Shown here: one piece after another, positions 1 through 64,000 of the stretch
How positions within the stretch are numbered: position 1 is the stretch's first letter
How the letters are laid out: each line of letters begins with the position of its first letter
Source of the DNA: Saccharopolyspora galaxeae
Lineage (GTDB): Bacteria > Actinomycetota > Actinomycetes > Mycobacteriales > Pseudonocardiaceae
NCBI RefSeq assembly: GCF_016526145.1
Contig: NZ_JADDUE010000005.1
Coordinates: forward strand, 310,001-374,000
DNA length: 64,000 bases
Direction: 5' to 3'
Program-made: the position numbers and the translations under genes
Notes under the pieces: generated by a model
What the model was told of the DNA's origin: nothing
Databases searched by the model: none
Seen by the model: only the letters and a program-made list of their open reading frames with translations

Positions 1-2663
<2,663 letters not shown>

Positions 2664-2664
2664 G

Positions 2665-3321
2665 TCAGTCCTTGCTCCGGCCGCCCCGGTCCAGGCGCAG
2701 CTCGGTGGCCAGCACCGCGGCCTCGCTGCGGTGCCGCATGGCCAGCTTCGCCAGCAGCTGCGAGACGTAGTTCTTGATCGTCTTCTCGGCGAGGTACATC
2801 CGCCCGGAGATCTCGCGGTTGGTCAGCCCCTCCCCGATCAGCTCCAGCACCTCGCGCTCGCGCGCCGTCAGCTCCCGCAGCGGATCGGCGCGTTCCTGCT
2901 CCTTGCGCAGCCAGGCCAGCATCGCCTCGGTCTTGCGCGGGCTCAGCAGCGACTTGCCCGCGCCGACCGTGCGCAACGCGCTGAGCAGCTCCTCGCTGAC
3001 CACGCCTTTGAGCACGAAGCCGGAAGCACCGGCCAGGATCGCGTCCATCAACGCCTCGTGGTCGTCGAAGGACGTCAGCATCAGGCACCGCAGCTGCGGG
3101 TGCTGCGACCGCAGCTCGCGGCACAACTCGACCCCGTTGCCGTCGGGCAGCCGCACGTCCAGCACGGCCACGTCCGGTTCGGCCCGCTGGGCCAGGGCGA
3201 CCGCCTCGGCGAACGAGGCGGCCTCACCGACCAGGTCCAGTTCGGGATCGGACTTCATCAGCACGGCCACGCCGCGCCGGATCACCTCGTGGTCGTCGAC
3301 CACGAACACTCGTGTCGCCAT
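2665..3321 (-). CDS. devR: DevR/DosR-like NarL-family response regulator
   Basis: Two-component regulator of 218 residues. The N-terminal receiver has the acidic pair in VDDHE, phospho-acceptor Asp in [11 protein letters not shown], and the conserved LTS and K (GFVLKG). The C-terminal LuxR helix-turn-helix reads [29 protein letters not shown]. From memory, the blocks [33 protein letters not shown] and AEKTxKNYVSxLLAKL match mycobacterial DosR/DevR closely, so a hypoxia/NO/redox role is inferred. It lies directly upstream of the multi-HAMP kinase, probably its partner, and near HRP1-like and ferredoxin genes that are DosR targets in mycobacteria. The symbol reflects resemblance, not demonstrated orthology. 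Confidence 0.85.
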
Positions 3322-3383
3322 CGCTCGCCGGCCCCCTGCAAGCTGGAAGACAAGGCACTGACGAGCATAAACACCCCAACGGG

Positions 3384-3557
3384 TTATGCGCTGGCGGCGC
3401 GGTGGCGGCGGGCGGGCAGCGGGCGGTCGTCTTCGCGGCGCCCCGCGTCGGTGTTGACCCTCCGGGAGTGCCAGTACCGCTGGCACTGCTCGCCGCAGAA
3501 GTCCTCGGAAGGTCCGGCCGGTGGGATCGGTTGACGGCAACTCGCGCAGATCGGCAT
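3384..3557 (-). CDS. Small zinc-ribbon protein (57 aa)
   Basis: Short protein beginning [13 protein letters not shown] with a second pair in FCGEQC, giving a CxxC-x13-CxxxC arrangement typical of a small zinc ribbon. The C-terminal half is basic (Arg-rich) and probably disordered. The ATG at 3557 was chosen because GGCGG sits at a good distance upstream and the finger starts immediately. Further in-frame upstream starts exist but lack conserved-looking sequence. It lies between devR and the CBS-domain gene on the same strand. Function is not known; nucleic-acid or partner binding is a guess. Confidence 0.6.
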
Positions 3558-3635
3558 GGCCGACACCGCCTTTGCGTGTCGTTCGACAGCGGCGCCCGCC
3601 ATTGCACATCGCCCGCGTTGCATCAGGGTTGCGGC

Positions 3636-4055
3636 TCAGCTCATCTGGTAAACCCGCTCCACGAAGTGCGCCAGTTGCTCGTCGGTGATGCCGCGGGCCA
3701 GATCGGCCTCGCTGATCATCCCGGCCAGCCGGTGGTCGTGGATGACCGGGATGCGCCGGATCTGGTAGCGCTCCATCAGCGCCAGCACCTCGGACATGTC
3801 GGCGTCGGCGGCGACCCAGTGCGGCGTGCCCGCGGCCACCTCGCCTGCGGTGACCTCGGCGGCGTCGCGGCCTTCGGCGCAGCAGTGCAGCACGATGTCG
3901 CGGTCGGTGAGCATCCCGTGCAGGCGGTCGTCGCGGCCGCAGATCGGCAGCGAACCGACCCGCAGGTCCCGCATCATCTGCGCGGCGGTCTGCAAGGTCT
4001 CGTCCTCGCCGACGCAGCGGGCTCCGCTGTGCATGATCTCGCGTGCGGTGGTCAT
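3636..4055 (-). CDS. hrp1: HRP1-like tandem CBS-domain protein
   Basis: A 139-residue protein made almost entirely of two CBS domains: first about residues 7-60, with [10 protein letters not shown] and [11 protein letters not shown], second about 75-130, with YQIRRIPVI and [11 protein letters not shown]. Start [11 protein letters not shown] and overall length match mycobacterial hypoxic response protein 1 (Rv2626c), a strongly DosR-induced protein. CBS pairs usually bind adenine nucleotides. Two adjacent Cys (HCC) may be redox active, but that is speculation. The start has a strong GGGAGAAGG ribosome-binding site, present twice because of a short duplication. It lies close to a DevR-like regulator gene, which supports a shared hypoxia/redox role. 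No clear DosR box was found directly upstream. Confidence 0.85.
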
Positions 4056-4101
4056 GGCCTTCTCCCTTCGGGCCCCGGCCTTCTCCCTTACGGGCCGGGG
4101 C
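4056..4101. repeat. Duplicated ribosome-binding segment with hairpin
   Basis: A roughly 20-bp segment occurs twice in tandem (4056-4074 and 4077-4096), differing by about one base. Read on the minus strand each copy contains GGGAGAAGG, so the HRP1-like gene has two successive Shine-Dalgarno sequences, the nearer one next to the ATG at 4055. The arms 4072-4080 and 4093-4101 (GCCCCGGCC / GGCCGGGGC) could form a 9-bp hairpin between the 78-aa gene and hrp1, acting as a weak terminator or a translation-control structure. Role inferred only. Confidence 0.5.
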
Positions 4102-4147
4102 GCCTGTCCGCTGGTCCTCCCGGTCTGCCGCGACCACCCGCGCGGGA

Positions 4148-4384
4148 TCAGCCCTCCCGCATCAGGCGGTCGAAAGCGGCGTTGGCGTGCGCCCAGCCGG
4201 TGGTGATCACCTCGCTGGGCAGCTCCGGGCGCTGCGGGGAGTCCACGGTGACGACGAAACCCGGTTCGACGACCCGGCGGCGCATCAGCACCAGGTGCCC
4301 GGCCTGCGAACGGCCGATCCGCTCACCGTTGTCCCGCGCCGTGCTCTGCCCCGGTACGAGTGCGGAAGTGTCGGTATCGGACAT
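4148..4384 (-). CDS. Hypothetical protein (78 aa)
   Basis: Not recognised. The frame starts [10 protein letters not shown] at ATG 4384 and ends AFDRLMREG. It has a polar N-terminus, a central basic stretch (LMRRRVV) followed by a hydrophobic strand-like EPGFVVTV, and a short C-terminal helix. No Cys, signal peptide or membrane segment. It sits upstream of the HRP1-like gene on the same strand and diverges from the flavoprotein gene, so it may belong to the same redox/hypoxia block. It is supported as a gene mainly by codon use, position and absence of any better frame. Confidence 0.55.
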
Positions 4385-4555
4385 GCTTCCAGTTGTAGTC
4401 ACTCGTCCGGTGGGCCGCAGCACTCGCGGTGACAGGGGTGCGCCGATGTTGCTGCGGGAACGTCGAGGATCAGAGGTTGTGCACGGGTCAGGTGTGGACG
4501 CCCGCCGCGCGCGGGCACCCCTTGGCCGAAGTCCAGCAGCGAGCGAGGAGCGCGA

Positions 4556-5935
4556 ATGGCAGCGGAAGACGTCGACGCGGTCGTGATCGGCATGGGCCCC
4601 GGCGGGGAGGACGCGGCGGGCAGGCTGGCCGCCGCCGGGCTGGACGTGGTCGCGGTCGAGGAGCGGCTGGTCGGCGGGGAATGCCCGTACTACGCCTGCA
4701 TCCCGACGAAGATGATGGTGCGCGCGGCCGAATCGCTGGCCGAGGCCCGCCGGGTGCCCGCGCTGGCGGGCTCGTCGCAGGTGCGCCCGGACTACACCGA
4801 GGTCGCCGACCGCATCCGCGACGAGGCCACCTCCGGCTGGGACGACGGACCGGCCGTGAAGCGCTTCGAGTCCACCGGCGGCAAGCTGATCCGCGGCCGC
4901 GGCCGGATCACCGGCCCCGGTGAGGTGACCGTGTCGCTCACCGGCGGTGGTCAGCGAGTGCTGCGTGCCCGCCGCGCGATCGTGCTCAATCCGGGCACCG
5001 AGCCCGCGGTGCCGCCGATCGACGGCCTGGCGGACACGCCGTACTGGACCAACCGCGACGCGGTGCAGGCCCGGGAGGCGCCGGAGTCGGTGCTGGTGCT
5101 CGGCGCCGGCCCGGTCGGGCTGGAGTTCGCGCAGGTCTTCGCCCGGTTCGGCAGCGCGGTGACGGTGGCCGAGGCCGGTGAGCGCATCCTCGCTTCCGGC
5201 GAACCCGAGGCTTCCCGGAGCCTGGAGGGCGTGCTGCGCGGCGAAGGGATCGACGTGCGCACCGGCACCGGCTTGAGCCGGGTGTCGCATGACGGTTCGG
5301 TGTTCCACGCCGAGCTCGATTCCGGTGCGCAACTGCGGGTGCAGCGCCTGCTGGTGGCGACCGGCCGCCGCACCGACCTGGCCGGTCTGGGCGTCGGCGC
5401 GGTCGGCCTCGACGAGCGGGCGCGCACGATCCCCGTCGACGAGCGGCTGCGGGCCGCGGACGGGGTGTGGGCGATCGGGGACGTGACCGGGCACGGCGCG
5501 TTCACGCACACTTCGGTGTACCAGGCTCCGATCGCCGCGGCGGACATCCTGGGGCAGGACGGTTCGCCCGCGGACTACCGGGCGGTTCCGGCGGTCACGT
5601 TCACCGACCCGGAGGTCGCCACCGTCGGGCGGACCGAGTCCGCCGCCGCCGAACAGGGCGTCCGGGTGCGCACTGCCAGCACCGAGATCCCGTCGTCGCC
5701 GCGCGGCTGGATCCACAAGGAGGGCAACGAGGGCCTGATCAAGCTCGTCGCCGACGCCGACCGCGGGGTGCTGGTCGGTGCGACCGTGGTCGCGCCCTAC
5801 GGCGGCGAGGTGGTCGGCGCGCTCGCCGTGGCGGTGCACGCGGAAGTGCCGGTGGCGAGCCTGCGGCGGATGATCTACGGCTACCCCACTTTCCACCGCG
5901 CGATCAGCGCCGCGCTGGAGGAGCTTGAGGTGTGA
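4556..5935 (+). CDS. FAD-dependent pyridine nucleotide-disulfide oxidoreductase
   Basis: A 459-residue class I flavoprotein disulfide reductase (dihydrolipoamide dehydrogenase / mercuric reductase family). It shows the FAD-binding GMGPGGEDAAG (about residues 12-22), the redox-active pair in GGECPYYACIP (Cys43 and Cys48), the NAD(P)-binding LGAGPVGLEFAQ (about 180-191), the second FAD motif AIGDVTG, and a C-terminal dimerisation domain. In the dimer-interface His-Glu region it reads YGYPTFHRAI rather than the HxHPTLSE of true lipoamide dehydrogenases, so the substrate is probably not lipoamide. ATG 4556 follows an AGGAG. The ferredoxin gene follows on the same strand 126 bp later; electron transfer between them is possible but unproven. 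Confidence 0.85.
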   Translation: MAAEDVDAVVIGMGPGGEDAAGRLAAAGLDVVAVEERLVGGECPYYACIPTKMMVRAAESLAEARRVPALAGSSQVRPDYTEVADRIRDEATSGWDDGPAVKRFESTGGKLIRGRGRITGPGEVTVSLTGGGQRVLRARRAIVLNPGTEPAVPPIDGLADTPYWTNRDAVQAREAPESVLVLGAGPVGLEFAQVFARFGSAVTVAEAGERILASGEPEASRSLEGVLRGEGIDVRTGTGLSRVSHDGSVFHAELDSGAQLRVQRLLVATGRRTDLAGLGVGAVGLDERARTIPVDERLRAADGVWAIGDVTGHGAFTHTSVYQAPIAAADILGQDGSPADYRAVPAVTFTDPEVATVGRTESAAAEQGVRVRTASTEIPSSPRGWIHKEGNEGLIKLVADADRGVLVGATVVAPYGGEVVGALAVAVHAEVPVASLRRMIYGYPTFHRAISAALEELEV

Positions 5936-6061
5936 GGCGTCACCGGCTCGTTTCGGCTCCGCCTGCTGCTGGGAAGTCCCGGGCTCCGAACTGATTGCTG
6001 CGTGCGCGGCGGAGGCCGTTCGCGGTGCGCCGCGCCGACCACATGCGACTAGGAGGGCACC

Positions 6062-6382
6062 GTGACCTACGTGATCACCGAGCCCTGCGTGGACGTGCTC
6101 GACCGCGCGTGCGTGGACGAGTGCCCGGTGGATTGCATCTACGAAGGCGGGCGGATGCTCTACATCCACCCCGACGAATGCATCGACTGCGCGGCGTGCG
6201 AGCCGGTGTGCCCGGTGGACGCGATCTACTTCGAAGACGACGTGCCCACCGAGTACGAGCCGTACACGCAGGCGAACGCCGAGTTCTTCAGCGAACTCGG
6301 CTCCCCCGGCGGCGCTGCCGAGGTCGGCAAGGTCGACCGCGACGTCCCGCCGGTCACCGAACTGCCGCCGCAGGCCGAGTGA
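6062..6382 (+). CDS. fdxA: 7Fe ferredoxin
   Basis: A 106-residue FdxA-type ferredoxin. The N-terminal half carries Cys residues for a [3Fe-4S] cluster (CVDECPVDC and neighbours) and a [4Fe-4S] cluster (CIDCAACEPVCP). The long acidic C-terminal tail (about residues 62-106) is usual for the actinobacterial form. Its role is as a soluble low-potential electron carrier, for example to reductases or cytochrome P450s. GTG 6062 is preceded by an excellent TAGGAGGGCACC. The 126-bp upstream gap contains AAGTCCCG (5974-5981), resembling half a DosR box. FdxA is a DosR-regulon member in M. tuberculosis, which fits the neighbouring DevR-like and HRP1-like genes. Confidence 0.93.
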   Translation: MTYVITEPCVDVLDRACVDECPVDCIYEGGRMLYIHPDECIDCAACEPVCPVDAIYFEDDVPTEYEPYTQANAEFFSELGSPGGAAEVGKVDRDVPPVTELPPQAE

Positions 6383-6483
6383 GCCGGCGGCCCGGTCACG
6401 CCCGCCCGGTCCGCGCTCGGTTGCACCGGAGTGCGCGGTCGAGCCCCGTACGATGATGCGCGCGGATCGGGCCGGGCCGGCCC

Positions 6484-7209
6484 GTGGTCAGGCGAGCGGG
6501 AACAGTGGGCGCAGTGGGCACGACGGGGTCAGTGAGCGATTCGGCGAGTGACGGCTCCGCGCGGGCGCGGAGTTCGGTGCACCGCGCGGTCGACGAGATC
6601 CGCCGGATGCTGCGCGACCAGGAACTGCTGCCCGGCCAGGCGTTGCGGCAGGAGGCGTTGGCCGAACGCCTCGGTGTCAGCCGCGTACCGGTGCGCGAAG
6701 CGTTGCAGGCGCTGGAGGCCGAAGGCGTGCTGCGGCACGAGCGCAACGTCGGCTACACGGTGACCCGCCTTTCCGCCGAGGAGCTGCGCCAGGCGTACCT
6801 GATGCGCGCTGCGTTGGAGGCGGTGGTGTTGCGGGAACTGCCCCGGCTCGGCGCCGAGCAGCTCGCCCGGCTCTCCGAGATCAACGACCGGATCGCCGAG
6901 GCGGGAGCGGGTCCGGACGTGCCGCGGATCATGGAGCTCAACCACGAGTTCCACTTCGCGGTGTTCCGCTGCTCCGGGCTGGACCTGGTCGTCGACGAGA
7001 TCGAGCGGGTCTGGAAGCGCACCGAGGCGTACCGCACCGTCTACGTCTACGACGAGGCGGCGCGGCGGCGCATCGTCCGCGAGCACCGGCAGCTGATCAC
7101 CGCGCTGCGCCGCGGCAACAATGAACGCGCCATCGAGCTGATGGACGCCCATCGGGAGGCCACCCGCACCCACCTGGGCCCGGCCTTGTCCCCCGCGCCG
7201 CGGTCCTGA
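6484..7209 (+). CDS. GntR-family regulator with FCD ligand domain
   Basis: FadR-subfamily repressor: an N-terminal winged helix-turn-helix (EIRRMLRDQELLPGQALRQ, LAERLGVSRVPVREAL, LEAEGVLRHERNVGYTV) and a C-terminal all-helical FCD domain with the metal/acid-binding D/H set (LNHEFH, IVREHRQLI, AHREATRTHL). It probably controls the catabolic operon just downstream in the same direction and releases DNA on binding an acid or acyl-CoA. The start is uncertain: GTG 6484 gives 241 residues, GTG 6532 would give 225 and lies closer to the conserved part. Neither has a strong ribosome-binding site. A direct repeat upstream of the next gene (7458-7475) is a candidate operator. Confidence 0.85.
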   Translation: MVRRAGTVGAVGTTGSVSDSASDGSARARSSVHRAVDEIRRMLRDQELLPGQALRQEALAERLGVSRVPVREALQALEAEGVLRHERNVGYTVTRLSAEELRQAYLMRAALEAVVLRELPRLGAEQLARLSEINDRIAEAGAGPDVPRIMELNHEFHFAVFRCSGLDLVVDEIERVWKRTEAYRTVYVYDEAARRRIVREHRQLITALRRGNNERAIELMDAHREATRTHLGPALSPAPRS

Positions 7210-7224
7210 CAGCCGACTTCCGCC

Positions 7225-7269
7225 ACCAGCGGTCCTTTCGTCCCGTCTGGCGGGACCACCTGTTCGCTC
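7225..7269. repeat. Degenerate copy of the 51-bp palindrome family
   Basis: This stretch aligns, in opposite orientation, with the 51-bp intergenic element at 7320-7370: it has CGGTCC, TTTCGTCCC, GGGACCACC and the GTTCGCTC end, but is missing part of one arm and the central AATCTA. It begins about 15 bp after the GntR stop codon. It is best seen as a decayed family member next to an intact one. Confidence 0.45.
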
Positions 7270-7319
7270 CGTCGTGAGTCCCCAGAGCTGGCGGCGCGCG
7301 CACGTGCTTCCCGACTCTC

Positions 7320-7370
7320 GAGCGAACGGACCGTTTGACCAATCTAGTGGGACGAACAGGCCGTTCACTC
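7320..7370. repeat. 51-bp palindromic intergenic element, copy A
   Basis: Starts GAGCGAACGGACCG, has the core GACCAATCTAGTGGGAC and ends CCGTTCACTC. The outer 21 bp on each side form an imperfect inverted repeat around a 9-nt centre. Same length and layout as copies at 24561, 35070, 46498 and 46606. It lies between the GntR gene and the catabolic operon; together with the degenerate copy it fills much of this 337-bp gap. Confidence 0.8.
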
Positions 7371-7457
7371 CTCTCCGAGATCGCTGGGGGCGGTGACGGT
7401 CGGGCGTGTCGGGCGGGGTGCTGCGCTCCGGTTCGGGCAGCGGCGAGCGAGGCTGGA

Positions 7458-7475
7458 TTGCATTCAATTTTGCAT
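7458..7475 (+). promoter_or_regulatory. Candidate GntR operator (direct repeat TTGCAT)
   Basis: An AT-rich island in high-G+C surroundings, with TTGCAT at 7458-7463 repeated at 7470-7475 (12-bp period). It lies about 75 bp upstream of the crotonase start and just downstream of a GntR gene. A possible promoter (TGGACT, 18-bp spacer, TTTACT at 7499-7504) follows it. Operator function is inferred from position and base composition. Confidence 0.35.
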
Positions 7476-7546
7476 GGACTTCCCCCGCTGTGAGGTGCTT
7501 TACTCCCGGGTGCGCAACGCGGCGCAGCGGCAGGGAGGCGCACAGC

Positions 7547-8329
7547 ATGGCGGACCTGGAGTACCGAGTCTCCGAAGGCGTGGGCACGATCCTGCTCAAC
7601 CGCCCGGCCAAGAAGAACGCGTTCACCCTGGACATGGTCGACGAGTGGGCCGCGGCGATCCGCCGGGCGCAGGCCGACCCGCAGGTGCGCGTCCTGGTCG
7701 TCACCGGCGCCGGGGACGCGTTCTGCTCCGGGGTCGACCTGGACGACTTCACCGGCGAGGACAAGTCCGTGCTGCAGGACAAGACCGTGCTCACCGACCG
7801 GGTGCACCAGGTCGCGCTCGCCCTGGAGGACATGGACAAACCGGTGATCGCCGCGGTCAACGGCGTGGCCGTGGGCGCGGGCATGGACATGGCGCTGATG
7901 TGCGACATCCGGCTGGTCGGCGAGTCCGCGCGGTTCTCCGAGGGCTACGTGCGGGTGGGGCTGGTGCCCGGCGACGGCGGTTGCTACTTCCTGCCACGGC
8001 TGGTCGGTACGGCCAAGGCGCTGGAGCTGCTGTGGACCGGTGACTTCATCGACTCCGCCACGGCGGTCGAGCTCGGCATCGCCAGCTACCGCCATCCCGA
8101 CGACGAACTCTCCGAGAAGACCTACGAATTCGCCCGCAAGCTGGCCGCAGGGCCACCGGTGGCGATCCGGGCGATCAAGCGCGCGGTGTACCAGTCGGCG
8201 CGCACCGACCTGCGGACCTCGCTGGACCTGATCTCCTCGCACCAGGCGATCGTGCAGTCCACCGAGGACTCCGCGGAGGCGCTGGCGGCGTTCCGCGAGA
8301 AGCGCAGGCCGAACTTCCAGGGCCGGTGA
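7547..8329 (+). CDS. Crotonase-fold enoyl-CoA hydratase/isomerase family protein
   Basis: A 260-residue crotonase superfamily protein with the oxyanion-hole motifs FCSGVDL (about residues 62-68) and NGVAVGAGMDMALMCD (about 103-118). The two catalytic Glu of hydratases are not in their usual places: GGCEL is replaced by GAGMD and FGxPE by FSEGY, so classical water addition is doubtful. An isomerase, hydrolase or decarboxylase role is possible. Start chosen at ATG 7547 (MADLEYRVSEG), preceded by AGGGAGGC. It begins a five-gene operon in which each following start is close to or overlaps the previous stop. Substrate not identified. Confidence 0.85.
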   Translation: MADLEYRVSEGVGTILLNRPAKKNAFTLDMVDEWAAAIRRAQADPQVRVLVVTGAGDAFCSGVDLDDFTGEDKSVLQDKTVLTDRVHQVALALEDMDKPVIAAVNGVAVGAGMDMALMCDIRLVGESARFSEGYVRVGLVPGDGGCYFLPRLVGTAKALELLWTGDFIDSATAVELGIASYRHPDDELSEKTYEFARKLAAGPPVAIRAIKRAVYQSARTDLRTSLDLISSHQAIVQSTEDSAEALAAFREKRRPNFQGR

Positions 8330-10422
8330 GCACAGTGTCCGATGTGGACGCATTGTTCCGGCCGCGCGCGGTCGCGGTGGTCGGCGCCTCGGAACGCTCT
8401 GCGATGGCCGCGCGGCTGACGGACTTCCTGGTGCGCGACGGGTTCACCGGCACGGTCCACCCGGTGAACCCGCGGTACCGGGAACTGCACGGCCTGCCCT
8501 GCTACCCGTCCGTGGATCAGTTGCCGGGACCGATCGACCTGGTGCTGGTCATGGTGCCTGCCGAGCGGGTGCTCGACGTGGTGGCGCAGTCCGCCCATGC
8601 GGGCGCGAGCCTGGCTGTGGTGCTCTCGTCGGGGTTCGCCGAAGTCGACGACGCGGGCGCGGCGTTGCAGGCGCAGCTGACCGAACTGGCCCGCAGCAGC
8701 GGAATCCGCGTGCTCGGGCCGAACTGCCAAGGCTTCATCTACCGGCCGGGGGCGGTGACCGCATCGTTCAGCTCCGGCGCGGGAATCGGTTCCGCACCGC
8801 CGAGCGAAACCGGCGGCATCGCCTACATCGGACAGAGCGGCGCGCTCGGCGGCAGCGTGCTGGGCATGGCCGCCGACCGGGGCGTCGGGCTCACGGCGTG
8901 GGTCAGCGTCGGCAACCAGGCCGATCTGACCGCAGCGGAGTCCGCCGCGCTGCTGTTGGAAGATCCCGAAATCCGCGTGCTGGCCTGCTATTTCGAGCAG
9001 CTTCCCCGCGGTGCGCAGTGGTCCCGGCTGACCGCGCGGGCCGCAGAACTGGGCAAGCACGTCGTGGTGCTGCGATCCGGGCGGTCGGACACCGGTCGGC
9101 GCGCCGCCGCCTCGCACACCGGCGCACTGGTGCGCTCCGGTGCGGCGTTCGACCTGGTCACCGAGCGGTCCGGGGCGGTGCTGGTGGACGATGTGGACGA
9201 ACTGATCGACACCGCGATCGCGCTCGGCGGGCCGCGGCCCGCGGGCGCGCGGCTGGGCGTGGTCACCAGTTCCGGTGGCGCGGGCAGCTTGGCCGCGGAT
9301 CAGGCCGAGCCGCGCGGGCTGGGCATTCCCGAGCTCGGCCCGGCCACGCAGGACGCGCTGGCACCGCTGATCCCTCCGTTCGGCAGCCTGGTCAATCCGG
9401 TCGACGTGACCGCGCAGGTCATCAACGATGCCGGGCAGCTCGGGCAGGTCTGCGAGGCGGTGGCCGAAGACGGCGGCGTGGATGCGGTGCTGGTGCTGCT
9501 GACCACGCTCGGCGGACGCACCGCCGAGCAGATCGCCGAGTCGCTGCTGCGTGCCTCGCGCGCCACGGCGAAACCGTATGCGGTGGCTTGGCAGTACTCG
9601 CACGCCGAGATCGCGGAACCGGCCGCGATGCTGCGGCGAGCGGGCATCCCGGTGCTGCCTTCGACGAGTGCGGCGCTGACGCTGCTGTCCCGATTGGTCG
9701 CGCGGCCCGCACCGGCCGCGGAGGTGGCCGAGCTGTCGTGGCCGGACGTTCCGGCCGGTGAGCTCACGGAGTCGGCCGGGGCGGGCGTGCTCGACGCGAT
9801 CGGCGTGGCCCGGCCACGCGGGCGACTCGCGGCCGATCCGGCCGAAGCCGGGATCATCGCCCGCGAGCTGGGCGGTGAGCTGGTGTTGAAGATCCAGTCG
9901 CCGGACGTGCCGCACAAGAGCGACGCAGGCGGCGTGCACGTCGGTGTATCAGCGACCGGCGCGGACCACGCGGCGCAGCGAATCCTCGACGCCGTCAAGG
10001 AGAACGTTCCCGACGCGCGGGTCAGCGGCGTGCTCGTGCAGGAACTCGTTCCCGCCGGGGTCGAACTCCTCGTGGGCGTTCAGGGGTCGAGGGACGGATA
10101 CCCGCCGGTGCTCACGGTGGGCATGGGCGGAGTCACCACGGAGATCTACGGGGATGTGGTCGCGGAACTGGCCCCTGTGGACGTCAAGGGAGCTCACGAC
10201 ATGCTGCGGCGCCTTCGCGGGTGGCCGCTGCTGGACGGATTCCGCGGCAGCGAACGGTCTGATGTGGACGGTGCGGCGCAGGCCATCGCCGCGCTGTCGC
10301 AGCTGGCCGCGCAGCTCGGCGAACGGCTGGTGGAGCTCGAGGTGAACCCGCTGATCGTGCATCCGGAAGGCCGCGGTGCGACTGCGGCGGACCTGCTGCT
10401 GAAAGGCGTTCCCGGCGACTGA
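8326..10422 (+). CDS. ADP-forming acyl-CoA synthetase (acetate-CoA ligase family)
   Basis: A 698-residue NDP-forming acyl-CoA ligase with fused alpha and beta parts: an N-terminal CoA-binding Rossmann domain (AVAVVGASERS), a succinyl-CoA-ligase-like flavodoxin domain with the phospho-His motif AASHTGAL (His264) and GGAGSLAADQAE, and a C-terminal ATP-grasp domain (LKIQSPDVPHKSDAGGVHVGV). It makes an acyl-CoA from a free acid, CoA and a nucleoside triphosphate, reversibly. The GTG start overlaps the preceding stop by 4 nt (GTGA), indicating translational coupling. A second in-frame GTG lies 9 nt further in. The acid used is not known; the transporter next door probably brings it in. Confidence 0.9.
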   Translation: MSTVSDVDALFRPRAVAVVGASERSAMAARLTDFLVRDGFTGTVHPVNPRYRELHGLPCYPSVDQLPGPIDLVLVMVPAERVLDVVAQSAHAGASLAVVLSSGFAEVDDAGAALQAQLTELARSSGIRVLGPNCQGFIYRPGAVTASFSSGAGIGSAPPSETGGIAYIGQSGALGGSVLGMAADRGVGLTAWVSVGNQADLTAAESAALLLEDPEIRVLACYFEQLPRGAQWSRLTARAAELGKHVVVLRSGRSDTGRRAAASHTGALVRSGAAFDLVTERSGAVLVDDVDELIDTAIALGGPRPAGARLGVVTSSGGAGSLAADQAEPRGLGIPELGPATQDALAPLIPPFGSLVNPVDVTAQVINDAGQLGQVCEAVAEDGGVDAVLVLLTTLGGRTAEQIAESLLRASRATAKPYAVAWQYSHAEIAEPAAMLRRAGIPVLPSTSAALTLLSRLVARPAPAAEVAELSWPDVPAGELTESAGAGVLDAIGVARPRGRLAADPAEAGIIARELGGELVLKIQSPDVPHKSDAGGVHVGVSATGADHAAQRILDAVKENVPDARVSGVLVQELVPAGVELLVGVQGSRDGYPPVLTVGMGGVTTEIYGDVVAELAPVDVKGAHDMLRRLRGWPLLDGFRGSERSDVDGAAQAIAALSQLAAQLGERLVELEVNPLIVHPEGRGATAADLLLKGVPGD

Positions 10423-10435
10423 GCGGAGAATCGCG

Positions 10436-11797
10436 GTGCACAGCGGGTCGACGGCGCGGTCGCAACAGCGGGGCGGATCGTACGTGCGGGCCGTCATCGG
10501 CGGTTCGATCGGCAACCTCGTGGAGTGGTACGACTGGTTCGTCTACGCCAGCTTCGCGCTGTACTTCGCGGAAAGGTTCTTCCCCGAAGGCAGTCCCACG
10601 GCGCAGTTGATGAACACCGCGGCGGTGTTCGCGGTCGGCTTCCTCGCCCGGCCGCTGGGCGGCTGGCTGCTCGGCCGGGTCGCCGACCGGCGGGGCCGGA
10701 AGTTCGGGCTCACGCTGTCGGTCACGATGATGTCGGTCAGCGCGCTGTTGATCGCGGTGGCTCCGACCCACGACCAGGCCGGCTACCTCGGCGCGGCGAT
10801 CCTGCTGGTCGCCCGGATCATGCAGGGACTCAGCGTCGGCGGGGAGTACGCGGCCAGCGCTTCCTACCTGACCGAGACTTCCCAGCGCGGGCACCGCGGA
10901 CTCGGGTCCAGCTTCCAGTACGTCTCGGTGACGTTGGGGCAACTGTTCGGGCTGGCCGTGCTCATGGTGCTGCAGAGCCTGCTGACTCCGCAGCAGCTTT
11001 CCGCTTGGGGTTGGCGGATTCCCTTCGTCATCGGCGCCATCGCCGCGGTGGTGGTGTTCTACCTGCGGCGCCGGCTGCCGGAAACCGCGGCGTACCAGGA
11101 GGAAACGGCGAACGACTCCGGACGGCGCGGCACGCTGGCCGAAGTCTGGCGCAACAGGCGCGCGGCGCTGCTGGTGTTCGCCCTGACCATCGGCGGCAGC
11201 GTCGCCTTCTACACCTACACCACGTATCTAACGAAATACCTGGTGAACTCGGCCGGTTTGAGCAAGGGCACCGCCACCTCGGTGATGTTCCTGGCGCTGT
11301 GCGTGTTCGCCGTGCTGCTGCCAGTTGGTGGGGCGCTGTCGGACCGCATCGGACGCCGCCCGGTGCTCATGTTCTTCGGCGTGGGAACGACATTGGGCAC
11401 CTACCCGATCATGACCGCGATCCAGCGCTGGCCCTCGTTCGGTGCGGCGCTCGCGCTCGCGGTGCTGGCGCTGACCATCGTTTGCGGCTATTCGTCGGTC
11501 AACGCCTGCGTGAAAGCGGAGTTGTTCCCCACTTCGGTCCGCACGGTCGGTGTCGCCGTGCCGTACTCGCTGGCGCAGGCGATCTTCGGCGGCACCGCGG
11601 AATACATCGCGCTGGCGTTCCGCAATGCCGGGCACGAGCACTACTTCTTCTTCTACGTCTCCGGTTGCGCGTTGTTCTCGCTGATCGTCTACCTCGCCAT
11701 GCCGGAGACCCGCGCGGTCGCCCTCAGTCGCTCCGAGCGGGACGCGGTCGCCGAAGCGGGCCGCGAACCCGGTGCGGGAAAGGAAACGGTGTCATGA
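10436..11797 (+). CDS. MFS transporter, metabolite:H+ symporter type
   Basis: A 453-residue, 12-helix major facilitator of the metabolite:H+ symporter subfamily (KgtP/ProP/ShiA-like). Typical marks are GNLVEWYDWFVYA in helix 1, the loop GRVADRRGRKFGL between helices 2 and 3, and GGEYAAS in the middle. Such proteins import small carboxylates, betaines or aromatic acids with protons. It is placed between the acyl-CoA synthetase and the dehydrogenases, so it likely imports the acid that the operon degrades. GTG 10436 follows AGCGGAG. Its stop overlaps the next start (ATGA). Confidence 0.9.
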   Translation: MHSGSTARSQQRGGSYVRAVIGGSIGNLVEWYDWFVYASFALYFAERFFPEGSPTAQLMNTAAVFAVGFLARPLGGWLLGRVADRRGRKFGLTLSVTMMSVSALLIAVAPTHDQAGYLGAAILLVARIMQGLSVGGEYAASASYLTETSQRGHRGLGSSFQYVSVTLGQLFGLAVLMVLQSLLTPQQLSAWGWRIPFVIGAIAAVVVFYLRRRLPETAAYQEETANDSGRRGTLAEVWRNRRAALLVFALTIGGSVAFYTYTTYLTKYLVNSAGLSKGTATSVMFLALCVFAVLLPVGGALSDRIGRRPVLMFFGVGTTLGTYPIMTAIQRWPSFGAALALAVLALTIVCGYSSVNACVKAELFPTSVRTVGVAVPYSLAQAIFGGTAEYIALAFRNAGHEHYFFFYVSGCALFSLIVYLAMPETRAVALSRSERDAVAEAGREPGAGKETVS

Positions 11798-12888
11798 CCG
11801 AGCTCGCCGAACTGCGCCGCGAAGTGCGCGAGGTGTGCCGCCGGTGGCGTGCCGACGGGCGCTACCGGCCGCGCCCGGACGCCTGGCTGCGCTCCTACGA
11901 TCCCGCGTTCAGCAAGGAATTGGCCGAGCACGGCTGGATCGGCATGACCTGGCCGGAACGCGTCGGCGGCGGCGAGCGGTCCAATATGGACCGGCTGGTG
12001 GTGACCGAGGAACTGCTGCGCGCGGGCGCGCCGGTAGCCGCGCACTGGATCGGCGATCGGCAGATCGGACCGTCGATCCTGCGGCACGGAACGGCAGAGC
12101 TCCAAGACGAGATCCTGCCGGGGATCGCTTCCGGCGAGCACGTGCTGTGCCTGGGCATGAGCGAGCCGGAGGCGGGCTCTGACCTGGCTGCCGTGCGCAC
12201 CACCGCGCAACGCGTCGACGGCGGTTTCCGGGTCAACGGCAGGAAGATCTGGACCAGCCACGCGCATCACGCCACGCACTCCTACCTGTTAGCGCGCACC
12301 GACAAGACCGAGAAGAAGCACGAGGGGCTCACCGAGTTCGTCGTGGACATGACCGCCGACGGCGTGAGCGTGACGCCGATCGTCGACATGGCCGGTTCGC
12401 ACCACTTCAACGAGGTGGTCTTCGATGACGTGTTCGTGCCCGCGCGCAGGGTGATCGGCGTGGAGGGCAACGGCTGGCGGCAGGTGACCGAGCAGCTCGC
12501 CTACGAACGCGGCGGACCGGAGCGGGTGTTGTCGACGTACCCGGTGCTGGAGCAGCTGCTTTCCGGCGGCGTGGACCAGGATGACGGACTGCTCGCCGAA
12601 CTCGGCGAGCTGGTGTCGCGGTTGGCCACGCTGCGCAGCCTGTGCGCACAGATCGCCGGCGCGCTCGACGCGGGCGAGGCGCCGATGCGCGCGGCAGCGA
12701 CGTTGAAGTACCTCGGCACCGACTTCGAGCGCGAAGTGCTGGAATTCGCCCGCAGGGCAACGGGTTCCGGCGTGGTGCCACCGGACAGCCCGCTCGGTGA
12801 GGCGATCATGGCCGCGCCCGGTTTCAGCATCCGCGGTGGCTCCTCCGAGGTTCTGCTGTCCATTCTCGCCAAGCAGGAGGCGCAGTGA
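11794..12888 (+). CDS. Acyl-CoA dehydrogenase (large partner)
   Basis: A 364-residue acyl-CoA dehydrogenase with the order helical N-domain, beta-barrel (LGMSEPEAGSDLAAVRTTA and WTSHAHHATH) and C-terminal helical domain ending FSIRGGSSEVLLSILAKQEA. It oxidises an acyl-CoA to the 2-enoyl-CoA using FAD and passes electrons to ETF. It overlaps both neighbours by 4 nt, so it is strictly co-translated with the shorter dehydrogenase that follows. Paired genes of this type often form heteromeric FadE enzymes in actinobacteria, and that is the likely arrangement here. Confidence 0.9.
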   Translation: MTELAELRREVREVCRRWRADGRYRPRPDAWLRSYDPAFSKELAEHGWIGMTWPERVGGGERSNMDRLVVTEELLRAGAPVAAHWIGDRQIGPSILRHGTAELQDEILPGIASGEHVLCLGMSEPEAGSDLAAVRTTAQRVDGGFRVNGRKIWTSHAHHATHSYLLARTDKTEKKHEGLTEFVVDMTADGVSVTPIVDMAGSHHFNEVVFDDVFVPARRVIGVEGNGWRQVTEQLAYERGGPERVLSTYPVLEQLLSGGVDQDDGLLAELGELVSRLATLRSLCAQIAGALDAGEAPMRAAATLKYLGTDFEREVLEFARRATGSGVVPPDSPLGEAIMAAPGFSIRGGSSEVLLSILAKQEAQ

Positions 12889-13865
12889 ACAACCCGTTGA
12901 TCGCCGAGGTCGCCGCGGACGTTCTCGGGTCCGCTTCCCCGGAACCGGCCGACGAAGCGCTTCCCGCGCTCTGGTCCACAGTGGTCGAACTGGACTGGCC
13001 CCTCGTCTCCATCGACGAGGATTCCGGCGGAGCGGGCGGAACTTTGGACGATCTGCTCACGCTGATCTCCGCGGTCGCCGAGAGCGGCATTTCGCTTCCG
13101 CTGGCCGAGGCCGCAGTCGCCCGCTGGGCACTCGTCGACAGCGGGCACGACCCGGCGGGCCTGGTCGTGCCCGCGTCCGCCGATGCCGAAGGCGCGCTGC
13201 ACGATGTCCCGTGGGCCCGGCACGCGCAGCACTTGGTGGTGTGGCGGGAACAAAGCGCACCATTGCTCGTCGACCTGGCGGAGTCCCGGATCGAACGCAG
13301 CACGAACCTGGCCGGTGAACCGCGCGACACGGTCGTCCTTCCCGAGTCCGGTGGAGTCGCATTGCCGCAGGCGCCTTCCCGGCCGGAAATGCTGGCCAGA
13401 GCCGCACTGCTGAACGCGGCCGGAATCGTCGGCGCGGCACGCGGGGCGCACGAGATCACCCGCGCGCACGTCACGCAGCGCCACCAGTTCGGACGTCCGT
13501 TGATCGCGGTGAAATCGGTGGCCAGCGCGCTCGCCACGATGCGGACGGATCTGGTCTCGGCGGAAGCCGCGCTCGGCCGCGCCCGCGAGGCGCACGAACG
13601 CGACGATGCCGAGACGTTGCTGGCCGGTACCGCCACCGCCAAGATCCGTGCCGCACGCGCGGCGACCTCCATCGCACGCAACGCCCACCAGCTGCACGGC
13701 GCGATGGGCGTGACGCAGGAGCACTCATTGCACCACGTGACCCGGAAGCTGTGGGCGTGGCGTGACGAGCACGGCAGCGAACGCAGCTGGGCCATCTGGC
13801 TCGGGCGGGAAGCCCGCGCGCTCGGCGAAGATGCACTGTGGACGGATCTGACCGCCGGAGTGTGA
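12885..13865 (+). CDS. Acyl-CoA dehydrogenase (small partner)
   Basis: A 326-residue acyl-CoA dehydrogenase-like protein, shorter and more divergent than its upstream partner. The C-terminal half is well conserved (HVTQRHQFGRPLIAVKSVAS, and HQLHGAMGVTQEHSLHHVTRKLW, whose Glu may be the catalytic base), while the middle barrel is reduced and lacks a clear SEPxAGSD motif. This suits the subunit of an alpha2beta2 FadE that supplies the catalytic residue while the larger partner completes the FAD site. GTG start overlaps the preceding stop (GTGA). It is the last gene of the operon and converges on the MOSC gene. Confidence 0.85.
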   Translation: MNNPLIAEVAADVLGSASPEPADEALPALWSTVVELDWPLVSIDEDSGGAGGTLDDLLTLISAVAESGISLPLAEAAVARWALVDSGHDPAGLVVPASADAEGALHDVPWARHAQHLVVWREQSAPLLVDLAESRIERSTNLAGEPRDTVVLPESGGVALPQAPSRPEMLARAALLNAAGIVGAARGAHEITRAHVTQRHQFGRPLIAVKSVASALATMRTDLVSAEAALGRAREAHERDDAETLLAGTATAKIRAARAATSIARNAHQLHGAMGVTQEHSLHHVTRKLWAWRDEHGSERSWAIWLGREARALGEDALWTDLTAGV

Positions 13866-13913
13866 GCCGCCTGCGAACCCAGCTCGCGGGGTCCTTCGAC
13901 CGAGCGGCCGGGA

Positions 13914-14804
13914 TCACACCTCCGATGGGCCTCGTGCTGCGACCGTCACCGGGTCACCGATCGCGAGCGTCCCGGTGCTGGTGACTGCGAACTTGGTGCC
14001 GAACGCGATACCACCGCAGGCGGCCCGCCGGTAGGTGGCCAGCGTCGCAAGCGGCTCCGGTCCGGACTTGGCGCCGAGAGCCTGGTCGACTGTGGTGACG
14101 ACGCACCGGATCGCCGGTTTGGCATATCCGAGCTCGGCCCGGCCGATCCGGATCCGGCGCAGCGTGTCCTCCGCGTGCGGCCCGTCCCCGCCGGTGATGA
14201 CGATGTTGGGGCGGAAACGGCTCATCGGCAGCGCCGGGGAATCCTTGGCGCGCAGTGTGCGGTTGAGTCCTTGCAAGGACGCCTCCGACAGGAGGTGTAT
14301 CGGGCAGCTGTCGGCGTAGCCGGATGTGCCGGGGGTGTGCCCGTCGGTGATGCGATGGTGTTCGGGCGGCACACGCACCAATCTGCTCGCCGTTCCCAGC
14401 GCCTGCGACAGCCGCTGCGCCACCTCGTCGCCCTGGTCGATGCCCCGGTACGAGGCGCCGAACAGGTTCACATCCCCGCGTGGGCCGGTGTTGTCGACGT
14501 CGATGTCGATCGAGGCGGATTCCGGGAAGTGCAGGACGAGCCGGGTGCCGTCGGCGCTGATCTCCGGCTGGATCAGCGCCAGCTGCGGATGCGCGCGCTG
14601 CGTGCGGCAACGGCCTCGGTCATCGGTGACCATGAAGCTGCGGTCCTGGCGGAGTCCTGCTCTGGTCAGCACGGCTTCGGTCAGCACGACCGGGGCGCAT
14701 CCCTTGAGCGGGTAGCAGTACAGCGCCGCCACCCGAAACGCCGGGTCATGGCGCTCGTGCCGGCTCGCGGTGGAGGAATCGGCAACGGAGGATTCGGAAA
14801 GCAC
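13914..14804 (-). CDS. MOSC domain-containing protein with MOSC_N barrel
   Basis: A 296-residue protein with an N-terminal MOSC_N beta-barrel (VAALYCYPLKGCAP, GLRQDRSFMVTDDRGR) and a C-terminal MOSC domain (CPIHLLSEASLQGLN, MSRFRPNIVITG, RCVVTTVDQ). MOSC proteins bind molybdenum cofactor and sulfur; relatives include mARC/YcbX N-hydroxylated-compound reductases. The Cys in IRCVVTT is at the position that coordinates Mo in mARC-type proteins. GTG 14804 follows GAAGGAG. It stands alone between two convergent or unrelated units. YcbX-like proteins have an extra 2Fe-2S domain that is absent here. Confidence 0.85.
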   Translation of the reverse strand: MLSESSVADSSTASRHERHDPAFRVAALYCYPLKGCAPVVLTEAVLTRAGLRQDRSFMVTDDRGRCRTQRAHPQLALIQPEISADGTRLVLHFPESASIDIDVDNTGPRGDVNLFGASYRGIDQGDEVAQRLSQALGTASRLVRVPPEHHRITDGHTPGTSGYADSCPIHLLSEASLQGLNRTLRAKDSPALPMSRFRPNIVITGGDGPHAEDTLRRIRIGRAELGYAKPAIRCVVTTVDQALGAKSGPEPLATLATYRRAACGGIAFGTKFAVTSTGTLAIGDPVTVAARGPSEV

Positions 14805-14883
14805 AGGAGGCTCCTTCGTGTGAAGCGCCCTTCCTGATCTCGCTTTCGTCCGGTTCCCGGTTGAGCGTGGCGGACATGATCCG

Positions 14884-14942
14884 TTGCAGCGCTTCTCAAC
14901 CCGGCGACACGTCATCGTGCCGGGCAAAGCATACGCGCTGCA
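14884..14942 (-). terminator. Candidate terminator after ligase gene (nested inverted repeat)
   Basis: Outer arms TGCAGCGC / GCGCTGCA enclose a second hairpin (CCCGG...CACG, TCAT loop, CGTGCCGGG). It lies about 100 bp downstream of the acyl-CoA ligase stop on the minus strand. No T-run, so either factor-dependent or only a structural element. Confidence 0.35.
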
Positions 14943-15038
14943 GGACGTTTGCGGGCCGATCACCGGTGAGCGCGACTCCGTCGACGAACCATTGCGCCCC
15001 GTTTCGTGCGGTGTGCCGTGGCGATCGAAGCACCGGTC

Positions 15039-16688
15039 TCAGCCGAGTTCCTCGCGGAGGTCGCGTTTGAGCACTTTGCCGGTGGCGGTGCGGGGAAGCA
15101 GCTCGGTGCGGAACACGATGTGGTCCGGAATCTTGAACGATGCCAGGCGTTCGCGCACGTGCGCGCGCAGGTCCTCGGCGTCGGCGGACGCGCCGTCGTG
15201 CAGCCGCACCACGGCGGCGACCCGTTCGCCGAGCGCGGCGTCCGGCAGGCCGAGCACGGCGGCGTCGGCCACGTCCGGATGCTCGAACAGCGCCGCTTCC
15301 ACTTCGGCGCAGTAGACGTTCTCGCCGCCGCGGATCACGACGTCCTTCATCCGGTCCACCACGTAAACCCAGCCGTCGTCGACCCGGCCCAGGTCTCCGG
15401 TGCGGAACCAGCCGTCGCCGAACGCCTCCGCGGTCGCGCCGGGGTTGTTCCAGTAGCCGCGCACGATCTGCGGGCCGCGGAACCACAATTCCCCGACCTC
15501 ACCGGCACCGAGATCGTCTCCGGTCGCGGGATCTACGATGCGCAATTGCGAGCCCGGAACCGGGCGACCGACGCTGTCGGGGTGCCCGACGTACTCGTCG
15601 CCGGAGTTGCTCACCACCGCCGAGGTGGTTTCGGTGAGGCCGTAACCGTTGGCCGGAGCCACGTTCGCCGCGAGCGTCCGGTGCACCCGCCCGACCAGAT
15701 CCGGCGGGATCGGCGCACCACCCATGCTCGCACCGTCCAACGTGGACAATTCGCCGGGTTCGGAATCCACCAGGTCCCGCAACACCGTGGGAACCCCTGC
15801 GATCGAGTTCAGCTGCTCATCGCGCACCAAGCGCGCGGCTTCCGCCGCGTCCCAGCGGTACATCGTGACGGTCTTCGCGCCTGCCAGCGTCGCGAAGCAC
15901 AGCCCGGAAAGCCCGGCGATGTGGAAGATCGGGAACGTCAGCAGCACCCCTGGTCGGGCCGCTTGCTCCTGCTCGCCGGTCAGCGCGGCTCCGATCCGCC
16001 GGCCCAGCACCATGTTCCAGATGTTGGTGCAGTGGTTGCGGTGGCTGCCGACCGCTCCTTTCGGTTTCCCGGTCGTGCCGGAGGTGTAGAGGATCGTCGC
16101 GTCGTCGTCCGGATGCACCGCCACATCCGGAAGTTCCGCACTCGGATCCAGCTCCGCGATCAGTGACTCCCAAGTGCGCACGCCCTCCGGCGGAGCACCA
16201 CCGCGCACCTGCACGACGCTGCGGTCGCCGAAGTCAGGGGCTAACGCGGCGACTCGTTCCTCGTCGGCGAACAGGATCCGGGCGCCCGAATCCTCCAGCC
16301 CGTAGCGCAGTTCCGGCTCGGTCCACCAGGCGTTCAGCGGCACCGCGATCAGCCCGGCGGCTTGGGTGGCCCAGAAGATCGGTGCCCACTCGGGATAGTT
16401 GCGCATCGCCACCGCGACACGATCTCCCGGAGCCAGGCCGAGTTCTCCCAGCAGCCGGTGCGCGAGCCCCGCGGCGAGGCGGAAGTGCTCGTCGAACGTA
16501 CGCCGATCCCCGCCGTACACGGTGAATTCCGCATCGCCGTGCATCCGCGAAGCCAGCAGCACGTCCCGGAGCGTCTGCGGGCCGGTGCGGAAGACCCGCA
16601 TCGGGACACCGCGGACCTCGCGGTCTTCGAGCGCGAACTCCCCGTCAGGGGCGGTGAACTCGGCCAGCAGGCGGTCCCGATCTGCCAC
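15039..16688 (-). CDS. Long-chain acyl-CoA ligase (AMP-forming)
   Basis: A 549-residue adenylate-forming enzyme of the ANL superfamily. It has the phosphate-binding ILYTSGTTGKPKGAV (about residues 196-210), the adenine motif NGYGLTETT, the hinge region GDLGRVDDGWVYVVDRMKD and the C-terminal GKVLKRDLRE with the catalytic Lys. It activates a carboxylic acid to acyl-AMP and then acyl-CoA. It is the last gene of a minus-strand beta-oxidation series running from 22774 to 15039, separated from the crotonase gene by 119 bp. Acid specificity cannot be read from sequence. Confidence 0.9.
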   Translation of the reverse strand: MADRDRLLAEFTAPDGEFALEDREVRGVPMRVFRTGPQTLRDVLLASRMHGDAEFTVYGGDRRTFDEHFRLAAGLAHRLLGELGLAPGDRVAVAMRNYPEWAPIFWATQAAGLIAVPLNAWWTEPELRYGLEDSGARILFADEERVAALAPDFGDRSVVQVRGGAPPEGVRTWESLIAELDPSAELPDVAVHPDDDATILYTSGTTGKPKGAVGSHRNHCTNIWNMVLGRRIGAALTGEQEQAARPGVLLTFPIFHIAGLSGLCFATLAGAKTVTMYRWDAAEAARLVRDEQLNSIAGVPTVLRDLVDSEPGELSTLDGASMGGAPIPPDLVGRVHRTLAANVAPANGYGLTETTSAVVSNSGDEYVGHPDSVGRPVPGSQLRIVDPATGDDLGAGEVGELWFRGPQIVRGYWNNPGATAEAFGDGWFRTGDLGRVDDGWVYVVDRMKDVVIRGGENVYCAEVEAALFEHPDVADAAVLGLPDAALGERVAAVVRLHDGASADAEDLRAHVRERLASFKIPDHIVFRTELLPRTATGKVLKRDLREELG

Positions 16689-16807
16689 GTCCCGGCTCCT
16701 CTCGCAAGGTTCGCGCTGCGCGCCTCAGTCTGCGCCCATCACCGGCCGGTTGACCACCCCGCGGGGCGACGGCTCGCAGCCGCGCGAACCTCCGCCCGCC
16801 GGACCGC

Positions 16808-17704
16808 TCATTCCGGACTTCCCGGCCACGGCGGGATGAACGACGGGTAGTCGGTGCTCACTTTGCCGGGGAACCGGGCCGGTCGCTTCTCCAGGAACGA
16901 AGCCACACCTTCGGCGGCGTCCGGGCTCTTGCCGAGGTCGTAGATCGCGCGCGAGTCCAGCTTGTGCGCCTCCATCGGGCTGTCCGCGCCCAACATGCTC
17001 CACAACATCTGCCGCGACGCCGCGACCGAGATGGCGGAGGTGTTCTCCACGATCTCCTGCGCGATTCCCCTTGCGGTGCTGAGCAATTCGGCGTCCTCGA
17101 CGACCCGCGAGACGAGCCCGCCTTGCTTCGCCTCGGCCGCGTCGAAGATCCGGCCGGTGGAGACCCACTCCATCGCCTGCGAGATCCCGACCAACCGCGG
17201 CAGGAACCAGGTCGAACCGGCTTCGGGAACGAGACCGCGGCGGGCGAACACGAACCCGAACCGCGCCGAGGTGGCCGCGATGCGGATGTCGGTTGGCAGC
17301 AGCATCGTCGAGCCGACGCCGACCGCGGCGCCGTTGACCGCGGCGATCACCGGCTTCTTGGAGGCGGCGAACCGGAGCGCGCAGGTTCCGCCGCCGTCGC
17401 GGGGAACGCCGTCGATCGTGTCGATGTCCGGGATGTCCTTGCGCGACCCCGTTTCGTAGTTGAACGTGTCCGCGCCTTCGCTGAGGTCGGCGCCCGCGCA
17501 GAACCCGCGGCCCGCGCCCGTGAGCAGCACGACCCGCACGTCGTCGTCGGCATCGGTGCGGTCGAACGCGTCGATCAGTTCCCGGCGCATCCGATCCGTG
17601 AACGCGTTGAGCCGGTCCGGGCGGTTGAGCGTGATCGTGGCGATCCGCTCGTCCACCTGGTACGTGATCTGCTGGTATTCCAACGGAATTCCTTCCCGCC
17701 TCAT
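16808..17704 (-). CDS. Crotonase-fold enoyl-CoA hydratase-related protein
   Basis: A 298-residue crotonase superfamily member. GFCAGADLSEG and NGAAVGVGSTMLLPTD form the oxyanion hole. Neither canonical catalytic Glu is kept (GVGST instead of GGCEL; FGFVFARRGLVPEAGS instead of FGxPE), as in a known actinobacterial subgroup whose ARRGLVPEAxSxWFLPRLVG block supplies a different acid. The ATG at 17704 overlaps the dehydrogenase stop by 4 nt (ATGA), so it is coupled to it. Likely role: hydration or isomerisation of an enoyl-CoA made by the two dehydrogenases just upstream. Confidence 0.85.
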   Translation of the reverse strand: MRREGIPLEYQQITYQVDERIATITLNRPDRLNAFTDRMRRELIDAFDRTDADDDVRVVLLTGAGRGFCAGADLSEGADTFNYETGSRKDIPDIDTIDGVPRDGGGTCALRFAASKKPVIAAVNGAAVGVGSTMLLPTDIRIAATSARFGFVFARRGLVPEAGSTWFLPRLVGISQAMEWVSTGRIFDAAEAKQGGLVSRVVEDAELLSTARGIAQEIVENTSAISVAASRQMLWSMLGADSPMEAHKLDSRAIYDLGKSPDAAEGVASFLEKRPARFPGKVSTDYPSFIPPWPGSPE

Positions 17705-18771
17705 GCCCCCATCAGGTCGGCCAGCCGCAGCCGCCGGGCGCGGTCCGATCCGAACAGGACCTCGGATGTCTTGGCGCGCTTGTAGAACAGGTGCGCGTCG
17801 TGCTCCCACGTATATCCGATCCCGCCGTGCAGCACGACCCCGTTGGCGGCCGCGTCGAAAGCGGCGGGCGAGCAATAGACCTGTGCCAGCGCGGCGGCCA
17901 TCGGTAGTTCGGCGGGGTCGTGGTCAGCGGCCCACGCCGCGTACCGGACCAGGGACACCGCCTGCTCCTTCGCGCTGTACATGTCCGCGCAGGCGTGCTT
18001 GACGGCCTGGTACGAGCCGATGAGCCGCCCGAATTGCACCCGGGATTTCGCGTACTCCACGGTCATGTCCAGCACGCTGCGCATCCCGCCGACCTGCTCC
18101 GCCGCCAGCGCGACCGCCGCCAGATCGTCCGCCTGCGACTTGACCGCAGAAGAGTCCTTCGTGGACAGCGCACGGGCCGGAGCGCCCTGCAGGTCCAGCC
18201 GCGCCATCCGCCGAGTGGGATCGAGCGTGCGCAACGTCGTGCGCTGCACTCCGGAATCCGCGGTGCGGACCAAGAACCAGCCGGAATCGGCGCGCACCAG
18301 CACGATGTCGGCCACATCGCCGGACAGCACGGGGGTCAGACGCCCGTCGAGCACCCATCCGCCGTCGCGGGATACCGCCCGCGCACCTTCCGCGACGGTT
18401 CCGATGAGTTCGCCGGAAGCCAGTTGCGGCAACAATTCCCGTTGCGCCTGCTGGTCATCGAGCGCGTCGAGCACGTCGACCGCGAGCACCGCCGAAGCCA
18501 GGAACGGCGACGGCAGCAGCGTTCTGCCCAGTTCTTCGGACACGATGGACCGCTCCACGTGCCCGGCTCCCGCACCGCCGTGCTCGTCGGCGACGACCAG
18601 GCCGAGCACCCCCAGATCGCGCCCCATCCGCCGCCACAGGTCCCGGTCGAATCCCGCACCGGTCTCCATCGCCGCACGCACCTGCGCGGAACCGGCGTGG
18701 TCGGCGAGGAACTTCCCGACCCCGTCCCGCAGGTCGCGCTGCTGGCTGTCGAGCGTCAGTTCCACGGCCAC
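17701..18771 (-). CDS. Acyl-CoA dehydrogenase
   Basis: A 356-residue acyl-CoA dehydrogenase. The N-terminal helical part contains MGRDLGVLGLVVADEHGGAG. The barrel is reduced, and the C-terminal domain ends HGGIGYTWEHDAHLFYKRAK, where the Glu of WEHD is in the catalytic-base position for this subgroup. SRVQFGRLIGSYQAVKH is a strong family motif. It is probably one half of a heteromeric FadE with the 405-residue dehydrogenase encoded 36 bp upstream. It overlaps the crotonase gene, so the order of transcription is thiolase, large dehydrogenase, this gene, crotonase. Confidence 0.9.
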   Translation of the reverse strand: MAVELTLDSQQRDLRDGVGKFLADHAGSAQVRAAMETGAGFDRDLWRRMGRDLGVLGLVVADEHGGAGAGHVERSIVSEELGRTLLPSPFLASAVLAVDVLDALDDQQAQRELLPQLASGELIGTVAEGARAVSRDGGWVLDGRLTPVLSGDVADIVLVRADSGWFLVRTADSGVQRTTLRTLDPTRRMARLDLQGAPARALSTKDSSAVKSQADDLAAVALAAEQVGGMRSVLDMTVEYAKSRVQFGRLIGSYQAVKHACADMYSAKEQAVSLVRYAAWAADHDPAELPMAAALAQVYCSPAAFDAAANGVVLHGGIGYTWEHDAHLFYKRAKTSEVLFGSDRARRLRLADLMGA

Positions 18772-18807
18772 CCTCCTAGGCGGTGTGTTGAAAGTGGTCC
18801 GATGTGG

Positions 18808-20025
18808 TCAGGAAGTCTCGCGCTGGGTTCCGACGCGGAGTTCGCGGAACGGCACGTCCTTGTCCACCTGCGGTTCCTTCGGCAACCCGAGCAGCCGGTC
18901 ACCGATGATGTTGCGCTGCACCTGGTTGGTGCCGCCCGCGATGCTGGAGGCGGGCACCGAGTTGATCGCGGTGCTCAGCTCCTCGGCCGCCGCGTCCTCC
19001 GGATCCCAGGCCACTGCGTCGGTTCCGGCGATCTCCCCGGCCGCGTGCAGCGCATCCCACAGCAGGGTCGCGCCAGCGAGCTTGGCCACCGAGCCGCGCG
19101 CACCCGGCGGTGCGCCTGCCGCCGCCTCCTGGCTCAGCCGCGTGTTGAACAGCGCCAGCGCCCGTTCCTTCGCGTGCAGCGCGGCGAGCCCGGCGCGGAC
19201 CGACGGGTCCGCGGAAATCCCCTTCGCCCGGGCGATTCCGGCGAGGTTCGCCGAGCCGAGCGGTTCGTCCCGGCGGCGGACCGAGCCGCCCAGCGACACC
19301 CGCTCGTGCCCGAGCATCGTCACCGCAGCGGCCCAGCCCTGGCCCACCTCTCCCAGCACCGCATCGGCGGGCAACCGGACCTCGTCGAAGTAGACCTCGT
19401 TGAACGGGGCACCGCCGGTCATGTCCCGCAACGGCCGCACCGCAACACCGGCGGCGTGCATGTCGATGACGAACATGGTCAGCCCGGCGTGCTTCGGCAC
19501 GTCCGGATCGGTCCTCGCCAGCACCGCGCCGAAATCCGCGTGCTGCGCCCCGGAAGTCCACACCTTCTGCCCGCTGATGACCCATTCGCCGCCGTCGCGC
19601 ACCGCTCTGGTCTGCAGGCTCGCCACGTCCGACCCGGCGCCGGGTTCGGAGAACAGCTGGCACCAGATCTCCTCGCCGCGCAGCAACGGGCGGACGTAGC
19701 GGTTCTTCTGCACCTCGGTGCCCAGGTCCAGCAGCGTCGGCCCGCACATGCCCATGCCGATCACGAACGGCCCGGTGGGCAGCTCGTACCCGGCAGTCTG
19801 CTCGCGGAAAGCCCGCTCCTGCGCGGCCGTTCCGCCCTGCCCGCCGTACTCCGCGGGCCAGGTGATGCCCGCCAAGCCCGCGTCGTGCAGCGCGGCCTGG
19901 AACCGCTTGGCCACCGGGATCAGCTCGTCCGGAGCGAGTTCGGGCCATCCCGCGGGAACTTCGCCTCGCAGGAAGTCCTCGGCACGCCGCCGGATTTCCG
20001 CATCGTCCGATTCGGACACCGCCAT
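18808..20025 (-). CDS. Acyl-CoA dehydrogenase (large partner)
   Basis: A 405-residue acyl-CoA dehydrogenase with GITWPAEYGGQGGT in the N-domain, QLFSEPGAGSDVASLQT and WVISGQKVWTSGAQHADFG in the FAD/substrate barrel, and IAGGTNQVQRNIIGDRLLGLP at the C-terminus. The pattern is that of the FAD-binding subunit of paired FadE proteins active on bulky or branched acyl-CoAs (for example steroid side chains) in actinobacteria; the actual substrate here is inference only. ATG 20025 starts MAVSESDD after a GAGAGGTGG. It lies 32 bp downstream of the thiolase. Confidence 0.9.
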   Translation of the reverse strand: MAVSESDDAEIRRRAEDFLRGEVPAGWPELAPDELIPVAKRFQAALHDAGLAGITWPAEYGGQGGTAAQERAFREQTAGYELPTGPFVIGMGMCGPTLLDLGTEVQKNRYVRPLLRGEEIWCQLFSEPGAGSDVASLQTRAVRDGGEWVISGQKVWTSGAQHADFGAVLARTDPDVPKHAGLTMFVIDMHAAGVAVRPLRDMTGGAPFNEVYFDEVRLPADAVLGEVGQGWAAAVTMLGHERVSLGGSVRRRDEPLGSANLAGIARAKGISADPSVRAGLAALHAKERALALFNTRLSQEAAAGAPPGARGSVAKLAGATLLWDALHAAGEIAGTDAVAWDPEDAAAEELSTAINSVPASSIAGGTNQVQRNIIGDRLLGLPKEPQVDKDVPFRELRVGTQRETS

Positions 20026-20057
20026 CTGCGCCACCTCTCCGAACTCCGTTCGACGCC

Positions 20058-21203
20058 CTACAACCGCTCCAGGATGGTCGCGTTGGCTTGTCCGCCGCCT
20101 TCGCACATGGTCTGCAACCCGTATTCGACTCCGGCGTCCCGCATGTGGTGCACCAGCGTGGTCATGATCCGCGCCCCGCTGGCACCGAGCGGGTGGCCGA
20201 GCGCGATCGCTCCGCCCAGCGGGTTGAGCGTCTTCCAGTCGGCGCCGATCTCGGCCTGCCACGCCAGCGGAACGGGCGCGAACGCCTCGTTGACCTCGTA
20301 GACCCCGATCCGGTCGACCGGCAATCCGCTGCGCCGCAAGGCTTTCTTCGTCGCCGGGATCGGCGCGGTGAGCATGATGACCGGATCGTCGCCCGCCAGC
20401 GTCGCGGTGTGCACCCGCGCCAGCGGCCGCAAACCGAGTTCGGCGGCCTTCTCGCTGGTGGTCATCAGCAGCGCGGCGGAACCGTCGCTGATCTGCGAGC
20501 TGTTGCCCGCGGTGATCACACCGTGCTCGTCGAACGCGTTCTTCAGCCCGGCGAGCTTGTCCACAGTGCCACCGCGGCGCACGCCCTCGTCCGCACCGAC
20601 GACGGTGCCGTCCGGCAGCGTGATCGGCACGAGCTGCTCGTCGAACGCGCCGGAATCCTGCGCTGCGGCGGCCTTTTCGTGCGAGGCGATGCTGAACTCG
20701 TCGACCTGGGTGCGGCTCAGGCCCCACCGCCGCGCGATCATCTCGGCACCGACGCCCTGGTTCGGGCGCACCCCGTCGAGCCGCGCGGTGAGCTGTTCGC
20801 CCAACGGGTCCGCGCCCTGGGTGGTGCTGCCCATCGGCACCCGGCTCATCGATTCGACACCGCCCGCCACGACCACGTCGTAGTGCCCCGCGACGAGCCC
20901 GGCCGCGGCGAAGTGCACCGACTGCTGCGAAGAACCGCACTGGCGGTCCACCGTCACGCCGGTCACCGAGTTCGGCCAACCGGCCGCGAGCACCGCGTTG
21001 CGGCCGATGTCCAAGGTCTGCTCACCGGCCTGGCCGACGCAGCCCCACACCACGTCCTCGATCTCGGCCGGGTCGACCCCGCTGCGCTCGGCCACGGCGC
21101 CGAGCACCCGCGCCGAGAGGTCCACCGGGTGCACGCCCGAAAGCGCCCCGTTGCGCTTGCCCACCGGGGTTCGCACTGCTTCCACGATCACCGCGTCTCG
21201 CAC
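20058..21203 (-). CDS. Acetyl-CoA acyltransferase (thiolase)
   Basis: A 381-residue degradative thiolase. It has the nucleophilic Cys in [13 protein letters not shown] (about residue 90), NEAFAP with the catalytic His region, [17 protein letters not shown], and the second active-site Cys near the C-terminus in [13 protein letters not shown]. It cleaves 3-ketoacyl-CoA to acetyl- or propionyl-CoA and the shortened acyl-CoA, the last step of the beta-oxidation round encoded here. The GTG at 21203 lies inside the end of the upstream ligase gene (16-bp overlap), showing tight coupling. It resembles FadA5/FadA6-type actinobacterial thiolases. Confidence 0.92.
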
Positions 21204-22774
21204 GGTTCCTCCTCGGTTCGAAATGCGGCGCTGGAGACGGTTTCGGCCGCATAGCGGGATTTCAGGGTGCCTTTGACGAGCTTGCCGGTCGGTGTCCGCG
21301 GCAGCGCGTCCAGGAAGTCCACGCTGCGCGGGACCTTGTAGTTCGCGATGCGCGAGCGCACGTGCTCCAGCAGTTCCCGCTCCAGTTCCGGGCCGGGTTC
21401 GGCGTCTGCGGCGGGCTGCACGACCGCCTTCACCGACTCGCCCATCTCCGGGTCCGGCACGCCGATCACCGCCACGTCGGCGATCTTCGGGTGCAGCGCC
21501 AGCAGGTCCTCGATCTCCTGCGGGTAGATGTTCACCCCACCGGAGATGATCATGAAGGCTTTCCGGTCGGTGAGGAACAGGTAACCGTCCTCGTCCACGT
21601 AGCCCACATCGCCGACCGTCGCCCAGTTCTGGTGTCGCGGATGCCGCGCCGCGCGGGTCTTGGCCGGGTCGCCGAGGTACTGGAACGGCTGCTCGTCGCG
21701 TTCGAAGTAGACGGTGCCGACCTCGCCCGCGGGCAGCTCGGCTCCCTCGTCGTCGCAGATCCGCACGGTGCCGAGCCCGCCGACGCCGACCGAACCGGGT
21801 TTCTGCAGCCAGTTGTGCGAGTCGATGAAGGTCATGCCGATGCCCTCGGTCGAGGAGTAGTACTCGTAGAGCACCGGCCCCCACCACTCGATCATCTTCT
21901 GCTTGACCTCCACCGGGCACGGCGCCGCCGCGTGGATCGCGACCCGCTGGCTGGAGAGGTCGTGGCGCGCCCGCACCTCGGGCGGCAGTTTGAGCATCCG
22001 GACGAACATCGTCGGAACCCATTGGCTGTGCGTGACGCCGTAGCGCTCGATCGCGCGCAGCGCCTGCTCCGGTTCGAAGCGCTCCATCATCACCACGGTT
22101 CCGCCGAGCGCCTGCGTGGAGACGGAGTACCGCAGCGGCGCGGCGTGGTAGATCGGCGCGGGCGAGAGATACGTGGTGTCCGGGCCGAATCCGTAGAGCG
22201 CGGCCATCGCGTCGGCGAGGATGTCGCCCGGCTCGTGCACCTGGCGGTCCGGCAGGTCCGGCCGGATTCCCTTGGGGCGCCCGGTCGTTCCGGACGAGTA
22301 GAGCATGTCCGCGCCGCGCGGCTGGTCCTGCGGCGGCTCCGGCGAAGCGCCGGCCAGCGCGGTGTCGTAATCGCCGTAGCCGGCGACCTCGCCACCGAAG
22401 GCGAGCCGCAGCTCGGCCCCGGGAACCTGCTCGGCGACCTCGGTCGCGATCTCGGCCAGCGCCGCCGACACGATCAGCGCGGACGCGCCGGAATCGTTGA
22501 CGATGTAGGAGATCTCGTCCGCGGTCAGGTGGTTGTTCACCGCCGTGATGTAGAGACCCGAACGCACCGCGGCCCAGTAGACCTCGAACGCGGGCAGCGC
22601 GTTGTCGGTCAGCAGCGCCACCACGTCACCGCGCTGCAGCCCGGATTCCCGCAGCACGTGCGCCAGCCGGATCGAGCGCTCCTCCAGCTCGCCGTAGCTC
22701 AGCCGAGCACCCGAACCGGCCATGATCACCGCAGGTCGCTGCGGATCGGTCGCGGCATGGGCACCTGGAAACAT
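21188..22774 (-). CDS. Acyl-CoA synthetase (AMP-forming)
   Basis: A 528-residue ANL-superfamily ligase with [13 protein letters not shown] (about residues 160-172), [33 protein letters not shown] and the C-terminal [11 protein letters not shown] catalytic Lys. The sequence between the P-loop and the His motif is like bile-acid, steroid or long-chain FadD13/FadD17-type ligases, but I cannot assign the acid. ATG 22774 follows a strong GAGGAGGAG. It is the first gene of the minus-strand catabolic operon and diverges from a TetR regulator with an imperfect palindrome in the shared promoter. Confidence 0.9.
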
Positions 22775-22839
22775 GCGGCTCCTCCTCGAACCCGGCGAAA
22801 ATCCACCCGCAGGCGCTTCGAGAGTCGCACCGCCGCACA

Positions 22840-22863
22840 CGAGCGGTCAATGCCGACTGTTCG
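22840..22863. promoter_or_regulatory. Candidate TetR operator in divergent promoter
   Basis: CGAGCGGTC and GACTGTTCG flank a 6-bp spacer; 7 of 9 paired positions are complementary. On the minus strand the element contains TTGACC, a good -35 hexamer for the ligase operon, so binding here would block that promoter. It also lies just upstream of the -10 of the TetR gene, which would allow autoregulation. Confidence 0.4.
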
Positions 22864-22890
22864 CGGACGCGGAACCGGCCGGCGGCCGGG

Positions 22891-22905
22891 TAGGGTGTGC
22901 GAGTG
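22891..22905 (+). promoter_or_regulatory. Probable leaderless promoter of the TetR gene
   Basis: TAGGGT (22891-22896) fits the actinobacterial -10 pattern TANNNT and is followed 6 nt later by GTG 22903. This spacing puts the transcription start at the start codon. No good -35 is visible, and no Shine-Dalgarno precedes either GTG. Confidence 0.4.
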
Positions 22906-23589
22906 GTCCAGTCCGAGACGACGCGCACCGATGGCGCGGGAGAATCCGCGGCGAAGGCCGACGGCGCGGCACCGCGCACCCGCCGGGAACGCAGCGCCGA
23001 CAGCCGCGCGCTGATCCTCGACGCCGCCGTGGACTGCCTGATCGAGCACGGCTACGCCGGGGCTTCCACGCTGGTGATCCAAGCCAAGGCGGGGGTCTCG
23101 CGCGGGCGGCTGCTGCACCACTTCCCGTCCCGGGACGGGCTGCTGGTCGCGGCCGCGCAGCACCTGGCCAACACCCGGCTCGCGCAGACGCGGGAACGCG
23201 CCGAGAGCAAGCTCGCCGCCGAGCCGGAAGGGCCCGCGCGGGTAGAGCGCTGCATCGAACTGCTCTGGGAAACCTTCCAGGAACCGCACTTCTGGGCCGC
23301 GATCGAGCTGTGGACGGCCGCGCGCACCAACTCCGCGCTGGCCGCGGCGCTGCGCCCGGAGGAACGCGGGCTGCGCGCGGCGATCCGCGAAGTCACCGAC
23401 GGCATCTGGGGTCCGGTGGTGTGCGCGCACCCGAATTACGAGCAGCTGCGGGGATTGCTGTTCACCAGCATGCGAGGCGCGGCGATGCCCTACGCCTTCG
23501 AGGACCGGCCGCCCGCCACGGATCCGCACCTGGCGCTGTGGAAGTCCATCGCGCACCGGCTGCTGGCCGACCCGGACCTTTCAGACTGA
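22903..23589 (+). CDS. TetR/AcrR-family regulator
   Basis: A 228-residue TetR-type repressor. The N-terminal HTH covers about residues 30-75 (ILDAAVDCLIEHGYAGAST, AKAGVSRGRLLHHFPSRDGLL). The C-terminal ligand domain is helical and Trp-containing (LWETFQEPHFWAAIELWTAAR). It is divergent from the acyl-CoA ligase operon and close to the SDR gene, so it most likely represses this beta-oxidation block and is released by an acyl-CoA. Start chosen at GTG 22903 because of the leaderless -10 spacing; GTG 22897 is the alternative (two residues longer). Confidence 0.88.
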   Translation: MVQSETTRTDGAGESAAKADGAAPRTRRERSADSRALILDAAVDCLIEHGYAGASTLVIQAKAGVSRGRLLHHFPSRDGLLVAAAQHLANTRLAQTRERAESKLAAEPEGPARVERCIELLWETFQEPHFWAAIELWTAARTNSALAAALRPEERGLRAAIREVTDGIWGPVVCAHPNYEQLRGLLFTSMRGAAMPYAFEDRPPATDPHLALWKSIAHRLLADPDLSD

Positions 23590-23607
23590 TCCGCGTGGCG
23601 GAATGAG

Positions 23608-23642
23608 CCGTCCACCGCGGGAGATTTCCCCGCGGTGGACGG
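23608..23642. terminator. Bidirectional terminator hairpin
   Basis: Perfect 14-bp inverted repeat, CCGTCCACCGCGGG and CCCGCGGTGGACGG, with a 7-nt loop, placed between the convergent TetR (+) and SDR (-) genes. It has no U-tract, as is common in high-G+C actinobacteria. Confidence 0.8.
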
Positions 23643-23651
23643 AGAACGACC

Positions 23652-24416
23652 TCAGCGCGGTGCCATCCGGATGGCACCGTCGAGGCGGATCACCTCGCCG
23701 TTGAGCATCGGGTTGGCCACGATGTGCGCGGCTAGCGTGCCGAACTCGTCCGGTTCGCCCAGCCGCGAAGGGTGCGGCACCTGCTCCCCCAGGGACTTCT
23801 TGACCTCTTCGGACGCCCCGGCCAACAGCGGGGTGTTGAACAGCCCCGGCGCGATGGTGACCACTCGGATCTGGTGCTCGGCGAGGTCGCGGGCGATCGG
23901 CAGCGTCATGCCCACGACGCCGCCCTTGGACGCGGAGTAGGCGGCCTGGCCGACCTGCCCGTCGTAGGCCGCTGCCGACGCGGTGTTGACGATGACGCCG
24001 CGTTCCTCCCCGACCGGCTCGTGCGCGAGCATCCGCTCGGCGCCCAGCCGCAGCACGTTGAACGTGCCGACCAGGTTGATGTTGATGATCTTGTGGAACT
24101 CGGCCAGCGGGAACGCGCCGCGCTTGCGGCTGACCACCCGCAGCGCGTTGCCGGTGCCCGCGCAGTTGATCACGGCGCGGATCGGGCCGAGCGAGTCGGC
24201 CACGTCCAGCGCGGCGGCGACCTGGTCCTCGTCGGTGACGTCGGCGGCGACGAACCGGGCCGTGGCACCGAGTTCGCCCGCGACCTGCTCGCCGTCGGAG
24301 CTCGGCAGGTCCAGCAGCACGACGTGACCGCCCGCTTCGGTCAGCCGCCGGGCGGTGGCCAGGCCGAGCCCGGACGCACCTCCGGTGATCACAGCGACGC
24401 CGCCTGCGATGTCCAT
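23652..24416 (-). CDS. SDR 3-hydroxyacyl-CoA dehydrogenase (type II, HSD10-like)
   Basis: A 254-residue classical short-chain dehydrogenase. Cofactor motif [10 protein letters not shown] (residues 11-20), DLPSS after strand 2 (acidic residue favouring NAD), NCAGTG, catalytic Ser in [23 protein letters not shown] with Tyr and Lys of YSASK. The sequence around [22 protein letters not shown] is typical of 3-hydroxyacyl-CoA dehydrogenase type II. It supplies the third beta-oxidation step missing from the divergent operon (no FadB-type dehydrogenase is there). Convergent with the TetR gene, so it has its own promoter. Confidence 0.9.
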
Positions 24417-24800
24417 GCGTTCCTCCGCTCCCGGGACGCCTTCGTCCCGCGCAGTCAGTGATGACCGGTTTCTACGGCACCGCCGAACGCACCCGCAAGA
24501 CCAGTCTCACCGCCGTGCCGACGCGCGCGGCCGTCACCCGATCCCGCCGGACCGGCGGCGGAGCGAACGGACTGTCGGACCAATCTAGTGCGACGAAAGT
24601 TCCGTTCACTCGGAAAAACTCGCGTCGGAGGAGTGGCATGCGGGCGTGACGGCCGGTGGAGCCGGAGCGAGTGAGCGGACCGCCGGACCGGCCGGGTTCG
24701 CGAGCGCGTCGTTCCCTCCGTTTCGGGAAGCGGGCGCCACGCGGACGCCCGGTTCCTCGTTGTTCATGCGTCCCCGCCACTTCGACGCCGAGGATCGCCG
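24417..24800. other. Divergent intergenic region SDR / FadD
   Basis: 384 bp without a convincing gene. It holds copy B of the 51-bp palindrome at 24561-24611 and must carry the promoters of the SDR (-) and FadD (+) genes, but no strong -10/-35 pair was recognised. Short open frames here lack ribosome-binding sites and recognisable composition. Confidence 0.5.
24561..24611. repeat. 51-bp palindromic intergenic element, copy B
   Basis: Starts GAGCGAACGGACTG, core GACCAATCTAGTGCGAC, ends TCCGTTCACTC. Same length as the other copies but with the most arm mismatches among the full-length members. It lies between divergent genes, which argues against the family being only transcription terminators. 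Confidence 0.75.
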
Positions 24801-26396
24801 ATGCACACACCGGAACCGGCCCTCACCGGCCGCGGCATGACCAGCAGCGACCAGATCGCCCGGCACGCGCGCAAGATCCCCGAGGCGGTCGCGCTGCGCT
24901 CCGGCGAACGCGGACTCACCTACCGGCAGCTGGACGAGCGGTTGAGCAGGCTGGCCGATGCGCTCATCGAGCGCGGCGCGCGCCCCGGCGACCGGGTGGC
25001 CGTGCTCGGGCTCAACGACATCGAAGTAGTCGAGTCCTACCTCGCCTGCGGGCGGCTCGGCGCGATCTGCGTGCCGATCAACTTCCGGCTGGTCGCCGAC
25101 GAGATCGCCTACGCGCTCTCGGACAGCGGCTCCGTGGCCGCGATCGTGGACGCCGCGCTGGCCCCGGCCATGGGCAAAGCCCGGGAGAAGGTTCCTGAAG
25201 TCGCCACCTGCCTGGTCATCGGCGACGACGTCACCGAAGCCGGGCCGGGCGCGCAGCGCTACGAGCAAGCCCTGGCGGAGGCGGCCGCGACGGCGCCGGA
25301 CATCTCGGTCGACGAGCACTCCCCCGCGTTCATCATGTACACCTCCGGCACCACCGGGCGGCCGAAGGGCGCGGTGCTGAGCCACTACAACCTGATGTTG
25401 CACGCCTTCAGCATGATGGCCCACCTCGGCACCCCGGCGGGCGAGCGCGTGGGCATGTCCGGGGCGCCGCTGTTCCACATCGCCGGGGTCTCCACGATCC
25501 TGCCGAACATCCTGCTGGGCGGGAAAACGGTGCTCAGCCGCTCCGGACGGTTCGACCCCGCGGAGATCGTGGACACCTTGGAGCGGGAACGGGTCTCGGA
25601 CTGCTTCTTCGTGCCCGCGCAGTGGCAGGCGATCTGCGCGGTGCCGGGCATCGCCGAACGCGATCTGTCCGCGCTGCACCGGATCTCCTGGGGCGCCGCG
25701 CCCGCGGCGACCTCGCTGCTGCGCACGATGATCGAGACGTTCCCGCAGGCAGAGGTGACGACCTCGTTCGGGCAGACCGAGTGCAGCCCGGTCACCACGT
25801 TGCTGCGCGGCGAGGACGCGCTGCGCAAGATCGGTTCGGTGGGCACCCCGATGCTCAACGTCGAAGTGCGCGTGGTCGACGACGACATGAACGACGTGCC
25901 GCGCGGCGAAGTCGGCGAGATCGTCTACCGCGGCCCGACGGTGATGCGGGAGTACTGGAACAAACCGGCCGAGACCGCCGAGGTGTTCCGCGGCGGCTGG
26001 TTCCACTCCGGCGATCTGGTGCGCGAGGACGAGGACGGCTACTACTACGTGGTCGACCGGAAGAAGGACATGATCATCTCGGGCGGGGAGAACATCTACT
26101 GCGCCGAAGTGGAGGACGCGCTGTCGGGCCACCCGAAGGTCGCCGACGTGGCGCTGATCGGCGTGGCCGACGAGCGGTGGGGCGAAACCCCGCTGGCGGT
26201 GCTCGTCCCGAGCGATCCGGCGGATCCGCCGACCGCGGCGGATGTCGAGTCGTACTGCCGCGAGCACCTCGCGGGGTACAAGCGGCCGCGGCACGTCTCG
26301 GTCGTGCCGGAACTGCCGCGCAACCCCAGCGGCAAGGTGCTCAAGACGCAGCTGCGCTCGGACCGGGAGGGCGGGAAGCTGCCGGACTCGGACTGA
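24801..26396 (+). CDS. Fatty-acid-CoA ligase, FadD family
   Basis: A 531-residue AMP-forming acyl-CoA synthetase. Motifs: [20 protein letters not shown] (about residues 177-196), TSFGQTECSP, GDLVREDEDGYYYVVDRKKDMIISGGENIYCAEVE and the C-terminal NPSGKVLKTQL with the catalytic Lys. The start is ATG 24801 or ATG 24837; the latter would begin exactly at the conserved part (MTSSDQIARHARK). Single-gene unit converging on the thioesterase gene. Acid substrate unknown; the family includes long-chain, aromatic and polyketide-like substrates. Confidence 0.9.
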   Translation: MHTPEPALTGRGMTSSDQIARHARKIPEAVALRSGERGLTYRQLDERLSRLADALIERGARPGDRVAVLGLNDIEVVESYLACGRLGAICVPINFRLVADEIAYALSDSGSVAAIVDAALAPAMGKAREKVPEVATCLVIGDDVTEAGPGAQRYEQALAEAAATAPDISVDEHSPAFIMYTSGTTGRPKGAVLSHYNLMLHAFSMMAHLGTPAGERVGMSGAPLFHIAGVSTILPNILLGGKTVLSRSGRFDPAEIVDTLERERVSDCFFVPAQWQAICAVPGIAERDLSALHRISWGAAPAATSLLRTMIETFPQAEVTTSFGQTECSPVTTLLRGEDALRKIGSVGTPMLNVEVRVVDDDMNDVPRGEVGEIVYRGPTVMREYWNKPAETAEVFRGGWFHSGDLVREDEDGYYYVVDRKKDMIISGGENIYCAEVEDALSGHPKVADVALIGVADERWGETPLAVLVPSDPADPPTAADVESYCREHLAGYKRPRHVSVVPELPRNPSGKVLKTQLRSDREGGKLPDSD

Positions 26397-26416
26397 ATTC
26401 CGCGCGGTGCAAGCGA

Positions 26417-26451
26417 ATTCGCCGCCCCGTGCGAGGCGCGGGGCGGCGAAT
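26417..26451. terminator. Bidirectional terminator hairpin
   Basis: Perfect 13-bp arms ATTCGCCGCCCCG and CGGGGCGGCGAAT around a 9-nt loop, between the convergent FadD (+) and thioesterase (-) genes. Confidence 0.8.
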
Positions 26452-26519
26452 CGTCGCGGTGCAGGGCGAGGGATCGCCCCTGGAACATCGGCGGCTGTCC
26501 CGCCGGACGGCTCCCCGGC

Positions 26520-27377
26520 CTAATCCGGCGGCGGGTTGTCGCCGAAGATGCGGCGAGCTTGCTCGGCGGTCGGCGTCACGAACACGCCGAACGCCTCCAC
26601 CAGCACGGTGTCCGGGTCGTCCTCGGTGGTGATGGTGGCCGCCGGACTCGTGCGCCGTCCGCTGACCGCGTCGTCGTCGACCCATGCCCGCAGCACCAGC
26701 GGTGTCTGCAACGGCACCGGTTTCCGGTAGCGCAGTTGCAGCTTCACCGTCATGCCGGGCCGTCCCGCGGCGGCGTTGGCGTGCCCGAGGATCTGGTCGA
26801 TCAGCATCGCGCTGACCCCGCCGTGGGTGTAGCTGTGCGGTCCCTCGTAGGCCAGCCCGAGCGTGCAGGTGCCGATCGCGACGCCGTCTTCGACCCGCAC
26901 CCGCATCGGCGGGGCGATCGGGTTGCCCGTCCCGACCGTCGGGTTGTACATCCGCCGCCCCGGCTTGGCCTGATCCACCGTCGGCGCGACGTGCCGGGTG
27001 CGGGTGGCCGCGGTCAGCGGTGCCACCAGCTCCCGAGCTTGATCGGCGACCTTGCGCATGGTGGCCGGGTCGGTCTCGGTGCTGACGCCGGCCTCGACGA
27101 GTTCGCGCAGCGCGGCGCCGAGTTCGCGGGCCGCGTCGGCGCGCTCCCGGTCGTGGTCCGGGACGGTGCCCTCCGGCTCCACCTCGGCGTCGGACTGGCG
27201 GTAGCGGGCGCCGCCGAGCATCGGCTCCTCGGCGCCCGGGTTCTGCGTGGCGTCGTTCTGCGCTGCGTTCCGGTCCGCTGCGTCACCCTGAACTGCGTCG
27301 GCCCGGACCGGGTCGCCCTGAACCGGATCGCCCTGAACCGGATCGCTCTGCGCCGCCTCGCCGTGCACCGGGCTCAC
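26520..27377 (-). CDS. PaaI-type hotdog thioesterase with repetitive N-terminus
   Basis: A 285-residue protein whose C-terminal half (about residues 130-260) is a hotdog-fold acyl-CoA thioesterase (YEGPHSYTHGGVSAMLIDQILGHAN, VKLQLRYRKPVPLQTPL). The His/Gly-rich THGGVSAML is the usual active-site helix of PaaI/4HBT proteins. It would hydrolyse acyl- or aryl-CoA. The first about 45 residues are a low-complexity run with a five-residue period (QGDPV and variants), so the mature start may really be the internal ATG before LGGARYRQSD. The GTG start overlaps the hydratase stop by 4 nt, implying co-translation with it. Confidence 0.8.
   Translation of the reverse strand: MSPVHGEAAQSDPVQGDPVQGDPVRADAVQGDAADRNAAQNDATQNPGAEEPMLGGARYRQSDAEVEPEGTVPDHDRERADAARELGAALRELVEAGVSTETDPATMRKVADQARELVAPLTAATRTRHVAPTVDQAKPGRRMYNPTVGTGNPIAPPMRVRVEDGVAIGTCTLGLAYEGPHSYTHGGVSAMLIDQILGHANAAAGRPGMTVKLQLRYRKPVPLQTPLVLRAWVDDDAVSGRRTSPAATITTEDDPDTVLVEAFGVFVTPTAEQARRIFGDNPPPD
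27251..27358. repeat. 15-bp coding tandem repeat
   Basis: Several copies of a 15-bp unit (best copies contain GATCGCCCTGAACCG) encode QGDPV-like pentapeptides at the start of the thioesterase gene. Three units are near identical and others are decayed. Unit length is a multiple of 3, so copy-number change would not shift the frame. Confidence 0.65.
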
Positions 27378-28138
27378 TCGCCGCGCCAGACCGGGGCGCG
27401 CTTCTCGGCGAACGCGCGGGCGCCTTCCTGGGCGTCGGCGGAGTTGAACACCGGGCCCACGATCTCCGCCTGCTCGCGGAAGGCATCGGCATCGGTCCAG
27501 CGCAGCGCGCCGGACACGATCTCCTTGGTGGCCCGCACCGCCAGCGGCCCGTTGGCCGCCACGCGCCCGGCGAGTTCCTTGGCCGCTTCCAGCGCACCAC
27601 CGGGCTCGGTGAGGCTGTTGATCAGCCCGTGCGCGTGCGCCTTCTCCGCGGTGAGCGGGTCGCCGGTCAGCGCCACCTCCATCGCCAGCTGGTACGGCAG
27701 CGCCTTCGGCAGCCGCAGCAGCCCGCCCGCGGCCGCCACCAGCCCGCGCTTGACCTCGGGCAGCCCGAACTTCGCCTCCCGCGAGGCCACGATCAAATCG
27801 GCCGACAGCGCCAGCTCGCAGCCGCCCGCCAGCGCCCAGCCCTCGACCGCGGCGATCAGCGGCTTCTGCGGCGGGCGCTCGGTGACGCCGCCGAAGCCGC
27901 GCCCCGGGATGGAGGGCCGCTCGCCGCGGGCGAAGCCCTTCAGGTCCATGCCCGCGCAGAACGTGCCGCCCGCGCCGGTGAGGATCGCGATGGTGAGGTC
28001 CTTGCGGGCCTCGAATTCGTCGACGGCCGCGGCGAGCCCCTCGGCGACGCTCTTGTCGACCGCGTTCTTCGCCTCCGGCCGGTCGATGGTGATCACGGCG
28101 ATGCCGTCGCCGAAATCGGTGCGGACGCTCTCAGTCAC
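27374..28138 (-). CDS. Enoyl-CoA hydratase
   Basis: A 254-residue crotonase with both canonical catalytic glutamates (GWALAGGCELALSAD and FGLPEVKRG) and the oxyanion loop FCAGMDLKG, so genuine hydratase activity is expected. GTG 28138 (MTESVRTDFG) has a strong GGAGGG upstream. It is followed by the overlapping thioesterase gene and preceded by an MBL hydrolase gene with its own terminator, so hydratase and thioesterase form a two-gene unit. Confidence 0.9.
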   Translation of the reverse strand: MTESVRTDFGDGIAVITIDRPEAKNAVDKSVAEGLAAAVDEFEARKDLTIAILTGAGGTFCAGMDLKGFARGERPSIPGRGFGGVTERPPQKPLIAAVEGWALAGGCELALSADLIVASREAKFGLPEVKRGLVAAAGGLLRLPKALPYQLAMEVALTGDPLTAEKAHAHGLINSLTEPGGALEAAKELAGRVAANGPLAVRATKEIVSGALRWTDADAFREQAEIVGPVFNSADAQEGARAFAEKRAPVWRGE

Positions 28139-28217
28139 GCGCGTGTCCCTCCGTTGCCGCCGCGTCGTCGGCGCGGCACCTGATGCACCACCCCGCTGCG
28201 AGTGGTACCCGTTCGCG

Positions 28218-28241
28218 AAAAAACGGTCAAGTTCGACCGTT
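28218..28241 (-). terminator. Intrinsic terminator with T-run after MBL gene
   Basis: On the minus strand AACGGTC, GAACTT loop, GACCGTT is followed at once by a run of T residues (A-run at 28218-28223 on the plus strand). The hairpin begins at the last codons of the MBL gene, whose stop is at 28227-28229. A classic Rho-independent arrangement, less common in such high-G+C DNA. Confidence 0.75.
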
Positions 28242-29279
28242 CGCGGCGAACCATCGGGTGATCTTCTCATCCGAGGCCCGCAGCCGCCCGTGCGTTTCCA
28301 GCAGCACCAGGTGCGCCAGCGACTCGCGCAGCGCGTGCCGCTTGAGGAACTGCGAAAGCGTCTCGAACGGCCGCGACCAGTGCAGCCGGGTCGTCACGTC
28401 CCAGCCGGTGCTGCCCGGGTTCGCGGCCACCGCGCGTTCGACCTCCGCGAGCCGCTCGCCGTGGTGCTCCAGCAGCGAAGCGACCCGCGCGTCCAGGCCG
28501 CGGAAGCGGTATTCGTGCGCGGGCAGCACCTCGTCGGCGTCGATCTCGCCGACCGCGCGCAGCGAGTCCAGGTAGCGCCCCAGCGGATCGCCGAGCTGGC
28601 CCGGGTACAGCGAGATGTTCGGGCTGATCCGCGGCAGCACGTGATCACCGGACAGCAGCAGCCCGTGCTCGCGCTCGTGGAAGCACAGGTGCCCGGGCGT
28701 GTGCCCCGGCGTCCACACCGCGCGCAGGTCCCAGCCGGGCAGCTCGATGCGGTCGTGATCGGCGATGAGCACTTCCGCGCCGTCTTCGAGCAGGTGGGCG
28801 CGGGACAGGCCGTGCGGTTCACCGACCACGTCCCGGGGCGCGCCCGCGTCGGTCAGCTGCGCCGCTGCGCGGCGGGTGATCGAGTCGGTGAGCGCATCGT
28901 CCGGGCGCACCTGCGCGGCGTCGGCCTCGTGCATCCCGATCCAGGCTCCGGATGCCTCCCGCACCCGCCCGGCCAGCCCGAAGTGGTCCGGGTGCATGTG
29001 CGTGACCAGCACCGCCCGCACGTCCGCGGGTTCGTAACCGGCGGTGCGCAGCCCGGCGACCAGGGCCAGCCAGGAGTCCTCGGCGTCCCACCCGGCGTCG
29101 ACCAGCGCGACGCCGTCGGGCAGCTCGAAGGCGTAGATGAGCGTGTAGCGCAGCGGGTTGTCCGGGATCGGCACCGGGATCGACCAGAGGCCGTCGCGGA
29201 CCTTCTCCACCGGCGGCAGCACGCCGTCCTGCCACGCCTGGCGCTGCCGCGTCCCGGTCACTTGCACCGCGCTGTCCAC
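28227..29279 (-). CDS. MBL-fold metallo-hydrolase
   Basis: A 350-residue metallo-beta-lactamase fold protein. Metal-binding motif THMHPDHFG (about residues 92-100), further His in TPGHTPGHLCF and Asp in LLSGDHVLP, and final His in PAHEYRF. The extra C-terminal helical part (about 260-350) resembles glyoxalase-II-like or LACTB2-like hydrolases acting on thioesters. GTG 29279 follows CGAGGAGG. It stands between the enoyl-CoA hydratase unit and DUF1697, so an acyl-thioester substrate is plausible but unproven. Confidence 0.88.
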   Translation of the reverse strand: MDSAVQVTGTRQRQAWQDGVLPPVEKVRDGLWSIPVPIPDNPLRYTLIYAFELPDGVALVDAGWDAEDSWLALVAGLRTAGYEPADVRAVLVTHMHPDHFGLAGRVREASGAWIGMHEADAAQVRPDDALTDSITRRAAAQLTDAGAPRDVVGEPHGLSRAHLLEDGAEVLIADHDRIELPGWDLRAVWTPGHTPGHLCFHEREHGLLLSGDHVLPRISPNISLYPGQLGDPLGRYLDSLRAVGEIDADEVLPAHEYRFRGLDARVASLLEHHGERLAEVERAVAANPGSTGWDVTTRLHWSRPFETLSQFLKRHALRESLAHLVLLETHGRLRASDEKITRWFAANGRT

Positions 29280-29417
29280 GACCGGCCTCCTCGCTGCATC
29301 GCGGGTTCCTCCGCCGGACTTTAAGAGAGCGTTGTCGGGGGCGGGAGGCATGCTGCCCGCGACGATCATCACTGCGCGTTCCGGAGCGAGCCGGCCGCGG
29401 ACGGCGAGGGGGTTTCC

Positions 29418-29951
29418 GTGCGGCAGCGTCAGATCGCCCTGCTGCGGGGCGTCAACCTGGGCAAACACAACCGCGTGCCGATGGCCGAGCTGCGCGGGGA
29501 AATGGCCGCGCTGGGGTTCGGCGAGGTCGCCACGCACCTGCAGAGCGGCAATGTTGTGTTCTCCGCCACGATCTCCGCGGATGCGGCCGAACAGGTCATC
29601 GCGGAGGGCATCGCGAACCGGTTCGGCATCGAGGTCCCGGTGCTGGTGCGCACCCGCGACGAAATGGCCGCGCTGATCACCGCCGATCCACTGGCCGGTA
29701 TCGCGACCGACCCGGCCAAATACCTCGTCACGTTCCTGTCCGCGAAACCCGATCCGGACCGGTTCGCCGCGCTGGAGCCGCCGGAACCGGAACTCGTGCG
29801 GTTCGGCGAGCGCGAGCTGTTCGTGTGGTGCCCGGACGGGGTGCGCAACACGCGCGTTTCGCAATCCTGGCTGGAGCGGCGGCTCGGGGTTACCGCGACC
29901 TCCCGCAACTGGAGCACGGTCGAGCGCCTGCTGGCCATCGCTGAGGGTTAA
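29418..29951 (+). CDS. DUF1697 family protein
   Basis: A 177-residue DUF1697 protein, recognised by its start [23 protein letters not shown], the motif [11 protein letters not shown] and the end [23 protein letters not shown]. The family is a small alpha/beta fold of unknown biochemical function, widespread in bacteria. GTG 29418 was chosen as the first codon before the conserved block. It is divergent from the MBL gene and the stop overlaps a 10-bp palindrome (GGGTTAACCC). No functional inference from context. Confidence 0.85.
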
Positions 29952-30090
29952 CCCGCAACCGTTTTCCCCACCGTGCCAGGACGTTCTGCCCTATCCGGCA
30001 CCCGCGCGGGGCGCCGAGGCTGGGACGCGGAGCCACCAGCGGGCGCCGAGCAGCGGTGCTGCCCGCAGCCGATCCGGAGGGGGGCCGCAG

Positions 30091-31968
30091 ATGGGCCGAG
30101 CGGTGGGCATCGATCTGGGCACGACGAACTCGGTCGTCGCCGTGCTCGAAGGCGGCGACGCGACGGTGATCGCGAACTCGGAGGGCTCGCGCACGACCCC
30201 GTCGGTGGTGGCCTTCGCCCGCAGCGGCGAGCTGCTGACCGGGCAGCCCGCGAAGAACCAGGCGGTGACCAACGTCGACCGCACCATCCGGTCGGTCAAG
30301 CGGCACATGGGCACCGACTGGAAGACCACGATCGACGACAAGGCCTACACCGCGCAGGAGATCAGCGCCCGGGTGCTGATGAAGCTCAAGCGCGACGCCG
30401 AGAACTACCTCGGCGAAGAGGTCACCGACGCCGTCGTGACCGTGCCGGCCTACTTCGACGACGCGCAGCGCCAGACCACCAAGGAAGCCGGGCAGATCGC
30501 CGGGCTCGAAGTGCTGCGCATCATCAACGAGCCGACCGCGGCCGCGCTCGCCTACGGCCTGGACAAGGGCGAGAAGGAGCAGACCATCCTGGTCTTCGAC
30601 CTCGGTGGCGGCACCTTCGACGTGTCGCTGCTCGACGTCGGCGAAGGACTCGTCGAGGTGAAGGCGACGTCCGGGGACACCCACCTCGGCGGGGACGACT
30701 GGGACGAGCGGATCGTCGACTGGCTGGTCGAGAAGTTCAAGAGCTCGAACGGCATCGACCTGACCAAGGACAAGATGGCCCTGCAGCGGATCAAGGAAGC
30801 CGCGGAGAAGGCCAAGATCGAGCTGTCCAGCTCCTCCACCACCTCGATCAACCTGCCCTACATCACCGTGGACGCGGACAAGAATCCGCTGTTCCTGGAC
30901 GAGACGCTGTCCCGCGCCGAGTTCCAGCGGATCACCTCCGACCTGCTCGAGCGCACCCGCACACCGTTCAACGCCGCCGTGCGCGACGCCGGGATCTCGG
31001 TGCAGGACATCGATCACGTGGTGCTGGTCGGCGGGGCGACGCGGATGCCCGCGGTCGGCGAGCTGATCCGGGAACTCACCGGCGGCAAGGAACCGCACAA
31101 GGGCGTCAACCCGGACGAGGTCGTGGCCGTCGGTGCCGCGCTGCAGGCCGGTGTGCTGCGCGGCGACGTCAAGGACGTGCTGCTGCTGGACGTGACCCCG
31201 CTGTCCCTGGGCATCGAGACCAAGGGCGGGATCATGACCAAGCTCATCGAGCGCAACACCACGATCCCGACCAAGCGCTCGGAGACCTTCACCACCGCCG
31301 ACGACAACCAGCCCTCGGTGCAGATCCAGGTCTTCCAAGGGGAACGGGAGATCGCCGCGCACAACAACAAGCTCGGCAGCTTCGACCTGACCGGGCTGCC
31401 GCCCGCGCCGCGCGGCGTGCCGCAGATCGAGGTCTCGTTCGACATCGACGCCAACGGGATCGTGCACGTGGGCGCCAAGGACCACGGCACCGGCAAGGAA
31501 CAGTCCATCCAGATCACCGGCGGTTCCGCGCTGCCGAAGGAGGACATCGACCAGATGGTCTCGGACGCCGAGGCGCACGCCGAGGAGGACCGGCAGCGCC
31601 GCGAGGAGGCCGAGACCCGCAACCAGGCGGAAACCCTGGTGTACCAGACGGAAAAGGTGCTCAGCGACAACGACGAGAAGCTGCCCGCCGACGTCAAGGA
31701 CCGCGTGCGCGGCGCGATCGGCGAGACCAACGAGACGCTGCGCGGGCAGGACGTGGCGGCGATCCGCACGGCGTTGGACAAGCTCTCCGCCGAGTCGCAG
31801 TCGCTCGGGCAGGCGCTGTATTCGGATTCCGGTGGTTCGGAAGCAGGCGGCTCCGGGGGCGGTGGTTCGGGGTCCGCCGGTTCGGGGCCCTCGGGCGGTT
31901 CGGCCTCCTCCGACGATGACGTGGTGGATGCCGAGATCATCGACGACAACACCGGCCGGAAGGAGTGA
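30091..31968 (+). CDS. dnaK: Molecular chaperone DnaK
   Basis: A 625-residue Hsp70. The nucleotide-binding domain shows [38 protein letters not shown] and [10 protein letters not shown]. The linker/substrate domain starts at [18 protein letters not shown], followed by the helical lid and a Gly/Ser-rich tail ending DAEIIDD. It folds and protects proteins in the cytoplasm with GrpE and DnaJ. The ATG follows CGGAGGGGGG. Downstream is grpE, but neither dnaJ nor hspR is present and no HAIR or CIRCE element was seen upstream. The operon thus differs from the usual actinobacterial dnaK-grpE-dnaJ-hspR locus and may be a second copy. Confidence 0.97.
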
Positions 31969-31974
31969 GCCGGC

Positions 31975-32565
31975 GTGGCGCACGACGAACAGGACCCGCC
32001 GAACGCGCTGCCGATCCCGGCCGAACATCCCCGGCGGCGCCCGACCGTGGTGACCGATCTGATCGGCCCGCCGGAGTCGGCGCGCACCGACGCGCAGGCG
32101 TCCGCCGATCCGGCCGACCAGCTCGACCGGCTGCGCGGCGAACGCGATGAACATCTGGCCTCGCTGCAACGGCTCGCCGCCGAATTCGACAACTACCGCA
32201 AGCGGATGCTGCGGGAGCAGACCGCCAACCTCGATCGCGCGGCCGAAGGGCTGCTGCGGGAACTGCTGCCGGTGCTGGACGCCGTCGAACTCGGCGCCAA
32301 GCACAATCCGGAAGCACTGGGCGCGGTGCACAAGCAGTTGCAGCAGACCCTCGCCGCCGAGGGCCTGCACCGCATCGATCCGCTGGGCGAACCGTTCGAC
32401 CCGGCCGAGCACGAGGCCGCTCCTTCCGACTCCAGCAACGTGATTCCGTTGCACGGCAACGATGTCCAGGCCAACGCCGTGGTCGCCGAGGTGCTGCGCC
32501 CCGGCTACCGCACGCACGGCCGGCTCATCCGGCCTGCGCTGGTGCGCGTCGCCTCCGGTGGTTGA
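31975..32565 (+). CDS. grpE: Nucleotide exchange factor GrpE
   Basis: A 196-residue GrpE. Disordered N-terminal 45 residues, a coiled coil containing LAAEFDNYRKRMLREQ, and the compact C-terminal domain with VLRPGYRTHGRLIRPALVRVA. It exchanges ADP for ATP on DnaK. GTG 31975 lies 6 nt after the dnaK stop, inside the expected ribosome-binding distance of AAGGAG. Sequence in the C-terminal domain (GVxPLGExFDPxxHEA replaced by IDPLGEPFDPAEHEAAPS) is normal. Nothing chaperone-related follows; the next gene is a secreted oxidase under its own promoter. Confidence 0.93.
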   Translation: MAHDEQDPPNALPIPAEHPRRRPTVVTDLIGPPESARTDAQASADPADQLDRLRGERDEHLASLQRLAAEFDNYRKRMLREQTANLDRAAEGLLRELLPVLDAVELGAKHNPEALGAVHKQLQQTLAAEGLHRIDPLGEPFDPAEHEAAPSDSSNVIPLHGNDVQANAVVAEVLRPGYRTHGRLIRPALVRVASGG

Positions 32566-32714
32566 CGACCGGCTTCCGCGAAAGCGATCAACGCGCCGAT
32601 CAATTCATCGGAAAATGCCCAACGAGGAGTCATTCCGAAAGCACGCTGCGCACATGAAAGCCTTCGTTAAACTTTATCGCAGCGTTACGTGACGGTAATC
32701 ATCATGATCGGGTC

Positions 32715-32742
32715 TTGTGAGCTGTTTGCGGGCTACTAAAGT
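32715..32742 (+). promoter_or_regulatory. Candidate promoter of the LPMO gene
   Basis: TTGTGA (32715-32720), 16-bp spacer, TAAAGT (32737-32742), about 60 bp before the ATG. The 150 bp upstream are unusually AT-rich for this genome and contain TTACGTGACGGTAA, a possible regulator site. The start codon has the ribosome-binding site AAAAGGAG. Confidence 0.5.
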
Positions 32743-32804
32743 TCTCCACCCGGAAGGGCCGAAAAGGATTAACCCTTCCGCGGAGAACCCCGAAAAGGAG
32801 TTGC

Positions 32805-33413
32805 ATGACCACGAAGCGCGCAGCGCGCTCGATCGGAATTTCGCTGCTCGGCCTGAGCACCTTGCTGGCGCCCGCGATCACGACCGGCCTCGCTCAGGCG
32901 CACGGTTTCACCGAGAGTCCGCCCAGCCGCCAAGCCGTGTGCGCCAACGGTGCAGCGGGTGACTGCGGGCCGATCCAGTGGGAGCCGCAGAGCGTGGAAG
33001 GCCCCGGGAACTTCCCGCAGCAAGGCCCGGCGGACGGGCATTTGTGCAGCGCGGACAACCCGACGTTCGGGCAGCTCGACGACCCGCGCGGCGGCGACTG
33101 GCCCGCCACGAACCTCGAGCCCGGGCAGAACGTCCAGTTCCACTGGAAGAACACCGCATCGCACCCCACCGAGGCGTACCGGTACTTCATCACCAAGGAC
33201 GACTGGGATCCGAACAAGCCGTTGACCAGGGATCAGCTTGAGCCTGCCCCGTTCGCCACGGTGGACTACGGCGGCAAGACACCCGGCGACACCGAGGTCC
33301 ACGACGTCCGGCTGCCCGCCGGCAAACACGGCAAGCACATGATCTTCGCAGCGTGGGAGATCGCCGACACCGACAACGCCTTCTACAGCTGCTCCGATGT
33401 GAACCTCGGCTGA
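32805..33413 (+). CDS. Secreted lytic polysaccharide monooxygenase (AA10)
   Basis: A 202-residue chitin/cellulose-active copper monooxygenase. Residues 1-32 are a signal peptide (basic start, hydrophobic GISLLGLSTLLAPAITTGLA, cleavage AQA before His33). The mature protein therefore begins HGFTESPPSR, and His33 with His120 (in NTASHPTEAY) forms the histidine brace. The axial aromatic is in AFYSCSDVNL (Phe193). Four Cys suggest two disulfides. A single-domain enzyme without a carbohydrate-binding module. It acts outside the cell on crystalline polysaccharide. Single-gene unit with its own promoter and a strong terminator hairpin downstream. Confidence 0.95.
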   Translation: MTTKRAARSIGISLLGLSTLLAPAITTGLAQAHGFTESPPSRQAVCANGAAGDCGPIQWEPQSVEGPGNFPQQGPADGHLCSADNPTFGQLDDPRGGDWPATNLEPGQNVQFHWKNTASHPTEAYRYFITKDDWDPNKPLTRDQLEPAPFATVDYGGKTPGDTEVHDVRLPAGKHGKHMIFAAWEIADTDNAFYSCSDVNLG

Positions 33414-33439
33414 CCGGCGCCGGACGGCCGTGATTTGCA

Positions 33440-33475
33440 CCGAATCCGGGGCAGCGGCCGATGCCCCGGATTCGG
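33440..33475. terminator. Bidirectional terminator hairpin
   Basis: Perfect 13-bp arms CCGAATCCGGGGC and GCCCCGGATTCGG with a 10-nt loop, 27 bp after the LPMO stop and downstream of the convergent hypothetical gene. Confidence 0.85.
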
Positions 33476-33551
33476 AACCCATTCCCCGAAAATCTGGCCC
33501 GCCCTGGTTTCGGGTTTTCCAGCCGGAAGTTCGCAAATGTTCCCGCGCCCG

Positions 33552-33866
33552 CTACCGCGCCCCATCACCTGCCGATGCCACTGCGGTCTCCACCCAGATC
33601 AAATGCATCTTGCGGCGGCGCCCCAGGCGTGCGCAGGCAGCTTCGACGGAACGGAAACGCACCCGTGCATCGTCCACGGTACTGATCACCTCCGCGCAGT
33701 CGTCGAAGGCCAAACCCCAGTAGCGCACGTACCCGTCTTCGCGCACACCTTCCTCTTCGCACAACGCGAACACCCTCGGCGCGTCGAACGCCACCACCTC
33801 ACGCAACTCCCGCTGAAACTCCGCATCCGACGGCGCCGCCAAGATGCCCGACAGATCCACGTTCAT
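33552..33866 (-). CDS. Hypothetical protein (104 aa)
   Basis: Not recognised. A soluble alpha/beta-looking protein starting MNVDLSGILAAPSDAEF and ending HLIWVETAVASAGDGAR. The middle, RYWGLAFDDCAEVISTVDD, has two short hydrophobic strands, and the C-terminal region is basic. Start taken at ATG 33866 because GGAGGAG lies immediately upstream. It is divergent from the Scr1-type XRE regulator; in actinomycetes such small proteins often accompany XRE/DUF397 pairs, which suggests a shared module. Function unknown. Confidence 0.65.
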   Translation of the reverse strand: MNVDLSGILAAPSDAEFQRELREVVAFDAPRVFALCEEEGVREDGYVRYWGLAFDDCAEVISTVDDARVRFRSVEAACARLGRRRKMHLIWVETAVASAGDGAR

Positions 33867-33896
33867 GGCTCCTCCATCCATGCCTCTACACTGACC

Positions 33897-33949
33897 GCTA
33901 ACACGTTACTGACTAACCGTTAGCTGCCCTAGATCACGATCGGGTGATC
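33897..33949. promoter_or_regulatory. Candidate operators of the XRE regulator
   Basis: Two palindromes in the divergent promoter region: GCTAACACGTTA, CTGAC spacer, TAACCGTTAGC (33897-33924, imperfect) and GATCAC, GATCGG spacer, GTGATC (33932-33949, perfect 6-bp arms). Both lie between the 104-aa gene and the XRE gene, the expected place for autoregulatory sites. Confidence 0.45.
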
Positions 33950-34006
33950 ACTTCGGGGTAAGCCGAGGCGACAGGCACACTGGGGCGCGCGAGGAGGTTG
34001 GTTGCA

Positions 34007-34858
34007 GTGAGAAGCGATCCCGCGTCAACGCGTCGACGCATCGGAGCGGCCCTGCGGCAGTTCCGAAACGAGGCTGGGAAGACAGCCGAGCAGGCAGCCG
34101 AGGAGCTCGGGTGCTCACGCGGCAAGGTAAGCCAAATGGAAGCGGGCATGTACCGCCTCCAACACCGCGACGTGCGGGATCTGTTGCGCTTCTACCGGGT
34201 TCCCGAGACCGAGGTCGAAAACCTGGTAGCGCAGGCGAAGAGCTCGGCGGAACCGAGTTGGTGGGAACCGTACGCCGACATCGTCGAGGACTGGTTCGCC
34301 TTCTTCCTCGGTTCCGAAGGGGAAGCTGCCCGGGAGTTCAACTACGAACAACTCGTCATACCGGGACTTTTGCAGACCAGGGACTACGCCGAAGCTCTTA
34401 CCGAGGCCAGTCGCAGCGTCGCTGCCCAGGACCGCCGAGCCGTCGCCGAGCTCCGCCTGGAGCGGCAGCGGCGGCTGCACGACTCGGCTCCGCTGCGACT
34501 TGACGCCGTTATCGAGGAGTCCGCGTTGCGCCGTCCGGTCGGCGGCGTAGAGATCCTGCGTGGCCAGCTCGCGCACCTCGTGAAGGTGGCCACCTTGCCG
34601 CATGTGCGCATCCAAGTGCTGCCGACTTCGGCAGGTGCCCACAGCGGCATGGATGGGAAGTTCATCGTTCTCGAATTCGCAAGCTTCAGCCCAGGCGTTT
34701 TCCTGGAGGGGCATCCGGTGCTGGGTGCGCGCTACGACGTCGGAGACCCACTGCTGGCGGAGACCTACCTCGCAGTTGCGAAAAGTCTTCGCAACGAGGC
34801 CCTGTCTGAGGAAGACTCACGGGAGTTCATCGAAGCAGTACTCACCGAACTCCCGTGA
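34007..34858 (+). CDS. Scr1-type XRE regulator (HTH + DUF5753)
   Basis: A 283-residue actinobacterial regulator: N-terminal XRE helix-turn-helix (RRIGAALRQFRNEAGKTAEQAAEELGCSRGKVSQMEAG) and a C-terminal DUF5753 ligand-like domain (EPYADIVEDWFAFFLGSE, YEQLVIPGLLQTRDYA). GTG 34007 was chosen since GAGGAGG ends 9 nt before it; the TTG at 33998 is too close. The DUF397 gene begins 13 nt after its stop. Such XRE-DUF397 pairs behave as conserved modules in sporulating actinomycetes (BldB-like/WhiJ-like pairs), often affecting development and antibiotic production, and may work like toxin-antitoxin pairs. Confidence 0.9.
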   Translation: MRSDPASTRRRIGAALRQFRNEAGKTAEQAAEELGCSRGKVSQMEAGMYRLQHRDVRDLLRFYRVPETEVENLVAQAKSSAEPSWWEPYADIVEDWFAFFLGSEGEAAREFNYEQLVIPGLLQTRDYAEALTEASRSVAAQDRRAVAELRLERQRRLHDSAPLRLDAVIEESALRRPVGGVEILRGQLAHLVKVATLPHVRIQVLPTSAGAHSGMDGKFIVLEFASFSPGVFLEGHPVLGARYDVGDPLLAETYLAVAKSLRNEALSEEDSREFIEAVLTELP

Positions 34859-34871
34859 CGAGGAGCAAGTC

Positions 34872-35075
34872 GTGGATCCGTTAAAAATCGACTGGAAGCG
34901 GTCGTCGCGGAGCATGAACCAGGGTGCGTGCGTCGAGGTGGCGGCGTTGCCCAGCGCAGTCCTCGCACGAGACTCGAAGGACCCGCACGGCCCGATCCTG
35001 CGATTCGACCGGCGCCGCTGGACGAGCTTCCTGACCCACCTGGCGGCCGCGGAGCAACCCGCTCGTTCAGAGTGA
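34872..35075 (+). CDS. DUF397 protein (67 aa)
   Basis: Short DUF397 protein: WKRSSRSMNQGACVEVAALP, then AVLARDSKDPHGPILRF and W(T)SFL, which is the full family pattern. GTG 34872 follows GAGGAGC and lies 13 nt after the XRE gene, so both are one transcript. In Streptomyces, DUF397 partners are thought to be antagonised by the neighbouring XRE regulator. Its last codon is inside copy C of the 51-bp palindrome, so the stop codon may come from that element. Confidence 0.88.
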   Translation: MDPLKIDWKRSSRSMNQGACVEVAALPSAVLARDSKDPHGPILRFDRRRWTSFLTHLAAAEQPARSE

Positions 35076-35120
35076 GCGGACCGTTCGTCCGGCTAGATTG
35101 GACGAACGGTCCGTTCACTC
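35070..35120. repeat. 51-bp palindromic element, copy C (best palindrome)
   Basis: 21-nt arms (GAGTGAGCGGACCG... and ...CGGTCCGTTCACTC) match at 20 of 21 positions around the 9-nt centre GGCTAGATT. It overlaps the DUF397 stop codon (35073-35075) and lies upstream of the end of the convergent glycosyltransferase gene. The stem would be a strong bidirectional terminator. Compared with the other copies the centre is on the opposite strand (TAGATTGG versus CCAATCTA). Confidence 0.85.
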
Positions 35121-35139
35121 CTGGAAAGACCTCAGTGGA

Positions 35140-36339
35140 TCAGCCGCCGAGGTGCGCCTCCAAGGCGTCGACACCCGCCGGGGCGCCGCCGGAGTTGCGG
35201 ACGGCCTCGGACATCTTGTGCACGGCGGCGCGGATCTCGGAGGACTCGGCGACTTCCTGCACCGCATCGCGCAGCTGCGCGGCGGTGATCTCGTCGGAGT
35301 CCAGGTACCGCCCGAGTCCGAGTTCCTCCAGCCGCCGCGCGTTGGCCTGCTGCTCCTGCATCTGCGGCACCGCGATCGGCGGCACCCCGTAGTAGAGCGC
35401 CTCCATCGTCGAGTTCATGCCGGAATGCGTGAGGAACGCGCTGGCGTGCCGCAGCACCGCGGGCTGCGGGAAACTCGGGCGGACCTCGAAGTCGTCCGGG
35501 ATCTCGCCGAGTTCGGCGGGCTCGACGACGTTGCCGATGGACATCGCGACCTGCCAGCCGCTGTCCCGGAACGCCTCGATGCAGGTGCGGAAGAAGTCCG
35601 CGCGCTGGTTGAAGATCGTGCCCAGCGAGATGAACAGCAGCGGCTTCACGGAGTCCGCGGGCCGCCAGTCCGACTCCGCGCGCCCGCCGACCGACGGGCC
35701 GATGAACCGGAACCGCTCGTCGAAGGTCTCCACCGCGATCTGGAACTCCGCGGGCAGGAACACCAGGTTCAACGAGGACGGGATGGTCTGCCCGAACCCG
35801 CCGGATTCGGTGGTCACCCCGAACTCGGTCTTGATCTCCGCCAGCCGCGCCTTGAAGTCCTGGAACACCGGGTGTTCCTCGTGGTCGAACGCATCGGCCG
35901 AGTGCTCCCGCAGCAGGTCGCGGAACGAGAAGCGCTCGTTGCCCGCGAAGTGCGGGACCAGCGCCACGTCCGGCACGCCCAGCTTCTCGGCCAGCATCGG
36001 CCCGGAGATCTCGCCGTCGTCGAAGCACACCGCGTCCGGCGGATCCTGCTGGAAGTGCTCGAGCAGCACGGGGAAGTTCTCCCGCAGGTCGGCGAGCCGG
36101 TGCTGCATGAACGGCGCCATCGCTTCCGGGTCGAACGTGCCGCCGAAGTTCGAGGGCAGCTTTGGCATCTCGCTGCCGGTGGGCACCGCGGTCGCGCCCG
36201 CCGCCTCGACCACCGGGGCGAACGCGGCGCCGACGCCGTAGCTGACCCGGTGGCCGCGCCGGACCAGCTCTTCAACGATCGGCAATGTGGGGTTGACGTG
36301 ACCGTGCGCGGGCATGCTGACGAACGCGAAGTGCTTCAT
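35140..36339 (-). CDS. Macrolide-type glycosyltransferase (GT1, MGT family)
   Basis: A 399-residue GT-B enzyme of family GT1. The N-terminal acceptor domain begins MKHFAFVSMPAHGHVNPTLP, with the catalytic His of AHGHVNP. The C-terminal donor domain has FISLGTIF and THSGMNSTMEALYYGVPPIAVPQMQEQ, the sugar-nucleotide signature. Closest by memory to OleD/OleI/Mgt proteins that glucosylate macrolides, often for self-protection. Not inside a visible biosynthetic cluster, so a detoxifying role is more likely than a tailoring one. Preceded by an AT-rich start region and no recognisable neighbour function. Confidence 0.9.
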   Translation of the reverse strand: MKHFAFVSMPAHGHVNPTLPIVEELVRRGHRVSYGVGAAFAPVVEAAGATAVPTGSEMPKLPSNFGGTFDPEAMAPFMQHRLADLRENFPVLLEHFQQDPPDAVCFDDGEISGPMLAEKLGVPDVALVPHFAGNERFSFRDLLREHSADAFDHEEHPVFQDFKARLAEIKTEFGVTTESGGFGQTIPSSLNLVFLPAEFQIAVETFDERFRFIGPSVGGRAESDWRPADSVKPLLFISLGTIFNQRADFFRTCIEAFRDSGWQVAMSIGNVVEPAELGEIPDDFEVRPSFPQPAVLRHASAFLTHSGMNSTMEALYYGVPPIAVPQMQEQQANARRLEELGLGRYLDSDEITAAQLRDAVQEVAESSEIRAAVHKMSEAVRNSGGAPAGVDALEAHLGG

Positions 36340-36505
36340 TTTCCCCTCAGAGCGAGTGAGTGCGCGGGCCGGCGGATGCCTGCCCGCCGCGCGGCCACCG
36401 GCGCTGGCGCCCGCACCTCCATGGTCGCGCAACAGCCGCCACCAATAAAGGTGTTTCTCGCAACTAAATGACTGGGCGACAGGCCGCCGCAAATCCGTCA
36501 CCAGC

Positions 36506-36546
36506 AAAAAAGGCGCCACCGGGACCGCTCTGGTCCCGGTGGCGCC
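36506..36546 (-). terminator. Rho-independent terminator of gltBD
   Basis: Perfect 15-bp arms GGCGCCACCGGGACC and GGTCCCGGTGGCGCC with a 5-nt loop, followed on the minus strand by six T residues (36511-36506). It lies 51 bp after the gltD stop. A textbook intrinsic terminator. Confidence 0.93.
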
Positions 36547-36596
36547 CAGGTGGATCACCGCCCCCGCGCCGAGCTGGCCAGCGCGGAGGCGGTGGC

Positions 36597-38040
36597 TCAG
36601 GTCAGCGGACGATCCGTCGGTGCGATCGGCGCGGGCAGCACGTCCCGGCCGGTCAGGTAGCGGTCCGCCCCGGCGGCCGCGGAACGGCCCTCCGAGATCG
36701 CCCACACGATCAGCGACTGCCCGCGGCCCATGTCGCCCGCGGTGAAGACCCCGTCCACGGAGGTCATGAAGTTCTCGTCGCGCGCGACGTTGCCGCGCTC
36801 GTCGAGATCCACCCCGAGCTCGTCGAGCAGGCCCTCCTTCTCCGGGCCGACGAAGCCCATCGCCAGGAACGCCAGCTGGCAGGGAATCTCCCGCTCGCTG
36901 CCCTCGACGGGCACGAACTTCCCGTCCTCGCGGCGCACCTCGACCAGCCGCAGCGCGCGCAGCTCGCCGTTCTCGTCGCCCAGGAACTCCTGGGTGTTGA
37001 CCGAGAACAGCCGCTCGCCGCCCTCCTCGTGCGCCGAGGAGACCCGGTAGATCATCGGGTAGGTCGGCCAGGGCTGGGCGTCCGGCCGCGTGGACGGCGG
37101 CGTCGGCATGATCTCCAGCTGGGTGACCGACCGCGCGCCCTGCCGGTGCGCGGTGCCGACGCAGTCCGCGCCGGTGTCACCGCCGCCGATGACCACGACG
37201 TCCTTGCCCGCGGCGTCGATCGGCGAGGTCGCCAGGTCGCCTTCCTGCACCTTGTTCGACAGCGGCAGGTACTCCATCGCCTGGTGCACGCCGCGCACCT
37301 CGCGGCCGGTGATCGGCAGGTCGCGGGCGGCGGTGGAGCCTCCCGCCAGCACGACGGAGTCGTAATCGGACTTCAACTGCTGCACGGTCACGTCCACGCC
37401 GACGTTGACGCCGGTGCGGAATTCGGTGCCCTCGGCCCGCAGCTGCCCGAGCCGCCGGTCCAGCCGGTGCTTTTCCATCTTGAACTCGGGGATGCCGTAG
37501 CGCAGCAACCCGCCGAGGCGGTCGGCCCGCTCGAAGACCACCACGTCGTGCCCGGTGCGGGTCAGCTGCTGCGCGGCGGCCAGCCCGGACGGGCCGGAGC
37601 CGATCACCGCGACCTTCTTGCCGGTCTTGGCCGCGGGCGGCTGCGGGGTGACCCAGCCTTCGTCCCACGCCTTGTCGATGATCTCGATCTCGACCTGCTT
37701 GATGGTGACCGGATCGGAGTTGATGCCCACCACGCACGCCGCCTCGCACGGCGCCGGGCACAACGTCCCGGTGAACTCCGGGAAGTTGTTCGTGGCGTGC
37801 AGCCGCTGGATCGCGTCGGCCCAGTCGCCGCGCCAGGTCAGGTCGTTCCACTCCGGGATGAGGTTGCCCAGCGGACAGCCCTGGTGGCAGAACGGGATGC
37901 CGCAGTCCATGCAGCGCCCGGCCTGCTTCTGCACGTTGTCCTGCTCGAACTCGAGGTAGACCTCGCGCCAGTCCTTGATCCGGATGTCCACCGGCCTGCG
38001 CTGCGGCGTCTGGCGCTCGGTGGTGAGAAAGCCCTTCGGG

Positions 38041-38048
<8 letters not shown>
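36597..38048 (-). CDS. gltD: Glutamate synthase small (beta) subunit
   Basis: A 483-residue NADPH-dependent subunit of glutamate synthase. The N-terminal domain carries two Cys clusters, [17 protein letters not shown] and [15 protein letters not shown], for [4Fe-4S] centres. Then come the FAD motif [15 protein letters not shown] and an NADPH motif [15 protein letters not shown]. It passes electrons from NADPH to the large subunit. ATG 38048 overlaps the gltB stop by 8 nt (ATGGCTGA), so translation is coupled. A strong terminator follows. Confidence 0.97.
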
Positions 38049-42606
<4,558 letters not shown>

Positions 42607-43282
42607 CGATCCTCCCGTCGCCAGGCCACGGACACGCGGGAGGTGTGGTCACTCGCCAGCGGGCCCGCGAAAACCTTCGGGCACTGACAAAAGGATGCGC
42701 CGTTGCAACCGCTGGTCAGTTTTCGGCACTGTACAGACCGATGCGGTGGAAAGCTACGGCGCAGTAACGCAGGTGAATGTCACATTCCGGCCGCGCGCTC
42801 GGCGCAGCCGCCTGCCGGGACCGGTCCCGCCGCAGGTCAAGACCGCCGCTGCGAACGCGCGCCAGCTCCGGTCACCGGCGCCGCACAGCTCGCCACCCAG
42901 CGTTCATCCGCGCTGCGCAGCGGCGCTGGCTCGGTCCAGCGGGAGCATTACGTGACCTAGCGCACACCGGAGTGACCCTTGCCTTAGCGCAGACCCGCCG
43001 GACGATCCCTTTTGGACTCCGCGGAAGTACGCTCGTGCCACCGAAATTCATCCGGATGCCGCAGTCCAGTTGTCGGGTTCGCCCGCACAGTCCCAAACCG
43101 GACTTACTCGCAGCACGGCCGGGCGCCGTCCCTGCTGGTACAGACCACCATCGGCCAGCGACTCGGCCGTTTCGAGTCCACAAAGGACATGCAGCATCCA
43201 CGCCGCTCGCACCGGTCGAGCGATCCGCTCACGCGGGCCGGGATTCGCCGCGGAAACGATCGGGCGGTGCCGGGACAATGGT
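42607..43282. other. Long intergenic region upstream of gltB
   Basis: 676 bp between the gltB start and the GT87 stop, with no frame showing a ribosome-binding site or recognisable protein. On the minus strand a -10-like TACAGT occurs near 42732, about 125 bp before gltB. Upstream of it GTAAC-N6-GAATG (42764-42779) resembles half of a GlnR site (GTnAC-N6-GAAAC) but the second half is poor. GGTTGCAACGG and CTGAC/GTCAG arms at 42684-42718 could fold in the gltB leader. The outer 480 bp hold nothing I recognise. Confidence 0.4.
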
Positions 43283-44578
43283 TCAGCGAACTGCGGCCGT
43301 GGTCTCGGCGAGGAAGCGCGGAGATCGCCGTCGCCGCCGGAGATCACGCTCCAGCAGCAACAGCATTGCGATTCCGAGCAGCAGATAGGAATTGCCGACC
43401 ACGTGCTGTACCGCATTCCAGTCCCCGGCGGCGGGCAGCATCCGGAACGGCGCGATGTGCGCGGCGACCACGATGGCCGCGCCGGAGACCGCCCACCCGA
43501 TGCTGCGCCTGCGCACCGCCGTCGCCAGCGCCACCAGCACTCCGGGCGCCGCCCAGACCCAGTGGTCCGACCAGGACGTGGGCGAGATCAGCAACGCCAG
43601 CAGACCGTTGGCCAGCAACGCCTGCGGCGCCTCCGCCGTGCGCAGCACCCGCGCGGTCACCACGAGCAACGCCAGCGCCAGCACCGCCCAGACCGCGTAG
43701 CGCACGCCGGTCGGCAGTTCCAGCCGCGCCAGTTCCCCCATGATCGATTGGTTGGTGTGGTACGCGGAGCCGCTCACCCCGGCCGCCGGACCGCGCCCGA
43801 ACCAGTAGTCCATCGAGGCCGGAAAGCTCACCAGGAACCCGCAAGCCGTCCCGGCCGCGGCCGTGACCGCTGCGACCACCGCCGCCCGGAAATCCCGGCG
43901 AAACAAGAAGAACAGCACGAACGCCGCAGGAGTCAGCTTGATCGCGGCCGCGAGGCCCACCAGCAGCCCGCGCGGCCAGCGCGGGCGCGCGGTGAGGCAA
44001 TCCGCGGCCACCAGCCCCATCAGCAGGATGTTCACCTGCCCCAGGCCGAACGAGGCGTAAACCGGCTCGAGCAGCAACGTGCCCGCCAACCCCAGCGAAG
44101 CCGCCGCGGCCGCTCCGCTCCGGCCCGCGACCGGCCACATGCTGCGGACCACGAGGTAGAGCACGCCGCCGAGCGCCGCCAGATCGGTCAGGTACAGCAA
44201 CCACAAGCCGGGCACGAACGGCAGCACCGACGGAACCGCCAGCGGTAACAGCGCGAACGGCGGATACACCCAGGGCAACGGGCGGTCGGCGCTGGTCATC
44301 GCGGTGCCTTGGCTCGGGTCGCCACCGCCGAGCCAGGTGCGCACGGCCCACCGGTAGACCTGGTAGTCCACTCCGGCGCCGTGTCCGGTCCCGGCCAGGT
44401 GCAGCAGGAACATGCACGCCATCGCGGCGACCACGGCGACCGCCCCGGACGCGAGGACCGCTCGCGGCCGCGCGAGCACCAGCACGAGAACGCGGTCCCG
44501 CAGCCGCCGCGCGCCCGCGACCGGGCCGGCGGGGCGAGAGGGCTCGGACGGTGCGGGTTTCAACAGCGGGGTGGCCAA
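43283..44578 (-). CDS. GT87-family membrane mannosyltransferase-like protein
   Basis: A 431-residue polytopic membrane protein of the GT-C type (GT87/DUF2029). It has about ten hydrophobic segments. The first extracytoplasmic loop holds VDYQVYRWAVRTWLGGGDP, whose Asp is the expected catalytic acid, and PWVYPPFALLP follows before helix 2-3. Related enzymes (PimE, alpha-1,2-mannosyltransferases) add mannose from polyprenyl-phosphate mannose to lipoglycans. The start is ATG 44578 after GAAAGGATC. The gene stands alone; donor and acceptor are inferred from family only. Confidence 0.85.
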   Translation of the reverse strand: MATPLLKPAPSEPSRPAGPVAGARRLRDRVLVLVLARPRAVLASGAVAVVAAMACMFLLHLAGTGHGAGVDYQVYRWAVRTWLGGGDPSQGTAMTSADRPLPWVYPPFALLPLAVPSVLPFVPGLWLLYLTDLAALGGVLYLVVRSMWPVAGRSGAAAAASLGLAGTLLLEPVYASFGLGQVNILLMGLVAADCLTARPRWPRGLLVGLAAAIKLTPAAFVLFFLFRRDFRAAVVAAVTAAAGTACGFLVSFPASMDYWFGRGPAAGVSGSAYHTNQSIMGELARLELPTGVRYAVWAVLALALLVVTARVLRTAEAPQALLANGLLALLISPTSWSDHWVWAAPGVLVALATAVRRRSIGWAVSGAAIVVAAHIAPFRMLPAAGDWNAVQHVVGNSYLLLGIAMLLLLERDLRRRRRSPRFLAETTAAVR

Positions 44579-44818
44579 CGAGATCCTTTCTTCACGCGGC
44601 CACCGGCATCGGCTGCTCGATCCCCGACGAGGAGCACGGCCGCAAGGTGCACCCTGCGCAGGCGCAGCACTCTATCCGACGGTTCGAGCGATCCCGCCGC
44701 CGACCCGACTCGTCCTTTTCGGACATTTCGGAAAATTAACGCTCCGGCGCGGAAATCTCGGGAAGCCCGCGAGAGCGGTGTCCGCCGCCGGCACCACCCA
44801 GCTCGTGCGAACGGAGCC

Positions 44819-45286
44819 TCAGAGCGGGTAGAGCCCGGGGAGGTTCACCACGATGGCTTCCTGGGTGCTGCGGGAGATCACCACGACCGCCTCCTCGTCG
44901 GGATCCGGATTCTCCTCCCGGTGCGGCACGTACGGCGGGACGAAGATGTAGTCACCGGGCTCGGTCTTGATGCGCACCTCGCCGGTGCCGTCGTGGAAGA
45001 CGAACTCGGGATGCCCGTCGGCGACGTAGATCGAGGTCTCCGACTCGCCGTGGTGGTGATCGGCGGAGGCGGTGTCCGGGGCGACGTGGGTCTGGCCGGT
45101 CCAGATCTTCTCGGAACCCACCGACTCGCCGCTGATCGCGGCCAGCCGCTTCATGCCCTCGGTCTGCGCGGTGCCCTCGTCGAGGTCGGCGCCGCGCACG
45201 TGGTGCAGCCGGGAACGCAGCGACTTGCGCTGCTCGGGGTCGACCTCGGAGGTCAGGTCTGGGTGGAAGGCGTCGTGCTCGGTCAT
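44819..45286 (-). CDS. Cupin-domain protein
   Basis: A 155-residue single cupin. Motif 1 is DHHHGESETSIYVADGHPEF, with three His and one Glu as metal ligands, and motif 2 is GDYIFVPPYVPHREEN. The N-terminal 60 residues are polar, with VRGADLDEGTAQTEGMKR. It is likely a small metal-dependent oxygenase or isomerase or a sensor. It lies 92 bp downstream of the hydrolase-Rrf2 fusion in the same direction and so probably belongs to the sulfur block. Substrate unknown. Confidence 0.85.
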   Translation of the reverse strand: MTEHDAFHPDLTSEVDPEQRKSLRSRLHHVRGADLDEGTAQTEGMKRLAAISGESVGSEKIWTGQTHVAPDTASADHHHGESETSIYVADGHPEFVFHDGTGEVRIKTEPGDYIFVPPYVPHREENPDPDEEAVVVISRSTQEAIVVNLPGLYPL

Positions 45287-45378
45287 GGTCGCCGCTCCGG
45301 TCGTCTTGGGTGTTGCCAGCTGTCGGTGCCGGTCGTTCCGGCTCGTCCGCGTCGGTCGTCGGCGCGCCCGAGGATCGC

Positions 45379-46434
45379 TCATGCCGCGGCCGGCTGCGCG
45401 AGTTCGGCGACGCTGACCCGCGTCATGAACTCCGCCACCGTCCGCCCGAGCTGCTCCCACACCTCCGCGTGCGGGCCGTCTTCGTGGTGCGAGACCACTT
45501 CGCCCTCCACCGCGCGCACCACCTCGGCCAGCGTGATCTGCGCGGCAGGCCGGGCCAGCCAGTAACCGCCCTCGCAGCCGCGCCTGCTGCGCACCAGGCC
45601 GCCGCGGCGCAGCTCGACCATCAGGTTCACCAGCGAGTTCAGCGGAATGCCCTGGCTGCGGGCCATCGCCTCGCAGGTCTGCTGCTGCGGGCCGCGCGCC
45701 AGCTCGGTCAGCACCCGCAGCGAGTAGTCCACCCGCGCGGACACGTGCACCGGCGCGGCCCGGCGCGCGCGGGTGTTCCTGGCCGCGGGAACTTCGGGCA
45801 GCAGCACCGCGCCCTTGGCGATCTCTTCGCAGAACAGCACGATCCGCGCCGCGGCACTGCGGTGCGCCTTGTCGTTGAGGATGTCGTGCACGCCGTCCTT
45901 GAACGCGGCAACGGTCGCCTGCGAGTGTGCGGCGCCCAGCCGCGTCACCGGGTCGACGGGAGCGATCGGGTCGGACTCGCCGTGCAGCAGCAGCACCGGG
46001 ATCTCCGGCAGCCGTTGCGGTGGTTCGCCGGTGGATCCGGTCAGCGCTCCCCATTCGAAATCCGGGTCGGCGCCGAGGTGTTCGCGATGGATCGGGCACG
46101 ACGTGCGGGCGGTGATCTCGTCCTCCCGCCCGGCCGGTGGCTCCGCGGCGGCCAGCGGCGTTCCCGCCAGCACCAGCGCGTCTACCGGCTCGGCCAGCGC
46201 CGCCTCCCACGCCAGCAGCGCGCCGGTGTCCGAGCCCGCGAGCACGCGGGCGGCCTCGCCCGCACCGGCGAACCAGCTCTCCGGGGAGGCTTCGCGGTCC
46301 GGCGCCACGACGGTGTAGCCGTCGGCGGCCAGCCGCCGCCCGAGCCGCTCGTACACGCCGGGATGCTCGCCCCGCCCGTGCAGCACGACGACATGCCCCC
46401 GCGGAGCGTTCTCCGGCGCCCAGGTGCGCGTCAT
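45379..46434 (-). CDS. Alpha/beta-hydrolase fused to Rrf2-type DNA-binding domain
   Basis: A single 351-residue frame. Residues about 12-210 are an alpha/beta-hydrolase of lysophospholipase type: HVVVLHGRGEHPG, elbow AGSDTGALLAW with Asp69 in the nucleophile position (usually Ser), acid Asp155 in HGESDPIAP and His183 in KDGVHDILND. A basic linker (NTRARRAAP) leads to about 230-345, an Rrf2-type winged helix starting VSARVDYSLRVLTELARGP, with LVNLMVELRRGGLVRSRRG and GGYWLARPAAQITLAEVVRAVEG. The Fe-S cysteines of IscR-type proteins are absent; HHEDGPH stands there. No ribosome-binding site precedes the Rrf2 part, so it is a real fusion. ATG 46434 has GGAGGGG. It lies downstream of ssu-like genes. 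Confidence 0.85.
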   Translation of the reverse strand: MTRTWAPENAPRGHVVVLHGRGEHPGVYERLGRRLAADGYTVVAPDREASPESWFAGAGEAARVLAGSDTGALLAWEAALAEPVDALVLAGTPLAAAEPPAGREDEITARTSCPIHREHLGADPDFEWGALTGSTGEPPQRLPEIPVLLLHGESDPIAPVDPVTRLGAAHSQATVAAFKDGVHDILNDKAHRSAAARIVLFCEEIAKGAVLLPEVPAARNTRARRAAPVHVSARVDYSLRVLTELARGPQQQTCEAMARSQGIPLNSLVNLMVELRRGGLVRSRRGCEGGYWLARPAAQITLAEVVRAVEGEVVSHHEDGPHAEVWEQLGRTVAEFMTRVSVAELAQPAAA

Positions 46435-46497
46435 GACCCCTCCATTCCTTTCCCCCGGCATGATCCCCCGCCGCACTCCCACTCCGCCCGCACCCCG

Positions 46498-46548
46498 GAG
46501 TGAACGGACCGTTTGACCAATCTATTGGGACCAGCGGGCCGTTCACTC
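46498..46548. repeat. 51-bp palindromic element, copy D
   Basis: Starts GAGTGAACGGACCG, core GACCAATCTATTGGGAC, ends GGCCGTTCACTC. It lies upstream of the hydrolase-Rrf2 gene and 57 bp from copy E in the same orientation; the two differ at one or two bases and so are a recent duplication or conversion. Confidence 0.85.
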
Positions 46549-46605
46549 CCCCATGAGCACCCGGATCGAGTGGCGCTCCCACGTGTCGCCTGATCGCTAA
46601 TCGCC

Positions 46606-46656
46606 GAGCGAACGGACCGTTTGACCAATCTATTGGGACCAGCGGGCCGTTCACTC
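46606..46656. repeat. 51-bp palindromic element, copy E
   Basis: Starts GAGCGAACGGACCG, core GACCAATCTATTGGGAC, ends GGCCGTTCACTC. The stop codon of the monooxygenase gene (46655-46657) overlaps its last bases, as copy C overlaps the DUF397 stop. It may serve as a 3'-end structure for the monooxygenase mRNA. Confidence 0.85.
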
Positions 46657-47773
46657 AGGAAATCGCGGGTGCGGGGTTCGCCGCGCGGCGGGCGACGGTT
46701 TCGCGCACTCGCGGGAGGAGTTCGCGGCCGTAGTCGATGGCGTCGTCCAGCGGGTCGTAGCCGCGGATCAGCAGCGTGCTCACCCCGATGTCGACGTAGT
46801 CGGCCAGCGCCTCGGCCACCGTCTCGGCGGTGCCCACCAGCGCGGTGGAGTTCCCCGCCGCGTTCGTCGCGCGCGACGTGGGAGTCCACAGTGCACGGTC
46901 GTGCAGGTCTCGGCCCGCCGCGGCGGCGAGCAATCGCTGCGATCCGACGTTGGCGACCTCGGCGGAATTGCCGAGCGTCTTCGGCCCGGTGAACGAGCCG
47001 AATCCGCCGCGAGCCGCGTGGATCCGGTCCAGGATCCGGTGCGCCCGTTGCCACGCGAGTTCTTCGGTGGCACCGAGGATCGGCCGGAACGAGACGCTGA
47101 TGCCCGGGAGGTCGCAGCGCCCGGCGGCCTTCGCGGCAGCCCGCACCGACGCGATCTGCTCGGCGGTCTCGGCCAGCGGCTCGCCCCACAGCGCGAACAC
47201 GTCGGCGTGCTTGCCGCCGACCCGGTACGCCGCCTGCGACGATCCGCCGAAGTACAGCGGAATCCGGGGCTGCTGCACCGGTTTCACCCGGGTCTCGAAT
47301 CCCTCGAACCGGTAATGCTCGCCCACGTGGTCGATCGGGCCCGGCTCGGTCCAGGCCCGTTTGAGCACTTCGAGGTATTCGTCGGTGCGCGCGTAGCGCT
47401 CGTCCTTGCCGAGGTAGTCGCCGTCGCGCCGCTGCTCGGCGTCGCTGCCGCCGCTGATGACGTGCACCGCGATCCGCCCGCGCGCCAACGTGTCCAATGT
47501 GGAGAACGTGCGGGCGGCCAGCGTCGGCGCGACGAAACCCGGCCGGTGCGCGACCAGGAAACCGAGTCGTTCGGTGTGCGCGGCCACGTGCGCGGCGAGC
47601 TGCGTGCCGTCCGGCGAACCCGAACCGTGTCCGATGAGGACGCGGTCGAACCCGCCGTCCTCGTGCGCGCGGGCGAACCGGCGCAGGAACTCCGGGTCGA
47701 TCGCCGGGCCGCCGGCCGGATGGATCTCCGAGACGTGCTGCGCCCCGATCATGCCGACGATCTCGACCGACAT
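46655..47773 (-). CDS. ssuD: SsuD-like flavin-dependent sulfonate monooxygenase (LLM class)
   Basis: A 372-residue luciferase-like FMNH2-dependent monooxygenase. Typical blocks: HPAGGPAIDPEFLRRFARAHEDGGFDRVL cut into barrel strands, TLDTLARGRIAVHVISGGS, the phosphate-binding VKPVQQPRIPLYFGGSSQAA and HADVFALWGEP. The layout and SGG/GGSS motifs match alkanesulfonate monooxygenase SsuD, which frees sulfite from sulfonates when sulfate is scarce. It follows an SsuBC-like transporter by 120 bp on the same strand, behind a Cys leader peptide. No partner flavin reductase is in view. Specificity is inferred from context. Confidence 0.85.
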   Translation of the reverse strand: MSVEIVGMIGAQHVSEIHPAGGPAIDPEFLRRFARAHEDGGFDRVLIGHGSGSPDGTQLAAHVAAHTERLGFLVAHRPGFVAPTLAARTFSTLDTLARGRIAVHVISGGSDAEQRRDGDYLGKDERYARTDEYLEVLKRAWTEPGPIDHVGEHYRFEGFETRVKPVQQPRIPLYFGGSSQAAYRVGGKHADVFALWGEPLAETAEQIASVRAAAKAAGRCDLPGISVSFRPILGATEELAWQRAHRILDRIHAARGGFGSFTGPKTLGNSAEVANVGSQRLLAAAAGRDLHDRALWTPTSRATNAAGNSTALVGTAETVAEALADYVDIGVSTLLIRGYDPLDDAIDYGRELLPRVRETVARRAANPAPAIS

Positions 47774-47893
47774 GTCACCACTTCCTTCACGAATGTGCGT
47801 TGCGTTGCCGGAAAAGCTCACCGGTCCGGTTTCGGCTCAGGACCGCGCGTGCCGGAGCCGCGAACGGCCCGCAGCCCCTTCACAACGAAGTCC

Positions 47894-48634
47894 TCAGTGG
47901 ACACCGAGCCAGGACAGCAGTTCCGCGCGCTGGGCCACGAAACCCGGCGCGGAAACGTCCCGCGGCCGTTCGTGCTCGACGAGCTGGTCGTGCGCGATGC
48001 CGCCGTCGCGCAGCACCAGCACTCGATCGGCCAGCAGCAGCGCCTCTTCGACGTCGTGGGTAACCAGCAGGATCGCGCAGCCGTGGCGCTGCCAGAGCTC
48101 GCCGACCAGGTTCTGCACCTTGATCCGGGTCAGCGCGTCGAGCGCGGAGAACGGCTCGTCCAGCAGCAACAGGTCCGGTTCCCGCACCAGCGCCCGCGCC
48201 AGCGAGGCGCGCTGCGCCTCACCGCCCGAGAGCACCTTGGGCCACACGTCGACCCGATGTCCCAGGCCGACCTCCTCCAGCGCCTCTATCGCCTTCGCCC
48301 GGTCCGGACGCCCGTCCAGGCCCAGGACCACGTTGCGCCACACCCGTTTCCACGGCATCAGCCGCGGGGACTGGAACGCCACCGCACGGCGCCGCGCGAC
48401 CTGCACGTCCCCGCCGATCTCGCGGTCCAGGTCGGCCAGGATGCGCAGCAGCGTGCTCTTTCCGCAGCCGCTGGGGCCGAGCAGGGCAACGAACTGGCCC
48501 GGCCGGATGTCCAAGTCGAGTCCATTGAGGACGGTGTGCTCGTCGAAGCTCTTGGTGAGCCCGCGCACCGACGCGGGCAGCGCCGTCGTCTCGGGCGCGC
48601 GCTCGGCTACGCTCCGCGGAAGGCCGGTCGCCAT
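47894..48634 (-). CDS. ssuB: ABC transporter ATPase (SsuB/TauB type)
   Basis: A 246-residue ATPase of the nitrate/sulfonate/taurine importer family. Walker A LLGPSGCGKST (about residues 53-63), Q-loop AFQSPRLMPW, signature LSGGEAQRASLARAL, Walker B LLLLDEPFSALD and switch THDVEEALLLADR. It energises import by the permease encoded upstream, with which it overlaps by 28 nt. No substrate-binding protein is encoded here. Assignment to sulfonates relies on the SsuD-like gene and the leader peptide. Confidence 0.9.
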   Translation of the reverse strand: MATGLPRSVAERAPETTALPASVRGLTKSFDEHTVLNGLDLDIRPGQFVALLGPSGCGKSTLLRILADLDREIGGDVQVARRRAVAFQSPRLMPWKRVWRNVVLGLDGRPDRAKAIEALEEVGLGHRVDVWPKVLSGGEAQRASLARALVREPDLLLLDEPFSALDALTRIKVQNLVGELWQRHGCAILLVTHDVEEALLLADRVLVLRDGGIAHDQLVEHERPRDVSAPGFVAQRAELLSWLGVH

Positions 48635-49464
48635 GCCAGAACAGTCCTTTCCAGAAGTCGCACGATGAAATCGGCCACCAGGCCGAGCAGGGCGTAGAGC
48701 ACCAGGCAGACCACGATCACGTCGGTCTGGAAGAACTCGCGCGCCATGTTCATCTCGTAGCCGATGCCCGCGGTGGCGTTGATCGTTTCGCCGAACACCA
48801 GCGCCAGCCACGCCGAACCGAGCGAGTACCGCAGGCCCACCAGGGCGTTGGGCATCGCAGCGGGCAGGATCACGTGGCGCACCTGGGCGAACCGGCCGAG
48901 CCCGAGCGTCCTGGACGCCTCCACCAGGCCGGCGTCGACGTTGCGGATGCCGCCGTAGATGTTCATGTACAGCGGGAAGGTCACTGCCAGCGCGATCAGG
49001 ATGATCTTGGGTTCCTCGCCGATGCCGAACCAGATGATCAGCAGCGGGATCAGTCCGATCACCGGAACCGTGCGCAGCATCTGCATCGGCGCGTCGATCA
49101 GGTCCTCACCCCGGCGGAACAACCCCGACAGGGTCGCCAGCACCACGGCTGCGACCAGCCCGCACACGAGTCCGGCACCGACGCGTTGCACCGAGGTCAG
49201 CACGGCCGACTGGATCCGGCCCTCCTCCCACAGCTCGCCCGCGGTGGCCAGCACCGTGGCCGGGGAGGCCAGCGTGTCCTCGTCGAGCAGGCCGGTACCG
49301 CTGAGCACCTGCCACAGCACGATCAGCCCGACGGGACTGAAGGTTTTGAACAACCAGCGAGGAATCCGCGGGCGGTTCCTGGCTTTGCTGTTCCGGACGT
49401 TGGTGACCGCGATGGCATCCGGGTCGGCCCGGGCGCCGTTCGGGACGTGGTCGGGCAAGCTCAT
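48607..49464 (-). CDS. ssuC: ABC transporter permease (SsuC/TauC type)
   Basis: A 285-residue membrane permease with a cytoplasmic N-terminal 40 residues and about six helices. The coupling EAA loop is SRTLGLGRFAQVRHVILPAAMPNALVGLR. Start set at ATG 49464 because GGAG is 7 nt upstream; GTG 49470 would be too close to it. First transporter gene after the leader peptide, which ends 99 bp upstream. The gap contains a perfect 14-bp palindrome (49493-49506) and CCTCC-rich sequence, suggesting RNA-level control. Confidence 0.9.
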   Translation of the reverse strand: MSLPDHVPNGARADPDAIAVTNVRNSKARNRPRIPRWLFKTFSPVGLIVLWQVLSGTGLLDEDTLASPATVLATAGELWEEGRIQSAVLTSVQRVGAGLVCGLVAAVVLATLSGLFRRGEDLIDAPMQMLRTVPVIGLIPLLIIWFGIGEEPKIILIALAVTFPLYMNIYGGIRNVDAGLVEASRTLGLGRFAQVRHVILPAAMPNALVGLRYSLGSAWLALVFGETINATAGIGYEMNMAREFFQTDVIVVCLVLYALLGLVADFIVRLLERTVLAWRPAFRGA

Positions 49465-49563
49465 CAGCACGCTCCGCTGGGCAGCACGGCGCGCACCGCG
49501 CGGTGCCGCCGGGAGGAATCAGGAGGAAAGCGTCGACTCGACCGCGGTCGCCCGCGGGAGTTT
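49465..49563 (-). promoter_or_regulatory. Leader-to-ssuC control region
   Basis: Between leader stop and ssuC start the transcript would hold two CCTCC motifs that could pair with a Shine-Dalgarno, two CCGCGG palindromes, and the perfect palindrome GCACCGCGCGGTGC (49493-49506) placed about 30 nt before the ssuC start. Alternative pairing could hide or free the GGAG of ssuC depending on leader translation. No T-run follows, so translation control or Rho is more likely than intrinsic attenuation. Confidence 0.4.
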
Positions 49564-49641
49564 TCAGGCGCTACAGAGCGCGGACGACACACGCGCGAAA
49601 TCCACGTATCCGCGTGTGGTGAGAGTCGCCGTCCGGGCCAT
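49564..49641 (-). CDS. Cys-containing leader peptide upstream of ssu genes (25 aa)
   Basis: A 25-residue frame from ATG 49641 to TGA 49564-49566 containing RGYVDFARVSSALC. I recall this fits the actinobacterial putative leader-peptide pattern R-x-(H/Y)-V-D-(L/F)-x-R-x-S-S-A-(L/I)-C found before sulfur-assimilation genes. No Shine-Dalgarno is present. A -10 (TACCGT) ends 6 nt before the ATG with a -35 (TTTACG) 17 bp above, so translation is leaderless. The single Cys near the end suggests ribosome stalling or speed at Cys senses cysteine supply and controls the downstream genes. Mechanism inferred; peptide itself seen directly. Confidence 0.7.
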   Translation of the reverse strand: MARTATLTTRGYVDFARVSSALCSA

Positions 49642-49647
49642 GTGGTG

Positions 49648-49676
49648 ACGGTATCGACGCCCTGCCCGGCCGTAAA
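49648..49676 (-). promoter_or_regulatory. Promoter of the leader peptide / ssu operon
   Basis: Minus strand: TTTACG (49676-49671), 17-bp spacer, TACCGT (49653-49648), then 6 nt to the leader ATG. This gives a transcription start at or next to the A of the start codon. Confidence 0.65.
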
Positions 49677-49789
49677 CCCAACCCGGAGAGCCGAGATTCG
49701 ATTCCCAGCCCGTGGGAGCCCGCCGCGGACTGTGAATTCCCCCAGAACCGCCCCGGGAAGCTCACCAGCACGGATACGATCGGCACATC

Positions 49790-50635
49790 ATGAGCTCTAC
49801 CCCAGGTGAACTGCTGGCCGTCAGCGATCTGCACGTCGCGATGGCCGAGAACAAGGACATCACCCGCAACCTGCGCCCGCGCACCGAGCACGACTGGCTG
49901 ATCGTCGCCGGAGATGTCGGCGAGCTCTCCGACGAGATCTCCTGGGCGCTGGAGCTGCTCGCGGAACGGTTCGCCAAGGTCATCTGGGTGCCCGGCAACC
50001 ACGAGCTGTGGACACCGAAGCAGGATTCGCTGCAACTGCGCGGCGAAGCGCGCTACCTGGAGCTGGTGCGCCGCTGCCGGGAACTCGGCGTGGTCACGCC
50101 CGAGGACGAGTTCCCGATCTGGACCGGCCGCGGCGGCCCGGTCACCGTCGCGCCGCTGTTCGTGCTCTACGACTACACGTTCCGCCCGGCGGGAACCGCC
50201 ACCAAGGAAGAAGCGCTGGCCGTCGCGCACGAGTCCGGCGTGGTGTGCACCGACGAGTTCCTGCTGCACCCCGACCCCTACGAGACCCGCGACGACTGGT
50301 GCCGCGCCCGGCTGGCCTACACCGAGCAGCGGCTCGCCGAGTGCGACCCCGAACTTCCCACGGTGCTGGTGAACCACTACCCGCTGGTGCGCGAACCCAC
50401 CGATGTCCTCTGGTACCCGCAGTTCGCGCAGTGGTGCGGAACCGTGCACACCGCGGATTGGCACCTGCGGCACCGGGCTTCGGTGGTGATCTACGGGCAC
50501 CTGCACATTCCGCGGACCACTTGGCACGACGGGGTGCGCTTCCAGGAAGTCTCGGTCGGCTACCCGCGCGAGTGGAAGCGGCACGGCTTGCCCGCGGACT
50601 CGCTGCGGCCGGTGTTCGGCGAGGAGGCGGCGTGA
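49790..50635 (+). CDS. Calcineurin-like metallophosphoesterase
   Basis: A 281-residue metallophosphoesterase. Metal and catalytic motifs in order: AVSDLHVA (D-x-H), IVAGDVGE (GD), WVPGNHELW (GNHE), NHYPL and VIYGHLHIPRTT (GHxH). It hydrolyses a phosphoester with two metal ions in the cytoplasm. TACGAT lies 9 nt before ATG 49790, giving a very short leader and no ribosome-binding site. The stop overlaps the phosphopantetheinyl transferase start (GTGA). This metallophosphoesterase-PPTase pair is conserved in actinobacteria, suggesting a role in 4'-phosphopantetheine turnover; inferred. Confidence 0.9.
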   Translation: MSSTPGELLAVSDLHVAMAENKDITRNLRPRTEHDWLIVAGDVGELSDEISWALELLAERFAKVIWVPGNHELWTPKQDSLQLRGEARYLELVRRCRELGVVTPEDEFPIWTGRGGPVTVAPLFVLYDYTFRPAGTATKEEALAVAHESGVVCTDEFLLHPDPYETRDDWCRARLAYTEQRLAECDPELPTVLVNHYPLVREPTDVLWYPQFAQWCGTVHTADWHLRHRASVVIYGHLHIPRTTWHDGVRFQEVSVGYPREWKRHGLPADSLRPVFGEEAA

Positions 50636-51294
50636 TCGAGCGGTTGCTGCCGGGCGAACTGGCCTGGGAGGAGACTTTCACCGACCCGCCGGAGGCGTGG
50701 CTGTTCGACGAGGAGTCGCAGGTGATCGCCCGCGCGGTGGACAAGCGCCGCCGCGAGTTCACCACCGTGCGGCACTGCGCGCGCAACGCGCTGGCCAAGA
50801 TCGGCGTGCCCGCTGCTCCCCTGCTGCCGGGTGAACGCGGCGCACCCGGCTGGCCCGAAGGCGTGGCGGGCAGCATGACGCACTGCCTCGGCTACCGGGC
50901 CGCGGTGGTCGGCCGCCAGGAAACCGTGCTCACGGTGGGCATCGACGCCGAACCGCACGACGCACTTCCGGACGGGGTGCTGGAGGCGGTCACGCTGCCC
51001 GCCGAGCGCGGCCGGATCACTGAACTGTCCACATCGGACTCGTCGTTGCACTGGGACCGGATCCTGTTCAGCGCCAAGGAATCCGTGTACAAGGCGTGGT
51101 TCCCCGTGGCCCGGGAATGGCTCGGTTTCGAAGACGCCGAACTCACCATCGCCCGCGACGGCGCGTTCCACGCGCAGCTGCTCAAACGCGGACCGGACGT
51201 CGAGGGCGCACCGCTGGACTCGTTCACCGGCCGCTGGCTGGCCGCCGACGGCCTCATCATCACCGCGATCACCCGCTTGCGTACGACAGGATGA
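50632..51294 (+). CDS. 4'-phosphopantetheinyl transferase (Sfp/EntD type)
   Basis: A 220-residue transferase that loads CoA-derived phosphopantetheine on carrier proteins of polyketide, peptide and siderophore synthases. Motifs: GSMTHCLGYRAAVV (P-loop region), VGIDAEPHDAL with metal-binding Asp and Glu, and FSAKESVYKAW (catalytic Lys/Glu). Length and the RxHCARxAL-like RHCARNALAKIG match the EntD/Sfp subgroup. GTG overlaps the preceding stop by 4 nt. Likely serves secondary metabolism clusters elsewhere in the genome. Confidence 0.92.
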   Translation: MIERLLPGELAWEETFTDPPEAWLFDEESQVIARAVDKRRREFTTVRHCARNALAKIGVPAAPLLPGERGAPGWPEGVAGSMTHCLGYRAAVVGRQETVLTVGIDAEPHDALPDGVLEAVTLPAERGRITELSTSDSSLHWDRILFSAKESVYKAWFPVAREWLGFEDAELTIARDGAFHAQLLKRGPDVEGAPLDSFTGRWLAADGLIITAITRLRTTG

Positions 51295-51345
51295 GCCGTC
51301 GGGGAACCGCGCTCACGAATCGGGCGGCTGCCCGAGTTCGGTAGC

Positions 51346-51380
51346 GGCGATGCCGCAGCGGATCGTGCTGCGGCATCGCC
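51346..51380. terminator. Terminator hairpin after PPTase
   Basis: Perfect 13-bp arms GGCGATGCCGCAG and CTGCGGCATCGCC with a 9-nt loop, 51 bp after the PPTase stop. A -10 element of the next gene begins 1 nt after the right arm. Confidence 0.75.
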
Positions 51381-51381
51381 G

Positions 51382-51397
51382 TAACATCCGGTGGGTG
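51382..51397 (+). promoter_or_regulatory. Probable leaderless promoter of the MBL gene
   Basis: TAACAT (51382-51387) then 7 nt to GTG 51395. No Shine-Dalgarno is present. The -35 position would fall in the loop of the preceding hairpin and does not match well. Confidence 0.5.
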
Positions 51398-52141
51398 CGC
51401 ATCACGGTTCTCGGGGGTTGCGGCGCTTGGCCCGTTCCGGACCAGGGGTGCAGTGGCTACCTGGTCGAACACGGCGGTTTCCGGCTGCTGATCGATCCCG
51501 GTTACGGCACGTTCCAAGCGCTGCTGCGGACCACCGCTGCGGAGCGGGTCGACGCGGTGCTGGTCAGCCACGGTCATCCCGACCACTGCGCCGATTTGAA
51601 CCCGCTGCTGCGCGCGCGTGCGCTCGGTCCGGACCCCTGCGCGCCGCTGCCCGTGCACTCGTTGCCGGGAGCATTGGGGCCGGTGCTCGCGCTGGACTCC
51701 CCGCACATGCTGGCGACGGCCTATCGCCTGGCCGAGTTCACGGCGGGACACCGGTTCGCCATCGGACCGTTCACAGTGGACGCACGGTGCACGCCGCACT
51801 TCGTGCCGAACGCGGCGGTTCGGCTGGCCGCGGGTGGCAGCACGCTCGTCTACACCGGCGACAGCGGTCCGAGCCCGGAGCTCGATGCACTCGCCGCGGG
51901 CGCCGACGTGCTGCTCGCGGAAGCGACCTTCGTCGAGCGGGTCGTGCCGGATTCCGACTCCCCGCACCTGTCCACGGCCTGGCAAGCGGGACGGTGCGCA
52001 ACGCGCGCCGCGGTCGGGCGTCTCGTGCTCACCCACCTCTGGCCGGGCACCGACCGATCGGCGGCGCGCTCGGCGGCGCGGCGCGAGTACCGCGGTGCGA
52101 TCGACGTCGCCGAACCGGGTTTGACCATCGAACCGGGCTGA
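51395..52141 (+). CDS. MBL-fold protein, RNase Z-like
   Basis: A 248-residue metallo-beta-lactamase fold hydrolase. Start VRITVLGGCGAWPVPDQGCSGYLV is typical of RNase Z/ElaC-like proteins. Metal motif VSHGHPDHCADL (about residues 55-66), then CTPHFVPN, YTGDSGPS and the final His in LVLTHLWPG. It lacks the long exosite insert of true RNase Z, so it may be a phosphodiesterase or other hydrolase. Start set at GTG 51395 by the leaderless -10. It converges on the MFS gene with a 10-bp gap. Confidence 0.88.
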   Translation: MRITVLGGCGAWPVPDQGCSGYLVEHGGFRLLIDPGYGTFQALLRTTAAERVDAVLVSHGHPDHCADLNPLLRARALGPDPCAPLPVHSLPGALGPVLALDSPHMLATAYRLAEFTAGHRFAIGPFTVDARCTPHFVPNAAVRLAAGGSTLVYTGDSGPSPELDALAAGADVLLAEATFVERVVPDSDSPHLSTAWQAGRCATRAAVGRLVLTHLWPGTDRSAARSAARREYRGAIDVAEPGLTIEPG

Positions 52142-52151
52142 GCGGGAGCCC

Positions 52152-53342
52152 TCAGCTCCGCGGACTGTCCACCGGCAACCCTCGTGCCAGCACGGCCGTG
52201 CACGCCAGGGCCGCGGCGGTGGCTCCGAGCACGCCTGCAGCGCCGACTCCGGCGGCGACGAGGCCGACCGCTCCGGGCACCACGACCTGACCGGCCCGAT
52301 TCCCGGTCAGGCGCAACGACATGGCGCGCCCGCGCAGGCCCGGCGGGGTCGACTCGGCAAGCCACGACATCGTCAGCGGCTGGCCGACGCCCATCCCGAG
52401 CCCGGCCAGCACGACCGCGGGCACCAGCAGCCACACGGGTACGGGTGCGGCGACGACTCCGAGTCCGGCGGTGGCGGCCACGATGCTCATCACCAGCAGG
52501 CGCCGCCGCCCGAGCAGCCGCGTGCTGGAGCCGAGGAAGAACCGCGACACCATCGAAGCGACCGCGCGCAGCCCGAGCAGCACCCCCACCAGTCCGGAAG
52601 CGATGCCGCGTTCCGCGCCGAGCGCGGGCAGGTAGACCACCGAGATGTCCACCGCCGCCAGCACCACGCAGCTCGTGGTCAACGCCGGGATCAGGCCGGG
52701 CATCCGCAGCAGCGCGCCGACTCCGCCGGACTCGACGGCCGCCTTCCCGCTCGACGCGGTGCGGCCGCGGATCCCCAGCGAGCAGCAGAACAGCACGACC
52801 GCGATCGCCGTCGCACCCCAGAAGATCGGCGTGGTGTCCGGGATCGCCTGCGAACCGCCGAAGGCCACGATCAGCAGCGGGCCGGCCGCCTGCCCCAGCG
52901 AGGCGGCGAAGGTGTAGTAGCCGAAAGCCGCGTCCAGCCGGGCCGAACTCGCCGTGTTCGCGACCAGCGCCTGCTGGCCGATCACCGAGCACAGGTGCCC
53001 GGTGCCCAGCAGCACGTTGCCCGCGACCAAGCCCGCGACCGAATCGCCGAACACCAGGAACGCACCGCCCGCCGCGCACATCAGCGCCCCGCCGGCGATC
53101 ATCACCCGGCGCTCCCCGATCCGGTCCACGATGTGCCCGGCGGGCAACGCCAGCACCAGCGGAACCAGCGCGAAGCTGCCCGAGAGGAAACCGAGCCAGG
53201 ACGCGGGCACGTCCAGCTCCAGCGCGCGGTAGGACGTCGCGGGCCGCAGCACGAAGGTCACCAGCTGGGTGAGGGTGGCGTGCGCCAGCAGCACCCAGGT
53301 CTTCCGGTCGATGTTCACAGCGCGTTCACGCGCCGATTCCAC
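52152..53342 (-). CDS. MFS transporter
   Basis: A 396-residue, 12-helix major facilitator. FLSGSFALVPLVLALPAGHIVDRIGERRVMIAGG contains the loop 2-3 motif G-x-x-x-D-R-x-G-x-R-R; GLGMGVGQPLTMSWLAESTPPGLRGRAMSLRLTGN is a second conserved segment of this exporter subgroup. Probably a drug or metabolite exporter. The start may be ATG 53342 or GTG 53318 (VNIDRKTWVLLAHA), the latter beginning closer to helix 1. Divergent from an alpha/beta-hydrolase gene. Confidence 0.88.
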   Translation of the reverse strand: MESARERAVNIDRKTWVLLAHATLTQLVTFVLRPATSYRALELDVPASWLGFLSGSFALVPLVLALPAGHIVDRIGERRVMIAGGALMCAAGGAFLVFGDSVAGLVAGNVLLGTGHLCSVIGQQALVANTASSARLDAAFGYYTFAASLGQAAGPLLIVAFGGSQAIPDTTPIFWGATAIAVVLFCCSLGIRGRTASSGKAAVESGGVGALLRMPGLIPALTTSCVVLAAVDISVVYLPALGAERGIASGLVGVLLGLRAVASMVSRFFLGSSTRLLGRRRLLVMSIVAATAGLGVVAAPVPVWLLVPAVVLAGLGMGVGQPLTMSWLAESTPPGLRGRAMSLRLTGNRAGQVVVPGAVGLVAAGVGAAGVLGATAAALACTAVLARGLPVDSPRS

Positions 53343-53477
53343 CAGGCCCTAGTCGGCATCGCTGCGGCGATGTGCGGATGGTCACGACTCGCGGCTGCCT
53401 CGCTCCGCCGGGTGGCAGGTTTCCGCTCACAGCGAATTCGACAGCGGTCGCCGGAAGTGATCGGCAACGCTCGGCCG

Positions 53478-54338
53478 ATGGGAAACAAGGCACCCCGAAC
53501 GCTGATCGAAGTCAACGGCCGCGAGCTCTGCATCCGGCAGCGCGGCGCGGGTCCCGCCGTGGTGCTGGAAGCGGGCGGCGCGGGCAACGGCAGCGGCGCG
53601 GTCTGGGGCGAGTTCGCGGACCGCCTCGCCGCATCGGCGACCGTGCTCACCTACGACCGGGCGGGCAGCGGGCGCTCGGACGGGCCGCAGCACCGGACCG
53701 TCGCTGCCATGGCCGACGACCTCGCCGGACTGCTGCGGGCGACCGGGACGAGCACGCCGGTGGTCGTGGTCGGCTGGTCGTCCGGCGGGCTGGTGGCCCA
53801 GCTGTTCGCCGCGCGGTACCCGGAGCTGGTTTCCGGTGTGGTGCTGGCCGACCCGTCAGTACCGCTACCCGACACGAAGCTGCCCGCCGGGGTGCGGCTG
53901 GCGATCAGCGGTGCGCAGACCCGCGTGTTCGCGGTCGCCGCAAGGCTCGGGTTTTTCCGGACGGCCCGCGGCCAACGCCTCATCGAGCGGATGGCGGGCC
54001 CGGAGATCAGCCCGGCCGGGCTCCGATTCGCCAAGCGCCAGTGGAACGACTGGCGGGAGCTGTGGCGATCGGCGACGGTCCTGCGCCGCCTGACCTCCTG
54101 CACGCGCGAGGCTTCGGCGGCGTTGCGGGCGGACCCGCCTGATGTCCCGATGCGGCTCGTGGTGCCGCAACGGCGCCCCGGCGTGGCGCCCGAGTACCGC
54201 GCGCAGCTGGATGCGACGCACGCCGAGCTGGTGCGGCTGTTCCCGCGCGGCGAGCTGGTCACCGCGGCCGACGCCAGCCACGCGCTGCCGCTGGACCGGC
54301 CCCAGCTGCTCGCCGGGATCGTGCTCGACGTGCTGTGA
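53478..54338 (+). CDS. Alpha/beta-hydrolase
   Basis: A 286-residue hydrolase. Oxyanion region VVLEAGGAGNGSG (not the usual HG), YDRAGSGRSDGP, nucleophile elbow VGWSSGGLVAQ (Ser in GxSxG), and C-terminal His in DASHALPLDRP. The lid region (about residues 130-200) is helical. It could be an esterase, lactonase or peptidase-like enzyme; no substrate is evident. ATG 53478 is a reasonable start without a strong ribosome-binding site. It converges on the LURP-one gene across a 16-bp tandem repeat. Confidence 0.85.
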   Translation: MGNKAPRTLIEVNGRELCIRQRGAGPAVVLEAGGAGNGSGAVWGEFADRLAASATVLTYDRAGSGRSDGPQHRTVAAMADDLAGLLRATGTSTPVVVVGWSSGGLVAQLFAARYPELVSGVVLADPSVPLPDTKLPAGVRLAISGAQTRVFAVAARLGFFRTARGQRLIERMAGPEISPAGLRFAKRQWNDWRELWRSATVLRRLTSCTREASAALRADPPDVPMRLVVPQRRPGVAPEYRAQLDATHAELVRLFPRGELVTAADASHALPLDRPQLLAGIVLDVL

Positions 54339-54355
54339 GCCTGATCAGCGCCCGT

Positions 54356-54403
54356 TCACCGGCCCTGCAGCTCACCCGCCCTGCAACTCACCGGCCCTGC
54401 AGC
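54356..54403. repeat. Three tandem copies of a 16-bp unit
   Basis: TCACCGGCCCTGCAGC (54356-54371), TCACCCGCCCTGCAAC (54372-54387), TCACCGGCCCTGCAGC (54388-54403). The third copy encodes the last codons and stop of the LURP-one gene. The unit is not a multiple of 3 and the extra copies lie just past the stop, so they look like a 3'-end duplication in the convergent gap. Confidence 0.75.
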
Positions 54404-54987
54404 GCGTCCAGCGCGACGGCCTGGGCGATCACCAGCCTGCGGTCCAGCCGCGGATCGTCGATCTTGATGACGTAGCGGTCGCGCAGCGCGAACTTCTTCG
54501 TGACCGCGAATCCCGCGCCGTCCTCGGCGGTGAAGTCGAAGTGGTACGGGATCATGAACGGGATGTTCTCCACGAACGGGACGATCTCCCAGAGCCGCCG
54601 CAGCAGCGCGACCGCCATGCTGCGCTCCTGCCCCTTCGCGGCGACCGAACCGGGCTGCTCCAGGTCCCAGGTGGAGCGCAGCAAGGACTTCCCGAACCGT
54701 TTGCGGAACACGCCCAGCGGCGCGCCGTCGGCGTCGGTGACGTCGTAACCGGCGGCGAGGTCGACGACGTTGCGCGCCCGGAAGCTCGCCAGCGCCCGCT
54801 GCTTGTCCTGGTCCGCGTAGAACGTGACCTGCTCCTTGAAGCTGACCCGCTTCTGCTGGGCGAAGGCCACCAGGTCACCTTCGCGGCCGGAGCCGTCGTC
54901 GAGCCGGAGCTCGTAGCGGTTGACCATGAACGTCACGCGCTGCCGCATGTGCAGCGTCTCCGCCGCCTGCAGCCGGTCGAGATCCAT
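54388..54987 (-). CDS. LURP-one-related (Tubby-C-like) protein
   Basis: A 199-residue member of the LURP-one-related/YxjI family, a 12-strand beta-barrel with a central helix. Seen motifs: TLHMRQRVTFMVNRYEL at the start, RARNVVDLAAGYDVTDADGAPLGVFRKRF, and the C-terminal KKFALRDRYVIKIDDPRLDRRLVIAQAVALDAL. Similar proteins may bind membrane lipids or act as phospholipid scramblases, but the bacterial role is unknown. ATG 54987 follows GAGGAAGC, and a TGCGATAAT extended -10 lies 28 bp further up. Confidence 0.85.
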   Translation of the reverse strand: MDLDRLQAAETLHMRQRVTFMVNRYELRLDDGSGREGDLVAFAQQKRVSFKEQVTFYADQDKQRALASFRARNVVDLAAGYDVTDADGAPLGVFRKRFGKSLLRSTWDLEQPGSVAAKGQERSMAVALLRRLWEIVPFVENIPFMIPYHFDFTAEDGAGFAVTKKFALRDRYVIKIDDPRLDRRLVIAQAVALDALQGR

Positions 54988-55014
54988 CGCTTCCTCTTCT
55001 GTCCGGGAACCTCC

Positions 55015-55023
55015 ATTATCGCA
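55015..55023 (-). promoter_or_regulatory. Extended -10 of the LURP-one gene
   Basis: Minus strand TGCGATAAT, a TGn-extended -10 very near the sigma-70-type consensus, about 28 bp before the start codon. No clear -35. Confidence 0.55.
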
Positions 55024-55191
55024 GACCGGACAGCCGGATGATCTCGGCGTGCCGCCGGACAAGCCGTGCGCCGGGGAATCCCGCTCGGAACCCGCCACCG
55101 GCCGCGCAGCCGGACGGGCCGCCACCCCACCCGGCGGACGGCCCGTCCTTCCCCTCCCCGAACCGGCGAGGGCGTTTCCGCGGAGCTGCGC

Positions 55192-55806
55192 CTACCGCCC
55201 CGCGAGCCATTCGGCCGCGGCGTGCACGCCGGGCAGCGTGATCTGGTGACCGCCGTCGTGCCAGTGCTCGGTGACCTCCGCCGAGCGGGTGCGCAAGTCC
55301 GCGACCAGCCGGTCCGCCGACTCCAGCGGCGCCATCGGATCGATCCGCCCGTTGCCCAGGAACACCCGGGTGCCGGTCAGGTCGTGCACCGGCGGATCCG
55401 GAACCGGCTGCATCGCGGCGAACAGCACCGCCTCCTGGACCGACTCGGGCCGCAGCAGCGTCAGCGCGGCCGCGATGTTCGCGCCGTTGGAGAAGCCGAC
55501 CGCGACCAGCCGGCGCCCGCCCAGTCCGTGTTCTTCGACGGCCGCGGCGAGGAAATCGGCGAGCTGGTGGGTGCGCCGCACGACGTCGTCGTGGTCGAAA
55601 ACGCCCTCGGCGATCCGGCGGAACCAGCGCGCGGACCCCCCTTCGGACACCGGACCGGCCGGGGCCAGCAGCGGAGAACGCGGGCTGAGCTCCTGGGCGA
55701 CGCCCAGCAGATCCTTCGGGCCACCGCCGGTGCCGTGCAGCAACAGCAGCACCGGCGCGTCCGGGTCGCCGTCGACGTGTTCGTACGTCAGCGACAGCTC
55801 GCTCAA
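55192..55806 (-). CDS. MhqD-like carboxylesterase/phospholipase
   Basis: A 204-residue alpha/beta-hydrolase of the phospholipase/carboxylesterase type. LLLLHGTGGGPKDLL (oxyanion loop), GFSNGANIAAAL (nucleophile Ser), NGRIDPMAPL (acid Asp) and HDGGHQITLPG (His). TTG 55806 overlaps the dioxygenase stop by 4 nt, so it is translationally coupled; no other start fits. In Bacillus, mhqD and mhqO are induced together by quinones under MhqR. The same order with a WrbA-like gene and a MarR regulator here supports a quinone-detoxification role. Confidence 0.85.
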   Translation of the reverse strand: MSELSLTYEHVDGDPDAPVLLLLHGTGGGPKDLLGVAQELSPRSPLLAPAGPVSEGGSARWFRRIAEGVFDHDDVVRRTHQLADFLAAAVEEHGLGGRRLVAVGFSNGANIAAALTLLRPESVQEAVLFAAMQPVPDPPVHDLTGTRVFLGNGRIDPMAPLESADRLVADLRTRSAEVTEHWHDGGHQITLPGVHAAAEWLAGR

Positions 55807-56768
55807 GCCGCCACCCCCGGGTTGTTCTCGGCGGGCAGGTCGAGCTTCGGCAACGTCCGGGAGATCTGCTCGCGGTCCGGCTCCAGCCACGGCGGCAGCT
55901 TCAGTTCCCGGCCGAGCTCCAGCAGCGGTTCGTCGGCGGTGAATCCGGGCTCGTCGGTGGCGATCTCCAGCAGCGTGCCGCCGGGCTCGCGGAAGTAGAT
56001 CGAGCGGAAGTACTGCCGGTCGAGGATGGAGGTCACCTGCAATCCGGCGTCGACCAGCTCCTCGCGCCAGTTGGCCTGCGCGGTCTCGTCGGGCGCGCGC
56101 CACGCCACGTGGTGCACGGTCCCGGCCGCGACCAGTCCTTCCGGTTCGTCCGGAGTGACCAGCACGTCGACGAACGCGCCCGGGCCGCCGTCACCCGCGG
56201 CGAAGCGGAACCGGTTGTCCTCCTGGGAGCTGAACGTGAGCCCGAGGTCGCCGAACATCCAGGCCGTGGCCTCCTCCTCGGTGACCGACAACGTCACCGA
56301 GTGCAGCCCGCGCACCCCGTGCTCAGCGGGCACGATCCCGTTGTCCCACGGCGCGCGCGGATCGCCCTGCGGGTGCGCGACCAGCGACAGCGCCAGTCCG
56401 TCCGGGTCGGTGAAGGTCAGCGCGTCCTCGCCGTCGCGGTTGTGCACCTCGCCGACCTCGACGCCCTGCTCGGTCAGGTGCCGGTGCCACCAGCCGATGG
56501 ACTGCTCCGGCACGGAGAACGCGGTGGTGGTGGCCTGCCCGGTGCCGCGGCGGCCGCTCGGAGCGCCCTTCCACGGGAAGAACGTCAGCAACGAGCCGGG
56601 GCGGCCCGCCTCGTCGCCGTAGTAGAGGTGGTAGGTGCCCGGGTCGTCGAAGTTCACCGTGCTCTTCACCAGCCGCAGTCCCAGCGTGCGCAGGTAGAAG
56701 TCGGCGTTGCGCTGCGGATCACCGGCGATCGCGGTGACGTGGTGCAGGCCGCTCGTGGCGATGCTCAT
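55803..56768 (-). CDS. Ring-cleaving dioxygenase (MhqO-like, VOC fold)
   Basis: A 321-residue protein with two vicinal-oxygen-chelate domains. Metal ligands are the His near the start (GLHHVTAIAGDPQRN), the His in GTVHHVAWRAPD and the Glu in GGTLLEIATDEPGF. It resembles MhqO/LinE hydroquinone-type dioxygenases that open reduced quinones. It lies between the WrbA-like gene (66 bp upstream) and the overlapping esterase gene. ATG 56768 begins MSIATSGLHH after ACGGAG. Good fit to the quinone-stress operon. Confidence 0.9.
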   Translation of the reverse strand: MSIATSGLHHVTAIAGDPQRNADFYLRTLGLRLVKSTVNFDDPGTYHLYYGDEAGRPGSLLTFFPWKGAPSGRRGTGQATTTAFSVPEQSIGWWHRHLTEQGVEVGEVHNRDGEDALTFTDPDGLALSLVAHPQGDPRAPWDNGIVPAEHGVRGLHSVTLSVTEEEATAWMFGDLGLTFSSQEDNRFRFAAGDGGPGAFVDVLVTPDEPEGLVAAGTVHHVAWRAPDETAQANWREELVDAGLQVTSILDRQYFRSIYFREPGGTLLEIATDEPGFTADEPLLELGRELKLPPWLEPDREQISRTLPKLDLPAENNPGVAA

Positions 56769-56834
56769 CGAAAAGCTCCGTCGTTCGGGAGGGTGAGTGC
56801 CGGTGGGGCGCGCGGCCCCACCGGCGTCCTGGGA

Positions 56835-57449
56835 TCAGGCTGCCTGGCCGGCCTTGAGGGCCTGGGCGACCTTGACGACGCGGCGCGCCTGAACGCTGGC
56901 CGCGGTGCGGGTCTCGTCGTCGACCTTCAGCTGGCCCTGCGCGTCGACGTGGCTGGTGCCGTAGGGGTTGCCGTCGACGAACTTCGAGCCGTCGGTGTAG
57001 CCGGGGCTGACGATGATGCCGCCGAAGTGGTGGATGGTGTTGTACAGCGCCAGCAGCGTGGACTCCTGGCCGCCGTGCTTGGTGGCGCTGGAGGTGAACC
57101 CGCTGTAGACCTTGTCCGCCAGCAGGCCCTGCTGCCACTCGCCGCCGAGGGTGTCGATGAACTGCTTGAGCTGCGCGGCGATGTTGCCGTAGCGGGTCGG
57201 CGAACCGAAGATGACCGCGTCCGCCCACACCACGTCCTCGGCCGCGACGTCGGGCACCGAGCGGGTCGCCTCGAGGTTCGCCCGCCACGCCGGGTTCGCG
57301 TCGATCGCGGCGTCGGGGGCCAGCTCCGGCGCCTTGCGCAGGCGCACCTCGGCGCCGGCGGCTTCCGCCTCGGCCACCAGCGCGTTGGCGATCTCGGTGC
57401 CGGTGCCGGTCGACGAGTAGTAGATGACGCTGAGCTTGACGTTGCCCAT
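56835..57449 (-). CDS. wrbA: NAD(P)H:quinone oxidoreductase WrbA
   Basis: A 204-residue flavodoxin-fold FMN protein. FMN phosphate loop YSSTGTGTEIANAL (residues 12-25), FGSPTRYGN and TSSATKHGGQESTLLALYNT, the typical WrbA blocks. It reduces quinones by two electrons, avoiding semiquinone radicals; the hydroquinone can then be opened by the dioxygenase encoded next. ATG 57449 has AAGGAGC. First gene of the operon, behind a promoter whose -35 lies inside the MarR operator. Confidence 0.93.
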   Translation of the reverse strand: MGNVKLSVIYYSSTGTGTEIANALVAEAEAAGAEVRLRKAPELAPDAAIDANPAWRANLEATRSVPDVAAEDVVWADAVIFGSPTRYGNIAAQLKQFIDTLGGEWQQGLLADKVYSGFTSSATKHGGQESTLLALYNTIHHFGGIIVSPGYTDGSKFVDGNPYGTSHVDAQGQLKVDDETRTAASVQARRVVKVAQALKAGQAA

Positions 57450-57525
57450 GAACGGCTCCTTCGAGGCGGCCGGGCGACTGCCCGGCATTCGTGCGTTCCG
57501 GGAGCGCGCGGCTCCCTCGGCCGGG

Positions 57526-57558
57526 ACATTACTGACCAACTCTCTTCCGCGCAAGAGA
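57526..57558. promoter_or_regulatory. Quinone-operon promoter with MarR-type operator
   Basis: Perfect inverted repeat TCTCTT (57541-57546), CCGCGC spacer, AAGAGA (57553-57558). On the minus strand TTGCGC within it serves as -35, followed by a 17-bp spacer and TAATGT (57531-57526), a good promoter for wrbA. On the plus strand it lies 25 bp before a -10 (TACACT, 57583-57588) of the MarR gene. Binding there would repress both directions. Confidence 0.75.
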
Positions 57559-57624
57559 TTTCATCGCGAGACGCCAGGCAGGTACACTTGCGTCCCGCTA
57601 ATGGCGGTATCGAAAGGAGCTCAG

Positions 57625-58200
57625 GTGAGCGTTGGCAGCGCGACTGGCGCGGTGACACCCAACGGCGGCATCCACGGCGAAGACCTCCACGGCGGGGAAC
57701 CGGCGACTGCCGCCGGACTCCCGGAGCCCGGTACCGACGGCCTCACCACCGACGACGACGAGATCGTCACCTGGTGGGGACTGGTGATCGAGGGATACCA
57801 CCTCACCCAAGAGCGCCTGATGAGCGAGATCGCCGAGCGCTTCGGGCTCACACCAGGGCCCTTCGACATCCTGCTGCGGCTGGTGCGCTCCCCGGAGCAC
57901 CGGATGCCGATGACCAAGCTGGCCAGGGAGGCCGCGCTCAGCAGCGGCGGGTTCACCAAGGTCGCCGACCGGCTCGCCGCGGCCGACCTGATCGTGCGGC
58001 AGCCCTGCGACACCGACCGGCGCGTGACCTACGCGGTGCTGACCGAGCACGGGCGGGAGATCGCCGAAGCCGCCCGCGAAGCGTGCGCGGAGATCCTGCG
58101 CCGCCGCGTGCTGGCGCCGCTGGGCGCGGACCGCTCGCACGCGCTGGCGGAGGCGATGCGCACGCTGCGCGCGGCCAACGGCGACAGCGACGGATTCTGA
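57625..58200 (+). CDS. MarR-family regulator (MhqR-like)
   Basis: A 191-residue MarR protein with a disordered N-terminal extension of about 45 residues (acidic, EDLHGGEPATAAG) and then the winged helix: LVIEGYHLTQERLMSEIAERFGLTPGPFDILLRL, LAREAALSSGGFTKVADRLAAADLI, DRRVTYAVLTEHG. GTG 57625 chosen because AAAGGAG is 5 nt upstream; ATG 57601 lacks one. It is divergent from the wrbA-mhqO-mhqD-like operon and the shared palindrome is the natural operator. Single Cys at QPCDTD next to the wing could sense quinones by alkylation, as in QsrR/YodB-type regulators; inferred. Confidence 0.88.
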   Translation: MSVGSATGAVTPNGGIHGEDLHGGEPATAAGLPEPGTDGLTTDDDEIVTWWGLVIEGYHLTQERLMSEIAERFGLTPGPFDILLRLVRSPEHRMPMTKLAREAALSSGGFTKVADRLAAADLIVRQPCDTDRRVTYAVLTEHGREIAEAAREACAEILRRRVLAPLGADRSHALAEAMRTLRAANGDSDGF

Positions 58201-58210
58201 CCGCGCAGGA

Positions 58211-58753
58211 TCAGCTGCCGGTGCCGCGATGCGGCCGTCCCGCCAGCGGCAGTCGCGCCCGCACCGACCATTCGCCGTCGTAGCCGGTCACCCACGCTTG
58301 TTCGAGCACCGCAGGAGGCGGCAGGTGCCCGGCGATGCCCGCCGCGATGCTCCGCGCGTCCGAAGTGGACACATCCATCGCGACGGTCAGGTGCGGGTCC
58401 ACGTCGTCGCCGTGCGAGCCGCCGTAGGGAACCAGGTGCGGCCAGCGGGACCGGACCGCGTCGGTGAGCTCGCGCAGCGGTTCGAGCGGTTCGGGCCGCA
58501 GCGCGACGAAGCCGTGGTCCGGCTCCGGCAGGGCGAACTCGACGCGCGGCGCGGGCTGACCCGCGAACAGCGCACGCAGCTCGGCCAGCACTGAATCGTC
58601 CACTTCGGACAGCGGCAGGAACGGGTAGAGCACGGTGATGTGCGCGGGCACGCCCGCCCGCGCCGCTGCGGGATGCTCGGCGGCCACCTTCCGCAGCAGC
58701 GCATCCGCGCCGGGAGCAGGCAGCAGCACCGCAGTCGCACCGTGTTCGGGCAT
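58211..58753 (-). CDS. 2H phosphoesterase / 2'-5' RNA ligase-like protein
   Basis: A 180-residue two-histidine phosphoesterase. The two H-x-T-x motifs are HITVLYPF (about residues 38-45) and HLTVAM (about 119-124), about 80 residues apart as usual. Such proteins act on 2',3'-cyclic phosphates or 2'-5' bonds. ATG 58753 starts MPEHGATAVLL. It converges on the MarR gene (10-bp gap) and is followed upstream by a nitroreductase gene on the same strand. Biological substrate unknown. Confidence 0.85.
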   Translation of the reverse strand: MPEHGATAVLLPAPGADALLRKVAAEHPAAARAGVPAHITVLYPFLPLSEVDDSVLAELRALFAGQPAPRVEFALPEPDHGFVALRPEPLEPLRELTDAVRSRWPHLVPYGGSHGDDVDPHLTVAMDVSTSDARSIAAGIAGHLPPPAVLEQAWVTGYDGEWSVRARLPLAGRPHRGTGS

Positions 58754-58861
58754 GGTCCCGTTATACCGGGACCGCCCGCGGCGCGGCCGCTCCAGTGGCC
58801 GTCGCAGCTCGCCCCGTCCGCGGCGCAGTCACCGAAGCACCGCTACGCCGGTGCTTCCGGC

Positions 58862-59884
58862 CTACCGCGTGGCCGCATGGGTGCGCTGACCCGCCGCGGC
58901 GGGCAGCAGCAGCTCGATCGGCTCCCGGCGCGGGGTCGGCGGCACCGGTGAGCCGTAGCCGACGCGCAGCACGGCCCGCGGTTCCAGCGTCCCGTCGAGC
59001 AGCGACCGCAGCTGCGCGCGGGTCTCACCCACCTCGACCACCTGGGACAGGTAGGAGGCGGCCAGGCCCAGCGAGGTCGCGGTCAGCAGCAGCCGCTGCA
59101 TCGCCTGCCCCGCCTCCAGATCCGCCTGCCTGCCCTGGCTGTAGGAACACAGCACCATGGTCAGCGGGTCGTCCTCGAAGTCCTTGCCCGGCACGCGCGG
59201 GCGGGCGTGCCCTCCGGAGAAGTCCCGCAGCACCCATTCGTCCTGGGCTTCCGGCGCCGGACCTGCCGAGGAGGCCTGCACCCCTTCCGGCGCGCCTTCG
59301 CGCAACCCGGTCCACGCCGCCATCTCGGCGCGGAACCGCTCATCGGCCATCTGCGCCTCGTGCGCGCGACGCACCAGGCCGAGCAGCTCGGCGCGCTGCG
59401 CCCGCTCCACCATGTGCACCCAGGCGTGCTCGGTGGCGACCGCGCCGATCAACGTGTTGCGGTGCACCTTCGGCACCGGGGTCGGCAAGAACGGGCGGCG
59501 GTTCGTGCGCCGGGTCGTGATCGCGCGCAGCAGCGCGGACTGCTCGGCGCCGACGTGCACCGAGCCGCCGCGGCGGATCTCGGCCAGCAGCCCGGGAATC
59601 CGGACCGACGGCTGCAAGGTCACCAGCGGCCGCACCCCGACGTGCGCGAGGGCCAGGCGGAGGTTGAACAGCGCGGCACCGCAGCCGAGGCGCAGCTCCC
59701 GGTCCTCCGGATCGGTTCCCGGCATCCGGCGGTCCTGATCCGCGTGCAACTCGATGACCTCGGGAGCGATCCGGAACCGCCAGGGCTGCCGGTTGTGCAG
59801 CGACGGGGCCCGCCCCGCCAGCCGCAGCACCTGCTCGACCTGCTCGGGCGCCAGGCCCAGCGCCGCGGGGAAGGTCGCCTGCAT
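58862..59884 (-). CDS. Acg-like nitroreductase family protein
   Basis: A 340-residue FMN-binding fold protein with two nitroreductase-like halves. Start: LRLAGRAPSLHNRQPWRF, the N-terminal FMN motif of Acg proteins; then ELRLGCGAALFNLRLAL, RRTNRRPF, and QAMQRLLLTATSLGLAASYLSQVVE near the end. Mycobacterial Acg (Rv2032) is a DosR-regulon protein thought to bind and store flavin rather than reduce nitro groups. Upstream, GGGACAAAGTCCC resembles a DosR box. With the DevR-like and HRP1-like genes at the other end of the window, this supports a hypoxia link. Confidence 0.85.
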   Translation of the reverse strand: MQATFPAALGLAPEQVEQVLRLAGRAPSLHNRQPWRFRIAPEVIELHADQDRRMPGTDPEDRELRLGCGAALFNLRLALAHVGVRPLVTLQPSVRIPGLLAEIRRGGSVHVGAEQSALLRAITTRRTNRRPFLPTPVPKVHRNTLIGAVATEHAWVHMVERAQRAELLGLVRRAHEAQMADERFRAEMAAWTGLREGAPEGVQASSAGPAPEAQDEWVLRDFSGGHARPRVPGKDFEDDPLTMVLCSYSQGRQADLEAGQAMQRLLLTATSLGLAASYLSQVVEVGETRAQLRSLLDGTLEPRAVLRVGYGSPVPPTPRREPIELLLPAAAGQRTHAATR

Positions 59885-59963
59885 CTGCGGTGCCTCCTTC
59901 GTGCCACGCGGTCGTGCTCGGCCGACCGGTTCACGATGCCGGGTTCCGGCTGCACCCCCACAC

Positions 59964-59976
59964 GGGACAAAGTCCC
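59964..59976. promoter_or_regulatory. DosR-box-like palindrome before the nitroreductase
   Basis: Perfect palindrome GGGAC-AAA-GTCCC centred about 86 bp before the nitroreductase start. The mycobacterial DosR box is GGGAC-N4-GTCCC, so this one is a base short. Right position and near-right sequence, but not an exact match. Confidence 0.4.
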
Positions 59977-59998
59977 TCGTCAGCGCCTTGAAACAGCG

Positions 59999-60037
59999 AG
60001 GGCGCCGTCGTGGCTGCGAACAGCGGGACGGCGCCCT
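59999..60037 (-). terminator. Terminator hairpin after Cys-rich peptide gene
   Basis: Perfect 11-bp arms AGGGCGCCGTC and GACGGCGCCCT with a 17-nt loop, 34 bp downstream of the stop at 60071 on the minus strand. Confidence 0.65.
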
Positions 60038-60070
60038 GGAAGAACCGGCGGTTCCGGGAGGAGGAGCGGA

Positions 60071-60253
60071 TCAGGCCGGCTGCGGCAGCCGCCTGCCGCC
60101 CTGCACGGTGGCCTGGTAGCAGGGCCTGCACACCTCACCGGTCGAGGTCATGGTCAGTTGCGGCGCCAGCAGCCGCAGGCCGTGCTCCGGGGTCTCCTGG
60201 CAGATGCCGTGGTGGCCGGCCTGCCTGCACAAGCAGGTGCAGATCGCGTCCAT
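60071..60253 (-). CDS. Small Cys-rich protein (DUF6372-like)
   Basis: A 60-residue protein with Cys at positions 5, 7, 9, 18, 42 and 45 (ICTCLCRQAGHHGIC and EVCRPCYQA) plus two His, a pattern suited to metal binding. It resembles small Streptomyces proteins I recall as DUF6372, but that naming is uncertain. ATG 60253 follows a strong GAGGAGGAG. It lies downstream of the carboxylase alpha gene on the same strand and ends in a good hairpin. Role unknown. Confidence 0.65.
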   Translation of the reverse strand: MDAICTCLCRQAGHHGICQETPEHGLRLLAPQLTMTSTGEVCRPCYQATVQGGRRLPQPA

Positions 60254-60335
60254 GGTCTCCTCCTCGCGGGAATTCAGTTCCCCGCCGACCGGCCGTCCAC
60301 AGTGGAGCGCAGGGGCGACCGGCCGGGCGGAGCGC

Positions 60336-62117
60336 TCAGTCCTTGATCGTGCACAGCGGCGCGCCCTGGTTCAGGGAATCGCCGGGCTGCGCGGCCAGCT
60401 CCGTGACGGTGCCGTCCTTGTGCGCGTTGACCGGGTTCTCCATCTTCATCGCCTCCAGCACGCCGATCAGCTCGCCCTTGGCGACCTGCTGGCCGTCCTC
60501 GACCGCCAGCTTGATCAGCGTGCCCTGCATCGGGGCGGTGACGGCGTCCCCGGAAACCGCGGCGCCGCCACCGCCCCCGGTGCGCTTGCGCGGCTTCTTC
60601 TTCGCCCCGCCGGCCGCGGGGGCCGCGGCGGCGCCGAACTCGGCGGGCAGCGAGACCTGCACGCGGCGACCGTCGACCTCGACGACGATGTTCTGCCGCG
60701 GTGCGCTTTCCTCCTCCGGCGGCGCGGAGTCGGTGAACGGCTCCAGCCGGTTGTCGAACTCGGTCTCGATCCAACGGGTGTGCACGGTGAAGGACTCGGC
60801 GCCGGACTCAGCGACGAACGCCGGGTCGGTCAGCACCGTGCGGTGGAACGGCAGCACCGTCGCGATGCCCTCGACCTGCATCTCCGCCAGCACCCGGCGG
60901 GCCCGCGCGATGGCCTGCAGCCGGTCGGAGCCGGTGACGATCACCTTCGCCAGCAGCGAGTCGAACTGCCCGCCGATCACGCTGCCGGACTCCACCCCGG
61001 CGTCCACCCGCACGCCCGGCCCGGCGGGCGGCACGAAGCTGGTCACCGTGCCCGGCGCGGGCAGGAAGTTGCGGCCCGGGTCCTCGCCGTTGATGCGGAA
61101 CTCGATGGAATGGCCCACCGGAGTCGGGTCCTCGGTCAGCCGCAGCCGCTCACCGGCGGCGATGCGGAACTGCTCGTTGACCAGGTCCAGCCCGGTGGTC
61201 TCCTCCGAGACCGGGTGCTCGACCTGCAGCCGGGTGTTGACCTCCAGGAACGAGATCGTGCCGTCCTCGCCGACCAGGAACTCCACGGTGCCCGCGCCGT
61301 GGTAACCGGCCTGCGCGCAGATCCCGCGCGCGGCGGTGTGGATCTGCTCGCGCTGCGCGTCGGTGAGGAACGGCGCCGGGGCCTCCTCGACGAGCTTCTG
61401 GTGCCGCCGCTGCAACGAGCAGTCCCGGGTGCCGACCACGACGACGTTGCCGTGCTGGTCGGCCAGCACCTGGGCCTCCACGTGCCGCGGCCGGTCCAGG
61501 TAGCGCTCCACGAAGCACTCCCCGCGGCCGAACGCCGAGACCGCTTCGCGGACCGCGGAGTCGAACAGCTCCGGGATCTCCTCCAGCGTGCGGGCCACCT
61601 TCAGCCCGCGGCCACCGCCGCCGAACGCGGCCTTGATCGCCACCGGCAGCCCGTGCTCCTTGGCGAAGGCCACCACCTCGTCGGCGTCGGCGACCGGGTC
61701 CTTGGTGCCCGGCACCAGCGGCGCACCGGCCTGCAGCGCGATCCGCCGGGCGGTGACCTTGTCGCCGAGGTCGCGGATGGCCTGCGGGTTCGGCCCGATC
61801 CACACCAGGCCCGCGTCCTGCACGGCCTGGGCGAATTCCGCGTTCTCGGACAGGAATCCGTAGCCGGGGTGCACCGCGTCCGCGCCGGCGCGGTTCGCCG
61901 CCGAGATCACCTTCTCGAAGTCCAGGTAGCTGTCCGCGGCGGTCTGCCCGCCGAGGGCGAACGCCTCGTCGGCCAGTCGCACGAACACCGCGTCGGCGTC
62001 CGGTTCGGCGTACACGGCCACCGACGCGATGCCGGCATCGCGGCACGCGCGCACCACGCGCACCGCGATCTCACCGCGGTTGGCGACCAGAACCTTCTTC
62101 AACCCCATGGTGTGCAC
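60336..62117 (-). CDS. accA3: Acyl-CoA carboxylase alpha subunit (biotin carboxylase + BCCP)
   Basis: A 593-residue protein: biotin carboxylase domain ([24 protein letters not shown]-grasp [46 protein letters not shown]) and a C-terminal biotinyl domain with EAMKMENPV, whose Lys carries biotin, joined by a Gly/Ala/Lys-rich linker (about residues 500-520). It carboxylates biotin with ATP and bicarbonate for the beta subunits. GTG 62117 (alternative ATG 62108). It follows accE and pccB-type genes on the same strand. Similar to AccA3/BccA/PccA, which serve acetyl- and propionyl-CoA carboxylases. Confidence 0.95.
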
Positions 62118-62185
62118 ACCATCCCTGTCCGCAATGCTCGTCTTAGGCAGAGTTCTCGTTCTTGAAGATCTTTATGTCCGCGCGC

Positions 62186-62476
62186 TCAGCGCGGGCGGAG
62201 CGAATAGCGCCACGCGCCCGGCCCGGGTCGCGGGGCGGTCTGCGCCGGACCACGGCGCACCTGGTCGGATTTGTCGGCCCAGAACGACACCGGCTGCTGC
62301 GGTTCCGCCGCGCCGCTCGCGCCGCCGAGCGCGGTCAGCGTCGCGGTCAACGCGGCGAGTTCGGTGTCGGTCGGATGCCCGTGCAGGACGCGCAACACCG
62401 GCCGGTCGCCCGCACCGGTGCCGTCGTCCTCGCCCTGCACGACGCTGAGCTGCGGGCCCTGCCCTGGGCTGCTCAT
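62186..62476 (-). CDS. accE: Acyl-CoA carboxylase epsilon subunit
   Basis: A 96-residue AccE/PccE-type subunit found only in actinobacteria. Recognised by LRVLHGHPTDTELAALTATLTAL, a helix that docks on the beta subunit, and the tail motif SFWADKSDQVR and GAWRYSLRPR. It stimulates and stabilises the acyl-CoA carboxylase. ATG 62476 has AAGGAGCC. It lies between the beta and alpha genes, with a large inverted repeat in the 251-bp space after the beta gene. Confidence 0.88.
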   Translation of the reverse strand: MSSPGQGPQLSVVQGEDDGTGAGDRPVLRVLHGHPTDTELAALTATLTALGGASGAAEPQQPVSFWADKSDQVRRGPAQTAPRPGPGAWRYSLRPR

Positions 62477-62527
62477 GGCTGCGGCTCCTTACGGATCATT
62501 TCAGTACGATTTTTGGTCTTCGTTTTG

Positions 62528-62668
62528 TCAGCGGCGTAGCCGCTGAGCGGCGACCATGTACGCAGCCGGACCACCGGCGGGTTCTCAGCGGCTTCCTCGC
62601 GAGGACAGCGATTTCGCCGCGTAGGGAGCTACGTCAGAAATCGATCCCACAGCGAGGAAGCCGCTGAG
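62528..62668. repeat. Compound inverted repeat between pccB and accE
   Basis: Two hairpins. Small: TCAGCGGC, GTA, GCCGCTGA (62528-62546). Large: perfect 17-bp arms CTCAGCGGCTTCCTCGC (62584-62600) and GCGAGGAAGCCGCTGAG (62652-62668), inside which lie a 7-bp pair CGATTTC/GAAATCG (62609-62615, 62637-62643) and a 5-bp pair CGTAG/CTACG (62620-62624, 62629-62633). Both hairpins share the TCAGCGGC core. It fills the gap between the beta-subunit stop and accE. It may be a mobile repeat, an RNA processing or a partial termination element. Confidence 0.85.
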
Positions 62669-62727
62669 GTTCCGCTACCGGCACCGCTACGCAAATCATT
62701 CCGAAAGGACTCCTCGAGGTCGGTTGC

Positions 62728-64000
62728 TCACAGCGGGATGTTGCCGTGCTTCTTGGCGGGCAGGGACTCCCGCTTGTCGGCCAGCATCCGCAGCGACCGG
62801 GCCAGGTGGCCGCGGGTGTGCGACGGCGGGATGACCGAGTCGACGTAGCCGCGTTCGGCAGCGACGTAGGGGTTGCAGAGGGTGTCCTCGTACTCCTGCT
62901 GCAGCTGCGCCCGCAGCGCCTCGACGTCCTCGCCCTTCTCCTCGGCCTCGGCGAGCTGGCGCCGGTAGAGGATGTTCGCCGCGCCCTGCGCGCCCATCAC
63001 CGCGATCTGCGCGGTCGGCCACGCCACGTTGATGTCCGCGCCGAGGTGCTTGGAGCCCATCACGTCGTAGGCGCCGCCGTAGGCCTTGCGCATGATCACG
63101 GTGACCAGCGGGACGGTCGCTTCCGCGTAGGCGTAGAGCAGTTTCGCGCCGCGCCGGATGATGCCGTTCCACTCCTGCCCGGTGCCCGGCAGGAACCCCG
63201 GCACGTCCACGAACGTCACGACCGGGATGTTGAAGGCGTCGCAGGTGCGCACGAACCGGGCGGCCTTCTCGCTGGCGTCGATGTCCAAGGTGCCGGCCAG
63301 CTGGGTCGGCTGGTTGGCGACCACGCCGACGCTGCGGCCCTCGACCCGGCCGAAGCCGACCACGATGTTCGGTGCGAACAGCGCCGAGACCTCCAGGAAG
63401 TCCCCGTCGTCGAGCACTCGGGAGAGCACTTCGTGCACGTCGTAGGGCTGGTTCGGCGAGTCCGGGACGAGCGTGTCCAGTTCCCGGTCCGCCTCGGTGA
63501 CGCCCTCCGCGATCGAACCGGCCTCCGCCTCGGCGTCGAACACCGGCGGTTCGGCGAGGTTGTTCGCGGGCAGGTAGGACAGCAGTTCCTTGACGTAGTC
63601 GATGCCGTCCTGCTCGTCGGAGGCCAGGTAGTGCGCGTTGCCGGAGGTCGAGTTGTGCGTGCGCGCCCCGCCCAGCTCCTCGAAGCTGACCTCCTCACCG
63701 GTGACGGTCTTGATCACGTCCGGGCCGGTGATGAACATGTGCGAGGTCTGGTCGACCATCACGGTGAAGTCGGTGATCGCCGGGGAGTACACCGCGCCGC
63801 CCGCGCACGGGCCCACCACCAGCGAGATCTGCGGCACCACGCCGGAAGCGTGCGTGTTGCGCTTGAAGATCTCCGCGTACAGGCCCAGCGCGGCCACGCC
63901 TTCCTGGATGCGGGCGCCGCCGGAGTCGTTGATGCCGACCAGCGGGCAGCCGGTCTTGAGCGCCAGGTCCATCACCTTGACGATCTTCTCGCCGAAGACC
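62728..64000 (-). CDS. pccB: Acyl-CoA carboxylase beta subunit (5' end beyond window)
   Basis: Carboxyltransferase subunit, cut by the right edge; about 424 C-terminal residues are seen (family total about 530). Motifs: [24 protein letters not shown] and [16 protein letters not shown] in the N-terminal half (biotin/acyl-CoA oxyanion site), and [35 protein letters not shown] and [19 protein letters not shown] in the C-terminal half. It transfers the carboxyl group from biotin to propionyl- or acetyl-CoA. Closest to PccB/AccD5-type; the specificity residue in FxDxPG is D, which favours propionyl-CoA. With accE and accA3 it forms one carboxylase locus. Confidence 0.93.

Follow-up and report, generated by a model that had tools for sequence, protein, structure and literature searches.

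Rrf2 regulators are small proteins that sense through Fe–S clusters or, in the case of CymR, together with a separate enzyme partner. The Fe–S regulators of the family (IscR, NsrR and RsrR) carry three Fe–S cysteines after the wing; CymR has no such trio. Chimeras of an enzyme and a regulator are represented by MocR/GabR, BirA and PutA, and hydrolase-fold receptors by RsbQ and KAI2/D14. One report describes CymR as a regulator of cysteine metabolism that acts with the enzyme CysK (PMC2869319). A second report presents IGTS8_peg394 from Rhodococcus qingshengii as a CymR-homologous Rrf2 protein, proposed as a sulfur regulator, with no adjoining sulfur genes (PMC8557817).

The gene described here lies on the minus strand at 45379..46434 of the window, the whole stretch of 64,000 nucleotides that was analysed, and encodes a hydrolase::Rrf2 fusion of 351 residues. 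The preliminary description had read it as a single frame joining a hydrolase, with the elbow G67-S-D69-T-G71 and D155 and H183, to an Rrf2 winged helix starting near residue 230, and each of these readings is borne out. The gene is one unbroken frame opening with ATG at 46434, and both Pfam domains score above their cut-offs: Hydrolase_4 in the N-terminal half (E = 1.9e-14, 54 bits against a 27-bit cut-off) and Rrf2 (PF02082) at residues 232–345 (E = 3.6e-25, 89.1 bits against a cut-off of 30). Both are found in all 20 orthologues. Membership of the Rrf2 family is also indicated by the NCBIfam model TIGR00738 rrf2_super (81.9 bits versus 73.3), and profile and fold together place the N-terminal half in the α/β-hydrolase superfamily. 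The hydrolase half comprises residues 1–215 (45790..46434, minus strand) and the Rrf2 half about residues 230–351 (45382..45747, minus strand). An earlier opening is possible at a GTG 16 codons upstream; the fusion frames of three relatives (L053, L032 and L070) begin at the codon that corresponds to ATG 46434. The join between hydrolase and Rrf2 is real and is conserved among relatives.

In 200 genomes of the family, taken to be the Pseudonocardiaceae because S. spinosa belongs there, a full-length fusion was found in 16, the window's own genome counted: all six of its own genus (g1), four of ten in each of g26 and g5, one of two in g19 and one of ten in g43. A named collection yielded matches at eight loci, six of them full-length and all from Saccharopolyspora, the other two covering the Rrf2 half only. 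Saccharopolyspora sp. NFXS83 and S. spinosa were already among the 16 family genomes and were counted once, so that four were added to give an alignment of 20 fusions, whose identity to that of the window is 53–99%. No further full-length fusion was listed when profile searches were extended to the order (298 genomes), the class (394) and the phylum (296), in overlapping samples of which five to seven candidates per genome were scored. The three full-length matches in the order (G000, G050 and G004) were all in the family set already, and the class and phylum searches gave a full-length match in the own genome only. In the trees of either half a single branch separates the 20 fusions (support 100/99 and 100/98), which is consistent with one origin of the fusion.

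Comparison with CymR from B. subtilis and S. aureus (PDB entries 2y75 and 3t8r) indicates that both proteins combine an Rrf2 fold, sulfur genes and an enzyme partner. The partner of CymR is a separate protein, an OAS thiol-lyase, whereas that of the fusion is a covalently attached hydrolase, and by analogy the fusion is probably a covalent counterpart of the CymR–CysK pair. IscR, RsrR and NsrR share the winged-helix half with the fusion, which differs from them in lacking the Fe–S cysteines and in carrying a fused enzyme. MocR/GabR, BirA, PutA, RsbQ and KAI2/D14 resemble it in using an enzyme fold as, or joining one to, a regulator, but have another DNA-binding half or none and are not part of a sulfur operon. 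IGTS8_peg394 is likewise an actinobacterial Rrf2 protein tied to sulfur, and the section of the report that deals with it does not mention a fusion (PMC8557817). More widely, searches of open-licence literature that included PMC8557817, PMC3466318 and PMC2869319, judged mainly by title and abstract opening, listed no report of an Rrf2–hydrolase fusion, so the architecture was not met there as a family already described.

We lean towards the view that the fusion is an Rrf2 regulator of sulfonate genes with a new architecture, in which the retained hydrolase is probably the sensor and for which we infer binding to a dyad, repression and coupling to a ligand. Such a fusion may let a soil actinobacterium read a sulfur metabolite directly through a gene switch. 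As a stable combination it offers a test case for how the state of an enzyme could be passed to an Rrf2 DNA-binding domain, and it puts forward a candidate regulator of sulfonate genes in actinobacteria, together with a predicted operator and a small regulon.

In the hydrolase half, Asp69, Asp155, His183, Arg21 and Cys113 are invariant in all 20 fusions. The first three are likewise present in all 31 stand-alone relatives, Arg21 in 30 of 31 (in the remaining one, L075, that end is missing from the alignment) and Cys113 in 30 of 31 (the exception being L052). Profile alignment to the monoacylglycerol lipase 6qe2 sets Asp69 opposite the serine of GHSLG and Asp155 and His183 opposite an aspartate and a histidine, which we take to be the catalytic residues of that enzyme. 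A model of the hydrolase half alone reached a pLDDT of 67.1, and a Foldseek search with it returned monoglyceride lipases (best E 1.4e-11; TM by query length 0.67–0.75 in the first five rows). The half thus shares its fold and triad positions with the monoacylglycerol lipases (Rv0183, PDB entry 6eic; 6qe2) but, unlike them, has an aspartate in place of the serine and an RTxCPxHR motif containing Cys113; its cap, as judged from the model helices, is small in comparison with theirs. It does not belong with the serine hydrolases or monoacylglycerol lipases, as Asp69 replaces the GxSxG serine in every one of the 20 fusions and 31 stand-alone relatives. The residue set expected of Asp-nucleophile hydrolases (nucleophilic aspartate, Asp/Glu and histidine) is present, and the half is probably a retained enzyme of this kind with predicted activity. 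Because the triad is conserved, the alignments favour a working enzyme more than a dead receptor. A role for this half as a sensor is plausible.

The stand-alone hydrolases (L040–L086) carry the motifs GxDxGA, RTxCPxH and HDxLND and extend to further families and orders within the class. In 29 of their 31 loci a monooxygenase, cupin or SsuB-type query matched within the fetched stretch, a count which is weak evidence since the ATPase and monooxygenase families are large and the loci were those with the highest scores. L041, the one member scanned, matched Hydrolase_4 only, with no NCBIfam model over its cut-off. The fusion draws attention to a family of likely Asp-nucleophile hydrolases in organosulfur-type clusters beyond the Pseudonocardiaceae, for which no specific model scored above cut-off in the member scanned.

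The Rrf2 half contains two cysteines, Cys254 and Cys287 (in RGC[ED]GGY), that are invariant across all 20 fusions. The full sequence of the fusion protein has no cysteine beyond residue 287, and the usual Rrf2 Fe–S trio is therefore absent, as the preliminary description had stated; the protein does not belong to the Fe–S branch represented by IscR, NsrR and RsrR. That account had also placed the stretch HHEDGPH where the cysteines would be, as their replacement, and here it did not hold up: the stretch occurs in two of the 20 fusions, those of the window and of a genome of the same species, and it was rejected as a metal or cluster site on this ground. L063 and L061 have lost part of it. The nearest solved relatives of the Rrf2 half are 4cic and CymR (2y75 and 3t8r). 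The AlphaFold model of the full-length fusion is poor (pLDDT 58.8), and domain–domain contacts taken from it were rejected for this reason; a Foldseek search with this weak model ranked CymR first. The fusion is not a CymR equivalog, scoring 56.9 with NF047409 against a cut-off of 195. The helix motif of the half is IPLNSLVNLMVELRR; the fusions read [IV]PLNSLVN in a helix that we presume to be the DNA-recognition helix.

Both cysteines are also present in seven of 19 unfused Rrf2 relatives (L067, L072–L075, L089 and L091), and Cys254 alone in two more (L068 and L092). The recognition helix of the unfused two-cysteine proteins reads IPFRFLKS or IP[AP]RFIKA. By eye, TGTCAAGAGGTGTCC is kept upstream of the unfused two-cysteine gene in L072–L075 and L089, and it is a candidate operator of these relatives. 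At four loci of genus g119 (L072–L075) a stand-alone two-cysteine Rrf2 gene is divergent to a cupin gene, with a hydrolase about 9–12 kb away. A different arrangement is found in G141, in which a monooxygenase, hydrolase, Rrf2 and cupin gene follow one another and the hydrolase and Rrf2 genes are separate, sharing ATGA. Taken together, the G141 pairing and the L072–L075 layout mean that hydrolase and Rrf2 seem to be partners beyond the fusion. G141 was considered as the ancestral unfused state and rejected: neither tree sets it beside the fused clade (its placement in the hydrolase tree has weak support), and we therefore regard it as a separate pairing.

These unfused forms bear on the alternative that best withstands the data, namely that a pathway enzyme and an ordinary regulator were joined for convenience of co-expression and do not signal to each other, Cys254 and Cys287 possibly serving as the sensor of the regulator. 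The full conservation of the catalytic residues, the stand-alone hydrolases in similar clusters, the two separate genes of G141 and the cysteine pair of the seven unfused relatives would all fit such an origin. It must nevertheless account for 20 genomes that keep the fusion with only a short linker, and lasting gene fusions usually join functionally cooperating parts. We consider a join of this kind unlikely, though it deserves more weight than the other alternatives.

The view that we favour, of a regulator with its own sensing enzyme, places the fusion in a sulfonate-type operon. On the minus strand the window carries an SsuC-like ABC permease (48607..49464), an SsuB-like ABC ATPase (47894..48634), an SsuD/SfnG-like luciferase-type monooxygenase (46655..47773), the fusion and, as the next gene 3' of it, a cupin (44819..45286), a position that a cupin gene also occupies in all 19 other fused loci. 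The order ssuC, ssuB, SsuD-like monooxygenase, fusion and cupin on one strand is found at 20 of 20 loci, the window included. The monooxygenase is related to SsuD but is not its equivalog (216.9 with TIGR03565 against a cut-off of 518.2). An SsuA-like binding protein, of Pfam families such as NMT1, is encoded in seven of eight loci with individually called genes, before the fusion in L033, L036, L053, L058, L060 and L070 and behind the cupin in L064; none was recognised among the called genes of L061. The SsuBC/SsuD-type neighbours and the link with CymR proposed in the preliminary description are supported, CymR being among the nearest solved Rrf2 structures. Of its interpretation as a whole, the single-frame fusion in a sulfonate-type operon stands and the HHEDGPH substitute for the Fe–S cysteines does not.

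The roughly 220 bp 5' of the window's fusion contain no called gene. Between monooxygenase and fusion the window contains two copies of a 51-nucleotide hairpin repeat (46498–46548 and 46606–46656) that are 98% identical, at the place taken by the SsuA-like gene in L053, L070 and other relatives. A further copy with three mismatches is present elsewhere in the own genome (C29:318107).

Upstream of ssuC lies a cysteine-type leader peptide, MARTATLTTRGYVDFARVSSALCSA (49564..49641, minus strand), which scores 22.8 bits with NCBIfam NF042934, below the 27-bit cut-off. This type is listed in NCBIfam as a putative leader peptide, and a second leader that was tested (L164) gave no match. The leader upstream of ssuC in most cases ends in SALC and one or two further residues. 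A promoter-like TTTACG-N17-TACCGT (49648..49676, minus strand), read by eye, ends 6 bp before the leader ATG, and its −35 box is overlapped by a predicted operator dyad, AATCTCGGCTCTCCGGGTTGGGTTT (49674..49698, minus strand). The 25 bp consensus of the dyad is AATCCCAAC-N7-GTTGGGWTT, the left arm being weak in the window's genus. Of the 20 fused loci, 19 have the dyad 52–58 bp before the ssuC leader, with scores of 12–17 out of 18 positions; neither dyad nor leader was found in L035, the contig of which starts 0.5 kb upstream of ssuC. Control windows drawn from these loci, with the true dyad sites excluded, number 19,000; 69 of them reach a score of 12 and 14 reach 13, counts to be read in the light of a consensus that was picked after these loci had been inspected. 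The dyad score is 8–11 at five other leader-like peptides (the second ones of L060, L061, L064 and L163, and L094), 15 in L167 and 14–15 at second sites in the window's genus.

Eight sites in the own genome fit the promoter pattern with up to three mismatches, and the three that precede such a leader have the best dyads (14–15 versus 11–13 for the others). One of them belongs to the operon described here; behind another come a leader, an FMN reductase gene and a gene for a luciferase-type monooxygenase. The third (G000:C30:148800; L110 and L166) has a dyad and the leader peptide MPHRPMLTTREHVDLSRVCAARCPRCPR; in G101 and G079 the genes behind this leader encode a binding protein and a luciferase-type monooxygenase (the latter identified by Pfam in G101 and by eye in G079). 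These two genes were not called at C30:148800 of the own genome, where the leader is apparently orphaned.

A looser form of the dyad pattern is present in 42 of 200 family genomes (14 of 16 with the fusion and 28 of 184 without it), and the reversed pattern in 12 of 200. The match in G129 is another site without a leader. At least one site was inspected in each of the 28 fusion-less genomes (for G092, G026 and G032 the first only), and a leader of this type was seen behind the inspected site in one, G145. Seven sites that passed a loose rule of a short peptide with a late cysteine (L132, L136, L143, L144, L155, L159 and L160) were set aside on visual inspection, the R-x-HVD motif being absent. 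In 20 kb of G145 (L167) the dyad, leader, ssuC and ssuB are kept, the monooxygenase is a stub, and fusion and cupin were not found; this operon is decaying. With a stricter pattern allowing two mismatches, the 298 genomes of the order gave 21 matches versus 23 for the reversed pattern; the own genome was missed and the known operon sites recovered were those of G004 and G050 only. Chance matches are common at the looser dyad patterns. The same dyad was sought near unfused Rrf2 genes (L067, L068, L072–L076, L089, L091 and L092) and was rejected as a shared site, one of these ten loci (L091) reaching 13 of 18; the two-cysteine proteins among them differ from the fusions in their recognition motif. 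The link between dyad and fusion is one of co-occurrence only.

These observations suggest the following mechanism. A single polypeptide would consist of an Asp-nucleophile α/β-hydrolase, a short linker and an Rrf2 winged-helix regulator, and would belong to an operon for the scavenging of sulfonates or other organosulfur compounds, made up of SsuCB, the SsuD-like monooxygenase, the cupin and often an SsuA-like protein. As a dimer, the Rrf2 half most likely binds the predicted dyad and, because this overlaps the −35 box, probably represses the operon promoter. The substrate or product of the hydrolase, an intermediate of organosulfur breakdown, would shift the DNA-binding half, and the cysteine-type leader behind the promoter would add a second, cysteine-dependent control, presumably by attenuation. 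In its most specific form, in which the hydrolase senses organosulfur processing by turnover and signals to the Rrf2 half on a dyad placed before the attenuator, flux and cysteine would be read at one promoter; we offer this version tentatively. If true, it would to our knowledge make the fusion the first Rrf2 regulator to carry its own enzyme.

The dyad could instead serve another sulfur regulator, with the fusion controlling something else. The persistence of the dyad in G145 without the fusion would agree with this, as would a MarR-type regulator gene that lies upstream in L033, L058 and, as judged by eye, L167. Against it, inspection by eye of the called genes of eight loci revealed no other regulator inside the gene block, and in six of the eight no MarR-type gene was recognised either. 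The dyad and leader moreover accompany the fusion at all but one of the 20 loci, and the length of about 25 bp fits that of Rrf2 binding sites. We therefore think it improbable that the dyad belongs to a different protein, and retain it as the predicted operator of the fusion.

The junction of the two halves was inspected for frameshifts and separate starts. The linker is short and its indels are all in frame across the 20-row alignment. Between residues 206 and 246 at least one start codon (ATG, GTG or TTG) is present in 18 of 20 fusions, the window's junction having five GTG codons; in L063 and L065 all three codons are absent, so that an internal start is not conserved. That the fusion is an artefact of frameshift or assembly, or one frame yielding two proteins, is hardly credible in spite of these five GTG codons and of the G141 genes that overlap in different frames, since the same join in 20 genomes rules out a frameshift and is accompanied by in-frame indels and by two junctions without a start codon. 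At the 3' end of the gene, the fusion stop overlaps the called cupin start by 4 nucleotides in L058 (7768–7771) and L060 (8829–8832), and this overlap suggests that translation of the two genes may be coupled in these loci.
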